NCBI RefSeq assembly: GCF_013408335.1 | Contig: NZ_JACBZR010000001.1 | Span: 2,976,001-3,040,000, forward strand | DNA from: Nocardioides panzhihuensis | GTDB taxonomy: Bacteria; Actinomycetota; Actinomycetes; Propionibacteriales; Nocardioidaceae | Direction of reading: 5' to 3' | DNA: 64,000 bases | Part shown: positions 1 through 64,000 of the stretch, piece by piece | Layout of the letters: each line of letters opens with the position of its first letter | Position numbering within the stretch: the stretch's first letter is position 1 | Made by a program: the position numbers and the translations under genes | The notes under the pieces: generated by a model | Told to the model about the DNA's origin: nothing | Seen by the model: the letters and a program-made list of their open reading frames with translations, nothing else | Database searches by the model: none

Positions 1-2865
1 GGCCTGCTGCTCGACCGGCCCCGCGGGCAGGGAGTCCGCCGGGCGCCCGCGAGCGAGGGTGACGGCGTTGCGCACCCGGCTCACCATCCGCCACGCATCG
101 ATGAGGGTCTCGGCGTCGTCCGCCTCGATCAACGAGGCGTCGCGGGCAGCCTGCAGTGCCTCGACGGTGCGTGGTGTGCGCAGCCCCGGGACGGCATAGG
201 CGTGCCGCATCTGCAGCAGCTGGGCGGTCCACTCGATGTCGGCGAGGCCGCCACGCCCGAGCTTGAGATGGGTGTTGGGGTCGGCGCCGCGCGGTAGCCG
301 CTCATGGTCGACGCGGCCCTTGATGCGACGCACCTCGATGATGTCGTCCTCGCTGAGCCCGCCCTCGGGATAGCGCAGCGGGTCGATCATCTCGATGAAC
401 GCCTCGCGCACCTTCGGATCGCCGACGACCGCGTCCGCGCGTAGCAGCGCCTGCGACTCCCAGATGCCCGACCACTTGGCGTAGTAGGCGGCGTACGCAG
501 GGAGGGTCCGCACCAGCGCCCCCTGCCGTCCCTCGGGGCGCAGGTCCGCGTCGATCTCCAGAGGCGGGTCGGCACCGGGGAGAGCGAGCAGCCGGCGAAG
601 GTCGGCGATGACCTTGAGCGCGAACTGGGTCGCCTCTCCAGGATCCACGCCTTCGACCGGCTGATGGACCAAGAGCACGTCGGCGTCCGAGGCGTAGGAG
701 AGCTCGAACCCGCCGTAGCGGCCCATCGCGACGATGGCGATCCGCGTCGGCGGCCCGTCTATCCCGCGCCGGGCGACCTCGTCGGCCACGACCGTGCGCA
801 ACGACGCCTCGAGGGTGGCATCGGTCAGCCTGGACAGGGCGGCGCCGATCGTGTCGATCCCGGCTTCGCCCAGGAGCTCGGCGGCCGAGATCCGGAACAG
901 CTCGCGCCGACGGATGGCCCGGATGTGGCGTACGGCCTCCTCCGCCGAGGTGGTGGTGCGTCGACGCGCAGCGCGGGCGACCATCTCGTCGGTCAGTGCC
1001 TCCGCCGACAGCGGCGCCAGGTCGTGTCCCAGCAGGCGCAGGGCCTCGGGCTCTCGTTCGAGCAGCGCGGTGGTGTAGCGAGAGGTGGACAGGATCGTGG
1101 CGAAGTGCTGCGCGACCGAGCCCTCGTCGCGCAGGGAGCGCAGATACCAGGGCGTGACCCCGAGCGCGTCGGAGATACGGCGGAACCCGAAGAGCCCGGC
1201 GTCGGGATCGGAACCCTCGGAGAGCCATTGCAGCATCACCGGCAGCAGCGCGCGCTGCAGCGCAGCCCGGCGGGACACGCCCGTCGTGAGTGCTTCCAGG
1301 TGTCGCAGCGCCGCCTTGGGATCGGCGTAGCCCAGCGCGGTCAGCCGCTCCTCGGCGGCCTTCGTCGACAGGTGGACCTGCCCCGACGGGATCCGGGCGA
1401 CCGCGTCGAGGAGCGGGCGGTAGAAGAGCTTCTCGTGGAGGCGGCGTACCTCGATCCGTTGGTGGCCCCACTCCTTCTTCAACCGCACCACCGGATCGCG
1501 AAGGTAGCCCAGCGAGCGCGCGAGCCAGCGAAGCGACGCCTCGTCGTCGGGGACGACGTGGGTGCGCCGGAGCCGGCGGAGCTGAAGCCGGTGCTCCATC
1601 CGTCGCAGGAACGCGTACGCCTCGTGCATGGCCTCGCCGTCCTCACGGCCGACGTAGCCGGCGCGGGTCAGCGCAGCGAGCGCGGAGAGCGTGGTCGGCT
1701 CGCGGATCCCGGTGTCAGCGCGGCCGTGGACCAGTTGCAGCAGCTGGACGGCGAACTCCACATCCCGCAGCCCGCCGGCACCGAGCTTGAGCTCACGGTC
1801 GGCCTCCTTGGACGGGATGTGAGCGATGACCCGGCGTCGCATCGCCTGGGTGTCGGTGACGAAGCCGTCACGATCGGCGGCCTTCCAGACGAACGGGTTG
1901 ACCGCGTCGACATATGCCTGGCCCAGCTCGAGGTCGCCGGCGGCCGGACGGGCCTTGAGCAGCGCCTGGAACTCCCAGGTGCTCGCCCATCGCTCGTAGT
2001 AGCCGACGTGGCCGGTGATCGTGCGCGAGAGCACCCCCGCCTTGCCCTCGGGGCGCAGCGCCGCGTCCACGGGCCAGATCGTGCCCTCGCCGGTGTGGGC
2101 AGAGCAGACGTGGATCAGGTTGCTGGCGAGCTGGGTGGCGACCCGCAGCGAGACGTCTTCGCCGACTCCGTCGGCCGCCTCGTGGACGAAGATCACGTCG
2201 ACGTCGGAGACGTAGTTGAGCTCGTGGCCACCGCACTTGCCCATCGCGATGACAGCCAGTCGGACAGCCCGGGCGTCCTCTTCCCCCACTCGTGCCCGGG
2301 AGACCGCCAATGCGGCATCGAGGGTGGCGCAGGCCAGGTCGGAGAGCTCGGCGGCGACATCGTCGACCGGGAGCTGGTGGGCCAGGTCGCGGGCGGCGAG
2401 CCGGAGCAGCCAGCGGCGGTACTCGACCCGCAGCGCGTCGACCGCCTCCGCGTCCGGGACCGTGGCCACCGGGCACTCGTCCTCCGACTTCGCACCGACC
2501 GTCTCGAGCAGCGACGCCCGGAAGACGTACGCCGCGGGCCTGGTCGTGCCGAGGGTCGGATCCGCGAGCTCGCGCCAGTGACCGGGGTGGCGAGCCAGGT
2601 GGTCGGCCAGCGCCGGCGAGGCGCCGAGCACCGAGACCAGCCGCATCGCGGTCCCTTCGTCAGCGGCGAGCTCCTCGACGAAGCCGTCTCCCTGGGACTC
2701 GGCGAGCACGACCAGACCGGCCAACGCCTCGTCAGGGTCGGCGGCATGGCTCAGGATCGCCAACAGCTCCTGGGCGCCGGGGCCGAGACCGGCCAGATCC
2801 GCCAAGGCCGCATCCGGGTCGTTGAAGCCGAGCCGGAGCAGCTCGCCCTTGCCTGGCAACGTCAT
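1..2865 (-). CDS. glnE: Bifunctional glutamine synthetase adenylyltransferase/deadenylyltransferase (3' end outside window)
   Basis: GlnE adds AMP to, and removes it from, a tyrosine of glutamine synthetase in response to nitrogen status. The frame opens at the ATG at 2865 and is still open at base 1, giving 955 codons. The family runs to roughly 950-1000 residues, so only the last few dozen are missing. Two nucleotidyltransferase cores are visible, each with the metal-binding D-x-D: NYVSDVDVIFVHEA in the N-terminal half and ELSYASDADVLLVHQ in the C-terminal half. That is the duplicated layout of the family (removal domain first, addition domain second). Downstream of each lies a helical segment with GGLRDVEFAVQ and GGLADIEWTAQ, also typical. 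It shares the minus strand with the amidotransferase and glnA, a clustering known from other actinobacteria. Identification is secure. Confidence 0.95.
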   Translation of the reverse strand, partial: MTLPGKGELLRLGFNDPDAALADLAGLGPGAQELLAILSHAADPDEALAGLVVLAESQGDGFVEELAADEGTAMRLVSVLGASPALADHLARHPGHWRELADPTLGTTRPAAYVFRASLLETVGAKSEDECPVATVPDAEAVDALRVEYRRWLLRLAARDLAHQLPVDDVAAELSDLACATLDAALAVSRARVGEEDARAVRLAVIAMGKCGGHELNYVSDVDVIFVHEAADGVGEDVSLRVATQLASNLIHVCSAHTGEGTIWPVDAALRPEGKAGVLSRTITGHVGYYERWASTWEFQALLKARPAAGDLELGQAYVDAVNPFVWKAADRDGFVTDTQAMRRRVIAHIPSKEADRELKLGAGGLRDVEFAVQLLQLVHGRADTGIREPTTLSALAALTRAGYVGREDGEAMHEAYAFLRRMEHRLQLRRLRRTHVVPDDEASLRWLARSLGYLRDPVVRLKKEWGHQRIEVRRLHEKLFYRPLLDAVARIPSGQVHLSTKAAEERLTALGYADPKAALRHLEALTTGVSRRAALQRALLPVMLQWLSEGSDPDAGLFGFRRISDALGVTPWYLRSLRDEGSVAQHFATILSTSRYTTALLEREPEALRLLGHDLAPLSAEALTDEMVARAARRRTTTSAEEAVRHIRAIRRRELFRISAAELLGEAGIDTIGAALSRLTDATLEASLRTVVADEVARRGIDGPPTRIAIVAMGRYGGFELSYASDADVLLVHQPVEGVDPGEATQFALKVIADLRRLLALPGADPPLEIDADLRPEGRQGALVRTLPAYAAYYAKWSGIWESQALLRADAVVGDPKVREAFIEMIDPLRYPEGGLSEDDIIEVRRIKGRVDHERLPRGADPNTHLKLGRGGLADIEWTAQLLQMRHAYAVPGLRTPRTVEALQAARDASLIEADDAETLIDAWRMVSRVRNAVTLARGRPADSLPAGPVEQQA

Positions 2866-2927
2866 GGACCCGATTCTGTCACTCGACGTTCTCACGCAGC
2901 AGGCGCGGTGCTAGCTAGCGGCGCGTC

Positions 2928-3725
2928 TCACGCACTCCAGGGCCGAGGAGCCGGGATGACGCCGCCACGGGTGCCGCCCGGAGCGACTGCGGCGGCGCGC
3001 TCGCGGACCAGGCGGGCGAAGCCGTAGGCCAACGGCTGCCAGGTCTTGATGAGCTCGTTCTCGGCGAAAGTGGCCGTCGCGACCACGTCGTCGACGCTTC
3101 GGCCGATCTGCTCGAGCTCGTCGGCGGACTCACCGGCCCACACGGCGACCCCGGCGGCGTCGACCTCGGGGTGGAACTGCACGCCCCACACGGTCGGCGC
3201 TAGCCGGGCCGCCTGGACCTGCCCGTCGATCGAGCTGGCCAGCTTGACGGCGCCCTCGGGAAGCTCGCCAACGATGTCGCGGTGCCAGTGCATGGCGCGG
3301 TCGTCGCCCGCCAGCAGCCGCATCAGCGGGTCGAAGAGCACCTCGGGCTCCCAGGTCACCTGGCGAACGCCGACGGTGAGGCCGAACGGGCTGCGCTCCA
3401 CCGACCCACCGAGAGCCATCGCGGCCAGCTGGTGGCCCAGGCAGATCCCGAGCGTCGGGATGCCGGCCTCGGCGGCCTGAGCGATCCGCTCGCGGGTGAC
3501 CTGCAGCCAGGGGTGCTCGTCGTCGGCGTCGGCGTCCATCGAGCCACCCATGACGAGCAGCCCCGAGTAGGAGGCGTCGAGCGACGAGAGCTGCGGAATC
3601 GGTTCGGCGTACGCCTTGCAGACGTCGACGCACATGCCCGCCTCGGCCAGCCAATGACCGAACAAAGTCGGCGGAACTGTCTCCTCGTGCTGGACCACAA
3701 GCACCCTGGGAAGACTCAACGACAT
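2928..3725 (-). CDS. Class I glutamine amidotransferase (GATase1) domain protein
   Basis: A stand-alone glutamine amidotransferase of about 265 residues, expected to release ammonia from glutamine for an unknown acceptor, or to act as a GMP-synthase-like or gamma-glutamyl hydrolase-like enzyme. The triad is intact: the nucleophile elbow GICLGHQ carries Cys95, and VQFHPE carries His185 and Glu187. The early VMGGSMDADADDEHPWL stretch matches the oxyanion-strand region of GMP-synthase-type GATases. I chose the ATG at 3725; a GTG at 3734 is in frame and possible. It lies between glnA and glnE on the same strand, about 120 bp from glnA and 60 bp from glnE, which suggests a nitrogen-related role. 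The substrate is not identifiable from sequence. Confidence 0.85.
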   Translation of the reverse strand: MSLSLPRVLVVQHEETVPPTLFGHWLAEAGMCVDVCKAYAEPIPQLSSLDASYSGLLVMGGSMDADADDEHPWLQVTRERIAQAAEAGIPTLGICLGHQLAAMALGGSVERSPFGLTVGVRQVTWEPEVLFDPLMRLLAGDDRAMHWHRDIVGELPEGAVKLASSIDGQVQAARLAPTVWGVQFHPEVDAAGVAVWAGESADELEQIGRSVDDVVATATFAENELIKTWQPLAYGFARLVRERAAAVAPGGTRGGVIPAPRPWSA

Positions 3726-3848
3726 CACTCCCACTCTCCCGTTCGATCCAGTGTGGCAGCACCGGATCGGAAGTGTGGAATCGCCCCCTAAAGAGGTTGT
3801 CGGCGCAACTTCTTTCGCCCGAATCCGCGAGGAGCCGCGGATCTGGGC

Positions 3849-5186
3849 TCAGATGACCGGCAGCATCCTGGCGCGCTCGAAGTCGGTCACCTGTTCGCGG
3901 TAGGCGGCCCACTCGGCGCGCTTGTTGCGCAGGAAGAAGTCGAAGACGTGCTCGCCGAGCGTCTCGGCGAGAAGCTCGGAGTCTTCAGCCATCCCGATCG
4001 CCTCGTCGAGGTTCTCCGGCAGCGGGTCGATGCCGAGGCTCTTGCGCTCACGCTCGGTGAGCGCCCACACGTCGTCCTCCGCCTCGCGAGGCAGCTCGTA
4101 GCCCTCCTCGATCCCCTTCATGCCCGCCGCCAGGATCACGGCGAAGGCGAGGTAGGGGTTGCAGGCGGCGTCCAGGGTCCTGACCTCGATCCGGGTCGAC
4201 TGGCCCTTGAGCGGCTTGTACATCGGCACCCGGACCAGCGCGGAGCGGTTGTTGTGGCCCCAGGCGACGTGAGCCGGTGCCTCTCCCCCGCCGATCAGGC
4301 GCTTGTAGGAGTTGACCCACTGGTTGGTGACCGCGGTGATCTCCGGGGCGTGCCGCAGCACGCCGCCGATGAAGCTGCGGCCGGTCTTGGAGAGCTGGTA
4401 TTCGGCCCCCGGCTCGTAGAAGGCGTTGGCATCGCCCTCGAACAGGCTCACGTGGGTGTGCATGCCCGAGCCCGGGTGCTCGGTGAACGGCTTGGGCATG
4501 AAGCTCGCCCAGATGCCCTGGCTCAGCGCGACCTCGCGGACGACCGTGCGGAAGGTCATGATGTTGTCGGCGGTGCTGAGCGCGTCGGCGTAGCGCAGGT
4601 CGATCTCGTTCTGGCCCGGGCCGCCCTCGTGGTGGCTGTACTCCACCGAGATCCCCATCGCCTCCAGCATCGTGATCGCCTCACGCCGGAAGTCGGCGCC
4701 CATCGACTGGGCGGTGTGGTCGAAGTATCCGCTGGAGTCGACCGGGACCGGCTCGGCGCCACCGACCGGCTTGTCCTTGAAGAGGTAGAACTCGATCTCG
4801 GGGTGCGTGTAGAAGGTGAAGCCCTTCTCCGCGGCGTTCGACAGGGTCCGCTTGAGCACATAGCGCGGGTCCGCATAGGACGGCGACCCGTCGGGCATCA
4901 CGATGTCGCAGAACATCCGCCCGGTGGACGGGCCGTCCGTACGCCACGGCAGGATCTGGAACGTGCTCGGATCCGGCAGCGCCAGCATGTCGGCTTCGGT
5001 CACCCGGGCGAACCCCTCGATCGCGCTGCCGTCGAAGCCGATGCCCTCGGCGAAGGCGCTCTCGAGCTCGGCCGGAGCCACCGCGACCGACTTCAGATAG
5101 CCGAGCACGTCGGTGAACCACAGTCGCACGAAACGTACGTCCCGCTCTTCGAGTGCCCGGAGCACGAAGTCCTGTTGCTTGCCCAT
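3849..5186 (-). CDS. glnA: Type I glutamine synthetase (GlnA2-like)
   Basis: ATP-dependent glutamate-ammonia ligase, 445 residues, close to the length of mycobacterial GlnA2 and shorter than the roughly 475-residue GlnA1. Family signatures include FDGSAIEGF near residue 51, HHEGGPGQNEID near 190, and MHTHVSLF plus NNRSALVRVP in the central catalytic barrel. In adenylylated (beta-type) enzymes the modified Tyr sits in a short loop near residue 370-400. Here the corresponding stretch reads EAEDDVWALTERER, with Trp at about residue 374 and no Tyr, so this enzyme may not be a GlnE substrate. The next gene downstream on the strand is the amidotransferase, followed by glnE. The start ATG at 5186 gives the usual MGKQQDFVLRALEER opening. 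Confidence 0.94.
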   Translation of the reverse strand: MGKQQDFVLRALEERDVRFVRLWFTDVLGYLKSVAVAPAELESAFAEGIGFDGSAIEGFARVTEADMLALPDPSTFQILPWRTDGPSTGRMFCDIVMPDGSPSYADPRYVLKRTLSNAAEKGFTFYTHPEIEFYLFKDKPVGGAEPVPVDSSGYFDHTAQSMGADFRREAITMLEAMGISVEYSHHEGGPGQNEIDLRYADALSTADNIMTFRTVVREVALSQGIWASFMPKPFTEHPGSGMHTHVSLFEGDANAFYEPGAEYQLSKTGRSFIGGVLRHAPEITAVTNQWVNSYKRLIGGGEAPAHVAWGHNNRSALVRVPMYKPLKGQSTRIEVRTLDAACNPYLAFAVILAAGMKGIEEGYELPREAEDDVWALTERERKSLGIDPLPENLDEAIGMAEDSELLAETLGEHVFDFFLRNKRAEWAAYREQVTDFERARMLPVI

Positions 5187-5245
5187 GCGTGAACACTAAC
5201 GCTCTGGCCTGACAGCCGGAATCGCCACGCCTACTCAGTCCGGGC

Positions 5246-5437
5246 TCAGCGTCCGGCACCCCGGAAGACGGAGATCACCAGGGCCACGCCGAAGCCTGCC
5301 AGCGCCGCCCCGATGACCGACCAGGCGGTGCTCGTGCCGCCTTCCCCGAGGTAGCCCATGCCGGTCAGCGCCAGTGCTCCTCCGGCCAAGAGAAGCACCG
5401 CTGCGAGGACGAGCCCGATGGCCTTACCGACAGTCAT
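5246..5437 (-). CDS. Small two-helix membrane protein
   Basis: A 63-residue hydrophobic protein with two predicted membrane segments, roughly residues 5-27 (AIGLVLAAVLLLAGGALAL) and 38-57 (AWSVIGAALAGFGVALVISV), joined by a Gly-rich loop and ending in a short basic tail. I recognise no family. It sits 10 bp downstream of the larger membrane protein gene and could be co-transcribed with it. No strong ribosome-binding site precedes the ATG. Codon use looks like the neighbours. The call as a real gene rests on the clean membrane pattern and the fit between flanking genes. Confidence 0.5.
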   Translation of the reverse strand: MTVGKAIGLVLAAVLLLAGGALALTGMGYLGEGGTSTAWSVIGAALAGFGVALVISVFRGAGR

Positions 5438-5447
5438 GACACGAAAT

Positions 5448-6197
5448 CTAGGTGATGACCAGGGCGAGGGTCACCAGCGCGGTCATCCAGGAGACGAAGC
5501 TGCCGACCAGGAAGTACTCGGTCACGTCGTTGATGCTCGGCCCCTCGCTCTCGGCGCGGAACGACTGCAGCTCGGGCCAGCGGATCAGGCTCTTCGCCGC
5601 AACCACCAGACCAGCCGCGGCGAGACTGCCGGTGAGACCGAGCCCGAAGATCGTCAACCGCTCGAGCGGCCCCAGGATCCGGCCGCCCTTGAGATTGTTG
5701 CCGGCGACACCATCGAGCGGGTTGGCGACCTTGGTGACGTCGAGGACCAGCTGCACCACGACGTTGCCCGTCGAGATCTGGACCAGCAGTCCACCGAAGG
5801 CGAGCAGCACCGCCTCGGGACGCGCCGCCTCGACCCAGACCCAGGGCGCCTGCTCCGCCCAGGCGGCGACCGGGCCGGCGACCTCGCCGGCCACCGGGGC
5901 CAGCAGGATCCCGAGGAACACCGCCACGCCCAGCAGCGCCAACGGGACCCCGGGGCGAGGGTTCTTGTCGACGCCTTGCGGCGGGTGGGCCAGGAAGCCC
6001 CACAGCACGGCGATCCCGGCGATCACGATCACCGCCGCCAGGTCACCCCCGAAGAGGGCCGCGAGCAGGCCGAAGGCGATCACCGCCACCGCCCCGATCG
6101 CCTCGGGCACCCAGCGGATCCGCTTGAGCGGGTCCAGGAGGGAGTGGGCGAAGTCGACCGTGCCGACTCCGATCAGCAGCAGGGCGATCCAACTCAT
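5448..6197 (-). CDS. Polytopic membrane protein with a DUF3307-like C-terminal part, SatD partner
   Basis: About 249 residues with five to six hydrophobic segments. I chose the ATG at 6197 (MSWIALLLIGVGTVDFAH); a longer frame reaching 6308 adds a non-hydrophobic, low-complexity stretch and would overlap satD. The C-terminal half shows GGRILGPLERLTIFGL, then AAKSLIRWPEL, then DVTEYFLVGSFVSW. This pattern resembles DUF3307 proteins (GRxIGxLER...AAKSxxR...TEYxLxGTxxS), which are often encoded beside SatD. It lies 79 bp downstream of the satD-like gene on the same strand, so the two are probably one unit. The molecular function of the pair is not established; the family link is from memory of motifs. 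Confidence 0.7.
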   Translation of the reverse strand: MSWIALLLIGVGTVDFAHSLLDPLKRIRWVPEAIGAVAVIAFGLLAALFGGDLAAVIVIAGIAVLWGFLAHPPQGVDKNPRPGVPLALLGVAVFLGILLAPVAGEVAGPVAAWAEQAPWVWVEAARPEAVLLAFGGLLVQISTGNVVVQLVLDVTKVANPLDGVAGNNLKGGRILGPLERLTIFGLGLTGSLAAAGLVVAAKSLIRWPELQSFRAESEGPSINDVTEYFLVGSFVSWMTALVTLALVIT

Positions 6198-6276
6198 GCC
6201 GCCGCCTCCGTAGCGCAAGCGCCAGGATACGGACGCGACGGCATGATGACCTGATTGCTCGCTCGCCTGCGCTCGC

Positions 6277-6912
6277 TCATCGGACACCTCCAAGAAGCTC
6301 ATCGGCACGCACGATCACGGCGATCCCGTCGCGACGGATGCGCTGGGAGACCGCGGAGGGGGTGATGTCGAGCTCGGCGGCGATGGCCTTCTGAGACATG
6401 GCGGAGAGCATGCCAGAAAGCACCGACACCGAGGACGGATCCAGGCGGGAGAAGAGCTCGTCGCGCGAGATCAGCGCGGCGTTGACGGCAGCCGGATCCG
6501 GCCCGCCCGCCCCCTCCGCAGGCTGATACCAGGTCCGTACGCTGCGCGAGGCTGCCTTGCTCTCGGCGTCCTCCGCCGTCTCGATCGCAGCCCGCGCCAC
6601 CCACCAGCCCTCCCCGTCCTCGACCCGAGGATCGTCGCGGAGCACGCTCGTCTCGCCCCAGCCGATGCCGTGACGGATGTCCACGACCGGGGCGAGCGCG
6701 ATCCGCAGCCTGAACGCCGCCTGAATCGCGGCTCCCACCGTCTCGAAGGCCCCCTGGAACTCGTCACCCACGGTGATCCGCAGCGGCGTGACCGGCCGCC
6801 ACTCCCGGTTGATCACCTCGATGTGGTCGGCGAACGCCTCATGGACCTGCCCACGGTCGGACGTCGTGCGTGAGCCCACGAGGTCACCGATGACGGTCGC
6901 TACAGCGGTCAT
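6277..6912 (-). CDS. SatD family protein
   Basis: A 211-residue protein matching the SatD family. The N-terminus MTAVATVIGDLVGSRT followed by VTPLRITVGDEFQGAF is characteristic. The C-terminus carries a helix-turn-helix, SQKAIAAELDITPSAVSQRI (about residues 170-190), so it may bind DNA. SatD was first noted in streptococcal acid-tolerance loci; its biochemical role is unclear. Downstream on the same strand is the membrane partner at 5448-6197. The short region upstream of the start contains repeated CTTCAT elements that could be an operator for its own HTH (inference). The ATG at 6912 is the only sensible start. Confidence 0.82.
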   Translation of the reverse strand: MTAVATVIGDLVGSRTTSDRGQVHEAFADHIEVINREWRPVTPLRITVGDEFQGAFETVGAAIQAAFRLRIALAPVVDIRHGIGWGETSVLRDDPRVEDGEGWWVARAAIETAEDAESKAASRSVRTWYQPAEGAGGPDPAAVNAALISRDELFSRLDPSSVSVLSGMLSAMSQKAIAAELDITPSAVSQRIRRDGIAVIVRADELLGGVR

Positions 6913-6925
6913 CTGAAGATCATAC

Positions 6926-6962
6926 CTTCATTCTCACCGGATGAAGACATGAGCTTCATTCT
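6926..6962. promoter_or_regulatory. CTTCAT repeats upstream of the SatD-like gene
   Basis: The 9-mer CTTCATTCT occurs at 6926-6934 and again at 6954-6962, exactly 28 bp apart. An inverted ATGAAG lies between them at 6941-6946, making a CTTCAT...ATGAAG dyad. It sits immediately upstream of the minus-strand SatD-like gene, in the 74-bp gap before the next gene's end. An autoregulatory operator is plausible because the protein has a C-terminal HTH, but this is inference. Confidence 0.4.
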
Positions 6963-6986
6963 GCGGAAGTGAAGCAAAACCCAGCG

Positions 6987-7616
6987 TCAAGAAGCGGTCA
7001 TCACGGCCGCCCCCGGCCCCGTGAGCTCGCCCCGCCCCACCGGACGACCGGACAGCGCCAGCACGAGCGCGATCGCGGTCCCCCGCACCTCCGGGCCGTC
7101 CCCGATCGCCGTGTCGGCGTCGGTGGCGAGGAGACGTACGCCCTGGGCTCGCTCCTTGCCGCCGCCCCAGCTCTGCGAGGTCTTGGCCAGGTAGCCCAGC
7201 GCCGTCACGACGTGCTCGACCGGATAGTCGCGATGGAGACCCAGCGGCCGCCGGATGTCCTCGCCGTGGGCGAACTCCTCGACGAGGCGGGTGGCGAGCG
7301 GAGCAGGCGGGGTCGCGGTCAGTCCGGCGACCCGCCGGAACGCCGCCAGCGTGTCGGTCGGGTCCTGCGCACGCCCCCGGTCGACGCCGGTCTGGTTGTC
7401 GCGGTCGAAGTCGCCGCGAGCGGCGACCATGCGGCGTACGAACCCGAGCCGGGTGGTCGTGGCGACGTCGATCATGTGGGCGAGCACGTCGTGGACGGTC
7501 CAGCCCGCGCACAGCGACGGGGTCGCCCACTGCTCCGGGGCGACGGTCTCGAGATCCCGGATCAGCGCCTCGCGTTCCGCGTGCACCACGGGCCAGACCA
7601 CACTCTTGGACGACAT
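6987..7616 (-). CDS. Maleylpyruvate isomerase family mycothiol-dependent (DinB-fold) protein
   Basis: A 209-residue member of the mycothiol-dependent maleylpyruvate isomerase/DinB-like superfamily. The N-terminal helix bundle contains WATPSLCAGWTVHDVLAHMIDV, where the His of the VHDVLAHM motif is a usual metal ligand, and LVEEFAHGEDIRRPLG supplies the second His cluster. These proteins bind a divalent metal and act in mycothiol-linked conjugation or isomerisation; the substrate cannot be read from sequence. The start ATG at 7616 (MSSKSVVWPVV) was chosen over longer frames that run into nadE. Its gene follows nadE by about 30 bp on the same strand. Confidence 0.82.
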   Translation of the reverse strand: MSSKSVVWPVVHAEREALIRDLETVAPEQWATPSLCAGWTVHDVLAHMIDVATTTRLGFVRRMVAARGDFDRDNQTGVDRGRAQDPTDTLAAFRRVAGLTATPPAPLATRLVEEFAHGEDIRRPLGLHRDYPVEHVVTALGYLAKTSQSWGGGKERAQGVRLLATDADTAIGDGPEVRGTAIALVLALSGRPVGRGELTGPGAAVMTAS

Positions 7617-7645
7617 GGCCCGGACGCTACCGCTGCTCGGGTCGA

Positions 7646-9670
7646 CTACTCCACCGGGACTCGCGCCTCGATCTCGGCGAGCCAGGCCGCCGGCGAGGCA
7701 TCGGAGGGCATCCGCCAGTCGCCGCGGGGCGACATGGTGCCGCCGTTGGAGACCTTGGGGCCGTTGGGCAGCGCCGAGCGCTTGAACTGGTTGGCGAAGA
7801 AGCGCTTCACGAAGACCTCGAGCCAGGTCCGGATCTCCTTCATCTCGTACGCCGTCCGCTTCTCCTCCGGGAACCCCGGCGGCCACTCGCCGGCCTCGAC
7901 GTCGTGCCAGGCGTTCCAGGCCAGGTAGGCGATCTTCGAGGGCGTGAAGCCGTTGCGGACGGTGTGGAAGAGGGTGAAGTCCTGCAGGGCGTACGGGCCG
8001 ATCTTCTGCTCGGTCGACTGCAGCTCCTCCCCCGGCACGAGCTCGGGCGAGATCTCCTGGTCGAGGATCTCCTGGAGGACCTGGTCGGCCGTGCCGTCGA
8101 ACTGCTCGGTCGTGATCACCCAGCGGATCAGGTGCTGGATCAGGGTCTTCGGCACACCGGCGTTGACGTTGTAGTGCGACATCTGGTCGCCGACCCCGTA
8201 CGTCGCCCAGCCGAGCGCGAGCTCGGAGAGGTCGCCGGTGCCGAGCACGATGCCGCCGCGCTGGTTGGCGATGCGGAAGAGGAAGTCCGTACGCAGCCCC
8301 GCCTGGACGTTCTCGAACGTCACGTCGTAGACCGGCTCGCCGTCGCCTGCCGGGTGGCCGATCTCCTTGAGCATCTGGGTCGCCGTCGGCCGGATGTCGA
8401 GCGTCTCGTAGGTCGTGCCGAGCGCCTCCATCAGCTTGATCGCGTTCGACTTGGTGTCGTCGGAGGTCGCGAAGCCGGGCATGGTGAACGCCAGGATGTC
8501 GCTCGCCGGACGACCGAGCCGCTCCATCGCCTTGGCCGCGACGATCAGCGCATGGGTGGAGTCGAGCCCGCCCGAGACGCCGATGACGATCTTGGTGTCC
8601 GGACCGATCGACTGGAGCCGCTTCTCGAGCCCCGAGACCTGGATGTTGTAGGCCTCGTAGCACTCCAGCGCGAGCTTGTCGGGGTCGTCGGGGACGAACG
8701 GGAACCGGTCGACCTTGCGCTGCAGCCCGCCGCCGGTGAGCGGTGGGCTGAGCTCGAACTCGATCTCGGAGTGGTAGGCGCCCTCGGACCGGCGGTTGTC
8801 GTCGAAGGTGCTCTGCCGGATCCGCTCGGCGCGGATCCGCTCCAGGTCGACGTCGACCACGGTGCGCCGCGGCCCGTCCGGGAACCGCTCGGTCTCCCCC
8901 AGCAGCTCGCCGAGCTCGTAGACCATCGTCTGCCCGTCCCAGGACAGGTCGGTCGTCGACTCACCCGGTCCGGCGGCGGTGTAGACGTACGCAGCAGCGC
9001 ACCGCGCACTCGCCGACTGCACCAGCAGGCGGCGCGCGTCGGAGCGCCCGACGGTGACCGGGCTCGCGGAGAGGTTGAGCAGCACGGTCGCCCCGGCCAG
9101 CGCGGCCTTGGCGCTCGGCGGCACCGGGACCCACATGTCCTCGCAGATCTCGACGTGGAAGACGAGGTCCTTGACGTCGGTGCACCGGAAGAGCAGCTCG
9201 TTGCTGAGCGGCACCTCCTCGCCGCCGAGCATGATGGTGCCGTCGGTGCCGTGGCCGGTTCCGTACCAGCGCTTCTCGTAGAACTCGCGGTAGTTCGGGA
9301 GGTGGGTCTTGGGCACCACCCCCAGCACCTCGCCGCCGTGGATCACGACCGCGGTGTTGAGCACCCGGTCGCCGTGGCGCAGCGGCGCGCCGACGATGAT
9401 CACCGACAGCAGCTCCTCGGAGGCCACCACGATCGCGCTGATCGCGGCGCGTACGGCATCGAGGAGGGTCCGCTGCAGGACGAGGTCGTCGATCGAGTAG
9501 CCCGAGAGGCACAGCTCCGGGAAGACCGCGACCGCGACCCCCTCGTCGGAGCACTCGCGCGCCTGCGCGATCACCTCGCGCGCGTTGGCCACCGGGTCGG
9601 CGACGGAGATCGGGATGGTGCACGCCGCGACCCGTGCGAATCCATGGGAGTAGGCGGAGTAGAAGTCCAC
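7646..9670 (-). CDS. nadE: Glutamine-dependent NAD(+) synthetase
   Basis: Converts nicotinic acid adenine dinucleotide to NAD using glutamine-derived ammonia. The N-terminal nitrilase-fold glutaminase domain is followed by the NAD synthetase domain. I start it at the GTG at 9670 ([11 protein letters not shown]), which gives 674 residues. With that start the glutaminase triad falls at Glu52 ([10 protein letters not shown]), Lys121 (VPKTHLPNY) and Cys176 (VEICEDMW), the same numbering as the well-studied M. tuberculosis enzyme; this supports the start over the ATG 36 bp upstream. The ATP-pyrophosphatase loop GVSGGLDST lies near residue 364-372. Identification is secure. Confidence 0.97.
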
Positions 9671-9735
9671 ACCCCGGAGTCTAGGCGCGACCAGCCATCT
9701 GGCCACCCGATGCCCGCCGCCAACCGCTTACGACC

Positions 9736-10803
9736 TCAGGACAGCTCGCGGATGCGGACGTTCCGGTAGGACACCACGTCCGGGGTGCTGCCGTGCGCCT
9801 GGATCCCGACGTGACCGGTCAGCCCGCGGCTGCTGGAGTCGGGGTCGTTCGGACGACCGGGGAACGGCAGCCCGGGCAGGTTCTCGAACTCGTTGATCAC
9901 GACGCCGTTGCGGATCACGGTGTACTGCTGCCCGACGACGCGGATCTCGAGCTCGTTCCAGGTGCCCTTCGGGGTCGGTCGCGCCTGAGCCAGGTCGAGG
10001 TCGGCGAAGCCGTAGATCGACCCGGTCTTGCGGGGGTCGTTGCTGCCGCCCTCCGGCGAGTCGTTGACCTGGATCTCGTGGCCACAGTTGACCGCGATCC
10101 AGGAGAGGTTGCCGGTCTCGCCACCGTTGAACGTGGTCGGGCAGCCCTCGACCGGGCCCCACAGCTCGGGAAAGCGCACCTGGACGCCGCTGTTCCCACG
10201 GGTCACACCGGGCGCGTCGTCGCGGAACTGCAGTCGCAGCGAGAAGTCGCCGTACTCCTTCTCCGGATACCACAGGGTCCCGAACCCGCCGCCGGCTCCG
10301 GCACGGCTGCGGATGGTGCCGTCCGACACCAGGTCGAACCCGCCGTCGCCGGCGTACGCCCAGTCGTCGAAGGAGTCGGCCGAGCCGTCGAAGAGCCAGT
10401 CGTACCCCTCGACCTTCCCGACCTGCGAGCGGGCGGCGGCGGACTGCAGCCGGCTCGCCTCTGCCCGCGTCACCTCACCGGTGGCGACCAGCTCGGCGGT
10501 GACGCTGCGTACGTGCGTCACGAAGGCTCCGTGAGTCGGCCACGTCCGCTCGTCGTCGATGACGTCGTTGATGGTGCAGCCGGAGCTCAGGGTGCTGTTG
10601 GCCACGCCGCTGTCGAGATCGAGGAAGACCACGCTCGAGCGGGCGTCGGGCGCCGCACAGGTCATGGTCGTCGAGGGCGCTCCGGCTGGAGTCGCGGAGG
10701 CGGCTCCGATCGGGCCGCCCAGGCACAGGGCGGTGATCCCGAGGACGGCCGACCCGACGGCGAGCCGGGTCCGCGTGCGGCGTGAGGGGAGAGAGTGAGA
10801 CAT
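9736..10803 (-). CDS. Secreted DUF1080 (3-keto-disaccharide hydrolase-like) protein
   Basis: A 355-residue exported protein. The N-terminus has basic residues, a hydrophobic core (LAVGSAVLGITALCLGG) and small residues at a probable signal peptidase I site near SASATPAG, around residue 37. After a linker of about 100 residues comes a jelly-roll domain typical of DUF1080/3-keto-disaccharide hydrolases: YDWLFDGSADSFDDWAYAG, the GTLWYPEKEYGDFSLRLQF strand, and RGNSGVQVRFP. It ends with GLTGHVGIQAHG and the strand VSYRNVRIREL. Such proteins act on plant or microbial glycosides outside the cell. No sugar-specific residues can be assigned. It appears monocistronic. Confidence 0.82.
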   Translation of the reverse strand: MSHSLPSRRTRTRLAVGSAVLGITALCLGGPIGAASATPAGAPSTTMTCAAPDARSSVVFLDLDSGVANSTLSSGCTINDVIDDERTWPTHGAFVTHVRSVTAELVATGEVTRAEASRLQSAAARSQVGKVEGYDWLFDGSADSFDDWAYAGDGGFDLVSDGTIRSRAGAGGGFGTLWYPEKEYGDFSLRLQFRDDAPGVTRGNSGVQVRFPELWGPVEGCPTTFNGGETGNLSWIAVNCGHEIQVNDSPEGGSNDPRKTGSIYGFADLDLAQARPTPKGTWNELEIRVVGQQYTVIRNGVVINEFENLPGLPFPGRPNDPDSSSRGLTGHVGIQAHGSTPDVVSYRNVRIRELS

Positions 10804-10898
10804 CGAGACTCCGAACGTCGGGACGCCGAATGGATTGTGATGGGCGTCACGCCGGATGCTAGTGCCGCCTGCCGCCGACTTTCAACCGTTCCTGAACG

Positions 10899-10923
10899 AC
10901 TTTCGCGGACAATCTTCGAAAGT
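10899..10923. repeat. Small inverted repeat between DUF1080 gene and GNAT gene
   Basis: ACTTTCG at 10899-10905 and CGAAAGT at 10917-10923 form a 7-bp dyad with an 11-bp spacer. It lies in the 150-bp gap upstream of the minus-strand DUF1080 gene and just past the GNAT gene end. It could be a weak terminator or an operator; nothing else is evident in this gap. Confidence 0.3.
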
Positions 10924-10953
10924 GGTGCTTGGTTGGCAGCCCGGGCGGCGCCT

Positions 10954-11565
10954 TCAACTGCCGAGATGCTCCGAACGCAGACGGGACATGACGATGGCGT
11001 CGACGTAGCCGTCGTCGTAGCGAAGCGCCTCGCGCTGGACGCCCTCGACGCTGAACCCGGCCTTCTCGTAGATGCGCTTCGCCCGGGGGTTGAACGCGTA
11101 GACGCACAGCTCGATCCGGTTCAGCACCGTGGTGCGGAAGCAGTGGTCGACGATCAGCTGCGTGGCCTCGGTGCCGAGGCCGCGGTTGCGGCCGTCGGGT
11201 CCGATGAGGATGCGGAAGTTCGCCGAGCGGTTGCTGGTGTCGACCTCGTTGACGACCGCCTCGCCGACGAGCTTTCCGGTGCCCTGGTCGACGATTGCGA
11301 GGTCGAGTCGATCGGGCTGGTCGTTGCGGGTCGCGTACCACTCCCGCAGCTGATCGTCCGGAACCGCGCTCGCGGGGTCGGTCTCCTCGGCCTCTTCGTC
11401 GCCGTTGATCGAGCCGGTCAGCCTCAGCACCTCGGGGTCGGCGAGGATCCGCGCCATCGTGTCGACGTCGCCGTCGACGAACGGCCGCAGGACGACCGCG
11501 CTTCCGACGAGCGTGGGCTTCTCGGCGAACCAACCAGCATCTGTCTCACTCACGGCACTGATCAT
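10954..11565 (-). CDS. GNAT family N-acetyltransferase (RimJ/RimL type)
   Basis: A 203-residue acetyl-CoA-dependent acyltransferase of the ribosomal-protein acetyltransferase-like GNAT subgroup. Visible features are the opening strand GSAVVLRPFVDGDVDTMARI, the acetyl-CoA loop GPDGRNRGLGTEATQLIV (R-x-x-G-x-G type), and NPRAKRIYEKAGFSVEGVQRE, the typical motif B ending. The substrate is unknown. The start codon overlaps the 3' end of the upstream GNAT gene by 20 bp, so the pair is probably translationally coupled. A start at the GTG four codons in is also possible. Confidence 0.85.
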   Translation of the reverse strand: MISAVSETDAGWFAEKPTLVGSAVVLRPFVDGDVDTMARILADPEVLRLTGSINGDEEAEETDPASAVPDDQLREWYATRNDQPDRLDLAIVDQGTGKLVGEAVVNEVDTSNRSANFRILIGPDGRNRGLGTEATQLIVDHCFRTTVLNRIELCVYAFNPRAKRIYEKAGFSVEGVQREALRYDDGYVDAIVMSRLRSEHLGS

Positions 11566-12067
11566 CCACTGCCATGATCCCGGCCGCGCCTCGAGGTCGG
11601 TTGGCCGGACGCTCCATCACGACCTCCTCCGGGCCCCCGTCGAGAGGGCTGGAGATCTTGCCGGTGTCGACGAAACCGAACCGCTCGTAGACGGCGTGCG
11701 CCCGGTCGTTCCCCACGAGGTGAGTGAGACGCACGGGGAGGTCGCCGGCCCGGGCGATCACCTCGGTCAGCAGCGCGCGACCCGCGCCGGAGCCCTGGGC
11801 TTCGGGGATGACGTACAGCTTCCAGAGCATCAGATGGTCCTCGAGGGGCGAGTAGGCGGCCATCGCCACCACCTGGTCGTCGACCTCGGCGACGAGGACC
11901 CGTCTGGCCTCGATCCCCGGGAGCACCGCCTCAGGGGTCCACCATCTCGCGATTCCGTCCTCTACGTACGCCTCGCCGGTGATCGGCGGGTACGTCGCCC
12001 GCCAGGTCGTCACGCCGACATGGATCACCGCGGCCAGGTCGCCTGCCGTCGCCTCTCGTACCTGCAT
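11546..12067 (-). CDS. GNAT family N-acetyltransferase
   Basis: A 173-residue GNAT. The chosen start MQVREATAGDLAAVIHV is the standard beginning of the fold; the frame continues upstream without a better start. Acetyl-CoA binding is indicated by LWKLYVIPEAQGSGAGRALLTEVI (Q-x-x-G-x-G/A) and the C-terminal NDRAHAVYERFGFVDTG. The C-terminal tail of about 30 residues is Pro/Arg/Glu rich. It diverges from the GNAT gene at 12122 across a 54-bp gap that must hold both promoters. The acetylated target cannot be predicted. Confidence 0.85.
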   Translation of the reverse strand: MQVREATAGDLAAVIHVGVTTWRATYPPITGEAYVEDGIARWWTPEAVLPGIEARRVLVAEVDDQVVAMAAYSPLEDHLMLWKLYVIPEAQGSGAGRALLTEVIARAGDLPVRLTHLVGNDRAHAVYERFGFVDTGKISSPLDGGPEEVVMERPANRPRGAAGIMAVDDQCRE

Positions 12068-12121
12068 GGACGCGACGATAACCAGGAGCGCCGCCGCTGT
12101 CGTTCCGTTTAGCGTGGACCT

Positions 12122-12658
12122 GTGCTGATCCGACGTGAACGTCCCGAGGACGTAGCCGATATCCGAGCGGTCACCGCCGCAGCCTTCACCGACGTGGAGC
12201 ACTCCGCTCCATCGGTCGAGGCCGACGGGGCTCCCGGCGAGGCGACGCTGGTGGGGTGGCTGCGTGCGGACGCCGGCTGGGTCCCGGAGCTGTCGCTGGT
12301 CGCCGAGATGGACGGCGAGGTGGTCGGTCATTTGGTGTGTACGCGTGGTGAGCTCGCCGGCAGGACCGCGCTCGGCCTCGGGCCGGTGAGCGTCTCGCCG
12401 ACCAAGCAGCGGGCCGGTGTCGGCTCGGCGCTGATGCACGCGGTCCTCGGCGCCGCCGACGCGCTGGGCGAGCCGGTCGTCGTGCTCCTCGGCTCCCCCG
12501 ACTACTACAGCCGTTTCGGCTTCGTACCCGCCGCGGGGCTCGGGATCGAGGCGCCCGACCCCGCGTGGGGCGACTACTTCCAGGCACGGCCGCTGGCGGC
12601 GTACGACCCGTCGGTCCGCGGGAAGTTCACCTACGCGGCGCCCTTCGACCGGCTGTGA
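12122..12658 (+). CDS. GNAT family N-acetyltransferase (YhbS-like)
   Basis: A 178-residue acetyltransferase starting at a GTG (VLIRRERPEDVADIRAVTA). The pattern ALGLGPVSVSPTKQRAGVGSAL followed by VVLLGSPDYYSRFGFVPA is characteristic of the YhbS/predicted N-acetyltransferase COG3153 group, with the YYSRFGF motif near the C-terminus. The substrate is unknown. It is transcribed away from the minus-strand GNAT pair and toward panB, about 120 bp before it. Confidence 0.85.
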   Translation: MLIRRERPEDVADIRAVTAAAFTDVEHSAPSVEADGAPGEATLVGWLRADAGWVPELSLVAEMDGEVVGHLVCTRGELAGRTALGLGPVSVSPTKQRAGVGSALMHAVLGAADALGEPVVVLLGSPDYYSRFGFVPAAGLGIEAPDPAWGDYFQARPLAAYDPSVRGKFTYAAPFDRL

Positions 12659-12775
12659 CCGCGTGCGGGCGATGAACGTGATCACCGCCACAGCGCGGCG
12701 AGATCATCTGGACCTACGCTGGAGATAGTCCGTGGACTCCATCAGGGAGCTGCGAGATGACACCAGAAAGGCTCG

Positions 12776-13648
12776 ATGATGAGCACGAACCCCTCTGCTG
12801 AGGAGACCGCCCCTTACGGGACCGGAGCCGCCGGCAACGCGCCGGCCAAGCCCGTACGCATGGTGCGCACGCATCATCTTCGCGAGATGAAGCAGCGTGG
12901 CGACAAGATCACGATGCTGACCTCCTACGACATGTACTCCGCCCAGATCTTCGACGAGGCCGGGGTCGACCTGCTCCTCGTCGGTGATTCGGCCTCCAAC
13001 AACGTCCTCGGCAACGAGACGTCGCTTCCGGTGACCGTGGACGAGCTGCTGCCCCTGACCCGCGCCGTCTCGCGCAGCGTGAAGCGGGCGATGGTCGTCG
13101 GCGACCTGCCGTTCGGCTCCTACCAGGCCTCGCCGGAGCAGGGCTACCTGACCGCGGTGCGGTTCATGAAGGAGGCCGGCGCGCACTGCGTGAAGCTCGA
13201 GGGCGGCGCCGAGATGGCGCCGGTGATCAAGAAGCTGACCGAGGGCGGCATCCCGGTCATGGCCCACATCGGCTTCACCCCGCAGTCCGAGCACGTGCTC
13301 GGCGGCTACCGCGTCCAGGGCCGCGGCGACACCTCCGACCGGATCATCGACGACGCCAAGGCCGTCCAGGAGGCCGGCGCGTTCGCGGTCGTCATGGAGA
13401 TGGTCCCCGGCGACGTCGCCGCGCAGATCACCAAGGAGCTCGACATCCCCACGATCGGGATCGGGGCCGGCCCTGACTGCGACGGCCAGGTGCTGGTCTG
13501 GCAGGACGCCTTCGGGATGCGCAGCGGCAAGATGGCGCGCTTCGTGAAGCAGTACGCCGACGTGAAGTCGGTCCTCTCCGAGGGCGCCGAGGCCTACATC
13601 TCCGACGTCAAGGGCTCGACCTTCCCCGGCCCCGAGCACACCTTCTGA
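12776..13648 (+). CDS. panB: 3-methyl-2-oxobutanoate hydroxymethyltransferase
   Basis: First committed enzyme of pantothenate synthesis: transfers a hydroxymethyl group from methylene-tetrahydrofolate to 2-oxoisovalerate. It is 290 residues, with the TIM-barrel signatures KITMLTSYDMYSAQIFDEAG, DLLLVGDSASNNVLG (Mg-binding Asp), GGAEMAPVIKKLTEGGIPVM, HIGFTPQSEHVLGGYRVQGR and the catalytic EMVPGDVAAQITKEL. An AGAAAGG element 5-10 bp upstream fits the ATG at 12776; a second ATG follows directly. An N-terminal extension of about 30 residues before VRMVRTHHLREMK is common in actinobacteria. It is followed by a strong hairpin terminator and a convergent gene. Confidence 0.97.
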   Translation: MMSTNPSAEETAPYGTGAAGNAPAKPVRMVRTHHLREMKQRGDKITMLTSYDMYSAQIFDEAGVDLLLVGDSASNNVLGNETSLPVTVDELLPLTRAVSRSVKRAMVVGDLPFGSYQASPEQGYLTAVRFMKEAGAHCVKLEGGAEMAPVIKKLTEGGIPVMAHIGFTPQSEHVLGGYRVQGRGDTSDRIIDDAKAVQEAGAFAVVMEMVPGDVAAQITKELDIPTIGIGAGPDCDGQVLVWQDAFGMRSGKMARFVKQYADVKSVLSEGAEAYISDVKGSTFPGPEHTF

Positions 13649-13664
13649 GGATCTGCTCCGACAG

Positions 13665-13717
13665 AGTGGTCAATCTGGGCCGTCCGGCGGCTCACCGTCG
13701 GACCCAGATTGACCACT
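13665..13717. terminator. Bidirectional hairpin between panB and the channel gene
   Basis: A perfect 15-bp inverted repeat, AGTGGTCAATCTGGG at 13665-13679 and its complement at 13703-13717, with a 23-base loop. It lies 17 bp after the panB stop and 55 bp before the end of the convergent minus-strand gene. There is no T-tract beyond a short TTCT, but the position argues for a two-way terminator. Confidence 0.75.
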
Positions 13718-13772
13718 TCTCGGATCCTGCTCCCATCGGGAGCCGCGAAATGACCTGCTCGTTCGCAGACGC

Positions 13773-14420
13773 CTAGAAGCGTCGGGCCCGGGCGGCCGCG
13801 AGGCCGACCAGGCGAGCGACCACCATCGCGACATAGAAGACTCCCGCGATCTGCTCGATCATCACGACCGCGCGGGCGTTCGGGAGCACCGGGACGATGT
13901 CGGAGAGCCCCACCGAGGTCAGCGTCGTGAACGAGAGATAGAGCAGGTCGAACCACTGCCGGTGATCACCGAACGAGCCCGGCCAGATCACCTGGACCGC
14001 GGCGTACAGGTAGGCGAAGGCCCAGGCGACCACGGTGAATGCGGCCCCGGTCGCGAAGAGCTCGTCACGGGTCACCACGTCGTCGTGGAAGAGATAGCGG
14101 ATCATCGCGTAGGAGACGAACATGTAGAACGGGACGTGGAAGAAGGCCGAGGCCAGCACCACCCAGCCCTCGTTGGGAGCGACGGACTCCCACACCGCGA
14201 AGATCATCGCCGGACCGCCGAAGATGCAGGCGGCCCAGGAGAAGGCCGGGGTGAGGCGTACGGCCGCGACCGCCGCCAGCAGGAGCAACAGCTGCAGCAC
14301 GCCCAGCACAGCGCGGCCGGCGGTGGAGTCGTCGAGGAAGGGATAGGCCAGGATCGCCACGACCTGGCCGAGCAGCAGCACCGCGGAGGGATGGTCGCGC
14401 ATCGCCCAGAAGACCTTCAT
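13773..14420 (-). CDS. Two-pore-type potassium channel family protein
   Basis: About 215 residues. I chose the ATG at 14420 (MKVFWAMRDHPSAV); the frame runs further upstream without membrane character. There are about six hydrophobic segments, and the last two flank a pore loop: QWFDLLYLSFTTLTSVGLSDIVPV, the arrangement of the Ion_trans_2 family. The filter position reads TSVGLSD rather than the canonical TVGYGD, with Leu in place of Tyr/Phe. Ion selectivity is therefore uncertain. There is no C-terminal RCK/TrkA-N domain, and the protein ends soon after the final helix with a basic AAARARRF tail. It diverges from the sugar dehydrogenase gene across 149 bp. Confidence 0.78.
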   Translation of the reverse strand: MKVFWAMRDHPSAVLLLGQVVAILAYPFLDDSTAGRAVLGVLQLLLLLAAVAAVRLTPAFSWAACIFGGPAMIFAVWESVAPNEGWVVLASAFFHVPFYMFVSYAMIRYLFHDDVVTRDELFATGAAFTVVAWAFAYLYAAVQVIWPGSFGDHRQWFDLLYLSFTTLTSVGLSDIVPVLPNARAVVMIEQIAGVFYVAMVVARLVGLAAARARRF

Positions 14421-14569
14421 CACAAGCGCACACCTTAGAACGTAGCCGGTCGCGGGCGTCGTAGCCCGCGCTCCCGGCGAGGTACGACGGGACATTCTGG
14501 TCGGTTACCCACCAGTAGTACGGCGCAAACGTCCCGTCGCACCTTTCGGTGGCCAGTAGCGTCAGCACC

Positions 14570-15787
14570 ATGCGCGCTGCCATGGCCCTCGCCTCCGTCG
14601 TCGTTCTCGGGCTCTCGACCGCCGCTTGCGCCGGAGACTCCGATCCGGCCTCCACTCCCCCGCCGCTGAATCCGTCGGGTTCGGCGAGCCCGTCCGCCAG
14701 CGCGACCTCGTCGACGCCGGCTGCGGTGCTGCCGACCTCCGACCGCGTCCCGGAGCTCGATGTCCAGGTCGTCAACGACGAGCTCGACCATCCCTGGGAC
14801 GTCGCCGACATCGGCGCCGGCCGGTTCCTGGTCACCGAGCGCGAACGTGCGGTCCTCTCTCTGGTCGAGGACGGAGAGCGGCGCGAGATCCCGCTCGAAG
14901 ACAGCGACATCTGGGTCTCCGGCGAGACCGGCCTGATGGGCCTCGAGGTCGACCCGGCCTTCGAGCAGAGCCGGCGCATCTACACCTGTCAGGGGTGGAA
15001 CGACGGTGAGGACGTACGCGTCGTCTCCTGGACCCTCGACGCCGGACTGACCCGGGCGACCCCGGAGCGGACCCTGATCGACGGACTCCCGACATCGTCC
15101 GGCCGACATGGCGGCTGCCGACTGCTGATCAGCGCCGACGGGGCGCTGTGGGTCGGCACCGGCGACGCGGCGAACGAGAAGAACCCGCGCAGCCTCGACT
15201 CACTCGGCGGGAAGACGCTCCGGCTCGACCCGGAGACCGGCGAGCCGTGGCCGGGCAACCCGTGGGCCGGGGACGAGGGTCCGCGGCGCTACATCACCTC
15301 GTTCGGCCACCGCAACGTGCAAGGGCTGGCGGAGCGGGCAGACGGCACGGTCTGGTCGATGGAGCACGGCCCGGACCGCGACGACGAGGTCAACGAGATC
15401 ACCCTCGGCGGTGACTACGGCTGGAACCCCGGCGCCGGCTATGACGAGTCGGTGCCGATGACCGACCAGGACCTGCCCGGCGAGCAGATCGAGGCGGCCT
15501 GGGAGTCCGGCAACCCGACCATCGCCACCGGCGGCGGCACCTTCATCCCGGTCCAGGACCGGTGGGGTGCCTTCGGCGGGGCGCTCGCGGTCGCCGTGCT
15601 CAAGGACCAGGAGCTGCGGATCCTCGCCTTCGACGAGTCCGGGAAGCTCACCGACGACCGGTCGCCCGAGGTCATGAGGGACCACGGGCGACTGCGTACG
15701 GTCTCGTCGACGGCCGACGGCGACCTCCTCGTCACCACCGACAACGGCGGCGGCGCGGACGTCCTGCTCCGCGTCACCCCTCGCTGA
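14570..15787 (+). CDS. PQQ-dependent sugar dehydrogenase-like lipoprotein
   Basis: A 405-residue beta-propeller of the soluble glucose/sorbosone dehydrogenase family (GSDH), expected to oxidise sugars or polyols outside the membrane using PQQ. The start ATG at 14570 gives a lipoprotein signal, MRAAMALASVVVLGLSTAAC, with the lipobox LSTAAC and lipidated Cys near residue 20. A Ser/Pro/Thr-rich linker of about 35 residues follows. The propeller shows HPWDVADIGAGRFLVTERER, the catalytic-region DGLPTSSGRHGGCRLLI (usually G-x-x-H-x-G-G), FGHRNVQGLA and MEHGPDRDDEVNEI, all family hallmarks. No PQQ biosynthesis genes are present in this window. Confidence 0.88.
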   Translation: MRAAMALASVVVLGLSTAACAGDSDPASTPPPLNPSGSASPSASATSSTPAAVLPTSDRVPELDVQVVNDELDHPWDVADIGAGRFLVTERERAVLSLVEDGERREIPLEDSDIWVSGETGLMGLEVDPAFEQSRRIYTCQGWNDGEDVRVVSWTLDAGLTRATPERTLIDGLPTSSGRHGGCRLLISADGALWVGTGDAANEKNPRSLDSLGGKTLRLDPETGEPWPGNPWAGDEGPRRYITSFGHRNVQGLAERADGTVWSMEHGPDRDDEVNEITLGGDYGWNPGAGYDESVPMTDQDLPGEQIEAAWESGNPTIATGGGTFIPVQDRWGAFGGALAVAVLKDQELRILAFDESGKLTDDRSPEVMRDHGRLRTVSSTADGDLLVTTDNGGGADVLLRVTPR

Positions 15788-15804
15788 GGGTCAGCTCAGT
15801 CGGC

Positions 15805-16014
15805 TCACTCGGACTCGGTGCCGGCGTCTCCCTCCCAGGCCTTGTCTTCCTTGTCCCAGCGCTCGTTGTTCTCCTGCACCTTGTCGAGCGCCATGGAGGC
15901 CTCGGCGTGGGAGGTGTAGGGGCCGAGACGGTCCTTGGCCTTGCAGCCGTCGTACGGCTCGACGGTCTTGTGCTTGAGGCAGTAGTAGTACTCGCCTGCG
16001 TGCTCGTCGCTCAT
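15805..16014 (-). CDS. Conserved small actinobacterial protein
   Basis: A 69-residue acidic protein of unknown function: MSDEHAGEYYYCLKHKTVE, then PYDGCKAKDRLGPYTSHAEA and a helical tail rich in Glu, Asp and Lys. The Cys-x-x-His plus downstream Cys (YCLKH...GC) could bind a metal, but this is inference. Small proteins with the same pattern (Y-x-C-x-K-H-x-T-V-E-P, C-x(6)-LGPY) are widespread in actinobacteria as far as I recall. It lies close to the end of the convergent sugar dehydrogenase gene and upstream of no obvious operon partner. Confidence 0.7.
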   Translation of the reverse strand: MSDEHAGEYYYCLKHKTVEPYDGCKAKDRLGPYTSHAEASMALDKVQENNERWDKEDKAWEGDAGTESE

Positions 16015-16081
16015 GCTGCCAACTTACCGTTCTCGAAGACGCTCGGGTGGACAACTCCGTCGAGGTGACGGACCTGAGCGA

Positions 16082-16393
16082 TCAGAGCGTGCTCTCCGCC
16101 GAGAGCGCGTTGATCACCTTCGCCATCGCGACGTCGCGGCTGGTGACGCCGCCGGCATCGTGGCTGGTGAGCCGGATCTCGACGTACGGGTAGCGCAGGT
16201 CGATGTCGGGATGATGGTTGGCCTCCTCGGCCTTCGCCCCGATCGCGTTGACGAGCGCGAGACCGGTGACGAAGTCGCCGGTCTCCACGCGGGCGACGAT
16301 GCTGTCGGCCTCGTCGCTCGTCTCGTACGTCCAGCCCTCGAGCTGCTCCTGGGCGACCTGCTCGGCGGTGAGGGTCGTGGTGTCAGGTTCCAT
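16082..16393 (-). CDS. 4a-hydroxytetrahydrobiopterin dehydratase (pterin-4a-carbinolamine dehydratase)
   Basis: A 103-residue PCD/DCoH-type protein that dehydrates 4a-hydroxytetrahydropterin. The signature EEANHHPDIDLRYPYVEIRL carries the catalytic His pair (HH) and is followed by TSHDAGGVTSRDVAMAKVINAL. I chose the ATG at 16393 (MEPDTTTLTAEQVAQEQLEGW); the frame extends 45 bp upstream with Arg-rich, unlikely sequence. No aromatic amino acid hydroxylase gene is nearby, so it may serve molybdopterin or folate-type pterin recycling instead (inference). Confidence 0.88.
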   Translation of the reverse strand: MEPDTTTLTAEQVAQEQLEGWTYETSDEADSIVARVETGDFVTGLALVNAIGAKAEEANHHPDIDLRYPYVEIRLTSHDAGGVTSRDVAMAKVINALSAESTL

Positions 16394-16447
16394 GCCCCCA
16401 CCCTGCCATCGCCGTGGCCGACGCGTCACGCGGCTCACCGCCGACCC

Positions 16448-16888
16448 TCACTCCTGGCGTTGCGCGAGCCGGTTGCTTACGCGGTAGACGGCTGCGTGAT
16501 GGTCGTAGTCGTCGCTCATCGCCGCAGCCAGGCGCAGCGGCCCGAGCGCGTCCTCGAGACGGTCCTGGCGCTCCAGGACCCGACCCAGCGAATGCTGGCT
16601 CCAGGCGTCGCTCGGGTCGCGCTCGACGAGCCAGCGAAGCTCGGCCTCGGCCTTGGCGAGCTGCGCCCGGAGCATGTACGCCCATGCCCGCATGCTCCGC
16701 AGCCCGATGTTGTCCGGGTCGTCGGCAAGCGCCGGCTCCAGGACCTCCAGCGCCTCCACGGGGAAGCGCCGCGAGAGCAGGTCGTGCGCCGTCCGATAGG
16801 CCACCTCGTGCGCGGCCTGGCCCGGACCGAGTTCGATACTGGGGCGAACTGCAGGGGCTACGTACTCGAACTCTTCGTTCTCCGTCAT
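16448..16888 (-). CDS. Tetratricopeptide repeat protein
   Basis: About 146 residues built almost wholly of TPR-like helical pairs. Examples are AHEVAYRTAHDLLSRRFPVE, EALEVLEPALADDPDNIGLR, RAQLAKAEAELRWLVERDP and DAWSQHSLGRVLERQDRLED, with D-P-x-D/N turns and conserved small residues at repeat positions. The start was taken at the ATG at 16888 (MTENEEFEYVAPAVRP). Similar small TPR proteins are common in actinobacteria and mediate protein contacts; a partner is not indicated. It diverges from the DUF1918 gene at 16976. Confidence 0.8.
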   Translation of the reverse strand: MTENEEFEYVAPAVRPSIELGPGQAAHEVAYRTAHDLLSRRFPVEALEVLEPALADDPDNIGLRSMRAWAYMLRAQLAKAEAELRWLVERDPSDAWSQHSLGRVLERQDRLEDALGPLRLAAAMSDDYDHHAAVYRVSNRLAQRQE

Positions 16889-16975
16889 CACACCCTCCGA
16901 ACATGATACCCCCGCGCGGTATTCCATCGACACCTCCACGGGAGCACCATTGTGACGGTGAGGAGGTGAACACGC

Positions 16976-17167
16976 ATGCACGCATCAGTTGGTGACCAGC
17001 TTGTGGTCCTCGGCCAGCACGTCGGAGACCACACACGAGAGGCCGAGATCATCGAGGTCAGCCACTCCGACGGCAGCCCTCCCTACCTCGTACGCTGGAG
17101 CGACAACGACCATGAGTCGCTGGTCTTCCCCGGTCCAGATGCCCACATCGAGCCCGCCGACCACTAG
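16976..17167 (+). CDS. DUF1918 domain protein
   Basis: A 63-residue protein that is a complete DUF1918 domain. It opens MHASVGDQLVVLGQHVGDH, continues REAEIIEVSHSDGSPPYLVR, and ends W-x-D-x-D-H-E-S-L-V-F-P-G-P-D-A, the standard family pattern. A GGAGG-type site (GTGAGGAGGTGAA) lies just upstream of the ATG. Such proteins form a small SH3-like beta barrel of unknown function and are nearly restricted to actinobacteria. The gene sits 10 bp before rnpB. Confidence 0.88.
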   Translation: MHASVGDQLVVLGQHVGDHTREAEIIEVSHSDGSPPYLVRWSDNDHESLVFPGPDAHIEPADH

Positions 17168-17177
17168 ACTTTTGATT

Positions 17178-17561
17178 GCGGACGGGCTGGCCGGGCGATC
17201 GCGTCGTCTCCTTGCTGTTGCGGGGAGACATCGAGGAAAGTCCGGGCTCCACAGGACAGGGTGGTGGCTAACGGCCACCCGGGGTGACCCGCGGGACAGT
17301 GCCACAGAGAACAGACCGCCGCTACCCACCAGGTAGCGGTAAGGGTGAAACGGTGGGGTAAGAGCCCACCAGTCCTCGTGGTGACACGAGGAGCTAGGTA
17401 AACCCCACCCGGAGCAAGACCAGACAGCGTACGACGGTGTTAGTTCACTGAGAGGGCGGTCCGCCCGAGTGCGCGGGTAGGTTGCTAGAGGCCATCGGCA
17501 ACGATGGCCCGAGATGGATGGTCGCCGATTACAAAACCCGGCTTACAGGCCAGCCCGTCCG
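17178..17561 (+). ncRNA. rnpB: RNase P RNA component (class A)
   Basis: The catalytic RNA that matures tRNA 5' ends. The 5' and 3' ends pair in a perfect P1 helix: GGACGGGCTGG from about 17180 with CCAGCCCGTCC ending at 17560. Conserved elements follow in order: GAGGAAAGTCCGGGCTCCAC (CR-I, about 17232-17251), the GGTAAGGGTGAAACGGTG region, GGTAAACCCCACCCGGAGCA, then GAGTGCGCGGGTAGGTTGC and, near the 3' end, GAGATGGATGGTCGCCG and ACAAAACCCGGCTTACAGGC. Length, about 384 nt, is normal for actinobacteria. It is followed directly by a T-run, and the mobile element begins downstream. Confidence 0.96.
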
Positions 17562-17571
17562 TTTTTATAGG
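17559..17571 (+). terminator. T-run at the rnpB 3' end
   Basis: The P1 3' strand is followed by GTTTTTATAG. The RNA's own terminal helix plus the five-T run can act as an intrinsic terminator. Confidence 0.55.
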
Positions 17572-17583
17572 CGTGACCTGGTA

Positions 17584-17637
17584 TTTTACTTTTCAAGGTG
17601 CTCTACTGTCCGGTTACTGTCCGGTCTAGAAGTAAAA
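17584..17637. repeat. Tandem 11-bp repeat inside an inverted repeat (possible attachment or operator site)
   Basis: TACTGTCCGGT occurs twice in perfect tandem at 17604-17614 and 17615-17625. The pair is enclosed by an 8-bp inverted repeat, TTTTACTT at 17584-17591 and AAGTAAAA at 17630-17637. The stretch is AT-rich against its surroundings and lies between rnpB and the toxin-antitoxin genes, at the integrase end of the element. It may be an attL or arm-type integrase site, or an operator for the toxin-antitoxin operon. The role is inferred. Confidence 0.5.
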
Positions 17638-17731
17638 CAGGATCGGTGACACCCTCGACGGACCTCGGTCCCGTAGACTCATCAGGGTCACTAGTGACTT
17701 GGGTTTCTGCGACGAAAGGGGCGAGCGATCA

Positions 17732-18031
17732 ATGAGCGAATCAGCGCTTGATCCGGTTGAGGTGGACGCGACGTTCACCGATCGCGGCCACCTGCAGCTG
17801 ACCGACGCATCAGCCGCCAAGATCGCCGCGCAGCTCGGGCACGAACCGCGGCCCGGGGACGTCGTCCACCTTTCCGTACGCCGAGCCATCCACGACCAGA
17901 GCCGTGGTTCCAGCCGCCCGGGCGAGCGCGGCGCGCTCGCGCACCTTGCGCATCTCGCCGACGACTTCGGCACTGACGACGTCCGCGCGATTCGCGAGGA
18001 GATGACAGCCGAGTCCGAGTGGACCCGGTGA
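17732..18031 (+). CDS. Putative VapB-type antitoxin
   Basis: A 99-residue protein encoded directly upstream of, and overlapping, a PIN-domain toxin gene. It starts at the ATG at 17732, preceded by GAAAGGGG at the right spacing. The N-terminal half (VDATFTDRGHLQLTDASAAKIAAQLG) could form a small DNA-binding fold, and the C-terminal half is charged (DDVRAIREEMTAESEW), like a toxin-binding tail. I recognise no specific antitoxin family, so the call rests mainly on gene order and overlap. The operon lies at the edge of the mobile element next to the tandem 11-bp repeats, which might be its operator. Confidence 0.65.
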   Translation: MSESALDPVEVDATFTDRGHLQLTDASAAKIAAQLGHEPRPGDVVHLSVRRAIHDQSRGSSRPGERGALAHLAHLADDFGTDDVRAIREEMTAESEWTR

Positions 18032-18465
18032 TCGATCTCAAGCCGCTGGTCATCGACACGCATGCCGTGCTCTGGTGGGTGCTCGACAGCCCCCGGCTTT
18101 CCGAGGTTGCAGCTAGCCGGATGCGCGAGGCCATCGATGCCGGACAGCCGTTGCATGTCAGCGCGTACTCGCTTCTCGAGCTTCGCTATGCCGCCGAGAA
18201 GCCGGCGACCCGCAAGGGCCACATCTCCCCCGAGCTCCACGACGCGATCGTCGCCGAGATCACGAGTGACGAGTCAGTCTTCACCGTGGCCGATATGTCC
18301 GCGGCGATCATCGCTCACCTCGGAACCGGCGCGCTTGCCCGCGACACGGGCCCGAACGACCCGGGTGACCGTGTCATTCTGGCGACGGCGATCGAGCTCG
18401 GCGCCGACATCGTCACCGCCGACAAGCTGCTGCAGCGCGAGGACCACATCACCTTCGTCTGGTAG
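18028..18465 (+). CDS. PIN-domain ribonuclease toxin (VapC-like)
   Basis: A 145-residue PIN-domain protein, a Mg-dependent RNase expected to arrest growth by cutting RNA when its antitoxin is lost. The acidic cluster is present: Asp in LVIDTHAVLWWV, Glu in YSLLELRYAAEK, Asp in NDPGDRVILATA, and Asp in DIVTADKLL. The start is the GTG at 18028, which overlaps the antitoxin stop as GTGA, indicating translational coupling; a GTG 9 bp upstream is the alternative. The pair is probably cargo that stabilises the adjacent integrated element. Confidence 0.85.
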   Translation: MIDLKPLVIDTHAVLWWVLDSPRLSEVAASRMREAIDAGQPLHVSAYSLLELRYAAEKPATRKGHISPELHDAIVAEITSDESVFTVADMSAAIIAHLGTGALARDTGPNDPGDRVILATAIELGADIVTADKLLQREDHITFVW

Positions 18466-18468
18466 GCG

Positions 18469-19617
18469 CTAAGAACCTGCCGCCCACGGATCACCCGAGA
18501 TGCCGGGAACGGACTTGAGCACCGGTCCACCTCCGAGCGCTGCCTGGAGAACCGCCCGGACGGTCTCATCCTCGTCGCCGATCAGGTGTCCGTAGGTGTC
18601 CCAGGTCTCGGCTGCGTTCTTGTGTCCAAGAAGTGCCTGGAGCGCCTTGATCGAGGTGCCGGCACGGATGTGCATCGAGGCGAAGTAGTGTCGCAGGTCG
18701 TGCGGTGTCGCGTCGGTCTTGACCTTCTTGGCGGCGGTGTTCCAGGCCATCCACAGGGTGCTCTTGCCGATCGGGTTGCCCGAGGAGTTGGTGAAGATCA
18801 GACCGCTCTCATGGATTCCGAAGGTCTTCTTCTGGTCCTCGATGGCCTCGAGCACGATGTCGGGCACGGCCATGGTTCGCACGCTCGACGGGGTCTTCGG
18901 CGGCTTCCAGGTCGGCTCGGTCGTGCGCAGCTGGCGGTCGACGCGGATGGTGTTGAAATCTGTCGACACCCTGTCCACGGTTAGCCCGAGGATCTCGCCG
19001 CGGCGCATCCCGGTGCCGGCCAGGACGGTGATCAGGTTCTTGTAGCGCGGGTAGATCATCTCGCTCAGCTCCTTGACCACGTCAGTGGTGATAGGAACCA
19101 GCGCCGACTTCGGGTCTAGGCGAGGCAGCCGGGTGCCCTCACAGGGTGAGCCGGCGAGCACTCGCTCCTTGGCGGCCGCCTTCATGACGATGGCGAGCAC
19201 TCCGTAGCGCAGGTGCACGGTGGTCGGCGCCGCGGTGGCTGACCACTTGGCGACCAGCTCCTGGACGTCGGCCTGCCGGATCGAGTCGATCCGCCAGTCA
19301 CCGATCTTCGGGTAGATGTGGGCGTTGAGGGCGATCTCGAAGGTCGTTCTGGTCGACTCGGCATGGACCTGGCGTGCACGCCACGCTTCGGCGTACGCCT
19401 TGAAGGTCTGTTTACCGAGCTCGGGGTTGACCCAGTCGCCGCGGACCAGGCCCGCGGTCTGCTCGTCGATCCAGTCCTGACCCTCTGTCTTTCGGTCGAA
19501 GTGCTTGACGTGCTCCTCGCCGGCTCGGTCGACGTAGACCGCACGCCAGCGGACCTTGGTCCTGACCTCTCCTTCCTTGGTCGTCCATCTCGCGGTGTGC
19601 TTGCGGATCGTGGCCAT
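18469..19617 (-). CDS. Tyrosine recombinase (phage/ICE-type integrase)
   Basis: A 382-residue site-specific recombinase. The N-terminal arm-binding part (KVRWRAVYVDRAGEEHVKHF) and SAM-like core-binding domain (about residues 65-150) precede the catalytic domain. Catalytic residues are visible: Arg in GTGMRRGEILGLTVDRV, His-x-x-Arg in TPHDLRHYFASMHI, His in LLGHKNAAETWDTYGHL and the Tyr in that same segment. A GAGGAG site precedes the ATG at 19617. The gene ends 3 bp from the convergent toxin gene and is followed upstream by the excisionase. It probably drives integration of the 17.6-23.7 kb element. Confidence 0.93.
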   Translation of the reverse strand: MATIRKHTARWTTKEGEVRTKVRWRAVYVDRAGEEHVKHFDRKTEGQDWIDEQTAGLVRGDWVNPELGKQTFKAYAEAWRARQVHAESTRTTFEIALNAHIYPKIGDWRIDSIRQADVQELVAKWSATAAPTTVHLRYGVLAIVMKAAAKERVLAGSPCEGTRLPRLDPKSALVPITTDVVKELSEMIYPRYKNLITVLAGTGMRRGEILGLTVDRVSTDFNTIRVDRQLRTTEPTWKPPKTPSSVRTMAVPDIVLEAIEDQKKTFGIHESGLIFTNSSGNPIGKSTLWMAWNTAAKKVKTDATPHDLRHYFASMHIRAGTSIKALQALLGHKNAAETWDTYGHLIGDEDETVRAVLQAALGGGPVLKSVPGISGDPWAAGS

Positions 19618-19716
19618 AACTCACCTACTCTCCTCGTGGTTGGCGTTCTTATCCATGTCCCTCAGGGTAGGCGCCCTCCCGAACAGTCGTTCGAGACGAC
19701 GCTTACCTGTTGGGGA

Positions 19717-19944
19717 TCACCGGATCAGCGGCGTTGCGGCTCGGCGCTGATCGCGCATGAAGGTGCGCAGGTCGCCGACGGTGGTCACCAGCCGGCGGCC
19801 GATCTTGAAGAACCTCGGCCCGGTCTTGCACTGGCGCCACCAGCGCAGGGTGTTCTCCGAGGTACGCAGGATCTCCGCCGCCTCAGCGAAGGTCAGGATC
19901 TCCTCGGTGTCCCGCTCCGAGAACGGGATCTGACTTGTCGTCAT
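19717..19944 (-). CDS. Excisionase-type HTH protein
   Basis: A 75-residue winged-helix protein of the MerR-like/excisionase family: ILTFAEAAEILRTSENTLRW forms the helix-turn-helix and GPRFFKIGRRLVTTVGDLRT the wing. It would direct the integrase toward excision. The start is taken at the second ATG (19944, MTTSQIPFSERD), because AGGAG lies six bases before it; the ATG six bases upstream would touch the Shine-Dalgarno site. It lies about 100 bp upstream of the integrase on the same strand and diverges from the XRE-type regulator. Confidence 0.85.
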   Translation of the reverse strand: MTTSQIPFSERDTEEILTFAEAAEILRTSENTLRWWRQCKTGPRFFKIGRRLVTTVGDLRTFMRDQRRAATPLIR

Positions 19945-20007
19945 GTTCATCTCCTGTCATCGATGACCGCTGCCCGGATGGCAGCGGCACTCGTGTGCAG
20001 GAGGTAG

Positions 20008-20754
20008 GTGTGCAGGGGTCCCCAGCGGACCCCTGATTTAGATCCGATCGAATGTGCAGGTCCGATCGGATATTCTGGTCCGATCGAGGGAACCAGACTT
20101 CTTCAGGCGGCCCGACGGGTTGCCGGCCTCTCCCAGGCCGAGCTCGCCGAGCAGGCCGGCACGTCCCAGGCCACCCTGTCGGCGTACGAACGCGGCGCGA
20201 AGTCTCCGGCCCTCAAGGTCGCCGAGCGGATCCTTCACGCCACCGGACTCGAGCTCTCGGTCCGGGCCCACGTCGACTTCAAAGAACGCTCAGTGCCCGG
20301 CATCGAACCGTTTTGGGTTCCGAGCATGCTCTGGAACGTGGGTCCGCCCACATGCTTCGTCATTCTCCACGTTCCTGACATGGTCAACCACACCAGCCAG
20401 ATCGACTGGGACCTCAGCGACCGGGTCGATCGTGCCCGGGCGTACGAGATCCTGATCCGCTGGGGACTCCCCCAAGCGATGCTCCGCTGGCTCGATGGCG
20501 CTCTGCTCGTCGACCTCTGGGACGAGCTCGACCTGCCCGAGGAGATCCGGACCTGCTGGACCCCGGCGATCGTTCACGCGACCCCCACCAAGACCGTCGA
20601 TATCTTCGACTTCTCCTTCTCACGCGTTCTCGGCCCTGACGGTACGGAGAATGCCGAGGTCCGCAGATTCGAGGCGTTGCCGCCACAGCCTCAAAAGCCC
20701 ACGCGGCGCCGCAAGCGTCGGGTCGATCCCCTCAACGGCCATCCGTGGGGATAA
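20008..20754 (+). CDS. XRE-family HTH regulator, AbiEii-antitoxin-like C-terminal region
   Basis: A 248-residue protein with an XRE helix-turn-helix (AGLSQAELAEQAGTSQATLS, then AYERGAKSPALKVAERILHA). The C-terminal region (DLSDRVDRARAYEILIRWG, LRWLDGALLVDLWDELDLPE) resembles proteins commonly encoded beside AbiEii-type nucleotidyltransferase toxins in actinobacteria; that comparison is from memory. No such toxin gene adjoins it here. The start is uncertain: a TAG lies immediately before the GTG at 20008, and no ATG or GTG follows in frame before the HTH, so GTG 20008 is the best candidate. An AGGAGG site is only 3 bp upstream. The first 28 codons contain an inverted repeat and three phased repeats, which may be operator DNA rather than structured protein. 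Confidence 0.7.
   Translation: MCRGPQRTPDLDPIECAGPIGYSGPIEGTRLLQAARRVAGLSQAELAEQAGTSQATLSAYERGAKSPALKVAERILHATGLELSVRAHVDFKERSVPGIEPFWVPSMLWNVGPPTCFVILHVPDMVNHTSQIDWDLSDRVDRARAYEILIRWGLPQAMLRWLDGALLVDLWDELDLPEEIRTCWTPAIVHATPTKTVDIFDFSFSRVLGPDGTENAEVRRFEALPPQPQKPTRRRKRRVDPLNGHPWG
20014..20034. repeat. 8-bp inverted repeat at the start of the XRE gene
   Basis: AGGGGTCC at 20014-20021 and GGACCCCT at 20027-20034 with a 5-base loop. It could form an mRNA hairpin sequestering the start region, or be an operator half-site pair. Confidence 0.5.
20043..20087. promoter_or_regulatory. Three TCCGATCG repeats with exact 18-bp spacing
   Basis: TCCGATCGA at 20043-20051, TCCGATCGG at 20061-20069 and TCCGATCGA at 20079-20087. 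Each has the palindromic core CGATCG and consecutive copies begin exactly 18 bp apart. They lie at the beginning of the XRE-type gene. Phased short palindromes of this type are typical of operator arrays or iterons; the regulator encoded here is the obvious candidate ligand (inference). Confidence 0.55.
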
Positions 20755-20823
20755 CGCCGGCTGCGCTGTGCGCATGATTGCCTGCCTGTTCGGTGTTCGG
20801 TATTGATCGAACACCAGCCTCGA

Positions 20824-23535
20824 CTACATACCGACAGTTGGACCGCGCATCGAACCTGACGTCGAGGCAGGTTGATCGAGTCCAGGCATCTCCACCGGTC
20901 GCCGCGCCGCGCCCCTCGAACCGTAGAGGCCGGCCGACGCACGCTGCCTCGCGCGCGGACCGTAGCGTTCGATGTCCTCGGCCGCCCGCTGTGCTGCATG
21001 GGCAGGCCCGAGGTCGGCGCGGTCGCGACTGAAGACCTGGACCCATTGGCTACGGGCTTCCTCGACTGATTCGGCGACCATGTGGGCGACGTTGCGGTCG
21101 CGGCCCCGCGTCATGCCGACATAGGCGGAGGAGGCACTCGTGTGGGTGCCGACCGCGACGTGGGCGACCGAGACGGTCTCGCCCTGGACGCCGTAGGTCG
21201 TGGTCGCGTAGGCCAGTTCGAGATGCTCTCGGGCATAGTCCCACGACACGCGGCGGCCGACGGCCCGGCCATCGACTTGGCCTCGGAGGACGACGCCCTT
21301 CCGGTCGGCTTTGCATACGGTCCAGGTCTCCCGGTTCGCAACGTCCGCATCAGGGTCGTTGCGACGGGTCGCAACTCGGTCGCCGACCTCGATCCGCTCC
21401 CCCGACCTCGTGCCGAACCTGCCCAGTGGGCCGTACGCAGCGGCCCGTTCTCGGTGGGCGAGGGCGTTGATCCTGGCGACCTGGTCGCGGGTATCGGCGA
21501 CCACCGCGACCCCTTCCTCGGTGTCCGCTGCGATGTCGGCCAGCGCGGCGATCTGTTCGACCTCGGAGGCGTGTACGACGATCTCTCCACGCGCGAGCAG
21601 CCGGTCGAAGACTGCGTCCGGCCGCTGCCCGGCGCGCATCCGGAGGCTGAGCTCGGCATACTCCGGGTCCGCGAACCGGCGCACCGAGTCCAGATCGACA
21701 AGACTGTCTTTGGCGTAGCGACAGGCGAGATCGAGTACGCCACCCCGACCTACCGCGGGCAGCTGATGCCGATCACCGACCAACGCCAGGCGAGCTCCGG
21801 TCACGTCGGCTATCTGCACCAGCGCCACCGCGCTGTCCTGATCCAGCATGCCCGCCTCGTCGACCACCAGTAGATCACCTCGGCGCAGCCACGCCGCCCG
21901 GTGCGGTGTCGTCTCGACACGGTGCCAATGCCCCTGGTCGTCCCATCGGAAGCCGTGTTGCCGCAGCAGCCAGGCCACCGAATACGCCGGCGTGCCCACC
22001 TGACCAGCAGCAACCTTGGCACCCTTCAACGTCGGCGAGACCACCAGCATCCGCCGCCGCTGCAGCTCCTGAATCCTCCGCGCTGCCACGAGCGCCGCCG
22101 TCTTCCCCGCGCCTGCTGCGCCCTCGACGACCACCAACTGGTCGCCGCCTGCGAGGCATGCCACCGCCGCCGTCTGGTCGCGTCCCAACCCGGCGATCGT
22201 GCGTCGTGCTCGTCTCAGATCGACAGGCTTCCCCGCCCCTTCAGCCCGGCCGGTGAAGCGGCGAACAAGATGCCGCTCGACCGCCACCACCCGCGGCGAC
22301 GTCAACGCACGTACGTCGACAGGCACGTCCTCCCGACCGAGTAGCGGCACCGAGGCCGCGACGATCCGAGCGGTCAGGTCCTCAGCGAGCTCGGTTCGGA
22401 AGCCGGCGGTCACAACAAGCCCGCTCTCTCCGATCAGCTGCTCAGCCTCGCCCCGAGAATCTGCCCGGCTCCACGCCGACCGACGAGCGCCCAACCGACA
22501 CAGTGCCTCGATCGCCAGCTCGTCACGATCGAGCATCCCGGACCGCGGTGTCAGCAGTTCGACCGCACGGCGAGGTGCGCGGAAGCCCAGCTCGGTGAGC
22601 TCGTCGCACCAGTGCTCTTCCAACGCCTTACCTGAGGTCGGCATCACCTTGTCCGGACGCTCATCCGCCCACGCCCGACGGTCCCACGCCTGCCGAAGTC
22701 TCGGTCCCGGTTCCTCTCCCGGATGCTCCCGTCGCCACTGGGTCTCGTACCGATCGATGTTGTGCCCGATCTGTTTCGACCTCGCCGAGAACGCCTCCCC
22801 GTACGCCTCGAGCTCGACGATCTCGCCCGACCCCGGATCCAGGTGGTAGCCGTGCGCGGCCAGCGCCGTTCTGAACCCCGGATCGGTCATCACCGCCGCA
22901 TGCCCGATCCCGTTGATCGCCGCGATGCTCTCTCGGAACCCGACCGTGTGCAGTCCCCGCCACTTCCCCGCCGCCCACACGCGAGCATTGACCTGGAGAT
23001 GCAGATGCCAGTGCGGGTCCCCTGCCCGCGACGTACGATGCGTCACCACCGCCGCCTCCAGCTCCTCCACCGGCACCTGCACCTGTCGCCCCATCGGACC
23101 CACCCGCGTCGTCGCGTGCTCCCCCACCCACGACAGGATCTGTTCCGCCGCGCGTCGCTGAGCCGTGTCGTACTCCAATGACACATCGGGATGCAGCGCC
23201 GCGGCCAGCGACCACGACTTCGGCCCGTTCACCGTGACCTCGACGAACTTCACGCCCTCCTTACGCGGCCGTCCCTTCGCCTCTCCCGTCTTGACGTCGA
23301 AGCCGCCGACCCACCTCTCGTACGTCTCCGCACCCATCGCCGGCGCCCGCCCGACCAGGCGACCAGAAACGACATAGCGGTCGGCCACCCCCGAGCCCTC
23401 GCCCAGGTAGTAGTCGTCAGCCCCGAAGCTGTCCGCCTCCACATAGCGCCGCGCATCGACCGCACGCCCGGTGTAGAACTTCACCCCACCATGCACGCCC
23501 GACGCACCTCCGTCACCAACCATCGACAACCGCAT
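20824..23535 (-). CDS. MobF-family relaxase with helicase domain (TraA/TrwC-like)
   Basis: A 903-residue conjugative relaxase that would nick and carry DNA at oriT and unwind it. The relaxase domain shows the metal-binding three-histidine motif in GDPHWHLHLQVNARV (near residue 175) and FVEVTVNGPKSWSLAAAL. The C-terminal superfamily 1 helicase has Walker A GAAGAGKTAAL, Walker B LLVVDEAGML, LVGDRHQLPAV and TTYGVQGETVSVAHV. The first Tyr-rich segment (GVKFYTGRAVDARRYVEADS) matches the actinobacterial subgroup. The start is uncertain: ATGs at 23535 and 23523, or a GTG at 23496 with GGAGG upstream, are all possible. It is somewhat shorter than plasmid TraA proteins. No type IV secretion or coupling protein genes accompany it. 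Confidence 0.92.
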   Translation of the reverse strand: MRLSMVGDGGASGVHGGVKFYTGRAVDARRYVEADSFGADDYYLGEGSGVADRYVVSGRLVGRAPAMGAETYERWVGGFDVKTGEAKGRPRKEGVKFVEVTVNGPKSWSLAAALHPDVSLEYDTAQRRAAEQILSWVGEHATTRVGPMGRQVQVPVEELEAAVVTHRTSRAGDPHWHLHLQVNARVWAAGKWRGLHTVGFRESIAAINGIGHAAVMTDPGFRTALAAHGYHLDPGSGEIVELEAYGEAFSARSKQIGHNIDRYETQWRREHPGEEPGPRLRQAWDRRAWADERPDKVMPTSGKALEEHWCDELTELGFRAPRRAVELLTPRSGMLDRDELAIEALCRLGARRSAWSRADSRGEAEQLIGESGLVVTAGFRTELAEDLTARIVAASVPLLGREDVPVDVRALTSPRVVAVERHLVRRFTGRAEGAGKPVDLRRARRTIAGLGRDQTAAVACLAGGDQLVVVEGAAGAGKTAALVAARRIQELQRRRMLVVSPTLKGAKVAAGQVGTPAYSVAWLLRQHGFRWDDQGHWHRVETTPHRAAWLRRGDLLVVDEAGMLDQDSAVALVQIADVTGARLALVGDRHQLPAVGRGGVLDLACRYAKDSLVDLDSVRRFADPEYAELSLRMRAGQRPDAVFDRLLARGEIVVHASEVEQIAALADIAADTEEGVAVVADTRDQVARINALAHRERAAAYGPLGRFGTRSGERIEVGDRVATRRNDPDADVANRETWTVCKADRKGVVLRGQVDGRAVGRRVSWDYAREHLELAYATTTYGVQGETVSVAHVAVGTHTSASSAYVGMTRGRDRNVAHMVAESVEEARSQWVQVFSRDRADLGPAHAAQRAAEDIERYGPRARQRASAGLYGSRGAARRPVEMPGLDQPASTSGSMRGPTVGM

Positions 23536-23766
23536 AACTGCAGGTCATCATCGGTTTTCCTTCGGAAATGCATAGCATGCGTGCTGACCGTTTTGAAGGG
23601 ATGCACCCCCTCATTGAGGCCTACTTCTCGAGACCATCGAGCACCGTCAATTGCCGTCGAAGGCGCTCGGATCGAGTTGCGATCGAGCAGGGTCGTGTTT
23701 ACGCGTTATCCCGCCGGACGGAACGCTCGATTTCACCGACAGCCCGTCGGCGGACATGCTCGGCGG
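23536..23766. other. Intergenic region at the relaxase end of the element (candidate oriT or element boundary)
   Basis: About 230 bp between the relaxase start and the MaoC gene. It contains small dyads (TTTCC-TTC-GGAAA near 23555, GCATAGCATGC near 23570, GGG-ATGCA-CCC near 23600). MobF oriT sites usually adjoin the relaxase gene, so oriT or the right end of the element could lie here. I found no convincing copy of the sequences flanking rnpB, so the boundary is not fixed. Confidence 0.35.
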
Positions 23767-24240
23767 ATGACACACGAGACAACCTCGCCTGCCGACTGGT
23801 ACTTCGAGGACTTCACCGCCGGCCAGGTGTTCCGTACGCAGGGCAGGACCATCACAGAGACCGACCTCGTCTCCTTCGCCGGGTGGAGCTGGGACACCAA
23901 TCCTGTGCACACCGACGCACAGCACAGCGAGCACGGCCGGTTCGGTCAGCCCATCGCCCACGGCGTCCTGGGCCTGTCGGTCGCAATGGGGCTGGTATCC
24001 CGCCTTGGCGTCTTCGAGCGTTGCTCGGTCGCACTCCTCGGTATCAACGGCTGGACCTTCAAGCACCCGATCTTCGTCGGTGACACCGTCCACTGCACGC
24101 TTCGCATCACCGATGTTCGCGCCGCCAGATCGAGCAACGTCGGAATCCTCGAACGAGAGCTGACCATGTTCAACCAGGGCGGCACTGTCCTGCAGCAAGG
24201 CGCGATCGGGATCATGGTGAGCCGACGCCCTGCCTCCTGA
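23767..24240 (+). CDS. MaoC family dehydratase
   Basis: A 157-residue hot-dog-fold hydratase/dehydratase, acting on enoyl-CoA or 3-hydroxyacyl-CoA thioesters. It opens with WYFEDFTAGQVFRTQGRTIT and carries the hydratase-2 type catalytic region WSWDTNPVHTDAQHSEHGRF (Asp and His five residues apart), followed by QPIAHGVLGLSVAMGL. The start ATG at 23767 gives MTHETTSPADWYFED. It points toward the end of the TetR gene. Its position beside 3-hydroxybutyryl-CoA dehydrogenase and acyl-CoA dehydrogenase suggests short-chain acyl-CoA oxidation, with substrate unproven. Confidence 0.87.
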   Translation: MTHETTSPADWYFEDFTAGQVFRTQGRTITETDLVSFAGWSWDTNPVHTDAQHSEHGRFGQPIAHGVLGLSVAMGLVSRLGVFERCSVALLGINGWTFKHPIFVGDTVHCTLRITDVRAARSSNVGILERELTMFNQGGTVLQQGAIGIMVSRRPAS

Positions 24241-24259
24241 CGCGCCTGGCCCCGGCCCG

Positions 24260-24937
24260 TCAAGGCGTTTCGTCGTCAAGCAGCGGCTGCAGCTGCGCCT
24301 GGATGGCAGCAGGGGTGGCCGTAGTACGCAGGACAACCACCGTCGAGGCGGACTCGAGGCCAACCGGCTGATAGCGCTCGAGAGCCACCCGCATCGCCTG
24401 GTCGAACTCACCTTCGGGGTCGGAGGTCTGGTCGCGGAGCCAGCGCCGGAGCACATAGTTGTGTGCGGTCACGAGGTCTGCGGCCAAGAGCTCGGCGCGA
24501 AGGTGGCCGTCGGGTAGGTCGGACATCCAGTCGCGGAGCCATCGCGTGAAGACTCGCTGATATTGCTGGATCCCGCCCGTCTCCCTGGCGCGAAGAGCAG
24601 GCACCGAACCGACGAGGCGATACCGCGCGCGCGCCATCTCCCCTTCGGCCACATAGTGGCGCAGCACGACCCGGGCGGCCTCGCTCAGCGCGACGGTTCG
24701 CGTGGCGGGGGTCGCTGCGGCCAGACGTCCGTCGATGCGGCCGAGCAGCAGGTCGTGCTCAGGGAAGATCACGTCGTCCTTGGATCCGAAGGCCCGGAAG
24801 AACGTCGTACGTCCCACCCCGGCGCGCCGCGCGATGTCCTCGGCCTTGGTCGCGTCGAAGCCTCGCTCTTCGAACAGCTCGTACGCCGCAGCGACCAGGC
24901 GTTCCTTGGTCGTCGCGGGTCGGGGCGTCTCGGTCAT
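24260..24937 (-). CDS. TetR/AcrR family transcriptional regulator
   Basis: A 225-residue regulator. The N-terminal HTH is TTKERLVAAAYELFEERGFD followed by ATKAEDIARRAGVGRTTFFRAFGSKDDVIF (about residues 8-60). The remaining helical domain would bind a ligand, likely an acyl-CoA given the neighbours. It diverges from the 3-hydroxybutyryl-CoA dehydrogenase gene across a 71-bp gap containing two copies of a 13-bp palindrome, the probable operator. The start ATG at 24937 is standard. Confidence 0.9.
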   Translation of the reverse strand: MTETPRPATTKERLVAAAYELFEERGFDATKAEDIARRAGVGRTTFFRAFGSKDDVIFPEHDLLLGRIDGRLAAATPATRTVALSEAARVVLRHYVAEGEMARARYRLVGSVPALRARETGGIQQYQRVFTRWLRDWMSDLPDGHLRAELLAADLVTAHNYVLRRWLRDQTSDPEGEFDQAMRVALERYQPVGLESASTVVVLRTTATPAAIQAQLQPLLDDETP

Positions 24938-24955
24938 GACTCGAAGTTACTTGAT

Positions 24956-24989
24956 GGTACGCCGTTCCGTCGATAAGGTACGGCGTACC
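24956..24989. promoter_or_regulatory. Paired 13-bp palindromic operator for the TetR regulator
   Basis: GGTACGCCGTTCC at 24956-24968 and GGTACGGCGTACC at 24977-24989, start-to-start distance 21 bp (two helical turns). The outer halves also form a perfect 11-bp inverted repeat (24955-24965 with 24980-24990). A possible -35 TTGATG at 24951 and -10 TAAGGT at 24974 with 17-bp spacing overlap the sites, so binding would block the dehydrogenase promoter. Confidence 0.7.
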
Positions 24990-25008
24990 AATATAGGGAA
25001 GGGTGCAT

Positions 25009-25860
25009 ATGAACGGGTTCAACAACATCGGCGTCGTCGGCGCAGGACTGATGGGCGCAGGCATCGCCGAGGTCGCCGCACGCGCCGGCAAGAACGTCGT
25101 CCTCATCGACGCCAACCCCGCTGCCGCCGAGGCCGGCCGCGACCGCTTGCGGACCTCCCTCGAGCGGGCGGAGGAGCGCGGGAAGATCACCGGGGTCGCC
25201 GAGATCCTGGAGCGCATCACCGTCGGCAGCGACCTCGAGGCGCTCGCCGACCGCGACCTGGTCATCGAGGCGATCATCGAGGACGAAGCCGCCAAGACGG
25301 CACTGTTCGCCCGGCTCGACTCGATCGTCACCGACCCCGAGGCCGTGCTCGCCTCCAACACCTCCTCCATCCCGATCATGAAGCTCGCCGTCGCCACGCA
25401 GCGGCCGGCGCAGGTGCTCGGGATCCACTTCTTCAACCCGGTCCCGGTCCTCTCGCTGGTGGAGCTGGTGCCCAGCCTGCTGACCGCACCGACCACCACC
25501 GATCGGGCTCGGGAGTTCGTCGAGAAGGACCTCGGCAAGCACCCCATCGACTCCCAGGACCGCGCAGGATTCGTGGTCAACGCACTGCTGATCCCGTTCG
25601 TGCTCTCCGCGATCCGAATGCTCGAGTCCGGGTTCGCCACCGCCGAGGACATCGACCAGGGCCTCGTACGCGGCGCCGCCCATCCCCAGGGGCCGCTGGC
25701 GCTCGCGGACCTCATCGGCCTCGATACGACCAAGGCCGTGGCCGAGTCGCTCTACGAGGAGTTCAAGGAGCCGCTCTACGCCCCGCCGCCGCTCCTGGCC
25801 CGCATGGTCGACGCCGGCCTGCTGGGCCGCAAGGCCGGCCGCGGCTTCTACCACTACTGA
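25009..25860 (+). CDS. 3-hydroxybutyryl-CoA dehydrogenase
   Basis: A 283-residue NAD-dependent 3-hydroxyacyl-CoA dehydrogenase oxidising 3-hydroxybutyryl-CoA to acetoacetyl-CoA. The Rossmann nucleotide loop is GVVGAGLMGAGIAEVAARAG, and the family motifs LVIEAIIEDEAAKTALFARL, SNTSSIPIMKLA and HFFNPVPVLSLVELVPS contain the catalytic His and following Asn. The C-terminal helical domain has DRAGFVVNALLIPFVLSAIR and GLLGRKAGRGFYHY. GGGAAGGG lies 5 bp before the ATG at 25009, which favours it over a GTG 6 bp upstream. The acyl-CoA dehydrogenase gene follows by 20 bp. Confidence 0.94.
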   Translation: MNGFNNIGVVGAGLMGAGIAEVAARAGKNVVLIDANPAAAEAGRDRLRTSLERAEERGKITGVAEILERITVGSDLEALADRDLVIEAIIEDEAAKTALFARLDSIVTDPEAVLASNTSSIPIMKLAVATQRPAQVLGIHFFNPVPVLSLVELVPSLLTAPTTTDRAREFVEKDLGKHPIDSQDRAGFVVNALLIPFVLSAIRMLESGFATAEDIDQGLVRGAAHPQGPLALADLIGLDTTKAVAESLYEEFKEPLYAPPPLLARMVDAGLLGRKAGRGFYHY

Positions 25861-25880
25861 ACCCCACCCAAGGACTCATC

Positions 25881-27041
25881 ATGACCGACGACTTTCCCTA
25901 TCTTCAGCTCGCAGACCACCACCACGACCTCCGCGACGCCGTACGCTCGCTCGCTGCGAACAAGATCGCCCCCTACGCCGCCGACGTAGACGCCGCCGCG
26001 AGGTTCCCCACCGAGGCCTACGACGCCCTTGTCGCCTCCGGACTCCACGCACCGCACGTGCCCGAGGCGTACGGCGGCGACGGCGCTGACGCCCTGTCCA
26101 CCTGCATCGTCATCGAGGAGATCGCGCGTGCGTGCGCCTCCTCGTCACTGATCCCGGCGGTCAACAAGCTCGGCAGCCTCCCGCTGATCCTCGCCGGCTC
26201 CGAGGACATCAAGCAGCGCTACCTGGCACCGCTCGCGGCCGGAAAGTCCACGTTCTCCTACGCCCTCTCCGAGCGCGAGGCCGGCTCCGACACAGCGTCC
26301 ATGAAGACCCGTGCCGTCCAGGACGGCGACCACTGGGTGCTCAGCGGCCAGAAGTCATGGATCAGCAACGCGGGCATCTCCGACTACTACACCGTCCTCG
26401 CCGTCACCGACCCCGACGGACGACGCGGCTCCAACATCAGCGCCTTCGTCGTGGAAAAGAGCGACGACGGATTCGCCATCGGCGCCCCCGAGAAGAAGCT
26501 CGGCATCAAGGGCTCCCCCACCTGCGAGCTGACCTTCGACGCCGTCTACCTCCCCGGCGACCGCATCATCGGCGAACCCGGAACCGGCCTCCAGCTCGCG
26601 CTCCGCACCCTCGACCACACCCGCATCACCATCGCGGCCCAGGCCGTCGGTATCGCCCAAGGCGCCCTCGATCACGCGACCGACTACGTCAAGGAACGCC
26701 AGCAGTTCGGCAAGCGCATCGCGGACTTCCAGGGGATCCAGTTCATGCTCGCCGACATGGCCATGAAGCTCGAGGCCGCCCGCCAGCTCGTCTACGTCGC
26801 CGCCGCCAAGTCGGAGCGAGACGCCAGCGACCTGAGCTTCTTCGGCGCAGCCGCCAAGTGCTTCGCCAGCGACGCGGCGATGGAGATCACCGTCGATGCC
26901 GTCCAGCTCCTCGGCGGCTCCGGCTACACCCAAGACTTCCCGCTCGAACGCATGATGCGTGACGCCAAGATCACCCAGATCTACGAAGGCACCAACCAGA
27001 TCCAGCGCGTCGTGATGGCGCGCCAGCTACTCAGCGCATGA
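25881..27041 (+). CDS. Short-chain acyl-CoA dehydrogenase
   Basis: A 386-residue FAD-dependent acyl-CoA dehydrogenase, likely for butyryl- or isobutyryl-CoA judging by context. The start ATG at 25881 (MTDDFPYLQLADHHHDLRDA) was chosen within a longer open frame. Signatures: ALSEREAGSDTASMKTRA, WVLSGQKSWISNAGISDYY, ERQQFGKRIADFQGIQFMLA, and the C-terminal LLGGSGYTQDFPLERMMRDA. The catalytic base is probably the Glu of ITQIYEGTNQIQRVVMARQL, as in bacterial and human short/medium-chain enzymes. The stop overlaps the next ATG by 4 bp. Confidence 0.94.
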   Translation: MTDDFPYLQLADHHHDLRDAVRSLAANKIAPYAADVDAAARFPTEAYDALVASGLHAPHVPEAYGGDGADALSTCIVIEEIARACASSSLIPAVNKLGSLPLILAGSEDIKQRYLAPLAAGKSTFSYALSEREAGSDTASMKTRAVQDGDHWVLSGQKSWISNAGISDYYTVLAVTDPDGRRGSNISAFVVEKSDDGFAIGAPEKKLGIKGSPTCELTFDAVYLPGDRIIGEPGTGLQLALRTLDHTRITIAAQAVGIAQGALDHATDYVKERQQFGKRIADFQGIQFMLADMAMKLEAARQLVYVAAAKSERDASDLSFFGAAAKCFASDAAMEITVDAVQLLGGSGYTQDFPLERMMRDAKITQIYEGTNQIQRVVMARQLLSA

Positions 27042-27370
27042 GCACCGCCACCGTCATCACCACTGCCGCCTTCTCGCACCCTGGGTACGTCGGCGGCCGG
27101 GCGACCGACGTACCCATCTCAGAGGTCCACGCCAAGAAGACCGGGACCATCACGACGCTCTGCGGCCAGTCGGCGCTGACCTGGTTCAAGTTCTGGGAGG
27201 TTCCTTTCGCCACTGTCCTCGGCAACCGATGCCCGCGCTGCGTCGCTGCCTTCGACGAGCTTCTCCAGGCCGAGGCGGACCGCAGGCGCCGCTCGTTCCA
27301 CCCCGCCCGGAAGGGCCGCCCGGCCGGAGGTAGCTCCCGAGCCCCAGGACGTCCAACTACGTTGTCGTAA
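27038..27370 (+). CDS. Small Cys-containing protein coupled to the acyl-CoA dehydrogenase
   Basis: A 110-residue protein of unknown function. Its ATG overlaps the acyl-CoA dehydrogenase stop (ATGA), indicating translational coupling. A possible zinc-binding set is visible: VHAKKTGTITTLCGQ with a His and Cys, then NRCPRCVAAFDELLQ with C-P-R-C. The C-terminal 35 residues are basic and Pro/Gly rich (SFHPARKGRPAGGSSRAPGR) and likely disordered. I recognise no named family. It ends 9 bp before the MarR-IcmF gene, so it sits inside the short-chain acyl-CoA operon. Confidence 0.6.
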   Translation: MSTATVITTAAFSHPGYVGGRATDVPISEVHAKKTGTITTLCGQSALTWFKFWEVPFATVLGNRCPRCVAAFDELLQAEADRRRRSFHPARKGRPAGGSSRAPGRPTTLS

Positions 27371-27379
27371 CCTGTCTGC

Positions 27380-30300
27380 ATGCGCGCCGACCAAGATCCC
27401 ATCCGTGAGGCACACAGGCAGTGGGTCAGTCACGACTGGGCCGACGCCGCCGACGGGATGGCGATGGTGACGTCGGTCGCGCGCGTGCAGCAGCTGCTCA
27501 TGGAGCGCATCGACACCGTGCTGCGGCCTCTGGACCTGACCTTCGCTCGCTACGAGGTCCTGCGGCTGCTGTCGTTCTCGCGCTCGGGACCAATGCCGAT
27601 GACGCGCCTGGGGTCGCTCCTCCAGGTGCACCCCACCAGCGTCTGGGCGGCCAAGGCGGTCACGGCCGACAGCGTCGTCTCGGGCGACAGGTTCGCCATC
27701 GCTCGCGCCATCACGGGTGCCGAGGCCGGCCAGCTGCCCGACGACGTCCTCTCCACCCTCAAGTCGGCAGCCGCCGCGCGACGTACGCCCGTTCTCGGCA
27801 TCACCGGAACCGGCGGTTCCGGCAAGTCGTCGTTGACCGACGAGCTGGTACGCCGCTTCCGGGTCGACCAGCAGGACAAGCTCCGCATCGCGGTCATCGC
27901 CGTCGACCCGACGCGACGCAAGGGCGGCGGCGCGCTGCTCGGCGACCGGATCCGAGCCAACTCCCTCGACGGAGACCGCATCTTCTTCCGCTCGCTGGCA
28001 ACCCGTGGCGCCCACGAGGTGCCCGAGCACCTCAGCGATGTCATCGACGTCATCAAGGCTGCCGGGTTCGACCTGGTCATCGTGGAGACGCCCGGCATCG
28101 GCCAGGGCGACGCGGCGATCGTGCCCTACGTCGACGCCAGCCTCTACGTCATGACTCCCGAGTTCGGTGCTGCCTCGCAGCTCGAGAAGATCGACATGCT
28201 CGACTTCGCCGACACCGTCGCCATCAACAAGTTCGAGCGCCGCGGCGCGATGGACGCGATGCGGGACGTCGGGCGTCAGTTGGTGCGCAACCGTGAGGCC
28301 TTCGACCAGCAGCCGGACCAGATGCCCGTCTTCGGCACCTCGGCCGCGACCTTCAACGACGACGGCGTGACCGCGCTCTACCAGCACCTCCGCGACGACC
28401 TGGCGAGCCGTGGCCTGCCGGTCACCGAGGGAGCTCTCACCGAGGTCGACGTCCGCCACTCCTCCGGCATCCGCCAGGTCGTACCCACCGACCGGGTGCG
28501 CTACCTGGCCGAGATCACCGAGGCCGTCCGCGGCTTCCATGCCCAGACCGAGCGGCTCGCCGCCGCGGCAGGACGCGTGCAGCGGCTGGAGATCGTCCAG
28601 GGCGAGCTCGTCGCCGCAGACAGCGAGACCTCGGGCGTCGACGACCTCCTCGAGTCCGCGCACCGTGACCTGCCCCACGAGGTCACCGACCAGATCGAGG
28701 CATGGCCGGCGATCGTGGACTCCTACTCGGGTGAGGAGCAGGTCGTGAAGGTGCGCGACCGCGAGATCCATACCCGCCTGACCCGTGAGTCGCTCTCGGG
28801 CAACCAGATCCCCCGCGTCGCGCTCCCGCGCTTCACCGACCACGGTGAGCTCGTCCGCTTCTGGCGTCGCGAGAACCTTCCCGGCTACTTCCCCTACACC
28901 GCCGGGGTGTTCCCGTTCAAGCGCGACGGCGAGGACCCGGCGCGGATGTTCGCCGGCGAGGGTGACCCGGCGCGTACCAACCGGCGTTTCAAGATCCTGA
29001 GCCAGGACGGCGACGCGACCCGCCTCTCCACCGCGTTCGACTCGGTCACTCTCTATGGGCGCGACCCGGATCTGCGCCCGGATATCTACGGCAAGGTCGG
29101 CACCTCCGGCGTCTCGGTGGCGACGCTCGACGACATGAAGGTGCTCTACGACGGCTTCGACCTCGTCTCCCCCACGACCTCGGTGTCCATGACCATCAAC
29201 GGACCCGCGCCGACCGTGCTGGCGTTCTTCCTCAACACCGCCATCGACCAGCAGGTCGCCAGGTTCGTCGATCAGGAGGGCCGGCAGCCGTCCAAGGCGG
29301 AACACGACGAGCTCGTCGCGTACGCCATGGCGAACGTGCGCGGGACCGTGCAGGCCGACATCCTCAAGGAGGACCAGGGCCAGAACACCTGCCTGTTCTC
29401 CACCGAGTTCTCGCTGCGGATGATGGCCGACATCCAGGAATGGTTCATCCAGCAGCAGGTCCGCAACTTCTACTCGGTCTCGATCTCCGGCTATCACATC
29501 GCCGAGGCCGGGGCGAACCCGATCAGCCAGCTCGCGTTCACGCTCGCCAACGGCTTCACCTACGTCGAGGCGTACCTGGCTCGCGGCATGGACATCGACG
29601 ACTTCGCACCCAACCTGTCCTTCTTCTTCTCCAACGGCATGGACCCCGAATACTCCGTGCTCGGCCGCGTCGCACGCCGCATCTGGGCGATCACGATGAA
29701 GGAGAAGTACGGCGCGAACGAGCGCTCGCAGAAGCTGAAGTACCACGTCCAGACCTCCGGCCGGTCCCTGCACGCACAGGAGATGGACTTCAACGACATC
29801 CGCACCACGCTGCAGGCCCTGATCGCGATCTACGACAACGCCCAGTCACTGCACACCAACGCCTACGACGAGGCCGTCACGACACCCACCGAGGAGTCCG
29901 TACGCCGAGCGCTCGCGATCCAGCTCATCATCAACCGCGAGTGGGGCCTCGCCATGAACGAGAACCCACTCCAGGGCTCGTTCATCATCGACGAGCTCAC
30001 CGACCTGGTGGAGAGCGCCGTGCTCACCGAGTTCGACCGCATCAACGAACGCGGCGGCGTGCTCGGCGCGATGGAGACCGGCTACCAGCGCGGCAAGATC
30101 CAGGACGAGTCGATGCTCTACGAGCACCGCAAGCACGACGGGACGCTGCCCATCATCGGCGTCAACACCTTCGTCAAGCCCGACTCCGACGCCTCCCCCG
30201 TCGAGATCGAGCTGGCACGCGCCACCGAGGCCGAGAAGGACTCCCAGCTGCGGCGCGTACACCAGTTCCAGGAGACGCACCGCGACGAGGCCGCCAAGGC

Positions 30301-30439
30301 CATCGCCCGCCTCAAGGACGCGGCCGTCGCCGGGGACAACGTCTTCGCGGTCCTCATGGACGCCGCCCGAGTCTGCACCCTCCAGCAGGTGACCGAGGCG
30401 TTCTTCGAGGTCGGCGGGCAGTACCGACGCAACGTCTGA
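27380..30439 (+). CDS. Isobutyryl-CoA mutase/G-protein chaperone (IcmF) fused to a MarR N-terminal half, lacking the B12-binding domain
   Basis: IcmF interconverts isobutyryl-CoA and butyryl-CoA with adenosylcobalamin; its middle domain is a GTPase chaperone. Here residues 1-88 are instead the first half of a MarR regulator (MVTSVARVQQLLMERIDTVL, FARYEVLRLLSFSRSG, MTRLGSLLQVHPTSV). From about residue 93 the IcmF sequence runs normally: P-loop GITGTGGSGKSSL (139-152), AVDPTRRKGGGALLGDRI, ETPGIGQGD, NKFE, then the mutase barrel. AGVFPFKR and DQGQNTCLF carry the Phe and Gln expected for isobutyryl-CoA specificity. The N-terminal cobalamin domain (D-x-H-x-x-G) is absent, and length is 1019 against about 1080. 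An in-frame deletion joining a marR gene to icmF is the simplest reading. Activity would need B12-domain supply in trans; otherwise it is inactive. Confidence 0.85.
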   Translation: MRADQDPIREAHRQWVSHDWADAADGMAMVTSVARVQQLLMERIDTVLRPLDLTFARYEVLRLLSFSRSGPMPMTRLGSLLQVHPTSVWAAKAVTADSVVSGDRFAIARAITGAEAGQLPDDVLSTLKSAAAARRTPVLGITGTGGSGKSSLTDELVRRFRVDQQDKLRIAVIAVDPTRRKGGGALLGDRIRANSLDGDRIFFRSLATRGAHEVPEHLSDVIDVIKAAGFDLVIVETPGIGQGDAAIVPYVDASLYVMTPEFGAASQLEKIDMLDFADTVAINKFERRGAMDAMRDVGRQLVRNREAFDQQPDQMPVFGTSAATFNDDGVTALYQHLRDDLASRGLPVTEGALTEVDVRHSSGIRQVVPTDRVRYLAEITEAVRGFHAQTERLAAAAGRVQRLEIVQGELVAADSETSGVDDLLESAHRDLPHEVTDQIEAWPAIVDSYSGEEQVVKVRDREIHTRLTRESLSGNQIPRVALPRFTDHGELVRFWRRENLPGYFPYTAGVFPFKRDGEDPARMFAGEGDPARTNRRFKILSQDGDATRLSTAFDSVTLYGRDPDLRPDIYGKVGTSGVSVATLDDMKVLYDGFDLVSPTTSVSMTINGPAPTVLAFFLNTAIDQQVARFVDQEGRQPSKAEHDELVAYAMANVRGTVQADILKEDQGQNTCLFSTEFSLRMMADIQEWFIQQQVRNFYSVSISGYHIAEAGANPISQLAFTLANGFTYVEAYLARGMDIDDFAPNLSFFFSNGMDPEYSVLGRVARRIWAITMKEKYGANERSQKLKYHVQTSGRSLHAQEMDFNDIRTTLQALIAIYDNAQSLHTNAYDEAVTTPTEESVRRALAIQLIINREWGLAMNENPLQGSFIIDELTDLVESAVLTEFDRINERGGVLGAMETGYQRGKIQDESMLYEHRKHDGTLPIIGVNTFVKPDSDASPVEIELARATEAEKDSQLRRVHQFQETHRDEAAKAIARLKDAAVAGDNVFAVLMDAARVCTLQQVTEAFFEVGGQYRRNV

Positions 30440-30462
30440 CCGCGCAGACCTCGTCACGCAAC

Positions 30463-30505
30463 ACGCCGCCCCTGCCTGGGCTAGATGCCCAGACAGGGGC
30501 GGCGT
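30463..30505. terminator. Strong bidirectional hairpin after icmF
   Basis: ACGCCGCCCCTGCCTGGGC at 30463-30481 pairs with GCCCAGACAGGGGCGGCGT at 30487-30505 with one mismatch and a 5-base loop. It lies 24 bp after the icmF stop and 28 bp before the end of the convergent acyl-CoA synthetase gene. Confidence 0.85.
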
Positions 30506-30533
30506 CTCGTGTGGGCCACGCGGGAGCGTGTGC

Positions 30534-32162
30534 TCAGATGCTGGGCTCGGTGTCGCCGTCCGGCGCGTACAGGCCCGAGTGGCTCTTGCGCAGGACGTTC
30601 TTCTGGATCTTCCCTGTCGAGGTCTTCGGGAGCCCGTCGGAGACCACGATCGTCTTCGGGATCTTGTACGCATCGAGGTGACCGCGGAGCTTTTCACGGA
30701 GCACCTCAGGGTCGACGAGCGCACCCGGCGCGGGCACGACCATGGCGGTGATCGCCTCGGTCCAGCGCTCGTGCGGCAGCCCGACCACCACAGCCTCGGC
30801 GATGTTCGGGTCGGCGGCGTAGAGCGCCTTCTCCACCTCGATGGAAGCGACGTTCTCGCCTCCGGTCTTGATGACGTCCTTGCGACGATCGGTGAACCAG
30901 AGGATGCCGTCGGAGTCGAAGTGGCCGACGTCGCCGGAGTGGAACCAACCGTGTGCGAAGGCCTCGTCGGTGGCCTCCTGGTTGTCGAGATAGCCGGTGA
31001 GCGCGTGCGGCCCGCGGTAGACGATCTCGCCGTCCTGGCCGGCGGGCAGCAGTGTGCCGTCCTCGTCCATGACGGCCACCTGGACATTGGTGACCGGCGT
31101 ACCTACCGCACCGGCGTGGCTGAGCTGGTGCTCAGGACGGAACAGCGTCGCGGTGGGGCTCATCTCCGTCTGACCGAAGAGGAGATAGAAGTCGCAGTCG
31201 AAGGCATCCAAGCATCGCCGCAGCTGCGCCTCCGGCATGGTCGCCATGGCGTAGAGCGCTCGGCGCAGGCTGGAGAGGTCTCGGCGGTCGATGTCGGGGT
31301 GATCGAGCATCTCCCGATACATCATCGGGAGGGCGAAGATCTGCGTGATCTTCTCGGTCTCGATGAGGTCCAGGAGCCGGCCGGCGTCGAATCCCCGCTC
31401 GATGAACAGGGCTGCGCCCACCATGACGGCGGCGGTGCAATGACAGTTCAGCTGGGCGGTGTGGAACATCGGCATCAGCGCCACGAACCGGTCGGTCTCG
31501 TCGAACCGTGCCTCCAGAGCCATCGACATCGACTCCAGATAGATCGCCGTGTGGTTGCCGACGACGCCTTTGGGGAACGAGGTCGTCCCGCTGGTGTAGA
31601 GGTAGCTCAGCGGATCACGGTCCGCTACGTACGCCTCCGGCTCCGACTCCTCACCCGCTGCCACGAGGTCCCCGAACTCGACGGCCCCGACCAGGGTGTG
31701 GCCCGGCTGGCCGCCCTCGAGGCCCGTTCCCGGCACGACCACGACGTGGCTCACCGCCGGGTGCTCGGCAACCGCCTCGGCGACACTCGGGATCAGCTGC
31801 CGCTCGACGACGATGCCGCGAGCGCGGCTGTGGCCCAGGACATAGGAGATCTCGTCGCTGCGCCAGCCGAGGTTGATCGGCACACAGACGACGCCGAGCT
31901 TCGCGCAGGCGTAGTACGTCACCAGGAACTCGATGCTGTTCCCGGAGGCGAGGGCGAGGGCATCCCCGCGCGCATATCCGGCGGCGACGAGACCGTGGGC
32001 GAACCGGTTGACCAGGGCGTTGAGCTCGCGATAGTCGAGGCGCCTTTCGCCGTCGACCAGCGCCAGCCGGTCGGGGTACCGGGCGGCCGCCCGGGTCAGG
32101 CTGTCACCGACGTTGACACGCTGGATGAGGTTGCGACCGAGATCTTGTGCTGACGACGCCAT
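30534..32162 (-). CDS. AMP-binding acyl-CoA synthetase
   Basis: A 542-residue ANL-superfamily ligase that adenylates a carboxylic acid and transfers it to CoA. Motifs: P-loop-like YLYTSGTTSFPKGVVGNH, YLLFGQTEMSPTATLF, WFHSGDVGHFDSDGILWFTDRRKD, and the catalytic Lys motif LPKTSTGKIQKNVLRKS near the C-terminus. The substrate may be a medium or long aliphatic or isoprenoid acid; it cannot be read directly. It is the last gene of the 13-gene minus-strand operon, 28 bp after the acyl-CoA dehydrogenase gene. A second, different ligase is encoded near the start of the same operon. Confidence 0.9.
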   Translation of the reverse strand: MASSAQDLGRNLIQRVNVGDSLTRAAARYPDRLALVDGERRLDYRELNALVNRFAHGLVAAGYARGDALALASGNSIEFLVTYYACAKLGVVCVPINLGWRSDEISYVLGHSRARGIVVERQLIPSVAEAVAEHPAVSHVVVVPGTGLEGGQPGHTLVGAVEFGDLVAAGEESEPEAYVADRDPLSYLYTSGTTSFPKGVVGNHTAIYLESMSMALEARFDETDRFVALMPMFHTAQLNCHCTAAVMVGAALFIERGFDAGRLLDLIETEKITQIFALPMMYREMLDHPDIDRRDLSSLRRALYAMATMPEAQLRRCLDAFDCDFYLLFGQTEMSPTATLFRPEHQLSHAGAVGTPVTNVQVAVMDEDGTLLPAGQDGEIVYRGPHALTGYLDNQEATDEAFAHGWFHSGDVGHFDSDGILWFTDRRKDVIKTGGENVASIEVEKALYAADPNIAEAVVVGLPHERWTEAITAMVVPAPGALVDPEVLREKLRGHLDAYKIPKTIVVSDGLPKTSTGKIQKNVLRKSHSGLYAPDGDTEPSI

Positions 32163-32190
32163 CGTCGTACCTCCTGTGCGGGTGGAGACT

Positions 32191-33342
32191 TCAGTAGCTG
32201 CGGGGCAGACCCAATGAGTGCTGGGCCACGAAGTTGAGGATCATCTCCCGGTTGACCGGCGCGATCCGGAGCAGGCGGGCCAGGCCCCACAGCGGGATCA
32301 GGCCGTACTCGCTGGCCACGCCGTTGCCGCCGTGGCACTGGATCGCGGCATCGAGTGCGGACAGCGCGGCCTCGGCGGCCAGGTACTTGGCCATGTTGGA
32401 AGCCTCGCCGGCGGGCAGCCCCTGGTCGTGCAGCCAGGCTGCCTTCGCGGTGACGAGGGCAGCCGCCTCCACCTCGATCTTGGCCTTCGCCAGCGCGTGG
32501 GAGACGCCTTGGTGGGATCCGATGGGCACGTCCCAGACCTGGCGCTGGTTGGCGTAGTCGGCGGCCTGGGCGAGGGCGTAGCGGCCGATGCCGACGAGCA
32601 GGGCGGCGCCGGTGACCCGCTCGGGGTTCAGGCCGTGGAAGACCTGCTTGAAGCCGGCGCCCTCGGTGCCGATGAGCCGGTCCGCAGAGACGTGCACGTC
32701 GTCGAGGAAGAGGGTGTACTGCCTCTCCGGAAGTGCCACGGCGACCGGGAGTGGTTGGGCGGTCAGGCCCGGGGCGTCGGTGTCGACGACGAAGAGCGAG
32801 AGCTCGGCGTCCCCGCGATCGTCGGTGCCCGTGCGAGCCACCACCAGCACGGCGTCGGCGACATCGATCCCGGAGATGAAGTGCTTCTGGCCGCGCAGCA
32901 CGTAGCCGTCGCCGTCCTTGACCGCAGCGGTCGAGATCCGGTGGGTGTTGGAGCCGGCGTCGGGCTCGGTGATGGCGAAGACCACACGTCCCGCCCCGGA
33001 CGCGAGCCTGGGCAGCCACTCCTGGCGCTGCTCGGGCGTGCCGAAGGTGCTGATCACCTCGCCGCTGATCGCACTCGCCACCAGGAGGAGGAGCAGCGGG
33101 GATCCCGCGGCCGCCGTCTCCTCGCAGACGATGGCCAGCTCGACGAGTCCACCTCCGCCGCCGCCGTACTCCTCGGGGATGTTGACGCCGACGAAGCCGT
33201 GCTTGCCCAGGGCCTCCCACAGCTCGAGAGTGAACTCCCGGGCCTCGGCCTTCTGGGTGTAGTAGCCGTTGCCGAACTCGCGGCTGATCGCGCTCACCGC
33301 CTCTCGCAGTGCGCGGTGCTCCTCGGTGATGGTGAAGTCCAT
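32191..33342 (-). CDS. Acyl-CoA dehydrogenase
   Basis: A 383-residue acyl-CoA dehydrogenase. The N-terminus is DFTITEEHRALREAVSAISR; the FAD/substrate signature VFAITEPDAGSNTHRISTAA and YVLRGQKHFISGIDVADAV are clear, and the C-terminal domain has CHGGNGVASEYGLIPLWGLA. The usual YEGT catalytic-base segment is replaced by LLRIAPVNREMILNFVAQHS, a variant seen in many actinobacterial family members, so the base may lie elsewhere. Its ATG overlaps the preceding LLM gene stop by one base (TGATG), showing tight coupling. In an Atu/Liu-like scheme it would introduce the double bond before carboxylation. Confidence 0.9.
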   Translation of the reverse strand: MDFTITEEHRALREAVSAISREFGNGYYTQKAEAREFTLELWEALGKHGFVGVNIPEEYGGGGGGLVELAIVCEETAAAGSPLLLLLVASAISGEVISTFGTPEQRQEWLPRLASGAGRVVFAITEPDAGSNTHRISTAAVKDGDGYVLRGQKHFISGIDVADAVLVVARTGTDDRGDAELSLFVVDTDAPGLTAQPLPVAVALPERQYTLFLDDVHVSADRLIGTEGAGFKQVFHGLNPERVTGAALLVGIGRYALAQAADYANQRQVWDVPIGSHQGVSHALAKAKIEVEAAALVTAKAAWLHDQGLPAGEASNMAKYLAAEAALSALDAAIQCHGGNGVASEYGLIPLWGLARLLRIAPVNREMILNFVAQHSLGLPRSY

Positions 33343-34385
33343 CAGGCCTCCTGGGTGGCGCGAGCGGCGGCCACGAGCCGCCCCTGGGTCTCGACGGGGA
33401 TCGGGTACGGCGAGGAGAGGGTGAACCGGTCCGCCAGATCGCCGTAGCGCCGGTGGATCTCGGCGCCTGCCTCCTCCGGAGAGCCGACGACGGCGAGGGT
33501 CGTGAGTACGTCGTCATCGATGAGGCCGGTCATGGTGTCCCAGTCCCCGCGGACGGAGAGGGCGTGCAGCTCGGCGTGAAGATCGCCCCAGCCATGCAGG
33601 TCCAGGACGCTGCTGTAGGCAGGCGTCGAGCCGTAGAAGGCGAGCTGCTTGCGTACGGCCGCGGTGGCCTTCTCGAGCTGGGCGTCGTCGCTCCCGGTCG
33701 CCACCAGGCCCGGATAGATGACGGTGAACTCCGACCGCTTCCGGCCGGACTCCCGCAGGCCCTGCTCCACCAGCGGCACGGTCACCTCGCGCAGATAGCG
33801 CTCGGTCGTGAACCCGTGCACGATCAGACCGTCAGCGCGGGTGGCCGCCACCTTGGTCATCGCCTGCCCGACGGCTGCGAGCATGATCGGCGGAGGGCCC
33901 CAGGAGTGATGCGGCGGAGTGAACATGGGGGTCATCAGCGTGTGTCGGTAGAAGCGCCCCTCGAACTGGAGTCGCTCCCCGTCGAGCCAGCTTCCCCAGA
34001 TCGCACGAAGCGCCCCGATGAACTCCGCCATCCGGGCCGCCGGCTCCGACCACGGCATGCTGAACCGGCGTTCGATGTGTGCCCGCACCTGCGATCCCAG
34101 GCCCAGGACGAACCGCCCTCTGCTGAAGGTCTGCAGGTCGTAGGCTGCTGCGGCCATCGTCATCGGGGAGCGTGCGAAGGCCACGGCGATGCCGGTGCCG
34201 ACGGTCAGGCTCTCGTTGTGCTCGGCAGCGAGGAGGAGCGGGAAGAACGGGTCGCGGGCCACCTCGGTGGACCACACACCTGAGTAGCCGACCGCCTCCA
34301 CGTCGCGGACCTGGTCGACCAGCTCGGCGTACGACGCACCCACGGTCCCATCGACGCTGCCGCCGATGTTGGCGTCAATCCGCAT
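33342..34385 (-). CDS. LLM-class F420-dependent oxidoreductase (TIGR03617-like)
   Basis: A 347-residue luciferase-like monooxygenase fold protein. The start ATG at 34385 (MRIDANIGGSVDGTVGASYA) was chosen within a longer open frame. Features: EAVGYSGVWSTEVARDPFFP, LTVGTGIAVAFARSPMTMAA, QTFSRGRFVLGLGSQVRAHI (typical LLM), and HHSWGPPPIMLAAVGQAMTK. The pattern matches probable F420-dependent oxidoreductases of the TIGR03617 type, abundant in F420-making actinobacteria. The reaction is unknown; hydride transfer to or from a CoA intermediate or ketone is plausible. It overlaps the upstream FadB-like gene by 11 bp and the downstream dehydrogenase by 1 bp. Confidence 0.85.
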   Translation of the reverse strand: MRIDANIGGSVDGTVGASYAELVDQVRDVEAVGYSGVWSTEVARDPFFPLLLAAEHNESLTVGTGIAVAFARSPMTMAAAAYDLQTFSRGRFVLGLGSQVRAHIERRFSMPWSEPAARMAEFIGALRAIWGSWLDGERLQFEGRFYRHTLMTPMFTPPHHSWGPPPIMLAAVGQAMTKVAATRADGLIVHGFTTERYLREVTVPLVEQGLRESGRKRSEFTVIYPGLVATGSDDAQLEKATAAVRKQLAFYGSTPAYSSVLDLHGWGDLHAELHALSVRGDWDTMTGLIDDDVLTTLAVVGSPEEAGAEIHRRYGDLADRFTLSSPYPIPVETQGRLVAAARATQEA

Positions 34386-36531
34386 GGCCCGCCTCCACGA
34401 GCGAGGCCGGAGGACGGAAGCGCTCACCGTACGACTCGGCCAGCTCGTCGGCCCGGCGACCGAAACCGGCGATCCCTCCGTCGTACTGCTCCAGGTAGCG
34501 CAGCACGCCACCGGTCCAGGCTGGGAACCCGATGCCGAGCAATGAGCCGACGTTGGCGTCGGCCTGCTGGGTGATGACGCCGGTGGCGTACGCCTGCCAC
34601 GCCTCCAGTGCCTCGGCGAAGAGCAGTCTCTCGACGAGGTCGCGAAGGGGCGGCTGGTCCTCCGCCACGGGATACACCTCCGCGAGTCCGGGCCACAGGC
34701 CGGTGCGCCGGCCGGACTCGTCGTAGTCGTAGAACCCGGCCCCGGAAGCACGGCTGGCGCGACCGTGCTCGTCGATGAGGCGGTCGAAGACGTCGTGGCT
34801 GGGGTGTGACTGCCACACCTGGCCCGCCTCGGCCGCCGCGGCCTTGGCCTCCTCACGCACGGCCCGCGGCAGGGTGAGCGTGAGCTCGTCGAGCAGCTGC
34901 AGGGCACCAGCCGGATAGCCGGCCTGGAGGGATGCCTGCTCGATGCTGGCCGGCGCGATGCCCTCCCCGACCATGGCGACAGCCTCGTTCAGGCGGGCGA
35001 TGATCACCCGGCTGGTGAAGAAGCCACGACTGTCGTTGACCACGATCGGAGTCTTGCCGAGCTGCCGGACGAGGTCGAAGGCGCGGGCCAGTGTCCGCGG
35101 CGAGGTCTTCTGCCCCTTGATGATCTCGACGAGGTCCATCCGGTCCACGGGCGAGAAGAAGTGCACACCGACGAAGTCCTCGGGGCGGCTCACCGCGGCG
35201 GCCAGCGACCCGATCGGGAGAGTGGAGGTGTTCGACCCCAGGACGCAGTCGCGGCCGACGACCTTCTCGACGCGAGCGAAGACGTCGGCCTTGAGTTCGG
35301 CGTTCTCGAAGACCGCCTCGATGACGAAGTCGACGTCGGCGAGGTCGTCGACCGAGTCGCTGGGGTGGATGCGGCCCAGGAGCGCATCGGCGTCGGCCTG
35401 GGTGCGGCGCCCAGAGTCGACGGCCTTGGTCTCGAGCTTCGCCGAGTAGGCCTTGCCCTTCTCTGCCCCCTCGCGGGACACGTCGACAAGGACGACCTCG
35501 ATACCCGCCTTCGCCGCGGCGTAGGCGATGCCGGCGCCCATCATTCCGGCACCGACGACGCCGAGCCGGGAGGAGGTGAACGGGGGCTCGCCCTCTGGCC
35601 GGCTCGCCCCGGCCCTGATCGCCTGCGTGTCGAAGAAGGTGAGGTTGATCCGGTTCTTGGCGATCTGCGCGGTCGCGATCTCGACGAAGTAGCGCGACTC
35701 GACCTTGGTAGCTGTCTCCAGATCGAGCCCCGACCCCTCGACCGCGGCGGCGAGGATGGCCCGCTCGGCCGGCGCCGGGGAGCCATGGGTGCGGGCGCGC
35801 AGGCCGGCCGAGAGCAACGCCAGCTGACCGGTGAGCGGGCCACTGGAGGGCGTACCTCCCGGGACGGCGAAGCCCTTGCGGTCCCATGGCTGCGCGGCAT
35901 CCGGATTCTGTGCGATCCACCGCTTCGCGGCAGGCACGAGCTCCTCTGCGGTCGGGACGACTTCGTCGACGAGGCCGAGGTCAGCCGCCTGCTCGGCGGT
36001 GTAGGCCCTGCCCGAGAGAAGGATCTTGTCCAGCGCAGTGGTGACGCCGAGGTGCCGAACGGTCCGGGTGACGCCACCGAGGGCGGGAAGCAGACCGAGG
36101 CCGACCTCGGGCAGTCCGATGCGCACGTTCCGGCCGCCCACGGCGACGCGGTGGTGGGTGGCGAGGGCGAGCTCGAGGCCGCCGCCCAGAGCGGCGCCGT
36201 TGATCGCGGCGACGACCGGCCGCCCGAGTGTCTCCAATGAGCGCAGCTGGGCCTTGATCAGGTCCAGATGCGCCGTGAACCGGGTGGCGTCCTCGGGCTC
36301 GAGCCGGACGATCTCGTTGAGGTTGCCTCCGGCGAAGAACGTTCGCTTCGCCGAGGTGAGGATGACGCCGGTGATGTCGTCGCGCTCATGCTGCAGCCGC
36401 GCGACGGTGTCGACCAGCTCGGCGACGAACGCCTCGGACAGGGTGTTGGCCGAGCCGGCGGGATCGTCCATCGTGAGGGTCACGATGCCGTCCTCGTCGC
36501 GCTGCCAGCCGATGATGGTGGTCTCGTTCAT
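34375..36531 (-). CDS. FadB-like bifunctional enoyl-CoA hydratase/3-hydroxyacyl-CoA dehydrogenase
   Basis: A 718-residue fusion enzyme for two beta-oxidation steps. I chose the ATG at 36531 (MNETTIIGWQRDEDGIV) because AAGGAG precedes it; an in-frame ATG 39 bp upstream lacks this. The N-terminal crotonase domain has NGAALGGGLELALATHHRVA and the catalytic Glu region IGLPEVGLGLLPALGG. The central NAD domain has GVVGAGMMGAGIAYAAAKAG and HFFSPVDRMDLVEIIKGQ (catalytic His). The C-terminal helical domain ends ASGAGFYDYDESG...IGFPAWTGGVLRYLEQYDGG. It lies 42 bp after the thiolase gene, giving a complete FadB/FadA pair in the operon. Confidence 0.94.
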   Translation of the reverse strand: MNETTIIGWQRDEDGIVTLTMDDPAGSANTLSEAFVAELVDTVARLQHERDDITGVILTSAKRTFFAGGNLNEIVRLEPEDATRFTAHLDLIKAQLRSLETLGRPVVAAINGAALGGGLELALATHHRVAVGGRNVRIGLPEVGLGLLPALGGVTRTVRHLGVTTALDKILLSGRAYTAEQAADLGLVDEVVPTAEELVPAAKRWIAQNPDAAQPWDRKGFAVPGGTPSSGPLTGQLALLSAGLRARTHGSPAPAERAILAAAVEGSGLDLETATKVESRYFVEIATAQIAKNRINLTFFDTQAIRAGASRPEGEPPFTSSRLGVVGAGMMGAGIAYAAAKAGIEVVLVDVSREGAEKGKAYSAKLETKAVDSGRRTQADADALLGRIHPSDSVDDLADVDFVIEAVFENAELKADVFARVEKVVGRDCVLGSNTSTLPIGSLAAAVSRPEDFVGVHFFSPVDRMDLVEIIKGQKTSPRTLARAFDLVRQLGKTPIVVNDSRGFFTSRVIIARLNEAVAMVGEGIAPASIEQASLQAGYPAGALQLLDELTLTLPRAVREEAKAAAAEAGQVWQSHPSHDVFDRLIDEHGRASRASGAGFYDYDESGRRTGLWPGLAEVYPVAEDQPPLRDLVERLLFAEALEAWQAYATGVITQQADANVGSLLGIGFPAWTGGVLRYLEQYDGGIAGFGRRADELAESYGERFRPPASLVEAGHAD

Positions 36532-36573
36532 TGGGGCTCCTTCAGTGCGGGCGTGGTTCGACTCGGACACGGT

Positions 36574-37779
36574 TCACAGGCGCTCGACGATCGTGGCGAT
36601 GCCCATGCCGCCGCCGACACACAGCGTGACGAGACCGCGCCGCAACCCGCGGCGCTCGAGCTCGTCGAGGATGGTGGAGACGAGCATCGCGCCGGTTGCC
36701 CCGAGCGGGTGGCCCATCGCGATGGCGCCGCCGTTGACATTGACCTTCTCGTGCGGGATGTGCAGGTCACTCATCCACTTGAGCACCACCGAGGCGAAGG
36801 CCTCGTTGAGCTCGAAGAGGTCGATGTCGTCCAGGGTCAAGCCGGCCGTCGCCAGGACCTTCTCCGTCGCCGGGCGGGGCCCGGTCAGCATGATGGTCGG
36901 CTCTGAGCTGGTGATCGCCGTCGCGACGATCCGGCCGCGGGGCTCCAGCCCCAGGTCCTTGCCTGCCTGCTCGTTGCCGACCAGGACCAGCGCGGCGCCG
37001 TCGACGATGCCGGAGGAGTTGCCCCCGGTGTGGACGTGGTCAATCCGCTCCACCCAGTGGTACTTCTGCAGCGCGACGGCGTCGAAGCCGAGCTTGCCGG
37101 GACCTTCGAACGACGGCTTGAGAGTGCCGAGGCTCTCGACGGTGGAGCCGGGTCGGCGGTGCTCGTCATGATCGAGGACGAGCACGCCGTTCTGGTCGAC
37201 GACGGGGACGAGCGATCGCTTGAAGTAGCCGTTGGTCCAGGCGCTCTCGGCGCGCTGTTGGGACTCGGCGGCGTACGCATCTACGTCCTCGCGGCTGAAG
37301 CCCTCCATGGTGGCGATCAGGTCAGCGCCGATGCCCTGGGGCACGAAGTACTCGTCGTAGGTCGTGGTCGGATCATTGAACAGCGGCCCGCCGTCGGAGA
37401 GCATGGGTACGCGGGACATCGACTCGATCCCTCCGGCCAGCACGAGCCGGTCCCAGCCGGAGGCGACCTTCGCCGCGGCGAGGTTGGTCGCCTCGAGACC
37501 CGATGCGCAGTAGCGGTTGACCTGAACGCCGGCGACGGTCTCGGAGAGCCCGGCCACCTGGGCGACGGCCTTGGGCAGGTCACCGCCCTGCTCACCGATC
37601 GGCGAGACGACGCCGAGGATCAGGTCGTCGATGTAGGAGGAGTCGAGACCGGGCAGTCGGTCCCGCAGCTCGTTGACGAGACCGACCCCGAGGTCGACAG
37701 GCTTGGTGGCGTTGAGCGCGCCACGCTTGACCTTGCCTCGTGGTGTGCGGATGGCCTCATAGATGAAAACAGTGCTCAT
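36574..37779 (-). CDS. Acetyl-CoA C-acetyltransferase (thiolase)
   Basis: A 401-residue thiolase cleaving 3-ketoacyl-CoA to acetyl-CoA and a shortened acyl-CoA. Catalytic residues are visible: nucleophile Cys91 in [17 protein letters not shown], the His in [20 protein letters not shown], and the C-terminal Cys-Gly in [15 protein letters not shown]-terminal [20 protein letters not shown] is typical of FadA-type thiolases. It precedes the FadB-like gene in the operon, so the two likely form the trifunctional unit. It follows the TetR gene after a 66-bp gap, in which an internal promoter could sit. Confidence 0.94.
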
Positions 37780-37845
37780 TAGGGATCTCCTGAGTTGCCG
37801 GAACGGTGGCCGGCGCGAGGTTGGGCCCCGATGGGGCCGGGCGAG

Positions 37846-38532
37846 TCAGTTCGAGGGTGCGGAGGTCAGCACGGCCAGTGCTGATGCCCCGAGCAGAGCC
37901 CGCAGACGGGGCTCAGGCAGGCCGGCGGAGTGCTGCAGGGTCGACTGGATGGCGCCGATCGCGCAGTGCACGATCGCCCGCGCCGAGGTGTCGTCCAGGT
38001 CGGGTCGCAGCTCGAGGAGTAGATGAACCCACTCCTCCAGGTAGAGGCGCTGCTTGCGGCGCAGGCCGCGACGGTCGTCATCGGGCAAGTTGGCGATCTC
38101 GCGGAAGTAGACCTGGGCGACCTCGCGCTGCCCGACGACGAAGTCGATCTGGCCCTCGATCAGCTGGGTGAGTGCGTGCAAGGGGTCGGCGCCGTGGTCG
38201 GCGGCCAGCTGCTGTCCCTGCGCCAGGAGACCGTCGATGACGGACTCGAACATCGCCACGAGCACGGCGTTCTTGCTGCCGTAGTGGCGGTAGATCGCCG
38301 ATGCCGTGATCCCGACCGCCGACCCGATGTCCTCCATGGAGACGGCGTGGTACCCGTTGGTCGCCATGAGGTCCGCCGCCGCGGCGAGGATGCGCTGCTT
38401 GCGGGCAGGGTCCCGGGTGCGTGGACCTCGCCGTGGTCCAGGCGCGGTCTCGGGGCTCGGCACGCCATGCAGCGTACGCCTCGGGTCGAGCGGGTCGGCG
38501 CCACGCCACTCGCTCGCTGCTACTCCGGCCAT
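37846..38532 (-). CDS. TetR/AcrR family regulator within the catabolic operon
   Basis: A 228-residue regulator starting at the ATG at 38532, overlapping the AtuA gene end by 13 bp. HTH: RKQRILAAAADLMATNGYHA then VSMEDIGSAVGITASAIYRHYGSKNAVLV. The ligand domain contains YFREIANLPDDDRRGLRRKQ and LYLEEWVHLLLELRPDLDDT, ending AIVHCAIGAIQSTLQHSAGL. The same blocks occur in the TetR protein at 62039-62641, so the two are paralogues through the ligand-binding half and may sense the same or a related acyl-CoA. The first 45 residues before the HTH are Pro/Arg rich. Confidence 0.9.
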   Translation of the reverse strand: MAGVAASEWRGADPLDPRRTLHGVPSPETAPGPRRGPRTRDPARKQRILAAAADLMATNGYHAVSMEDIGSAVGITASAIYRHYGSKNAVLVAMFESVIDGLLAQGQQLAADHGADPLHALTQLIEGQIDFVVGQREVAQVYFREIANLPDDDRRGLRRKQRLYLEEWVHLLLELRPDLDDTSARAIVHCAIGAIQSTLQHSAGLPEPRLRALLGASALAVLTSAPSN

Positions 38533-40376
38533 GGTGCTCCTCCTCCTGGTCGTTGTGGTTCCTCTTGCGCGGCACGGGCGGTGACGAACGCCTCGGGAAT
38601 GTCGGTGAGCCTCGAGCGGACGTACTCGCCCAGACCTTTGGCCTGCGGATCTGGCCTGGTGGCGTCGGCGACCCCGTTGCCCAGCAGACCGACCACGACG
38701 AAGTTGAGCGCACGCAGGTTGGGCAGCTCGTAGCGATGCACGGGGAGGGAGTCGGCCTCGGGAAGCAGTCGACGGAACTCGTCGATGCTCAGGTGCGCCT
38801 CGAGCCAGGCGTACTCCTCGTCGGTGCGTACCCAGATGCCGACGTTGGCGTTGCCGCCCTTGTCCCCCGAGCGAGCTCCGGCGACGGCGCCGAGCGGTGC
38901 TCTGACCGCCGCCGCGGCGGGACCGGTCGGCCCCGTCTGCGCGCTCGGCCCGCTCGCGACCGAAGGCCGTGGTGAGTACGACTCCGGTGTGGACGGGGAC
39001 GGCGGAGCCGCGTGCGGGATCTCGGCGACGGGACCATCGGCGAGGTGCAGGGTCTGGGTCACGGTCTCGGCCGGTAGCAGCGCGGGCCAGTAGACGCCGA
39101 ACTCGGTGGCGTCGGTGGGCGGTGTCGTGGCATGGAATCCGGCATACCCGCCGAGGAAGAGCTCCATGACCGCGTTGGAGAACCTGCGTCCGACGACGTC
39201 GCGATCGTGGCTCTTGACCGTGATGCGGAGGTGTGCCTGCGCCTCCGCGTTCGTCGGTGCGTCGGGCCTGTCGGATCGGATCAGCCGCACGTCGACCTCG
39301 TCGTACTGCTCCTTGCCCCCCAGGATGTCGAAGAGCATCACCTCGGCCGCCGCTGCCTTGGCCTCGACGTCGAGCCCGGTGATGACCAAGGTCATCGTGT
39401 TGCGGTATCCGCCGACGTAGTTGAGGGCGACCTTGAGCAGTCCCGACGGGGCGGCGCCCTTCGTCCCGCTCATCAGCACTCGGTCGGGTGCTTCCTGGCT
39501 CAGGCGCACGGTGTCGAAGCGAGCCACGACGTCCGGGTTGGGGTAGTCCGGGCCGGCGATCTCGTAGAGCAGCTGCGCGGTCACGGTTCCCACCGAGACC
39601 ACTCCCCCGGTATCCGGGTGCTTGGTGATGACGGCAGAGCCGTCGGCGGCGACCTCGGCGATCGGGTATCCGGGGTAGCCGGGCGAGACGATCTCCTCGG
39701 GCCATGGGTAGTTGCCGCCCGTGGCCTGCGGACCGCACTCGATCACGTGCCCCGCTGCGACGGCTCCGGCGATGGCGTCGTAGTCGTCCGGGCTCCAGCC
39801 GTGCCACCAGGCCGCCGGTCCGACGACGAGCGAGGCGTCGGTGACCCGCGGGCACACCACGATGTCTGCCCCTGCGCGGAGCGCCTCGGTGATCCCCCAG
39901 CCGCCCAGGTAGGCGTTGGCGGTCGCCGGGCGGACACCGGCGTCGGCCAACGACCGTCCGGTGTCCAGATGCTTGAGGTCGTGCCCCGCCGCCAGGAGGT
40001 CTTCGACACGCGTCGAGAGATCGTCGCCTTCGATCCAGGCGATCCTGGGGGCCAAACCGAGCCTCTCGGCAAGCTCACCGAGCCTCTCGGCAAGCCCCGC
40101 GGGGTTCAGGCCGCCGGCGTTCGTGACGATGCGTACGCCACGGTCCAATGCCCCTCCCAGGACCTCCTCCATCTGCGCCAGGAAGGTGCGGGCGTATCCG
40201 GCCGACGGATCCTTCCTCCGCGCCTTCCACAGGATGAGCATCGTGAGCTCGGCAAGGTAGTCGCCGGTCACGACGTCGAGAGGTCCCTCGGTGACCATCT
40301 CCCGCATCGCGGCCGCACGGTCGCCATAGAAGCCGGACGCGTTCCCGATGCGCACAGGGCGCCTGGGCGCGGTCAT
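38520..40376 (-). CDS. AtuA family (acyclic terpene utilization, DUF1446) protein
   Basis: A 618-residue member of the AtuA family, required in Pseudomonas for growth on citronellol/geraniol though its exact reaction is unsettled. The N-terminal DUF1446 domain opens VRIGNASGFYGDRAAAMREM and has DYLAELTMLILWKARRKDPS, NAGGLNPAGLAERLGELAER and GADIVVCPRVTDASLVVGPA. After a Pro/Ser-rich linker near residues 470-510, a C-terminal domain of about 100 residues contains GARSGDKGGNANVGIWVRTD and ALNFVVVGLLGNGVADATRP, the ferredoxin-fold AtuA-like domain. The start ATG at 40376 overlaps the preceding stop by 4 bp. Its neighbours (hydratase, biotin carboxylase pair, ligase) match the atu gene set. Confidence 0.9.
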   Translation of the reverse strand: MTAPRRPVRIGNASGFYGDRAAAMREMVTEGPLDVVTGDYLAELTMLILWKARRKDPSAGYARTFLAQMEEVLGGALDRGVRIVTNAGGLNPAGLAERLGELAERLGLAPRIAWIEGDDLSTRVEDLLAAGHDLKHLDTGRSLADAGVRPATANAYLGGWGITEALRAGADIVVCPRVTDASLVVGPAAWWHGWSPDDYDAIAGAVAAGHVIECGPQATGGNYPWPEEIVSPGYPGYPIAEVAADGSAVITKHPDTGGVVSVGTVTAQLLYEIAGPDYPNPDVVARFDTVRLSQEAPDRVLMSGTKGAAPSGLLKVALNYVGGYRNTMTLVITGLDVEAKAAAAEVMLFDILGGKEQYDEVDVRLIRSDRPDAPTNAEAQAHLRITVKSHDRDVVGRRFSNAVMELFLGGYAGFHATTPPTDATEFGVYWPALLPAETVTQTLHLADGPVAEIPHAAPPSPSTPESYSPRPSVASGPSAQTGPTGPAAAAVRAPLGAVAGARSGDKGGNANVGIWVRTDEEYAWLEAHLSIDEFRRLLPEADSLPVHRYELPNLRALNFVVVGLLGNGVADATRPDPQAKGLGEYVRSRLTDIPEAFVTARAAQEEPQRPGGGAPWPE

Positions 40377-41200
40377 CGTGCCACCCCCTGGGTGGCGAGG
40401 TGGCCTGCCGGTCTGGGTTCGGTGGGTCGCCCGGCGAACGCCTGGGCGACCTGCATCCATGCCTGTGCAGCGGGACCACTGACCGTGAGCCCCGTGTCGA
40501 GGACGTTGCGCCGCTGGGTGACCACGAGGCAGAAGTCGAGGGCCGAGCCGACGACGACGTCGTCCGCGCCCTCAGGACCCCAGGCCCATTCGCTCCCGTC
40601 CGGCCCCGCGAGCTCGACCCTCACCGGCGCCGTCGGAACGTCGCGGCCGTGCAGCTGGAAGCTGAAGGCGTACGTGCGTACTCCGATGTCGGCGATGTGC
40701 CGCAGCCGCGGCGTCGACACCGGCGGGATGCCGAAGCTGTCCCGAACGTCCTGGCCGTGGGCCCAGGTCTCCATCAGGCGACCGGTCGCCGACGACAGCA
40801 CGCCCATGTCCGGGCCGTACCAGGGCAGTCGCACCGAAGGGTCGGCGGCGTCGTAGGCCTCGAGCAGCTCGGCCCGCGATCGCCGCAGCCAGTCCAGGCA
40901 CTGATCCGGCGCCAGCGAGCCGGCCCGCTCGGCCACGACGTCCGGGAATCTCGGCCCCAGTGCGAGGAGCTCCTCACGCTGAGCGAGGAAGCCCGCCCGG
41001 TCGCGCAGGGCGAGGACCGTGGCGTCGTCGAAGAACGCCAGGTGAGTGACCTGATCGCGGACGGTCCAACCTTCCGCCGGCGTGTCCCGCCCCCAGTCCT
41101 CCTCGTCGAGACCCCGGAGCGTCTCGAGCAGAGTGTCTCCCTCGGCCTTCAGGTCGGCACAGATTCCTGCCAATGCGGCTGCCTTGTCCGACATCGTCAT
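40373..41200 (-). CDS. TIGR03084 family (DinB-fold) metal-binding protein
   Basis: A 275-residue protein of the TIGR03084 group, related to mycothiol-dependent maleylpyruvate isomerases. DTPAEGWTVRDQVTHLAFFD gives the first metal-ligand His, and GRLMETWAHGQDVRDSFGIP the second (W-x-H-G-x-D). The C-terminal half, with VELAGPDGSEWAWGPEGADD and GPAAQAWMQVAQAFAGRPTE, is typical of the family. GGGAGGG lies just before the ATG at 41200. Genes of this family are often found next to AtuA genes in actinobacteria as I recall, but no function is established. It overlaps both neighbours by 4 bp. Confidence 0.85.
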   Translation of the reverse strand: MTMSDKAAALAGICADLKAEGDTLLETLRGLDEEDWGRDTPAEGWTVRDQVTHLAFFDDATVLALRDRAGFLAQREELLALGPRFPDVVAERAGSLAPDQCLDWLRRSRAELLEAYDAADPSVRLPWYGPDMGVLSSATGRLMETWAHGQDVRDSFGIPPVSTPRLRHIADIGVRTYAFSFQLHGRDVPTAPVRVELAGPDGSEWAWGPEGADDVVVGSALDFCLVVTQRRNVLDTGLTVSGPAAQAWMQVAQAFAGRPTEPRPAGHLATQGVAR

Positions 41201-41985
41201 CGTCCCTCCCACTGTGGGGCTCGCTTTTCTCGGAACGCGCGGGGCCCTTCCTGCGCGTCGCGGCTGAGGTAGACCGGCTCCCAGATGCGCTCGGCGCGCT
41301 CGTACGCCTCCGAGAGCGGCAGCTCGGCGACCAGGCGGGCGGTCTGCTTGCCGGCCTGCACCGAGAGCGGAGCGTTCTCGGCGATCCGCCGGGCGAGCGC
41401 CTGCACGAAGTCGTGCAGGTCGGCATCGGGCACCACATGGTTGACCAGACCCAGCCGCTCGGCCCTCGCCGCGTCGACGAGGTCGCCGGTCAGCAGGATC
41501 TCCATGGCAGCCCGCGGCGGGATGAGCCACGGCAGTGGCGCCGCCCACGGCGCACCGCGGCCCACCTTGACCTCGGTGATGCCGAACCTCGCCGACTCCC
41601 CCGCCACGCACAGGTCGCAGTTCTGCGCCAGCAGGAAGCCTCCGGCGAGAGCGAGACCGTTCACCGCGGCGATCGTCGGCTTCAAGACCGGTATGGTGCG
41701 GCCGAGCTGCGGGACGAAGTCGACCGGCGGCACTTGGAGGGCGGTCTCGGCCATCTCCTTCAGGTCCCCGCCGGCGCAGAACGCCGATCCCTCTCCGGTC
41801 AGTACCAGGACCTTGGCCTCCTCGTCGGAGTTGAACCGCTTCACGGCGGCGTGCAGGCCGTCCCGGACCCGCTTGTTGAGCGCGTTGCGCGCCTCGGGTC
41901 GGTCCATCCGCACCCACGCGACGCCGTCCTCGAGCTCGTAGCGGACCTGTCCGTCGACCGACTCGGAGCTGATGATCTCAGTCAC
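41197..41985 (-). CDS. Enoyl-CoA hydratase/isomerase (crotonase) family protein
   Basis: A 262-residue crotonase-fold protein. Oxyanion-hole segments are AFCAGGDLKEMAETALQVPP and NGLALAGGFLLAQNCDLCVA. The second catalytic region reads RFGITEVKVGRGAPWAAPLP, with Glu at the position of one of the two hydratase glutamates and a Gly-Arg-Gly insertion typical of non-standard hydratases. By position it is the candidate for AtuE/LiuC-like hydration of a carboxylated enoyl-CoA. It overlaps the carboxylase alpha gene by 8 bp and the TIGR03084 gene by 4 bp. Substrate assignment is inference from context. Confidence 0.88.
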   Translation of the reverse strand: MTEIISSESVDGQVRYELEDGVAWVRMDRPEARNALNKRVRDGLHAAVKRFNSDEEAKVLVLTGEGSAFCAGGDLKEMAETALQVPPVDFVPQLGRTIPVLKPTIAAVNGLALAGGFLLAQNCDLCVAGESARFGITEVKVGRGAPWAAPLPWLIPPRAAMEILLTGDLVDAARAERLGLVNHVVPDADLHDFVQALARRIAENAPLSVQAGKQTARLVAELPLSEAYERAERIWEPVYLSRDAQEGPRAFREKRAPQWEGR

Positions 41986-43984
41986 CCTCGGCCTCCTTCA
42001 CGACCGCGAGCAGGGTGCCCTGGTCGACGGTGTCGCCCGCGGCCACCTTGACCTCGGCCACGACGCCGCCCTGCGGGGCCCGGACGGCGTGCTCCATCTT
42101 CATCGCCTCGAGGACGACGAGGACCTCGCCGGTCTCGACGGCGGCACCTGCCTCGACCTCGACCCGGACCACGGTGCCGGGCATCGGCGCCAGCAACGAC
42201 CCAGCCGCTGCCTCATCGGCGGCGTCCGGGAAGCGGGGCAGTTCGATGAAGTGGCTTGCGCCCAGGCGAGAGTCCGCGAAGCGCTCGTCACCGGCTCGCG
42301 CGACCAGCACGCGATGGCGGGTGCCATCGACGACGAGGTCGACCTGGTCGCGGGTGCACGAGTGCAGCACCACGTTCCCCAGAGGCACGCCGGCGACGGT
42401 GACGTCGGCCGATGAGCCCGTGATCCGGTACGACACCGAGAGCTCCGCGTCCTGATCACCGGCCGAGGCGGGCGCGTAGGAGGCCCACTGCGGAGCGTTC
42501 GGTACGTTGCGCCAACCCGACGGAAGGCCGGGCAGCTCCGCCACGGCCGCGCGGCGAGCCGCCTGGTCGGCCAACGCCACCGCGGCGGCGTGGATCTGGT
42601 CGCGATGCGGGTCGGCGGCCATCAGGTCGGCTGCAGAGTGCCGCTCGAGATAGCCCGTGTCGATCTGGCCTGCGAGGAACTCCTCTTCACGCAAGACGCC
42701 GACCAGCAGGTCCCGGTTGGTCACCACACCGTGGACGCGTGCCTCCGAGAGCGCCCGCGACAGCAGGCGAGCGGCCTCGGAGCGGGTGGCTCCGTACGCG
42801 ATGACCTTGGCGAGCATCGGGTCGTAGTGGACGCTCACCTGGCTTCCCGAGCGGACCCCCGAGTCCACCCGGAGCCCGGGAAGCTGCGGCACCTCGAAGA
42901 GGTGCAGGTCGCCGGTGGCGGGCAGGTAGCCGGCCGCAACGTCCTCGGCATAGAGTCGCGCCTCGATCGCATGGCCGCTGAGTCGCGCCTCGGTCACGCT
43001 GCGCGGCAACGGCTCACCCTCGGCAACGGCGATCTGCAGCTTGACCAGGTCGAGCCCGGTGACGAGCTCGGTGACCGGGTGCTCCACCTGGAGTCGGGTG
43101 TTGACCTCCAGGAAGTAGAACTCACCGCTGGGGTCCATCACGAACTCGACGGTGCCTGCCCCGACATACCCGATCGCCTTCGCCGCGGCCACCGCGGCCG
43201 CACCGAGCTCCGAACGGAGCTCCTCGTCGACGACGGGAGACGGTGCCTCCTCGATGATCTTCTGGTAGCGCCGCTGGATCGAGCACTCGCGCTCGAAGAG
43301 GTGCACGACCTGCCCCTGGGAGTCGGCGAAGACCTGCACCTCGATGTGTCGCGGCCGAATGACGAGGCGTTCGAGGAAGACCGCGCCGTTCCCGAAGGCG
43401 CTGACGGCCTCTCGTCTCGCCGCGGCCACGGTCGATTCGAGCTCGTCGGCCGACTCGACGATCCGCATGCCACGGCCGCCACCGCCGTACGCCGCCTTCA
43501 CCAGCAGCGGGAAGCCGATATCGCCGGCGGCCCGCTCGGCGAGATCCGCACCGAACTCCTGGTTCTCGTCGATCACGATCCCGGGGAGCACCGGGACACC
43601 GGCCTCCGCCATCAGCTGCTTGGCAGCGGTCTTCGAGCCCATCGCCCGAATCGCGGCCGGAGGTGGTCCGATGAAGGTGATGCCGGCCTCGGCACACGCC
43701 TCGGCGAAGTCGGCGTTCTCGGAGAGGAAGCCGTAGCCCGGGTGGACCGAGTCCGCGCCGACATGCCTCGCCGCCGCGATCACCAGGTCGGCCCGCAGGT
43801 ACGTCTCCGCGGGTGAGGCGCCGAGAAGGGGAACCGCCTGGTCGGCGGCATGGACGAAGGTGGCGTCGGCATCGGGCTCGGAGTAGACGGCGACCGTATC
43901 GACGTCACGCTCGCGCGCGGACCTGATCACCCGGGTGGCGATCTCGCCGCGGTTCGCGACGAGCAGTTTCTTGATCCTTGGCAT
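41978..43984 (-). CDS. Biotin-dependent acyl-CoA carboxylase alpha subunit (biotin carboxylase + biotin carrier)
   Basis: A 668-residue protein that carboxylates its own biotin using ATP and bicarbonate. The N-terminal biotin carboxylase has KKLLVANRGEIATRVIRSAR, the glycine-rich ATP-grasp loop AAYGGGGRGMRIVES, and FLEVNTRLQVEHPVTELVTG. The C-terminal carrier domain holds the biotinylated Lys in LVVLEAMKMEHAVRAPQGGV. I chose the ATG at 43984, 10 bp after the beta-subunit stop; longer frames invade that gene. The domain order matches methylcrotonyl-, geranyl- and propionyl-type alpha subunits. The paired beta gene adjoins, so the acceptor acyl-CoA is set by that subunit. Confidence 0.94.
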   Translation of the reverse strand: MPRIKKLLVANRGEIATRVIRSARERDVDTVAVYSEPDADATFVHAADQAVPLLGASPAETYLRADLVIAAARHVGADSVHPGYGFLSENADFAEACAEAGITFIGPPPAAIRAMGSKTAAKQLMAEAGVPVLPGIVIDENQEFGADLAERAAGDIGFPLLVKAAYGGGGRGMRIVESADELESTVAAARREAVSAFGNGAVFLERLVIRPRHIEVQVFADSQGQVVHLFERECSIQRRYQKIIEEAPSPVVDEELRSELGAAAVAAAKAIGYVGAGTVEFVMDPSGEFYFLEVNTRLQVEHPVTELVTGLDLVKLQIAVAEGEPLPRSVTEARLSGHAIEARLYAEDVAAGYLPATGDLHLFEVPQLPGLRVDSGVRSGSQVSVHYDPMLAKVIAYGATRSEAARLLSRALSEARVHGVVTNRDLLVGVLREEEFLAGQIDTGYLERHSAADLMAADPHRDQIHAAAVALADQAARRAAVAELPGLPSGWRNVPNAPQWASYAPASAGDQDAELSVSYRITGSSADVTVAGVPLGNVVLHSCTRDQVDLVVDGTRHRVLVARAGDERFADSRLGASHFIELPRFPDAADEAAAGSLLAPMPGTVVRVEVEAGAAVETGEVLVVLEAMKMEHAVRAPQGGVVAEVKVAAGDTVDQGTLLAVVKEAEGD

Positions 43985-43994
43985 CGGCCTGCTC

Positions 43995-45587
43995 CTACAT
44001 CCGGAAGACGCCGAAGCCACGACGGCCCTCGACGCGCTGTGAATGGATCGCGGACAGCGCCACACCGAGGACGCTGCGGGTGTCGCGGGGGTCGATGACC
44101 CCGTCGTCGTAGATCCGTGCGCTGGTGAAGAACGAGTGCGACTCGTTCTCGATCTGCTCCTCGATCTCGTGGCGACGCTGCTCGTCGGCGGCCTCGTCGA
44201 AGGGACGGCCACTGGACTCGGCCGCCTGCCGACCGACGATGGAGAGCACTCCGGCAAGCTGCGCCGCGCCCATCACCGCGAGCCGTGCGCCCACCCAGGC
44301 GAACATCAGGCGCGGGTCGTAGGCACGACCCGACATCCCGTAGTTCCCCGCGCCGAACGATGCTCCGATGTTGATCGTGATGTGCGGGACGGTGGAGTTG
44401 GCGACTGCGTTGATCATCTTCGCGCCGTCCTTGATGATCCCGCCCTGCTCGTACGCCGTGCCCACCATGTAGCCGGTGGTGTTCTGCAGGAACAGCAGCG
44501 GCGTGTCGCTCTGGTTGGCGAGCAGGATGAACTCGGTCGCCTTCTTGGCCTCGTCGCTGAACAGGACGCCACGGTGGTTGGCCAGCACGCCGATCGGGAA
44601 CCCGTGCACCGAGGCCCAGCCAGTCACCAGACTGGTCCCGTAGCGAGGTTTGTACTCGCTGAAGCGCGAGCCGTCCACGATCCGGGCGAGGATGTCACGC
44701 GGGTCGACGGGGACCCGGAAGTCGGCCGGCATGATGCCGAGCAGCTCCTCGGCATCGTACTTCGGTGGGTCGGCCGGGAGGCTCGGACCTGGCCCGAGCT
44801 TGCGCCAGCCGAGGTCAGCCACGATCTGTCGGCCGATGCGGATCGCATCGGGCTCGTCGACGGCGAACTGGTCGGAGACACCCGAGACCTCGGAGTGCAT
44901 CCGGGCGCCGCCGAGGGACTCGTCGTCAGCGTCCTCGCCGGTCGCCATCTTGACCAGCGGCGGCCCGCCGAGGAAGACCTTGGCCTGGCCGTCGACGAAG
45001 ACCGCGTAGTCGCACATCCCCGGCACGTAGGCGCCGCCTGCGGTCGAGTTGCCGAAGACCAGCGCGATGGTGGCGATGCCCTCGGCAGAGAGTTGGGTGA
45101 GCTTCTGGAAGATCTTGCCTGCGTCGACGAAGAGGTCGGACTGGGTGGGCAGGTCCGCACCGCCCGACTCGACGAGATAGACCACGGGAAGTCGGTTGAT
45201 CCTGGCGATGTCGAGCGCACGCAGGTTCTTCTTGAGCGTGAACGGATTCATCGCGCCACCGCGGACCGTCGGGTCGTGGGCGATGATCACGCACTCGACG
45301 CCGGACACGACACCGATGCCGGTCAGGATGCTGGCCCCGACGGTGAACGCACTGCCCCATGCCGCCAGCGACGACAGCTCGAGGAAATGGGTGTCGCGGT
45401 CCAGGAGCAGCTCGAGACGTTCGCGGACCAGCAGACGTCCACGCTTGTGGTGCCGCTCGGCATAGCGCTCTCCCCCGCCTTGTCGGACGAGGTCGAGCTG
45501 CTCGTCCAGCTCCGCGATGGCTGCCAGATGTGCGCGACGGTTCTCGTCGAACGTGGGGTCGCCGGTGGTTGCTGTGGACGTCATCAT
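43995..45587 (-). CDS. Acyl-CoA carboxylase beta subunit (carboxyltransferase)
   Basis: A 530-residue carboxyltransferase that moves the carboxyl group from biotin to an acyl-CoA. Both crotonase-like halves are present: LPVVYLVESGGADLPTQSDL, LVFGNSTAGGAYVPGMCDYA and VFLGGPPLVKMATGEDADDE in the first, PLLFLQNTTGYMVGTAYEQG and SFGAGNYGMSGRAYDPRLMF in the second. The Q-N-T-T-G-Y-M-V-G segment and length are those of methylcrotonyl-/geranyl-CoA carboxylase beta subunits (LiuB/AtuC type) rather than propionyl-CoA types. The ATG overlaps the ligase stop by 4 bp. Confidence 0.92.
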   Translation of the reverse strand: MMTSTATTGDPTFDENRRAHLAAIAELDEQLDLVRQGGGERYAERHHKRGRLLVRERLELLLDRDTHFLELSSLAAWGSAFTVGASILTGIGVVSGVECVIIAHDPTVRGGAMNPFTLKKNLRALDIARINRLPVVYLVESGGADLPTQSDLFVDAGKIFQKLTQLSAEGIATIALVFGNSTAGGAYVPGMCDYAVFVDGQAKVFLGGPPLVKMATGEDADDESLGGARMHSEVSGVSDQFAVDEPDAIRIGRQIVADLGWRKLGPGPSLPADPPKYDAEELLGIMPADFRVPVDPRDILARIVDGSRFSEYKPRYGTSLVTGWASVHGFPIGVLANHRGVLFSDEAKKATEFILLANQSDTPLLFLQNTTGYMVGTAYEQGGIIKDGAKMINAVANSTVPHITINIGASFGAGNYGMSGRAYDPRLMFAWVGARLAVMGAAQLAGVLSIVGRQAAESSGRPFDEAADEQRRHEIEEQIENESHSFFTSARIYDDGVIDPRDTRSVLGVALSAIHSQRVEGRRGFGVFRM

Positions 45588-47152
45588 CCGACCTGCCTGT
45601 CGCGTCCCGACCAGAAGGGCGCTCGGAGGGTCTTCTTGTCCAGCTTTCCGGCCGGGTTGACAGGAAGGCTGTCGAGGAAGTCGATGGTCTTCGGCGCGGA
45701 CACGCTGCCGAGCTCCTTCTTGACGACTGACATCAGCTCCTCGGGGGCAGCCTCGGCTCCCTGCCTGAGCACGACGAAGGCGTGGACCGCCTCACCCCAC
45801 TTCGGGTGCGGTACGCCGATCACGGCCGTCTGCGCGACCGCGGGGTGGGTGAGCAACGCGTCCTCGACCTGCCGCGGGAACACGTTGAACCCGCCGCTGA
45901 TGACCATGTCCTTCTTACGGTCGACGATGTAGAGGTAGCCGTCGTCGTCGAGGTAGCCGAGGTCGCCGGTGTGAACCCACCCGTCCCGTAGGGCCTCGGC
46001 GTTGCGGGACGCGTCGACGTACCCGAGCATCTGGCCGAGCTGCTTGGAGCAGATCTCGCCGACCTCGCCGGCCGGAAGCGGAGTGTCGTTCACGTCCTGG
46101 ATGCTGACCCCGACGTACGGGATCGGCCGGCCGGCCGACGCCAGCCTCCGGACCGCCTCGTCGCTGTCGACGCGATGGTCTTCCTTCCGCAGCACCGAGA
46201 TGTAGCCCGGCTCGGTGCCGGCATAGGTCTGGACGAAGATCGGGCCGAAGGCGTCCAGTGCCTCCTTGAGCCGGTCGGGAGCGATCGGGGCGCCGGCGTA
46301 CACCGCGGTGCGAAGGCTCGACAGATCGGCCTCGGCCCGGCGCGGGTGGTCGAGCAACAGGTAGACGATCGTCGGAACCAGGGCCGTCGCGGTCACCTGA
46401 TACTTCTCGATCGAGCTGAGCAGCACCTCCACGTCGAGACCGGGGAGCATCACGTTGGTGCCCCCACGGATGAACGTCGGCATCACGAAGACCTGGGTGA
46501 AGTGCGTCAGCGGGGCGCCGTGCGCGAAGATCTCACCCGGCCGGGTGTCTCCGATCTCTAGGCCGGCGGTGATGCTGTAGTGCGCCCAGGTGAAGTGCGA
46601 GTTCACGACGCCCTTCGGGTCGCCCGTGCTGCCCGAGGTGAACAGGACGTACGCCTCGTCGTGCTCCTGCACGACGACGTCCGGAGGTGTCGCCGGCTGC
46701 GCCGCGGTCATCTCGCCGAGATCGACCGACCCCGCGGGCCCGCCCTCTGCTGCGCTGGGAGCCACCCTGATCAGCTTCTTGAGCCCCGGCAGGCTGCCGG
46801 CGAGCTCTTCGGCGACCGAGTCGAAGTCGGAGTGATAGATCAGCGTCATAGCGTTGGTCTGCTCGAGGTTCGTTCGGTGCACGCTCGCCGCGGCACGCGT
46901 CGGCATCTGCACCAGCACCGCGCCGGCTTTCCAGACGCCGTGCTGCACAGGAATGAACTCCAGCGTGTTGGGCAGGAGCAGCCCGACCCGCTCGCCGCTC
47001 GCGACGCCCATCGAGCCGAGCCCGTTGGCGATGCGGTTCGCGAGCTCGTGCATCTCACGGTAGGTGAGTGACCGGTCGCCGTCCAGGATCGCGGTGCGCT
47101 CCGGGTAGCTCGCGCACACCCGGTCGAAGACTTCGGGAAGTGTTCCCCACAT
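45584..47152 (-). CDS. AMP-binding CoA ligase
   Basis: A 522-residue adenylate-forming ligase. Motifs: AYVLFTSGSTGDPKGVVNSH, TYAGTEPGYISVL, WVHTGDLGYLDDDGYLYIVD, and the catalytic Lys motif LPVNPAGKLDKKTLRAPFWS near the C-terminus. It differs clearly from the second ligase of the operon, so the two may activate different intermediates, for example the starting acid and a later branched or aromatic fragment. The ATG at 47152 (MWGTLPEVFDRVCASYPERT) follows the oxidoreductase gene by 30 bp. Confidence 0.9.
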   Translation of the reverse strand: MWGTLPEVFDRVCASYPERTAILDGDRSLTYREMHELANRIANGLGSMGVASGERVGLLLPNTLEFIPVQHGVWKAGAVLVQMPTRAAASVHRTNLEQTNAMTLIYHSDFDSVAEELAGSLPGLKKLIRVAPSAAEGGPAGSVDLGEMTAAQPATPPDVVVQEHDEAYVLFTSGSTGDPKGVVNSHFTWAHYSITAGLEIGDTRPGEIFAHGAPLTHFTQVFVMPTFIRGGTNVMLPGLDVEVLLSSIEKYQVTATALVPTIVYLLLDHPRRAEADLSSLRTAVYAGAPIAPDRLKEALDAFGPIFVQTYAGTEPGYISVLRKEDHRVDSDEAVRRLASAGRPIPYVGVSIQDVNDTPLPAGEVGEICSKQLGQMLGYVDASRNAEALRDGWVHTGDLGYLDDDGYLYIVDRKKDMVISGGFNVFPRQVEDALLTHPAVAQTAVIGVPHPKWGEAVHAFVVLRQGAEAAPEELMSVVKKELGSVSAPKTIDFLDSLPVNPAGKLDKKTLRAPFWSGRDRQVG

Positions 47153-47182
47153 GATGTTTGACCTCCAGCTTCCGGTTCTGAC

Positions 47183-48142
47183 TCAGTCGTTCTCGACTTG
47201 GGTGAATGCCGCCGCGAGCAGGCGCGACCGCGCCTCGCGCAGTTCGCGGTCAAGCAGCGCGACCAGCTCGGCCACGGGCAGCACGCGATCGGTCCCCGAG
47301 ACGGAGTGGCCCGCCGCCCACACCCCGCGTTGGGACAGGAGCCGGTCCACCGAGAAGCCCGCCTCGCTGTCGTGCCCGCCGCCCATGGCCGGATCCACAC
47401 CTCGTAGCCACTCCGAGAGCACGTTGGCGGCGAGCCCGGTGACCTGCGTGGTCGTGGCGACGTCGTCCAGCGACGCTGCGACGACTCCGGCCCTGTACGC
47501 CGCGGGCGCGAGGCTCTCCGTGGTCGCGATGAAGCGAGTCCCGAGATAGGCCAGGTCGGCGCCGAGCACGCGCGCAGCCAGAATCCCGGCTCCGTCGCTC
47601 ACCCCACCGGCGAGCACCACCATCCCGTCGAACTCGTCCCGTGCAGCCCGGGTGAACGCGAACGCGTTGGCCCATCCCGTCTGCCCTCCGGCACCGGCGG
47701 TGAGCAGGACGACGCCGTCCACACCGGCATCGATCGCACGGCGCGCGTGGTGGATGCTCGCGACGTCAGCGAGAACCGTCACCCCGGCGTCATGGAGCGG
47801 GCCGACGATCGATCTGGGGGATCCGACGCTGGTGATCACGACCTCGACGCCGCCGCTCAGCACCGCACGCAGGTCGGAGTCGAGCCGGCTGTTCGTCGGG
47901 TGCACGACCAGGTTGACGGCGACCGGCGCGGCCTGGGTGCCCGTGCCCACGTGTGCGCGTCGCTCGTTGATCTCCGCGAGCCACCGCTCCAGCTCCGACG
48001 AGCTCGCCGCGTTGTGGCTCGGAAACGCGCCCACGACTCCGGCGCAGCACGCCTCGGCCACCAAGTCGGGCCCGGACACGTCGGTCATCGGGGCGGCGAT
48101 GGCTGGGATACGTAGGCGGTCGGTCCACTCGGTCAACGCCAC
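47183..48142 (-). CDS. Nitronate monooxygenase-family flavoprotein
   Basis: About 319 residues of the 2-nitropropane dioxygenase/enoyl reductase-like FMN TIM-barrel family. Features: PAIAAPMTDVSGPDLVAEAC, GVVGAFPSHNAASSSELERW, GVTVLADVASIHHARRAIDA, and the FMN phosphate region VVLAGGVSDGAGILAARVLG then LGTRFIATTESLA. It may oxidise a nitronate or act as a reductase of an unsaturated CoA ester; the actual reaction is unknown. I chose the GTG at 48142 because AGAGGA precedes it at a good distance; a GTG at 48169 is in frame upstream. It is the first gene of the 13-gene operon. Confidence 0.82.
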   Translation of the reverse strand: MALTEWTDRLRIPAIAAPMTDVSGPDLVAEACCAGVVGAFPSHNAASSSELERWLAEINERRAHVGTGTQAAPVAVNLVVHPTNSRLDSDLRAVLSGGVEVVITSVGSPRSIVGPLHDAGVTVLADVASIHHARRAIDAGVDGVVLLTAGAGGQTGWANAFAFTRAARDEFDGMVVLAGGVSDGAGILAARVLGADLAYLGTRFIATTESLAPAAYRAGVVAASLDDVATTTQVTGLAANVLSEWLRGVDPAMGGGHDSEAGFSVDRLLSQRGVWAAGHSVSGTDRVLPVAELVALLDRELREARSRLLAAAFTQVEND

Positions 48143-48207
48143 TGTCGTTCCTCTCAGCCTGTTGGCCACACTCTCCGAGGCCGCGGCTGCGGCTTGTCAT
48201 CGAACCT

Positions 48208-48223
48208 AGTGAGCGCTGTCACT
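48208..48223. promoter_or_regulatory. AGTGA-N6-TCACT dyad upstream of the catabolic operon
   Basis: AGTGA at 48208-48212 and TCACT at 48219-48223 with a 6-bp spacer, 66 bp upstream of the chosen start of the operon's first gene. The dimension suits a dimeric regulator. It directly adjoins the 44-bp element shared with the IorB-type promoter region. Confidence 0.4.
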
Positions 48224-48226
48224 GCA

Positions 48227-48270
48227 AACGTCAGCCTGCGGGAGGAAACCACCGCCCGATGGGGTGAGCC
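48227..48270. promoter_or_regulatory. 44-bp promoter element, copy A
   Basis: Aligns without gaps to 50543-50586 at 35 of 44 positions. The shared blocks are AACGTCAGCC, GGGAGGAAACC, CGATGGG and TGA, identically spaced. Copy A lies between the operon's first gene (minus strand) and the end of the LuxR-1 gene. It is probably a protein-binding site that links the two operons (inference). Confidence 0.6.
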
Positions 48271-48278
48271 TGCGACCA

Positions 48279-49370
48279 TCAGTCGGGCGAACCGAGGTAC
48301 CGCGCGATCGCCTGAGCGCGGTTCACGGCCCCGAGCTTGCGCAGGATGTGGCGGACATGGGACTTCACCGTGCTCGCCGAGATGACCAGCTCGCTCGCGA
48401 TCATGGGGTTGGTCGCCCCCACGGCCATCAGCTCGAGCACGTCACGCTCCCGGCTGGTGAGGGGCTCCTCGGTGACCTCTGCCAAGGTTCCGGCACCGCT
48501 CTCAACGGCCTGCGGGCCAACGACCTCGTCCAGGACACCGCCCAGGAGGGGCCCGCACAGCGGGCCGCCTTCGTCGATACCATCCGGAACCAGATCCCCG
48601 CTCGGGGAGCTCAGCAAATGTTGTGTCGACGCCAGAGCGTCGTGCAGACGCGTTCGTTGCGCGCGGTACTCCTCGGCGAGAAGGAGCCGCTCGTAGATGA
48701 GACCGAACCCCTGCGCAAATGTCCAGAGCACGTCTCGGTCGACGCCATCGCAGCGTTTCGAGACCGGCCCGTGGTCCGCATGGAGGAGCGCCACGACCTC
48801 CCCGCGCACCACCACAGGCGCGACCACGTACGAGCCGGAACGGCCCGCATCGATGATCATGGGCCGATAGACTCTCGATCTGGCAGTGTCCTCGACGAGT
48901 ACGGGCTGGTGGTCGTGCACCACCCGGGTCTCGACCAGCATCTCGTCCAGCTCGATCGGCCTGTCGATCCATGTCTCGAGCCACTCCGATTCGGAGCGCC
49001 CCGTGACGAAGCGGCCGGTCATAGGTCGCCAGGTCGCGTGCTCGACACGTGAGAGGACCGCGCGCCCGAAGGCACAGCACTCGACGAGTTCGGCACATGC
49101 GTCGCCGACCAGCCGGCGAGACGTCGGGACCGCGTTCAGTCGCCTCACGGCGCTGCAGGTGTCGATCAGCCGCTGCGCGTGGACCGCAGCATCGTTCTGA
49201 TCGACGGCGCCCGTGATCGCATCGATCTCGCGGCCGAGGTCCCACTCGGTAGCGTCGACATCACCTACCGCCTGACGGTCCGCCAGGTCCAAGATCCTGG
49301 CTCCCAGCACATGCTCGCTGGAGCACCCTGAAGGTCGCGGCTCGGAACGAGCCCGCTCGCCCAGCCTCAT
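48279..49370 (-). CDS. GAF-domain LuxR-family transcriptional regulator (copy 1)
   Basis: A 363-residue regulator with an N-terminal GAF-like sensing region and a C-terminal LuxR HTH. The GAF part includes FGRAVLSRVEHATWRPMTGR and SGSYVVAPVVVRGEVVALLH followed by WTFAQGFGLIYERLLLAEEY. The HTH is LTSRERDVLELMAVGATNPM then IASELVISASTVKSHVRHIL. Its ATG overlaps the stop of the paralogous gene upstream by 4 bp (ATGA), so the two are co-translated. It lies directly upstream of the 13-gene operon on the same strand, and is a strong candidate regulator of it and of the divergent molybdenum hydroxylase genes. Confidence 0.88.
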   Translation of the reverse strand: MRLGERARSEPRPSGCSSEHVLGARILDLADRQAVGDVDATEWDLGREIDAITGAVDQNDAAVHAQRLIDTCSAVRRLNAVPTSRRLVGDACAELVECCAFGRAVLSRVEHATWRPMTGRFVTGRSESEWLETWIDRPIELDEMLVETRVVHDHQPVLVEDTARSRVYRPMIIDAGRSGSYVVAPVVVRGEVVALLHADHGPVSKRCDGVDRDVLWTFAQGFGLIYERLLLAEEYRAQRTRLHDALASTQHLLSSPSGDLVPDGIDEGGPLCGPLLGGVLDEVVGPQAVESGAGTLAEVTEEPLTSRERDVLELMAVGATNPMIASELVISASTVKSHVRHILRKLGAVNRAQAIARYLGSPD

Positions 49371-50302
49371 GAGGCGAGTCCCTGCTGCTCCAACTGCTTG
49401 AACCTGAACACTGCCTCGGCGCGGTTCGCGGCCGGGAGCTTGTGCAGGATGTGCTTGACGTGCGACTTCACGGTGCTCTCCGAGAGCACCAGTGCCGAGG
49501 CGATCTGAGTGTTCGTGGCGCCGGTGGCGATCAACCGCAGGACGCCCAACTCGCGCGACGTGAGCCCGGAGGTGGTCGTCATCACCGACTCCGGGGTGGC
49601 CCGCCGACGGACAGGTGCTTTCGGCTCCGCCTGTCGCAAGGTAGGTCTGACTGTCGAGACCAGCTGCGAGGCGGCCGCGCTCAGGGCGGCCGCGGCCGCC
49701 TCGCTCTGCGCTCGGAGACGATCTGCCGCGATGCAGCGCTCGTACTGCAGCCCGAAGATCCCGGCGAAGGTCGCTAGCAGGACACGGTCGGTCTCCCCGA
49801 GTGGACGGCCGGTCGTGAAGCTGTCGGCGTGGAGGAAGCCGGACACCCGATCCGAGATGACGATCGGGGCAACCACGTACGACCGCGAGTGGGAGAGCTC
49901 ACCCATCACGCTCGAGGAATGGGATCTCGGCCTGGGACGGTCGACGAGCAGCGTCTGCCGCCGCCTCAGCACCTCGGTCTCCACCAGGGACCCACTGAGC
50001 GGGATCGACAGCCCCACAAGGCTCTCGGCGAGCACGGTGTTGACGGGATCGTCTTCACCCTTCGTGATCGCCAGGGCATGGGGTGTCCAGACGGATCCGG
50101 TGACTCGGGAGAGCATCGCGCGGTCCAACCCGCCAGCCTCACAGATCAGCCATGGCGCCAGCTCGACAAGGCTCCCCAGCGACCCGACGGTCGCCATCGA
50201 TGCGGCCTTCTCCACCACCGCGGACAACCGCGCCGAGGAACCGGCCGGATCCTCGAGCTCGGGCCATGTGACGCTGCCGCCGACAACCGTTTGTGTGGTC
50301 AC
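49367..50302 (-). CDS. GAF-domain LuxR-family transcriptional regulator (copy 2)
   Basis: About 311 residues, with the same layout as its neighbour: GAF-like region (LDRAMLSRVTGSVWTPHALA, SRSYVVAPIVISDRVSGFLH, LLATFAGIFGLQYERCIAAD) and LuxR HTH (LTSRELGVLRLIATGATNTQ, IASALVLSESTVKSHVKHIL). I took the GTG at 50302 (VTTQTVVGGSVTWPELEDP), preceded by AAGGGTGGG; a TTG at 50374 gives 24 more residues without a visible ribosome-binding site. The pair looks like a tandem duplication. It diverges from the IorB-type gene. Confidence 0.83.
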   Translation of the reverse strand: MTTQTVVGGSVTWPELEDPAGSSARLSAVVEKAASMATVGSLGSLVELAPWLICEAGGLDRAMLSRVTGSVWTPHALAITKGEDDPVNTVLAESLVGLSIPLSGSLVETEVLRRRQTLLVDRPRPRSHSSSVMGELSHSRSYVVAPIVISDRVSGFLHADSFTTGRPLGETDRVLLATFAGIFGLQYERCIAADRLRAQSEAAAAALSAAASQLVSTVRPTLRQAEPKAPVRRRATPESVMTTTSGLTSRELGVLRLIATGATNTQIASALVLSESTVKSHVKHILHKLPAANRAEAVFRFKQLEQQGLAS

Positions 50303-50681
50303 TGCCCACCCACCCTTTTGTGTATCGCGATTCACTATCTCAGCAATTGTTGCGACATCAGTCACATTCGTCAAGGTTCGTGGCGCCCCTCATAGGCGGC
50401 CAGGGGTCCCAGGCGTCGCAATCGGAGATGTGAACCCGCGATCACATCGAGGATCGGCGACCGACCAGGGCGCGCGCACTCGGGTGTCGACGTTCTGGTG
50501 CTACCGGACCGAGGCGACTCCACCGCGGTTGGCGCGGGTTCGAACGTCAGCCCCTGGGAGGAAACCGGTGTCCGATGGGATGAACCGGTCATCGCCACTC
50601 TCGCAACAGCGCTGAACCGCAGCTACGTTGTGGCCCAGATCACCTCTCATGATCGAAGGTTCCCGGAAGCAGAGGGCTGCA
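50303..50681. promoter_or_regulatory. Divergent control region between LuxR-2 and the molybdenum hydroxylase genes
   Basis: About 380 bp without a convincing gene. It holds promoters for both directions and copy B of the 44-bp element. Apart from that element I see no clear operator or hairpin. Confidence 0.5.
50543..50586. promoter_or_regulatory. 44-bp promoter element, copy B
   Basis: AACGTCAGCC (50543), GGGAGGAAACC (50556), CGATGGG (50573) and TGA (50581) are spaced exactly as in copy A at 48227. It lies about 95 bp upstream of the IorB-type start codon. Confidence 0.6.
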
Positions 50682-53000
50682 ATGACACAGGACGAAACGA
50701 CATACGATGGACCACGAACCAGCCGGCGTACGCTGCTCGGCTATCTAGTGGCGGCTCCGACCCTGTCGGTGGCCGTGTCGCTCGGCCTGGAGCAGCGCGC
50801 GGCGGCCAAGGTGATCACCCCGCCGGGGGTCGCGGACATCATGGATCTGAGCGACGCTCAGCTCTTGGCGGTCGCGCCGACGGCCAACTTGATCTCGCTC
50901 GACCTGCGCGAGGACGGCACCGTGCACTTCGCCCTGCCGAGGATGGAGGTCGGCCAGGGGATCACGACCTCGACGGCCATGATCATCGCCGACGAGCTCG
51001 ACATCGGCCTGGACAAGATCGAGATCACCCTCGCCGATGCGCGCCCTGAACTGCTGATGAATCAGTTGACAGGCGGCAGCAACACCACGATGACGACGTA
51101 CCTCCCGATCCGCACAGCGGCCGCGATCGCGCGCAGGCGGCTGCTGGACGCGGCCTCGACCATGCTCGGCGGCGACGTGCCCCTCGCTGCATTGAAGACC
51201 GTCGATGGGAAGGTGCTCGCGCCGAACGGGGTGGAGATCTCCTACGGCGAGCTGGCGGCCTCAGCCTCGGTGGACGAGACCGTCGAGGTCGAGGCACAAC
51301 TCAAGGAGCCCGCCGAGTTCACCGTCATCGGCACACCACGCAACCGGATCGACGCGCGCGCCGCAGTGACCGGACGCAAGCAGTTCACGATGGACATGGA
51401 CGTGCCCGGGGCCCTGCCGACGATGCTGTGCCGGCCACCCACGCTCAACGGCAAAGTGGACTCGGTGCGCAACCGAGCGGCCGTGCTGGACATGCCGGGG
51501 GTCACCCACGTCGCGGAGATCCCTACCGGGGTGGCGGTGCGAGCCGAGACCTTCGGCCAGTGCATCGACGCCATCCGCGCCCTCGACGTCACCTGGGGTC
51601 CGGGCCCGGTCGACGGGCTCAGCGACGCCGACATCCTGGAACGGGTACGTCGCGCGGAGATCCCCCTGGCCGTCCCGAAGGTGCCGCTGCTGGCCAAGAC
51701 CGTGGAGACGAACTCGACCTTCTGGTTCCGCTCGAACTCCGCGCTGGAGACCAACTGCGCGATCGCCGACGTACGCCCCGGTCGCGCCACGGTGTGGGGC
51801 GGCTTCAAGGCGCCGATCGTCGCGCAGGAGCGGATCGCCGAGATCCTCGGGCTGCCACCGACATCGGTGACGATCCATGTCGTGACCGGTGGCGGCTCGT
51901 TCGGGCGCAAGGTCTTCCCAGACGCTGCCGTGGAGGCCGCGCAGGCGAGCAAAGCGATGGGGGTGCCGGTGAAGCTGATGTGGCACCGCGCCGACGACTC
52001 GCGTCAGGGCCGGGTGCACCCCATGGCCACCACGCGGATCCGGGCGACCGTGCTGGCGGGGGAGGTGCTGACCTGGGAGCTTCGACACACTGGCGTCAAG
52101 AACGACTTCACCCACGGGTTCGGCGACGTCCTCACGGCGACCGCCCCGCGGCTGCCGGTCGCCGACCTCGGCTTCTCCGAGACCGTTTTCGCACTGACCC
52201 AGGCCTACCACTACGACTTCGGCGTCAGCACACAGCTGCTCAACGAGATCGATCTCGGCTTCACCACCGGCGCCATGCGCAACATCTACTCCCCCGACGT
52301 CGCCACGGCTCGTGAGCTCACCGTTGACAAGATCGCCGCGGCCGTCGGGAAGGATCCCTACCGATTCCGACAGGCCTTCGTCCGCGAGCAGCGTGCGAAG
52401 ACGGTGCTCGACGCGGTCGCACAGCAGGGACACTGGGGCCGGGCGATGCCGGCGGGCACGGCCCAGGGCATCGCGATCAACAACGAGTACCACAGCTTCT
52501 CCGCCTGCCTCGTCGAGATCGACTGCCGTCCTGAGACAGTCAACCGAAAGGTACGTGAGGGGGTGACCGGCCCGCGCGTCACGAAGGTCGTGATTGGTGT
52601 GGATGCCGGTCTCGTGGTCAACCCCCGCGGTCTGGACGCCCAGATGATGAGCGGCGCCATGGACGGCATCGCCCAGACGCTCACGTCCAGCCTGCACCTG
52701 CGTGACGGCTACTTCCTCGAGGCCAGCTGGGACAACTACGCCTACACCCGCGAGTGGAACACGCCACCGACCGTCGAGGTCATCATCGTCCCGAACGACT
52801 CCGAGGACCCAGGCGGCGCCGGCGAGCTCGCCGTGGCCGCATCGATGGCGGCCACCGCGAACGCCTACGCGCGGGCGACCGGCAAGACGCCGACGGAGTT
52901 CCCTATCAACCACCACGACCCGTCGCACTTCGAGGTCAAGCCGACCATCCCGCCCGTGCCGCAGTCTCCGACTGACGGTCTGACCTACCTCCAGGAGTGA
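50682..53000 (+). CDS. Tat-exported xanthine dehydrogenase family molybdopterin subunit (IorB-like)
   Basis: A 772-residue large subunit of a molybdenum hydroxylase of the isoquinoline 1-oxidoreductase/aldehyde dehydrogenase group. A twin-arginine signal opens it: TSRRTLLGYLVAAPTLSVAV, about residues 13-32 from the ATG at 50682, which has GAGGG upstream. Cofactor-binding segments include ALPRMEVGQGITTSTAMIIA, NQLTGGSNTTMTTYLP and HVVTGGGSFGRKVFPDAAVE, and the C-terminal GGAGELAVAASMAATANAYA carries the catalytic Glu. Expected action is hydroxylation of an aldehyde or N-heterocycle outside the membrane, passing electrons to the adjacent 2Fe-2S subunit. No cytochrome c gene follows, unlike many Ior-type operons. 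Confidence 0.9.
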   Translation: MTQDETTYDGPRTSRRTLLGYLVAAPTLSVAVSLGLEQRAAAKVITPPGVADIMDLSDAQLLAVAPTANLISLDLREDGTVHFALPRMEVGQGITTSTAMIIADELDIGLDKIEITLADARPELLMNQLTGGSNTTMTTYLPIRTAAAIARRRLLDAASTMLGGDVPLAALKTVDGKVLAPNGVEISYGELAASASVDETVEVEAQLKEPAEFTVIGTPRNRIDARAAVTGRKQFTMDMDVPGALPTMLCRPPTLNGKVDSVRNRAAVLDMPGVTHVAEIPTGVAVRAETFGQCIDAIRALDVTWGPGPVDGLSDADILERVRRAEIPLAVPKVPLLAKTVETNSTFWFRSNSALETNCAIADVRPGRATVWGGFKAPIVAQERIAEILGLPPTSVTIHVVTGGGSFGRKVFPDAAVEAAQASKAMGVPVKLMWHRADDSRQGRVHPMATTRIRATVLAGEVLTWELRHTGVKNDFTHGFGDVLTATAPRLPVADLGFSETVFALTQAYHYDFGVSTQLLNEIDLGFTTGAMRNIYSPDVATARELTVDKIAAAVGKDPYRFRQAFVREQRAKTVLDAVAQQGHWGRAMPAGTAQGIAINNEYHSFSACLVEIDCRPETVNRKVREGVTGPRVTKVVIGVDAGLVVNPRGLDAQMMSGAMDGIAQTLTSSLHLRDGYFLEASWDNYAYTREWNTPPTVEVIIVPNDSEDPGGAGELAVAASMAATANAYARATGKTPTEFPINHHDPSHFEVKPTIPPVPQSPTDGLTYLQE

Positions 53001-53004
53001 GCAG

Positions 53005-53481
53005 ATGCCCACCCACACCTTCATCGTCAACGGCAAGCGAGTCAGTGTCGATGTCGCCGACAACGTACGCCTGCTCTGGGTGCTCCGTGACCTGCTGGGG
53101 GTCACCGGCCCGAAGTACGGCTGCGGCATCAACGTCTGCAAGGCCTGTACCTCCCACATCAACGGCAAGGCCTTCAACCCCTGCTCGGTGCAGGTCAAGG
53201 ACATCGGCTCCGACGACGAGATCACGACCATCGAGGGCCTGCCCGAGACCGTCGGCGCCGACCTGCACCCCATGCAGGAGGCCTGGCTCGACGAGGACGT
53301 CGCCCAGTGCGGCTACTGCCAGCCGGGCCAGATCATGGCCGCCGTCGACCTGGTCCGTCGGGTCAAGGCCGAGGGCCGCGATATCACCGACGACGACCTC
53401 GACGGTCTGCGCAACATCTGCCGCTGCGGCACCTACCCTCGCTTGCGTGAGGCGATCAAGACGGGCGCCGCCAGGATGTGA
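53005..53481 (+). CDS. (2Fe-2S) small subunit of molybdenum hydroxylase (IorA-like)
   Basis: A 158-residue iron-sulfur protein with two 2Fe-2S clusters. The N-terminal plant-ferredoxin-type cluster reads YGCGINVCKACTSHINGKAF followed by PC. The C-terminal cluster uses CGYCQPGQIMAAVDLV and ICRCGTYPRLREAI. It transfers electrons from the molybdenum subunit to an acceptor. It lacks its own Tat signal and would be exported by hitch-hiking with the large subunit. AGGAG within the end of the upstream gene supports the ATG at 53005, 4 bp after the IorB stop. Confidence 0.93.
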   Translation: MPTHTFIVNGKRVSVDVADNVRLLWVLRDLLGVTGPKYGCGINVCKACTSHINGKAFNPCSVQVKDIGSDDEITTIEGLPETVGADLHPMQEAWLDEDVAQCGYCQPGQIMAAVDLVRRVKAEGRDITDDDLDGLRNICRCGTYPRLREAIKTGAARM

Positions 53482-53639
53482 CCCGCGCGGCGACACGTCG
53501 GCATCAACCTCGCGCGAAGGACCTGCGCCGGTGTAGGAAGCGCCACCTTGTTCGGGCCGAGCCGCTCACAGCGGCACCCGCGCCGGCCCTTCCACACCGC
53601 TCATGCGGCCGGAAGCGATGGATCCGAGACGGGCTCGCT

Positions 53640-53827
53640 GGCAGCATCCTCTTGATCCAGACAACCTGGGTATGAGCGGGGTCGGCGTACGTCGTCTCGT
53701 CGGCGATAGCGAAAACGGCAGTGCACGCGATGACGATGTCGCCGGCTGTCGAGTGGGGGACGTACGGAATTCGGGTGAACGCGCTCGCACCGGGACCATC
53801 CCCACCAAACTACGCCTGGGAGATGGG
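53640..53827 (+). pseudogene. Remnant of a short-chain dehydrogenase/dienoyl-CoA reductase-like gene
   Basis: GSILLIQTTW (from 53640) and, after a frame change near 53670-53682, SAYVVSSAIAKTAVHAMTMS and PAVEWGTYGIRVNALAPGP. These are the middle strand, catalytic helix and following loop of an SDR of the 2,4-dienoyl-CoA reductase type. The N-terminal Rossmann part and the C-terminus are missing. Upstream (53482-53639) I can see no recognisable gene. An intact form would fit the SDR members of Atu-like pathways. Confidence 0.65.
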
Positions 53828-53869
53828 GAGGACCAGCGACGCCGAGCGCGCCGCCATCGCGCTCGACGA

Positions 53870-54411
53870 GCTGAGGAGGATGCAGCTCGCGACCCGCTAC
53901 CTCGACCTGAGACTTCGAACCGAGTCGGTGCACGCCCTGCACAAATCACTACGCCGGCTGCGCACGGCCAACACCGTTTACGAGCTCGTGGCCGACGTTC
54001 CGCACGAGGCCGCCAAGATGGACTTCGACCGCACGCTGTTCTCCTGGCTCGACAACCGGCGCTGGGTTCCGGCAGCCTTCCACATCAACAGCGGCCCGGA
54101 GGAGGCTCGCGCCGTCGGAGGCGGGCAGTCCCTACCACCCGATCGGAGACCTGCTCAAGGGCGAGACGGTGCGCAACGACGTCCGACGATCGTGCGCAAC
54201 GCACTCGACCATCCGCGGGTCCATTCACGCATCCAGTCCGTCATGCACTCCCACGCCTATGTCGCCGCCCCCGGTCCTGGCACCCACCGGCGTTGTCGCC
54301 TTCGTCAGCGCTGACCAGAGCACCGAGACCGACACCGTCGACGACTTCGGCCGGGACCTGGTGGCCGTGTTCAGCGCAGGCGTCGGCCTCGTTCTCGAAC
54401 GAGTGATGATC
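53870..54411 (+). pseudogene. Frameshifted remnant of a third GAF-type regulator
   Basis: The segment SVHALHKSLRRLRTANTVYE, LVADVPHEAAKMDFDRTLFS and WLDNRRWVPAAFHINSG continues, through at least two or three frame changes near 54110, 54165 and 54270, into DLLKGETVRND, TIVRNALDHPRVHSRIQSVM, HSHAYVAAP and TGVVAFVSADQSTETD, then DLVAVFSAGVGLVLERVMI. The order matches the GAF regions of the two intact LuxR-type regulators upstream (SYVVAP..., FGLIYERLLL). No HTH remains; the sequence passes directly into an acyl-CoA dehydrogenase fragment. Confidence 0.6.
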
Positions 54412-54759
54412 GGTGAACCGGACCAGGGCTGGAACCATCTGATGCGCGGCCTGGGGGTCGAGCGCCTCATCATCGCGGTGTTCAGTATTGGAAACGGCCG
54501 ACGAGCACTCCTCTACGACGTCGCCCAGGCTGTCGACGACGGTCACGAGGAAAGCCTCGCGAAGGAGTCGTCGATGGCCAAGATGCGGGCTACCGAGGAC
54601 GCAAAGCGGGCCGCGCTCGAAGGCATGCAGCTCATGGGTGGCGCCGGCTACGCGCGCGAGTTCGGAATGGAGTACCAGGTCCGTCGTGCCCTGGCCCCGC
54701 CGATCTTCGGCGGCACGAACGAGATCCAGCGGGAGATCATCGCCAAGAGCCTGTTCTGA
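54412..54759 (+). pseudogene. C-terminal remnant of an acyl-CoA dehydrogenase with internal deletion
   Basis: GEPDQGWNHLMRGLGVERLI begins in the middle of an acyl-CoA dehydrogenase. A stretch of about 40 residues normally found next (the ALxYAKxRxQFG region) is missing. It resumes at RRALLYDVAQAVDDGHEESL and ends with EGMQLMGGAGYAREFGMEYQ, IFGGTNEIQREIIAKSLF and a normal stop. It is joined in frame to the preceding regulator remnant. The start of the dehydrogenase gene is absent from the window. Confidence 0.7.
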
Positions 54760-54828
54760 TGAGATCGTCGACAGAATCGGCGGTTCCTGTGGGCATTCTG
54801 CTCGGGGTGCTGGAAGCCCTGCCTGCTG

Positions 54829-54894
54829 CACCGCTGCTCTCGAGGATCTGTCGGATCTGGTCGAGCCAGTCCCCAGTCCCCGAGAGCAGCGGTG
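54829..54894. terminator. 14-bp inverted repeat between the remnants and the transporter operon
   Basis: CACCGCTGCTCTCG at 54829-54842 is exactly complementary to 54881-54894, with a 38-base loop. It lies between the plus-strand remnants and the end of the minus-strand solute-binding gene, so a two-way terminator is likely, though the loop is long and there is no T-run. Confidence 0.5.
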
Positions 54895-54919
54895 TTCGGC
54901 AGCATGCTGGGCAAGTCGT

Positions 54920-56206
54920 TCAGTCGTCGAATGAGTACTCGGCCGCAGCGTCCGAGGTGTAGTCCTGTGCCTTGGGCGTGATGCCCATCGGAGACCCGTC
55001 GATGTCGACGGCGTAGATCGTGCTGGTACGCGGCGGCTCGCGTTCCTCCGGCGCGCCCCACCCGTAGTCACCGAACATGCCGTCGGCGGTGATCGTATCC
55101 AGGCTGTTCATCGCCTCGATGAGCCCGTCACGGGAGAGGTCGCCACGTTCGACGGCTGCCTCGAGCACTTGGTGCGTCGCGCGGGCCTGTGTCCAGCCGA
55201 CAGTGAGGTACCAGTCAGCCGGGGTGTCGGGGGAATACTTCTCCAGGGCCGCAATCATGTCGCCCATTCCCTTGGAAGCCGACTTGTCCCAGGAGCCGCC
55301 CTCGGCGAGGATCACGAGGTTCTTCTCCGCGTAGTCCTTCAGGTCGCCCTCGAAGAGTGGCTTCAGCCAGGTCGGGGACTGTCCCAGCCACTGCGGCTCG
55401 AAGCCTACCTGGGCAGCCTTGCCCAGCGCTCCTGCCGTGTCTGCAGGCGTCGCGGTGAGCAGAACGGCGTCGCAGCCGGCGCCCTTGAGCTGGTTGATGT
55501 GGGTCGTGTAGTCCGTCGTCCCCAGGGTGAACTGCACCTGCTTGCCGAGCTTGATCCCGTGCTGCTCGGCGACGAACGCCAAGCCGTCGCGGCCCGTGGC
55601 ACCGTACGCGTCGTCCTGGGTCAGCGAGCAGATCGTCTCGCCTTCTCCGCCGCCCTCGGTGAGGTACCAGTCCACGCCGTTCACGACCTGGATCTGGTAT
55701 GGCCCACCCCAGGGCAGCAGGTTCTGCTCGCGAACCCAGAAGGAGTCGAGGGACGCAGGCGAGGCAACGATGCCGTCCTGCGCAAGGTCCGGGAGGAGCG
55801 AGCTCACCACCTGCGTGCCCAGGAGCTGCACGTACATGGACACCTCGTCCTTGGTGGCCTGGTACTCCTGGGCCGCGGTCGTCGACTCGTACTTGCTGTC
55901 ACGCACCAGCACCTCGACCGGGTACTTGCCGGCGATACCGCCCGACTCGTTGATCATGTCGAAGTAGATCTGGTTGCCGACAGTGACCGGGTTGCCGATC
56001 ACGGCGACGCGGCCACTGGTCGGGGTGAGTGCCCCGACCGTGATGGTGGTGCCGTCGAAGCCGGGCGCCTCTGCCGGCGCTCCCGCAGAGCCCTGCCCCC
56101 CGGAGCTTCCGCTCCCGGAATCGGCCCGGCCACAGGCCGCGAGGGCCGCCAGGCAGAGGGCAGTGATGGTGATCCCCGCCGTGGTACGGCGGCGTAGATG
56201 TTGCAT
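54920..56206 (-). CDS. ABC transporter substrate-binding lipoprotein (branched-chain amino acid/amide type)
   Basis: A 428-residue extracytoplasmic binding protein. The start ATG at 56206 (MQHLRRRTTAGITITALCLA) is preceded by GAGGAG; the lipobox LAALAAC places the lipidated Cys near residue 25, followed by a Gly/Ser-rich linker. The Peripla_BP_6-type fold shows ITVGALTPTSGRVAVIGNPV, NEIYF-like QIYFDMINESGGIAGKYPVE, SLTQDDAYGATGRDGLAFVA and LKGAGCDAVLLTATPADTAG. The ligand is unknown; operon partners suggest a carboxylic acid rather than an amino acid (inference). It is the last gene of the importer operon. Confidence 0.9.
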   Translation of the reverse strand: MQHLRRRTTAGITITALCLAALAACGRADSGSGSSGGQGSAGAPAEAPGFDGTTITVGALTPTSGRVAVIGNPVTVGNQIYFDMINESGGIAGKYPVEVLVRDSKYESTTAAQEYQATKDEVSMYVQLLGTQVVSSLLPDLAQDGIVASPASLDSFWVREQNLLPWGGPYQIQVVNGVDWYLTEGGGEGETICSLTQDDAYGATGRDGLAFVAEQHGIKLGKQVQFTLGTTDYTTHINQLKGAGCDAVLLTATPADTAGALGKAAQVGFEPQWLGQSPTWLKPLFEGDLKDYAEKNLVILAEGGSWDKSASKGMGDMIAALEKYSPDTPADWYLTVGWTQARATHQVLEAAVERGDLSRDGLIEAMNSLDTITADGMFGDYGWGAPEEREPPRTSTIYAVDIDGSPMGITPKAQDYTSDAAAEYSFDD

Positions 56207-56259
56207 GGTGACGCTCCTCATGAATTGTGTGGTGTCGGGACAGCGCTTGCGATGGGAAG

Positions 56260-57408
56260 TCAGTAGGCGAACGGCCAGCCCTGGAACCAGGTCCGGACCC
56301 TCGCCCACAACGCGGCGAGCCCCCGTGGCTCGAGCAGCAGGAAGACGATGATGAGACCTCCGAAGAGGACCCCGTTGAGCTCGCCGGTGCTCATCCAGCC
56401 GCGCTCGACCGGGATGCCCAGGATCGGCATCGCGGCGCCCTCATTGGCGATGAGGCGCTGCCCGTAGACCACGAGCAGGGCCCCCAGGATCGACCCGTGG
56501 ACGGTGCCGAGGCCGCCCAGGATGATGATCGCGACGAAGGTGATCGACATGAACAGACCGTGGATACCGGAGAGCTCCTGGTAGTCGATGGCGCCCAGAC
56601 CGAGCGCGTAGATGACGCCGGCTGCCGCCGCCATGGCGCTGGCCACGGCGAAGGCGCCGATCTTGGTGCGGCCCGGCTCCACGCCGATGACCTCGGCCGC
56701 CAGATCACGATCTCGAACTGCCTGCATCGCGCGGCCGACCCGGCTGCGGGTCAGGTTGTGCGCCACCACCGCCGCCAGCGCCACGAGTGCCCAGGTGAGC
56801 CAGAACATCGACTGCTCACGGGTATACAGCGCGCTACCCAGGTCGAGACCGGCGCCGAAGTCGAGCGGGCCGATCGCCACCGCGGCGTCGCGGGTGGGTG
56901 CGGTTCCACGGACGGGCCGGGTCAAGCTCTCCCAGTTGCGCAGGACATGCTCCGACACGAAGACGAGGCCGATGGTCACTATCACGAGGTAGTTTCCGCG
57001 CAGTCGCAGCGCGAATGGCCCGATCACCGCGCCGGCGACGAGTCCGAGGACGATCGCCGTGGCGAAGTAGGCCAGGAACGGCCAGCCGCGTCCATCACCG
57101 AGGTACGAGGTGCAGTAGGCGCCAATGGCGACGAAGGCGGCGTGGCCCAGGCTCACCTGGCCGGTCAGTCCAATCAACAGATTGAGGCCGATGGCGCCGA
57201 TCGCGAAGGCCCCACAAAGGATCAGGGTGCCCAGTGTCGCGTCGGAGATCAGGACCGGCAGAGCAAAGAACACGGCAACGAGTACGACCGAGAAGGCGAT
57301 GCGCCAGGGGCCGCGAATCGTCCTCAGGTCCGCCGCATGACTGAGTGTCATGTTCCGGTACGGACGTCCCCGGCGCTTGGACGCGTGGGACAAGGTCATT
57401 GTCGACAT
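56260..57408 (-). CDS. Branched-chain-amino-acid-type ABC permease (LivM-like)
   Basis: A 382-residue inner-membrane permease with about eight to ten hydrophobic segments. Family motifs: GAIGLNLLIGLTGQVSLGHA and AFVAIGAYCTSYLGDG near the N-terminus, RDRDLAAEVIGVEPGRTKIG in the conserved cytoplasmic loop, and GGLGTVHGSILGALLVVYGQ. The first 25 residues are odd: MTLSHA occurs twice (MSTMTLSHASK... and NMTLSHAADL), so the true start may be the second ATG, 57 bp downstream. Its start overlaps the LivH-like stop by one base (TGATG). Confidence 0.9.
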   Translation of the reverse strand: MSTMTLSHASKRRGRPYRNMTLSHAADLRTIRGPWRIAFSVVLVAVFFALPVLISDATLGTLILCGAFAIGAIGLNLLIGLTGQVSLGHAAFVAIGAYCTSYLGDGRGWPFLAYFATAIVLGLVAGAVIGPFALRLRGNYLVIVTIGLVFVSEHVLRNWESLTRPVRGTAPTRDAAVAIGPLDFGAGLDLGSALYTREQSMFWLTWALVALAAVVAHNLTRSRVGRAMQAVRDRDLAAEVIGVEPGRTKIGAFAVASAMAAAAGVIYALGLGAIDYQELSGIHGLFMSITFVAIIILGGLGTVHGSILGALLVVYGQRLIANEGAAMPILGIPVERGWMSTGELNGVLFGGLIIVFLLLEPRGLAALWARVRTWFQGWPFAY

Positions 57409-58325
57409 CAGATTCGCCTCACTTCGGGCTCACCGAACAGCCCATACGGCCGCACGAGCAGGATGATGACCATCACGGCGAACGGCGCCACACGGTCGAA
57501 GCCGGACCCCAGCCAGGCGGCGTACTCCGGCTGGAGAAGTGCTGTCAGCTGCTGGATGAGTCCGATGAGCAGGCCGCCGACAACGGCGCCGACGGGTGAT
57601 TCGAGCCCACCGACGATCATGGCGGGGAAGGCGACGAAGGCGACGGCACCGAGTGATGGGCCGACCGAGCCCGCACCCGATGAGAGCATGGCGCCCGCCA
57701 GGGTGCCCAGAGCGCCCGCGGTGGCCCAGGCAGCCAGATGGACCCGGCGTGCGTCGATGCCGGTGGCCAGGGCGGCCTCCTGGTCGTCGGCCGTGGCCCG
57801 CATTCCGAGGCCGAGGCTGGAGTATCGGAAGAACAGGAAGAAGGCACCGACTGCAGCGGACGTCACGCCGATGGTCCACAGGTCCGCGACGGCGAGATTG
57901 ACCGATCCGAGGTCGACCGTCTTGGAGCCCCACGGATCCGGCAGGTCCCGGTCCTCTGGCCCCCAGATCGCGGAGGTGACGTTGTCGAAGACGTACAGCA
58001 CCCCGATCGTCATCATGATGATCGAGAACGGCCTCTCCCCCAAGAGGCGTTGCAGCAGGGCGGTTTGGAGTGCCGTGCCGATGAGTGCGCCGGCCACCAT
58101 CGCGAGCGGAAGTGCCAGGTAGAAGTTAACGCCCCACTCAGCGGCGAGCTGCCAGGTGATGAACCCGCCGAGAAGGACGAAGCTCGCGTGGGCGAAGTTC
58201 AGGACGCGCGTCGCCTTGAAGACGATGACGAATCCGAGCGCTACAAGTGCGTACTTTGCGCCGACGGCGATCCCCGAGAACAGTGTCTCGATGAGGGCCT
58301 CGGTGCCCACGCCCGTCGTACTCAT
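57408..58325 (-). CDS. Branched-chain-amino-acid-type ABC permease (LivH-like)
   Basis: A 305-residue permease, starting at the ATG at 58325 (MSTTGVGTEALIETLFSGIA). Conserved LivH blocks: ALVALGFVIVFKATRVLNFA, HASFVLLGGFITWQLAAEWG, GLGMRATADDQEAALATGID (the EAA-like cytoplasmic loop), and AFVAFPAMIVGGLESPVGAV. The ATG overlaps the acyl-CoA synthetase stop by 4 bp (ATGA). It pairs with the LivM-like permease to make the translocation path. Confidence 0.92.
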   Translation of the reverse strand: MSTTGVGTEALIETLFSGIAVGAKYALVALGFVIVFKATRVLNFAHASFVLLGGFITWQLAAEWGVNFYLALPLAMVAGALIGTALQTALLQRLLGERPFSIIMMTIGVLYVFDNVTSAIWGPEDRDLPDPWGSKTVDLGSVNLAVADLWTIGVTSAAVGAFFLFFRYSSLGLGMRATADDQEAALATGIDARRVHLAAWATAGALGTLAGAMLSSGAGSVGPSLGAVAFVAFPAMIVGGLESPVGAVVGGLLIGLIQQLTALLQPEYAAWLGSGFDRVAPFAVMVIILLVRPYGLFGEPEVRRI

Positions 58326-60172
58326 GTGTAGAGCTCCTCGATCAGGGAGGCGTAAGTCGCCTCGATGGACCGCCGCTTGACCTTCTGTGTCGCGGTCACC
58401 TCGCCCTCCTCGGTGTCCAGCTCCCTGGGGAGCATGGCGAAGCGCTTGACCGTCTCGACCTGCGCGAACGACTGGTTGACCTCCTCGACCCAATGGCCGA
58501 CGAGCTCCACGACCGCAGGGTTGGCCGAGAGATCCGTGTAGGTGGTGAACGGGATACCTCGCGACTGCGCCCACGCGCCGACGGTGTCCAGCTCGATGCC
58601 GATCAGTGCGGTGAGGTACTTGCGACGGTCGCCGATGACGATCGCCTCCCGCACGTGGGGCGAGACCTTGAGCTTGTTCTCGATCTCGGACGGGCTGATG
58701 TTCTTCCCGCCGGCGGTGATGATGATGTCTTTCATCCGGTCGACGATCCGGATCATCCCGTCGTCATCGACCACACCGACGTCGCCGGTGTGCAGCCATC
58801 CGTCAGCGTCGATCGCAGCCGAGGTGGCCTCCTGATCCTTGAAGTAGCCGAGGAACGTCGCGGGCCCGCGCGTGAGGATCTCGCCGGTGCCGGGGTCCAG
58901 CCGCAGCTCGGTCTCGGGAACGGCACGACCGACAGTGCCGAGCCGCACGTTGTCGACGGCGACGATCGAGCCTTGGGCGGTGTTCTCGGTCTGGCCGTAG
59001 CCCTCGACGACCGGGATGCCGATCGACCAGAAGTATTCGAGGACCTCGGGGGCGATCGGGGCCGCACCCGACACCGCGCTGCGACAACGGCTGAGGCCGA
59101 GCTTCTCCCGCAGTGGCCGATAGAGCATCAGCCAGCCGAATCCGTACAGCATGCGGTCCACAGGACCGAGCCGGCCGCGCGCCCACCGCCGCCGCGCTAT
59201 GCCGCGACCGATGCTGAGCCACAAGCGGTAGTTGCTTCGCTTCAGCAAGCCGGCGTCGCCGATCTTGATCGTCGCGGAGGCCATCATCTTCTCCCAGACG
59301 CGCGGCACACCCAAGAAGAAGGTCGGCTGGACCTCACGCAGGTCCTGGTTGAAGGTGTCGGAGTCCTCGCCGAAGTTCACGACGTAATCGGAGGCCAGCG
59401 CGCACACGACCGAGACCAGCCGTTCGGCGACGTGACACAGGGGCAGGTAGGAGAGGACCTCGTCCCCCGGCGCCACGCCGAAGGACGACTCCCCGTTGCG
59501 GGAAGCGGCGACGAGGTTGGCGTGGCTGAGCATGGCGCCCTTCGGCGGGCCGGTCGTCCCCGACGTGTAGACGATGGTCGCCGGCAGCGCCGGGTCGAGT
59601 TCTGCCACCGCTGCCGCCAGGTCCGTCAGCAGGTCGTCGGATGACCTCCGACCCTCGGCCTCGAGGTCGTCGAACGACATCAGCATCGAGTCGGCGAGAT
59701 CCACTCCCCGCGGATCGATGATGACGATGTTGCGCAGGCTCACCAGCCCGGAACGTACGGCGGCGGTCTTGTCGTACTGCTCCTCGTCCTCGGCGATCAG
59801 GACGACCGACTCGGAGTGCTCCAAGAGGTAGGCGACCTCGTCCGCAGCAGCCGTGGGATACAGGCCGACGGTAACGGCTCCGATGGCCTGGATACCCATG
59901 TCGGCGATGACCCACGCCGGTCGGTTGCCGGCATGGACCGCCACTCGGTCACCGGGCTGCACGCCGAGGCGGCGCAACCCCATCCCGATGGCGGCGGCCC
60001 GCTCGGCGTACTCTCCCCACGTGTAGCTGCGCCACACGCCCAAGTGCTTCTTGCGGAGGGCGACCTGGCGCGGGGAGCGGAGCGCTCGATAGAGCAGCGC
60101 AGCGGGCAGCGTCGAGATCGTGTCCGGTTCGACAGCGGCGGCTGGAGGTCGAACGTGGGCGGACAGGCTCAT
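58322..60172 (-). CDS. Long-chain-type acyl-CoA synthetase embedded in the importer operon
   Basis: A 616-residue adenylate-forming ligase of the FadD15/long-chain type. Motifs: ATIVYTSGTTGPPKGAMLSH, VVEGYGQTENTAQGSIVAVD, GWLHTGDVGVVDDDGMIRIV, DRMKDIIITAGGKNISPSEI. The C-terminal region contains LDTEEGEVTATQKVKRRSIE in place of the short P-x-x-x-x-G-K motif, as in long-chain enzymes. It is coupled by 4-bp overlaps both to the ATP-binding gene before it and to the LivH-like gene after it. This position suggests that the imported acid is trapped by CoA activation on entry (inference). Confidence 0.92.
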   Translation of the reverse strand: MSLSAHVRPPAAAVEPDTISTLPAALLYRALRSPRQVALRKKHLGVWRSYTWGEYAERAAAIGMGLRRLGVQPGDRVAVHAGNRPAWVIADMGIQAIGAVTVGLYPTAAADEVAYLLEHSESVVLIAEDEEQYDKTAAVRSGLVSLRNIVIIDPRGVDLADSMLMSFDDLEAEGRRSSDDLLTDLAAAVAELDPALPATIVYTSGTTGPPKGAMLSHANLVAASRNGESSFGVAPGDEVLSYLPLCHVAERLVSVVCALASDYVVNFGEDSDTFNQDLREVQPTFFLGVPRVWEKMMASATIKIGDAGLLKRSNYRLWLSIGRGIARRRWARGRLGPVDRMLYGFGWLMLYRPLREKLGLSRCRSAVSGAAPIAPEVLEYFWSIGIPVVEGYGQTENTAQGSIVAVDNVRLGTVGRAVPETELRLDPGTGEILTRGPATFLGYFKDQEATSAAIDADGWLHTGDVGVVDDDGMIRIVDRMKDIIITAGGKNISPSEIENKLKVSPHVREAIVIGDRRKYLTALIGIELDTVGAWAQSRGIPFTTYTDLSANPAVVELVGHWVEEVNQSFAQVETVKRFAMLPRELDTEEGEVTATQKVKRRSIEATYASLIEELYT

Positions 60173-60984
60173 GCCGCACCTCCGAGGTATGCGGCGACCA
60201 CGCCCGGGTGCGACGTGACGTCATTCGGGACACCCGTGGTGATCGGGGTGCCGAAGTCGAGCACCATCACGCGGTCGGCAAGATCCATGACGAGCCGCAT
60301 GTCGTGCTCGACCAGGATCATCGCGACGCCCAGAAGCCGACGCAGCTCGACGATGTAGCGAGCCATGTCCTCCGACTCCTCGAGGTTCATGCCGGCCACC
60401 GGCTCGTCGAGGAGCAACACCTTCGGTTGCATCGCAAGGGCCCGGCCCAGCTCGATCCGCTTCTGGACGCCGTATGGAAGCGTTCCGACCGCTTGCCGAC
60501 GGAACGGCGTGAGCGCAAGAAGCTCGATGATCTCCTCGACCACCATCCGGTGTGCGAGCTCCTCGCCGCGGGCCCGGCCGAACCAGAGCGCACCACTCAG
60601 GAAGCCTGTGCGCATGAGCGAGTGGCGACCCAGCAGAAGGTTCTCGACGACATCGAGGTCTGGGAACAGTCCCAGGTTCTGGAAGGTGCGCCCGATGCCG
60701 TGTCGTACCGTCTGGGCCGGACGCATGCCGACGAGCTCGCGTCCGTCGATCTTGATGCTGCCGGCCTCGGGCCGGTAGGCCGCGGAGAGACAGTTGAAGA
60801 TCGAGGTCTTCCCGGCGCCGTTGGGGCCGATGATCGCGAACAACTCACCGCGATTCACATCGAAGCTGACATCGTTGAGGACGGTGACACCACCGAACTT
60901 CAGCCGCAGATTGGCGACCTCGAGCAGCGGGCGTCCCTCCGTCGAGGGCGGCGTCATGAGCGTTTCGAGTCTCGTGGTGGGCAT
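60169..60984 (-). CDS. ABC transporter ATP-binding protein (LivG-like)
   Basis: A 271-residue ATPase. Walker A is FAIIGPNGAGKTSIFNCLSA; the signature region is LPYGVQKRIELGRALAMQPK, the usual LivG form, and Walker B is VLLLDEPVAGMNLEESEDMA followed by ILVEHDMRLVMDLADRVMVL. RTFQNLGLFPDLDVVENLLL gives the Q-loop. The first ATG at 60984 lies directly after the LivF-like stop; an internal ATG at 60957 is an alternative. The C-terminal LivG extension (GTPITTGVPNDVTSHPGVVA AYLG) is present. Confidence 0.93.
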   Translation of the reverse strand: MPTTRLETLMTPPSTEGRPLLEVANLRLKFGGVTVLNDVSFDVNRGELFAIIGPNGAGKTSIFNCLSAAYRPEAGSIKIDGRELVGMRPAQTVRHGIGRTFQNLGLFPDLDVVENLLLGRHSLMRTGFLSGALWFGRARGEELAHRMVVEEIIELLALTPFRRQAVGTLPYGVQKRIELGRALAMQPKVLLLDEPVAGMNLEESEDMARYIVELRRLLGVAMILVEHDMRLVMDLADRVMVLDFGTPITTGVPNDVTSHPGVVAAYLGGAA

Positions 60985-60985
60985 G

Positions 60986-61813
60986 TCAGGTTCCCCAGTT
61001 CTTGCGGCGTCGATAGGTCTTCACGTCGCGGTATGACCGCTCGGCGTGCTCGCCGCCGCCGAGATAGAAGTCCGCCACGTTGCGGTCGGACATGAGCGCG
61101 GCAGCAGAGCCCTCACTCACGATCCGGCCGTGCTCGAGGACGTAGGCGTGGTTGGCGATCGAGAGGGCCATGGTCGCGTTCTGCTCCACCAACAGAACGC
61201 TGGTCCCCTGCCCGTTGATGGAGACGATGGCGTCCCGGATCTGTTCGACCACGCGCGGCGCGAGACCCAGGGACGGCTCGTCGAGCAGGAGCAACGTGGG
61301 TCCGGACATCAGCGCTCGGCCGATGGCGAGCATCTGCTGCTCACCCCCGCTCAGATATCCCGCGATGTCGCGTCGGCGCTTGGCGAGAACCGGGAACATG
61401 TCGAGCAGCCGGTCGAAGGTCTCGCTCGCAGTGGTGCCCTTTGCTCCGATCGCCCCGGCCCGGAGGTTCTCCTCCACTGACAAGGACTGGAAGATGCGCC
61501 GTCCCTCCATCACTTGCGCCAGCCCCCGGGTGACACGGTGTGAAGGGCTCAGGCTCGTCACGTCTGCGCCTGCAAAGCCAACGCTCCCTTTGGTGATGTC
61601 GCCACGGTGGAAGTCCAGCAACCCGGAGATGGCCCGCAGGAGTGTCGTCTTGCCCGCGCCGTTGGCACCAAGGAGAGCCACCACGGAGCCGGTCGGAACC
61701 GAGACGGAGATACCGCGCAGCACCAGGACGGCGTCGTTGTAGACGACCTCGAGATTCGAGACCACCAGTTCCCCCGCCTCGGCGGCGATCGGCCTCTCGG
61801 ACGGCGTAGCCAT
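60986..61813 (-). CDS. ABC transporter ATP-binding protein (LivF-like)
   Basis: A 275-residue ATPase starting at the ATG at 61813 (MATPSERPIAAEAGELVVSN). Walker A VVALLGANGAGKTTLLRAIS, Q-loop GLAQVMEGRRIFQSLSVEEN, signature GYLSGGEQQMLAIGRALMSG, Walker B LLLLDEPSLGLAPRVVEQI, and the switch LLVEQNATMALSIANHAYVL are intact. The C-terminus has a basic extension of about 25 residues (HAERSYRDVKTYRRRKNWGT) beyond the usual LivF end. It is the first gene of the importer operon and diverges from the TetR gene at 62039. Confidence 0.93.
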   Translation of the reverse strand: MATPSERPIAAEAGELVVSNLEVVYNDAVLVLRGISVSVPTGSVVALLGANGAGKTTLLRAISGLLDFHRGDITKGSVGFAGADVTSLSPSHRVTRGLAQVMEGRRIFQSLSVEENLRAGAIGAKGTTASETFDRLLDMFPVLAKRRRDIAGYLSGGEQQMLAIGRALMSGPTLLLLDEPSLGLAPRVVEQIRDAIVSINGQGTSVLLVEQNATMALSIANHAYVLEHGRIVSEGSAAALMSDRNVADFYLGGGEHAERSYRDVKTYRRRKNWGT

Positions 61814-62038
61814 CGTGGTTCGGCGGGTCACGTCATCTCCCGATGAGCTGGCGGGCAACGAAGCCCTGACTGAGGCCCGAGCCCGGAGCATCAATGTAAA
61901 CCGCCAATCACTAACTGACAAGACTCTCAAGGACAAATCGTGATTCCGGTCACTTTCGGATCTCTGCCTATCGCGACACCGACCACATCGCCGAGGGCAC
62001 CCTCCCCACAACACCGCGCCGCGGTGCACACTGGCGCC

Positions 62039-62641
62039 ATGACCAACGAGACCCGGCGGCAACGCGACCCCGACCGCAAGGCGCGCATCCTGGCCGCAGC
62101 CGCGGACCTGGCCGGACGCACGAGCTTCCATGACGTATCGATGGCCGACATCGGCGCGGAGGCCGGGATCGTGGGCTCGGGCATCTATAGGCACTTCGAC
62201 AGCAAGACATCGATCCTCATCGCCTTGCTGGATCGCGTGATGAACCGAATCAGCTCCGGCGCCGAGGACATCGCCAAGGTCACCACCGACGACAGCGAGA
62301 CACTGTCTGCGCTGGTCAGCGACCATATTCGGATCGCCATCGATGATCGCAACGTCTTGGCGGTCTACCACCGCGAGGTCGACAACCTCCCCGAGGAGGA
62401 CCGTCGGAGACTGCGCCGGCTGCAACGGCTGTACATCGAGGAATGGGTCCACGTCCTCGCTCCGCTGCGATCCGATCTGACCGACCAGGAGGCGCGCCTC
62501 ACGGTCCACGCCGCCATCGGCGCCATCCAGTCGATCTTGAACTTCAACCCCGAACTGCCGGATGACCGGCTCACCGAACTGCTCAGCCAGATGGCCCACG
62601 CCTGCCTCGGCGTGGATCCGGCCCGGACGCCTCGGGGCTGA
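62039..62641 (+). CDS. TetR/AcrR family regulator, paralogue of the one at 37846
   Basis: A 200-residue regulator, start ATG at 62039 (MTNETRRQRDPDRKARILAA). HTH: AAADLAGRTSFHDVSMADIG then AEAGIVGSGIYRHFDSKTSI. The ligand domain has YHREVDNLPEEDRRRLRRLQ, LYIEEWVHVLAPLRSDLTDQ and VHAAIGAIQSILNFNPELPD, which align directly with the TetR protein inside the 13-gene operon (YFREIANLPDDDRRGLRRKQ, LYLEEWVHLLLELRPDLDDT, VHCAIGAIQSTLQHSAGLPE). It is divergent from the livF-like gene across 225 bp, so it probably controls the importer. Confidence 0.9.
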   Translation: MTNETRRQRDPDRKARILAAAADLAGRTSFHDVSMADIGAEAGIVGSGIYRHFDSKTSILIALLDRVMNRISSGAEDIAKVTTDDSETLSALVSDHIRIAIDDRNVLAVYHREVDNLPEEDRRRLRRLQRLYIEEWVHVLAPLRSDLTDQEARLTVHAAIGAIQSILNFNPELPDDRLTELLSQMAHACLGVDPARTPRG

Positions 62642-63147
62642 TCTGGCGAGCACCGGCCCCGGCGGAGTCACGTCCCGGCGCCTCTTCTGGTCACGGGCGG
62701 GCGTCCCAATCCAGTATGACCCTCGTCATCCCAAGTGATTGGCCTTTCACTCCAGAATCATGTAGGTCCTCCGGGCTCAGACGCCGGAGGAGCACACGCT
62801 CGACCACACCAACAGGACCGCAGCGGAAGGACATCGACGACGATCAAGGATGAAAGGCGCGAGAGCTTCGATGCCGCCGACCACCTCGATGACGTCGTGA
62901 GGTCGCCGGCCTCGTCGCCATCAATACCTTCGGCTGGACACTCCGCGGGATGGTCCGCCTAGCCTTGCTCGTCTTCGGATCAGCCCTGATGCGTGAGACA
63001 ACAACCCGCACCGGGCTCCTGGCCTGGGCCAGCGCCACACAAACCGCCTCGGGGCAGGCTGAGGCTCCAATCTCAGACCCCGGCCGCCGGGAAGAGCCCG
63101 TCCCACTCACCGAGTTCAGCGAAGGGGCGATGTGGCGGGGCACCCCA
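62642..63147. other. Gene-poor stretch after the TetR gene
   Basis: About 500 bp with no recognisable gene. An 8-bp inverted repeat, TCCTCCGG at 62767-62774 and CCGGAGGA at 62784-62791 with a 9-base loop, may terminate the TetR transcript. A short frame around 62910-63030 (INTFGWTLRGMVRLALLVFG) reads like membrane protein debris but matches nothing I know. Confidence 0.4.
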
Positions 63148-63255
63148 ATGCCCCCGCTGACGCCGGAAGCGCGTCGCCGATTATGCGAGCGCGTGGACGC
63201 CGGACGTCCGATCTCGCATATCGCCGCGGAAGCCGGGATCTCTCGCCGCTGCCTG
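63148..63255 (+). pseudogene. N-terminal fragment of an IS481-family transposase
   Basis: MPPLTPEARRRLCERVDAGR followed by PISHIAAEAGISRRCL matches the N-terminal helix-turn-helix of IS481-type transposases (LTPEGRRRLxxRVxxGRPxxHVAAExGISRxxx). The match stops abruptly at 63255 and the catalytic DDE core is absent. No terminal inverted repeats are visible. It is a truncated insertion sequence remnant. Confidence 0.65.
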
Positions 63256-63308
63256 GTCACGTCGGTGAGCTCGCGGATCTCGATGGCACAGACCCTGAAT
63301 GTGACGCC

Positions 63309-64000
63309 TCAGGAGTGGGCCTCGAGCCATTCGATCACGTCCGCGGTGATCGCGTCGCGATTGGTCTCGTTGAAGATCTCGTGGCGCGCCCCGGGGTAGA
63401 GCGTGACCGTCACGTCCGTCAGCCCGGCGTCGCGATAGCGCTGGCCCAGCAGCTCGACCAGGGCCCCACCTGCGGCAAGCGGGTCCGCGTCGCCGGAGAC
63501 GATCGCGATCGGCAGATCGGAGCGGATGCCCTTCAGGGCCGCCGCGTCGCCCAGCCGCGCGGCACCGCCGAACAGCTGGGGCACGGCGGTGTCTGGGAGG
63601 TCGAACCCGGACAACGGGTCGGCGACGTACGCATCGACCTCGGCCTCGTCGCGCGAGAGCCACTCGTACCCGGTCCGGTGCTCGAACCCGGCGTTGAACG
63701 CCTCCAGTCCGATCGGGCCCTCGGCCTTCGAGAGCTCCGCGGCGAGCACGTCGAGTGCGGTCGAGCCGGACAGCACGACGCCATCGTAGAGCTCGGACCG
63801 GTCGAGGATCACCGTCTGTGCCGCGAAGGATCCCATCGAGTGCGCCACGAGGAACATCGGGACGCCGGGGAAGTCATCGCGCAGCGAGGCACCCACAGCA
63901 GCGACGTCGGCCACCAGTGCCTCGAAGTCGAAGTGCCCGAGCTGGTCGGCCGACGCGACGGACCCGCCGTGGCCACGGTGGTCGACGGCTCGGACGGCGT
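63309..64000 (-). CDS. Alpha/beta hydrolase, lysophospholipase/monoacylglycerol lipase-like (5' end outside window)
   Basis: The frame is open to the window edge; about 230 residues are seen, covering all of the catalytic residues. Visible in order: AVRAVDHRGHGGSVASADQL (the strand and loop before the nucleophile), the nucleophile elbow FLVAHSMGSFAAQTVIL with the catalytic Ser, GSGDADP-like VSGDADPLAAGGALVELLGQ with the acid, and LYPGARHEIFNETNRDAITA with the His. This is the serine aminopeptidase S33/lysophospholipase type. The stop is at 63309. The extreme N-terminus, with the oxyanion HG motif, lies beyond base 64000. Confidence 0.87.
   Translation of the reverse strand, partial: AVRAVDHRGHGGSVASADQLGHFDFEALVADVAAVGASLRDDFPGVPMFLVAHSMGSFAAQTVILDRSELYDGVVLSGSTALDVLAAELSKAEGPIGLEAFNAGFEHRTGYEWLSRDEAEVDAYVADPLSGFDLPDTAVPQLFGGAARLGDAAALKGIRSDLPIAIVSGDADPLAAGGALVELLGQRYRDAGLTDVTVTLYPGARHEIFNETNRDAITADVIEWLEAHS

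Follow-up and report, generated by a model that had tools for sequence, protein, structure and literature searches.

A truncated MarR regulator joined in frame to an IcmF mutase without its B12-binding domain in Nocardioides panzhihuensis: a deletion product and probable young pseudogene

Main finding

The window analysed here, by which we mean the whole 64,000-nucleotide stretch of DNA from Nocardioides panzhihuensis, contains a long chimeric gene in which the beginning of a MarR-type regulator runs, without interruption of the reading frame, into an IcmF (isobutyryl-CoA mutase) that has lost its B12-binding domain. Comparison with an intact copy of the same cassette elsewhere in the genome shows that this chimera arose by a 760-bp deletion in a second cassette copy. 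In the most likely reading, the deletion was recent, struck a redundant copy of a 6.2-kb cassette and left a mutase-inactive product, which makes the gene a probable young pseudogene.

The chimeric gene and its domains

The chimeric frame (27380..30439, plus strand) is open throughout its 1019 codons, and its composition, a MarR start followed by a B12-less IcmF, is confirmed as real. The MarR part, residues 1-88 (27380..27643, plus strand), ends at the start of the recognition helix and has 90.9% amino acid identity to the genome's own intact 171-aa MarR (L049:9264-9776, minus strand), which is called MarR by Pfam. Residues 25-89 align with PDB 4b8x, which its depositors describe as a possible MarR regulator, at an E-value of 6.8e-17. 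Likeness to the intact MarR stops at residue 88, short of a full winged helix-turn-helix with its recognition helix and wing, and the MarR part of the chimera is too short to be called MarR by Pfam.

The IcmF part starts at W89 and comprises residues 145-1075 of the intact progenitor protein described below, plus the stop codon (27644..30439, plus strand), with 92.8% amino acid and 89.9% nucleotide identity to it. It has the GTPase and mutase domains without the B12 domain. The NCBIfam IcmF profile (NF045497) aligns residues 89-1019 with its positions 138-1076 of 1076 and scores 1664.5 bits, above the equivalog cut-off of 1500 bits, and leaves profile positions 1-137 unmatched. A Pfam search of the chimera gave no match to the B12-binding domain (PF02310), and a motif search found no D-G-H-D. 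An earlier note, made from the letters alone, had read residues 1-88 as a MarR start followed by IcmF and had found the B12-binding domain missing from the frame, and both readings are borne out by these matches. It had also reported that D-x-H-x-x-G is absent: the absence of a cobalamin motif stands, but not the form given to it, which in the genome's intact IcmFs reads D-G-H-D-A-S/A.

The MeaB-like GTPase domain (27701..28393, plus strand; Pfam PF03308, residues 108-338) is present, with the P-loop GTGGSGKSS at residues 143-151 and the base-recognition loop NKFE. The equivalent of switch III, residues 259-270 with the sequence TPEFGAASQLEK (28154..28189, plus strand), is identical to the progenitor, and the equivalent of the wedge helix, residues 288-305 (28241..28294, plus strand), differs from it solely by K291M, at a variable position; both were placed by transferring published numbering via an alignment to PDB 4xc6, with an assumed tag offset of 20 residues. 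The substrate-binding mutase domain (28868..30412, plus strand; Pfam PF01642, MM_CoA_mutase, residues 497-1011) forms a complete barrel, the alignment reaching the last residue of 4xc6. A structure prediction of the chimera was too poor for use (mean pLDDT 56.2, pTM 0.43, with blocks of residues 1-90 at 32-47).

The deletion join and its intact progenitor

The genome, 6.3 Mb in three contigs, carries an intact tetR-hbd-acd-marR-icmF cassette at C1:1445952-1452790 (L049), on the strand opposite to the window. In this progenitor, which has the same gene order as the window block, marR encodes 171 aa and icmF 1075 aa. Nucleotide identity between the two copies is 87% over 24260-27035, 84% over 27343-27642 and 90% over 27651-30443. 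In a register comparison, the left-register match ends at 27642 and the right-register match starts at 27644, which places the deletion join at 27642..27644 (plus strand), with 760 bp of the progenitor gone and at most one base common to both registers. This agrees with the in-frame join near 27644 that had been proposed, and likewise with the origin suggested for it, in which several hundred base pairs were deleted, reaching from the second half of marR into the first part of icmF.

In progenitor coordinates, marR accounts for 252 of the missing 760 bp (codons 89-171 together with its stop) and icmF for 432 bp (codons 1-144); the remainder is all 76 bp between the two genes. The register comparison of both sides found no repeat at the ends of the join; because at most one base is common to the two sides, no repeat is available to account for the deletion. 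The progenitor's marR and icmF lie in different frames and 760 is not a multiple of three, and the in-frame outcome is a one-in-three chance.

The duplicated block and the age of its two copies

Three further genes of the window block have counterparts in the progenitor cassette. The first gene, tetR (24260..24937, minus strand), has 84.9% amino acid identity to the L049 copy, and it is followed by a 3-hydroxyacyl-CoA dehydrogenase-like gene (hbd; 25003..25860, plus strand; 91.9%) and an acyl-CoA dehydrogenase-like gene (acd; 25881..27041, plus strand; 90.2%), the latter two named by reading. Between acd and the chimera lies an open reading frame of 110 aa (27038..27370, plus strand), held by a segment of about 300 bp (27036-27342) that is unmatched at the corresponding place in the progenitor block. 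This frame has no Pfam match at E 0.01. It shows a C-G-Q...C-P-R-C pattern and has weak relatives elsewhere in the genome, one of them (C1:559100-559261) adjoining an icmF relic.

In a tree of 32 loci, which does not include an icmF of the genus genome G218, the window and progenitor icmF genes are sisters with support 1.000. G218 (locus L156) carries tetR-hbd-acd, with no marR-icmF match within the 14 kb examined there. Its tetR-hbd-acd is 90.8% identical to the progenitor copy versus 87.8% to the window copy. For the left half of the block, a recent duplication within this genome does not hold up, the G218 copy being nearer to the progenitor copy than to the window copy; given this comparison, the window and progenitor copies would be older paralogues, or one of them was acquired from elsewhere.

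Rarity of the fusion

A 67-residue query spanning the join found it in one of 215 genus genomes and one of 394 genomes of a class sample, the own genome counted in each case and both counts referring to the matches listed. The matches are ordered by E-value, and an end-to-end match would rank near the top; the query detects a fusion at this place and not at quite different ones. The other matches listed either begin from the MarR end of the query or stop where IcmF starts. Several cross the join at low identity: a 170-aa frame of G111, for instance, matches residues 1-59, and the genome's own icmF relic matches residues 8-67. The earlier note had named an identical fused start in many species as an observation that would speak against its reading; the start was found in this genome alone, among the matches listed in the 215 and 394 genomes.

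The usual arrangement was examined in 109 icmF loci, 29 from relatives and 80 from named genomes, two sets that probably share genomes, the 107-110 loci counted in this work being not all independent. A marR homologue lies upstream on the same strand in 34 of the 109 (one partial), never closer than 400 bp to the IcmF core; in 16 it has another position or the opposite orientation, and in 59 the stretch examined contains none. The B12 domain is present in all 108 other loci tested (28 of the 29 relatives' and all 80 named). In the remaining relative's locus, L048 of genome G023, icmF occupies two overlapping frames, a frameshift or sequencing error, and this locus was dropped before the alignments and from the count of 108.

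Other icmF copies and B12-binding proteins

Three other full-length icmF genes are present in the genome, namely the progenitor and those at C1:3040333 and C1:4393660, and all three are closely preceded by a marR homologue in the same orientation. The icmF at C1:3040333, with its own 162-aa marR, lies 333 bp past the right end of the window (L050, 2331-5474, minus strand). The strain's isobutyryl-CoA mutase, proposed earlier to be either lost or complemented in trans, is therefore not lost and needs no complementation. A further icmF is a fragmented relic (L052, C1:559-561 kb) with pieces in several frames, and no marR homologue was found within the surrounding 11 kb. The presence of this relic beside three intact IcmFs indicates that icmF copies decay in this genome.

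The search for further icmF or IcmB-like genes, suggested in the earlier note, gave the three full-length icmF genes already mentioned and, in nine of the ten PF02310 matches of the genome (a 1254-aa frame being left out), no stand-alone B12 subunit of the IcmB type. These ten matches comprise the three IcmFs, two methylmalonyl-CoA-type mutases, the 1254-aa frame, a lysine 5,6-aminomutase beta subunit, a CarH-like regulator, a fragment of such a regulator and the icmF relic. The fragment (L017, C1:3743925-3744161) repeats, in truncated form, part of the gene for the CarH-like B12 regulator in L016; by eye, about 120 residues of the two are nearly identical.

An operator-like palindrome upstream of icmF

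In 84 of 107 loci, the palindrome TWGGAYRTCCWA lies no more than 250 bp ahead of the icmF start, an exact match being absent in the other 23; L087 was left out of this count, its upstream stretch being too short. It is doubled in 14 loci, with a spacing of 23-25 bp in 12 of them. The background is low: the rest of the same loci, 982 kb, holds seven matches, and the reversed pattern has none upstream. Judged from these occurrences, TWGGAYRTCCWA upstream of icmF across actinobacteria is a candidate operator of this MarR type, and the palindrome offers both a testable operator and a target for this MarR family. PDB 4b8x is Sco5413, a member of this family. A literature search found no paper joining Sco5413 and icmF. 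The 2013 structure paper on Sco5413 gives its function as unknown in its title, as cited in PMC3737563.

In the whole genome, exact TWGGAYRTCCWA is found in only two places, the marR-icmF intergenic region of the progenitor and a site 58 bp before the start of the icmF match at 4393660. The intergenic region that the window copy has lost contains, in the progenitor, two operator-like palindromes, ATGGATGTCCTA (one mismatch to TWGGAYRTCCWA) and TAGGACATCCAA. The window retains an operator-like palindrome, CAGGACGTCCAA (27345..27356, plus strand), which has one mismatch to TWGGAYRTCCWA and starts 35 bp before the chimera, a degree of match that arises by chance at least once per window in 30 of 100 shuffled windows.

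Selection on the remaining core

Between the window and progenitor copies, the IcmF core has a dN of 0.042 and a dS of 0.362, a ratio of 0.115, which resembles the ratios of the neighbouring genes (0.173 for hbd, 0.134 for acd and 0.100 for tetR); most of this divergence may predate the fusion. From W89 on, the core has neither stop nor frameshift. Within residues 93-1019, 476 positions are the same in 98% or more of 110 other IcmFs, and the chimera differs at none of them (one of the 110 deviates at 26 positions and was retained), and residue states absent from all 110 number five in the chimera versus four in the progenitor. When changes were polarised with 12 relatives' loci, at least 75% agreement being required, the window copy had 29 non-synonymous to 42 synonymous changes versus 22 to 73 in the progenitor (Fisher p 0.018), an excess of amino acid change that may point to relaxed constraint on the window copy, although no conserved position is hit.

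In a neutral simulation, with sites chosen uniformly and indels ignored, the probability of hitting no conserved position and creating no stop dropped under 5% once free substitutions numbered between 6 and 8. A dead gene would thus imply a recent fusion, because fewer than about 8 free substitutions are compatible with the intact core against 71 polarised changes. Either the fusion would fall within roughly the last tenth of the window copy's changes, or the core is still selected. Recency is favoured because the amino acid excess points to relaxation and because the IcmF mechanism needs the chain's own B12 domain.

Proposed origin and alternative readings

The explanation that we prefer starts from the second copy of the 6.2-kb cassette (tetR, hbd, acd, marR, icmF) in the window. 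As the comparison of the copies shows, a single deletion without end repeats took the recognition helix and C-terminal half of MarR, the DNA between marR and icmF together with the operator-like palindromes in it, and the entire B12-binding domain, leaving the frames joined. Transcription of the chimera would presumably start from the old marR promoter, as homology to the progenitor persists for about 37 bp ahead of the start. The predicted product combines an incomplete MarR stub with a GTPase domain and a substrate barrel that are both intact. In Cupriavidus IcmF, according to PMC10481361 and PMC9974510, the B12 domain and the barrel enclose the cofactor between them, and for loading they are wedged apart by the G domain of another molecule. 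Without its B12 domain, the chimera should not hold adenosylcobalamin; on the known mechanism of the family, it should therefore have no mutase activity. The loss would be tolerated because three intact IcmF paralogues remain, and the gene would be a young and redundant pseudogene in which stops and frameshifts have yet to accumulate.

A different kind of explanation would make the chimera an artefact of assembly or sequencing, the locus truly holding intact marR and icmF. The genome does contain four similar marR-icmF regions, a type of repeat that can confuse an assembler, but the two copies are only about 90% alike (90% DNA identity to the nearest paralogue), no repeat is common to the sides of the join, and the contig has a length of 6.13 Mb. 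The first two of these points make an assembly error unlikely, and we regard an artefact of either kind as quite improbable. Two-subunit mutases of the IcmA and IcmB kind are known, and a mutase half that is active with a B12-binding subunit supplied in trans would fit the presence of the 2-hydroxyisobutyryl-CoA mutase large subunit among the chimera's PDB matches. The ten PF02310 matches in other frames count against such an arrangement, which is very doubtful, no candidate being found in the nine considered once the 1254-aa frame is left out. The earlier note had further offered a regulator-GTPase-mutase chimera with a new role, a reading that is weak because no complete DNA-binding domain remains past the start of the recognition helix. 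As a DNA-binding sensor, the protein could draw on the retained MarR start, the approximately 37 bp kept upstream and the operator-like site with one mismatch, but the join falls at the recognition-helix start, Pfam does not recognise MarR in the chimera, and the helix, wing and C-terminal dimerisation helices have been lost, an architecture taken from PMC3737563 on the MarR protein SCO3205. DNA binding is not expected of a stub lacking these elements, and we give the sensor reading hardly any credence.

The chimera might instead function in trans, either helping the intact IcmF paralogues to load their cofactor by serving as a wedge or poisoning the mixed dimers that it forms with them. Its switch III (259-270) and wedge-helix (288-305) equivalents are retained, its core is unchanged at conserved positions and candidate partner IcmFs are encoded in the same genome; moreover, wedging by the G domain and oligomerisation of IcmF dimers via their G domains during cofactor loading are described for the Cupriavidus protein in PMC10481361. 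Set against this are the B12 domain in 108 of 108 other icmF loci, the absence of the join from any other genome among the matches listed and the excess of amino acid changes on the window copy. In addition, switch I contacts the B12 domain of the same chain in IcmF (PMC9974510), and in the chimera the MarR stub stands where that contact domain would be. On balance, a role in trans is unlikely. Its more specific form, in which the deletion made a working modulator, a B12-less IcmF protomer expressed from the old marR promoter that joins intact IcmFs by G-domain or barrel contacts and either wedges them open for loading or poisons mixed dimers, we hold to be distinctly unlikely. A young pseudogene left by a recent deletion is the probable reading.

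Significance and comparison with known systems

The locus illustrates how a single deletion without repeats in a spare operon copy can yield a large in-frame chimera. The product scores above the NCBIfam IcmF cut-off despite the missing cofactor domain and constitutes an annotation trap. If functional, it would be a natural B12-less IcmF with which the loading role of the G domain could be parted from catalysis, and if the modulator reading were true, it would represent a natural split of chaperone and cofactor roles inside one enzyme family. No paper linking mutase, fusion, MarR and cobalamin-binding domain was found in a literature search; PMC6767563, found for isobutyryl-CoA mutase and MarR, treats a different subject.

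Four known systems invite comparison. The chimera resembles IcmF (NF045497; PDB 4xc6) in the GTPase domain, the linker and the substrate barrel over residues 89-1019, but has a MarR stub where IcmF has its N-terminal B12-binding domain. It matches MarR of the 4b8x type in the N-terminal half of that protein, over residues 25-89, but lacks the recognition helix, wing and C-terminal dimerisation helices. With the large subunit of 2-hydroxyisobutyryl-CoA mutase (PDB 4r3u) it shares a match over residues 499-1016; that enzyme works with a separate small B12 subunit. Finally, the MeaB/MMAA GTPase chaperones and the chimera have in common a G domain with P-loop and switch III equivalents, whereas in the chimera the G domain is fused to the mutase barrel and lacks a B12 domain partner in the same chain.
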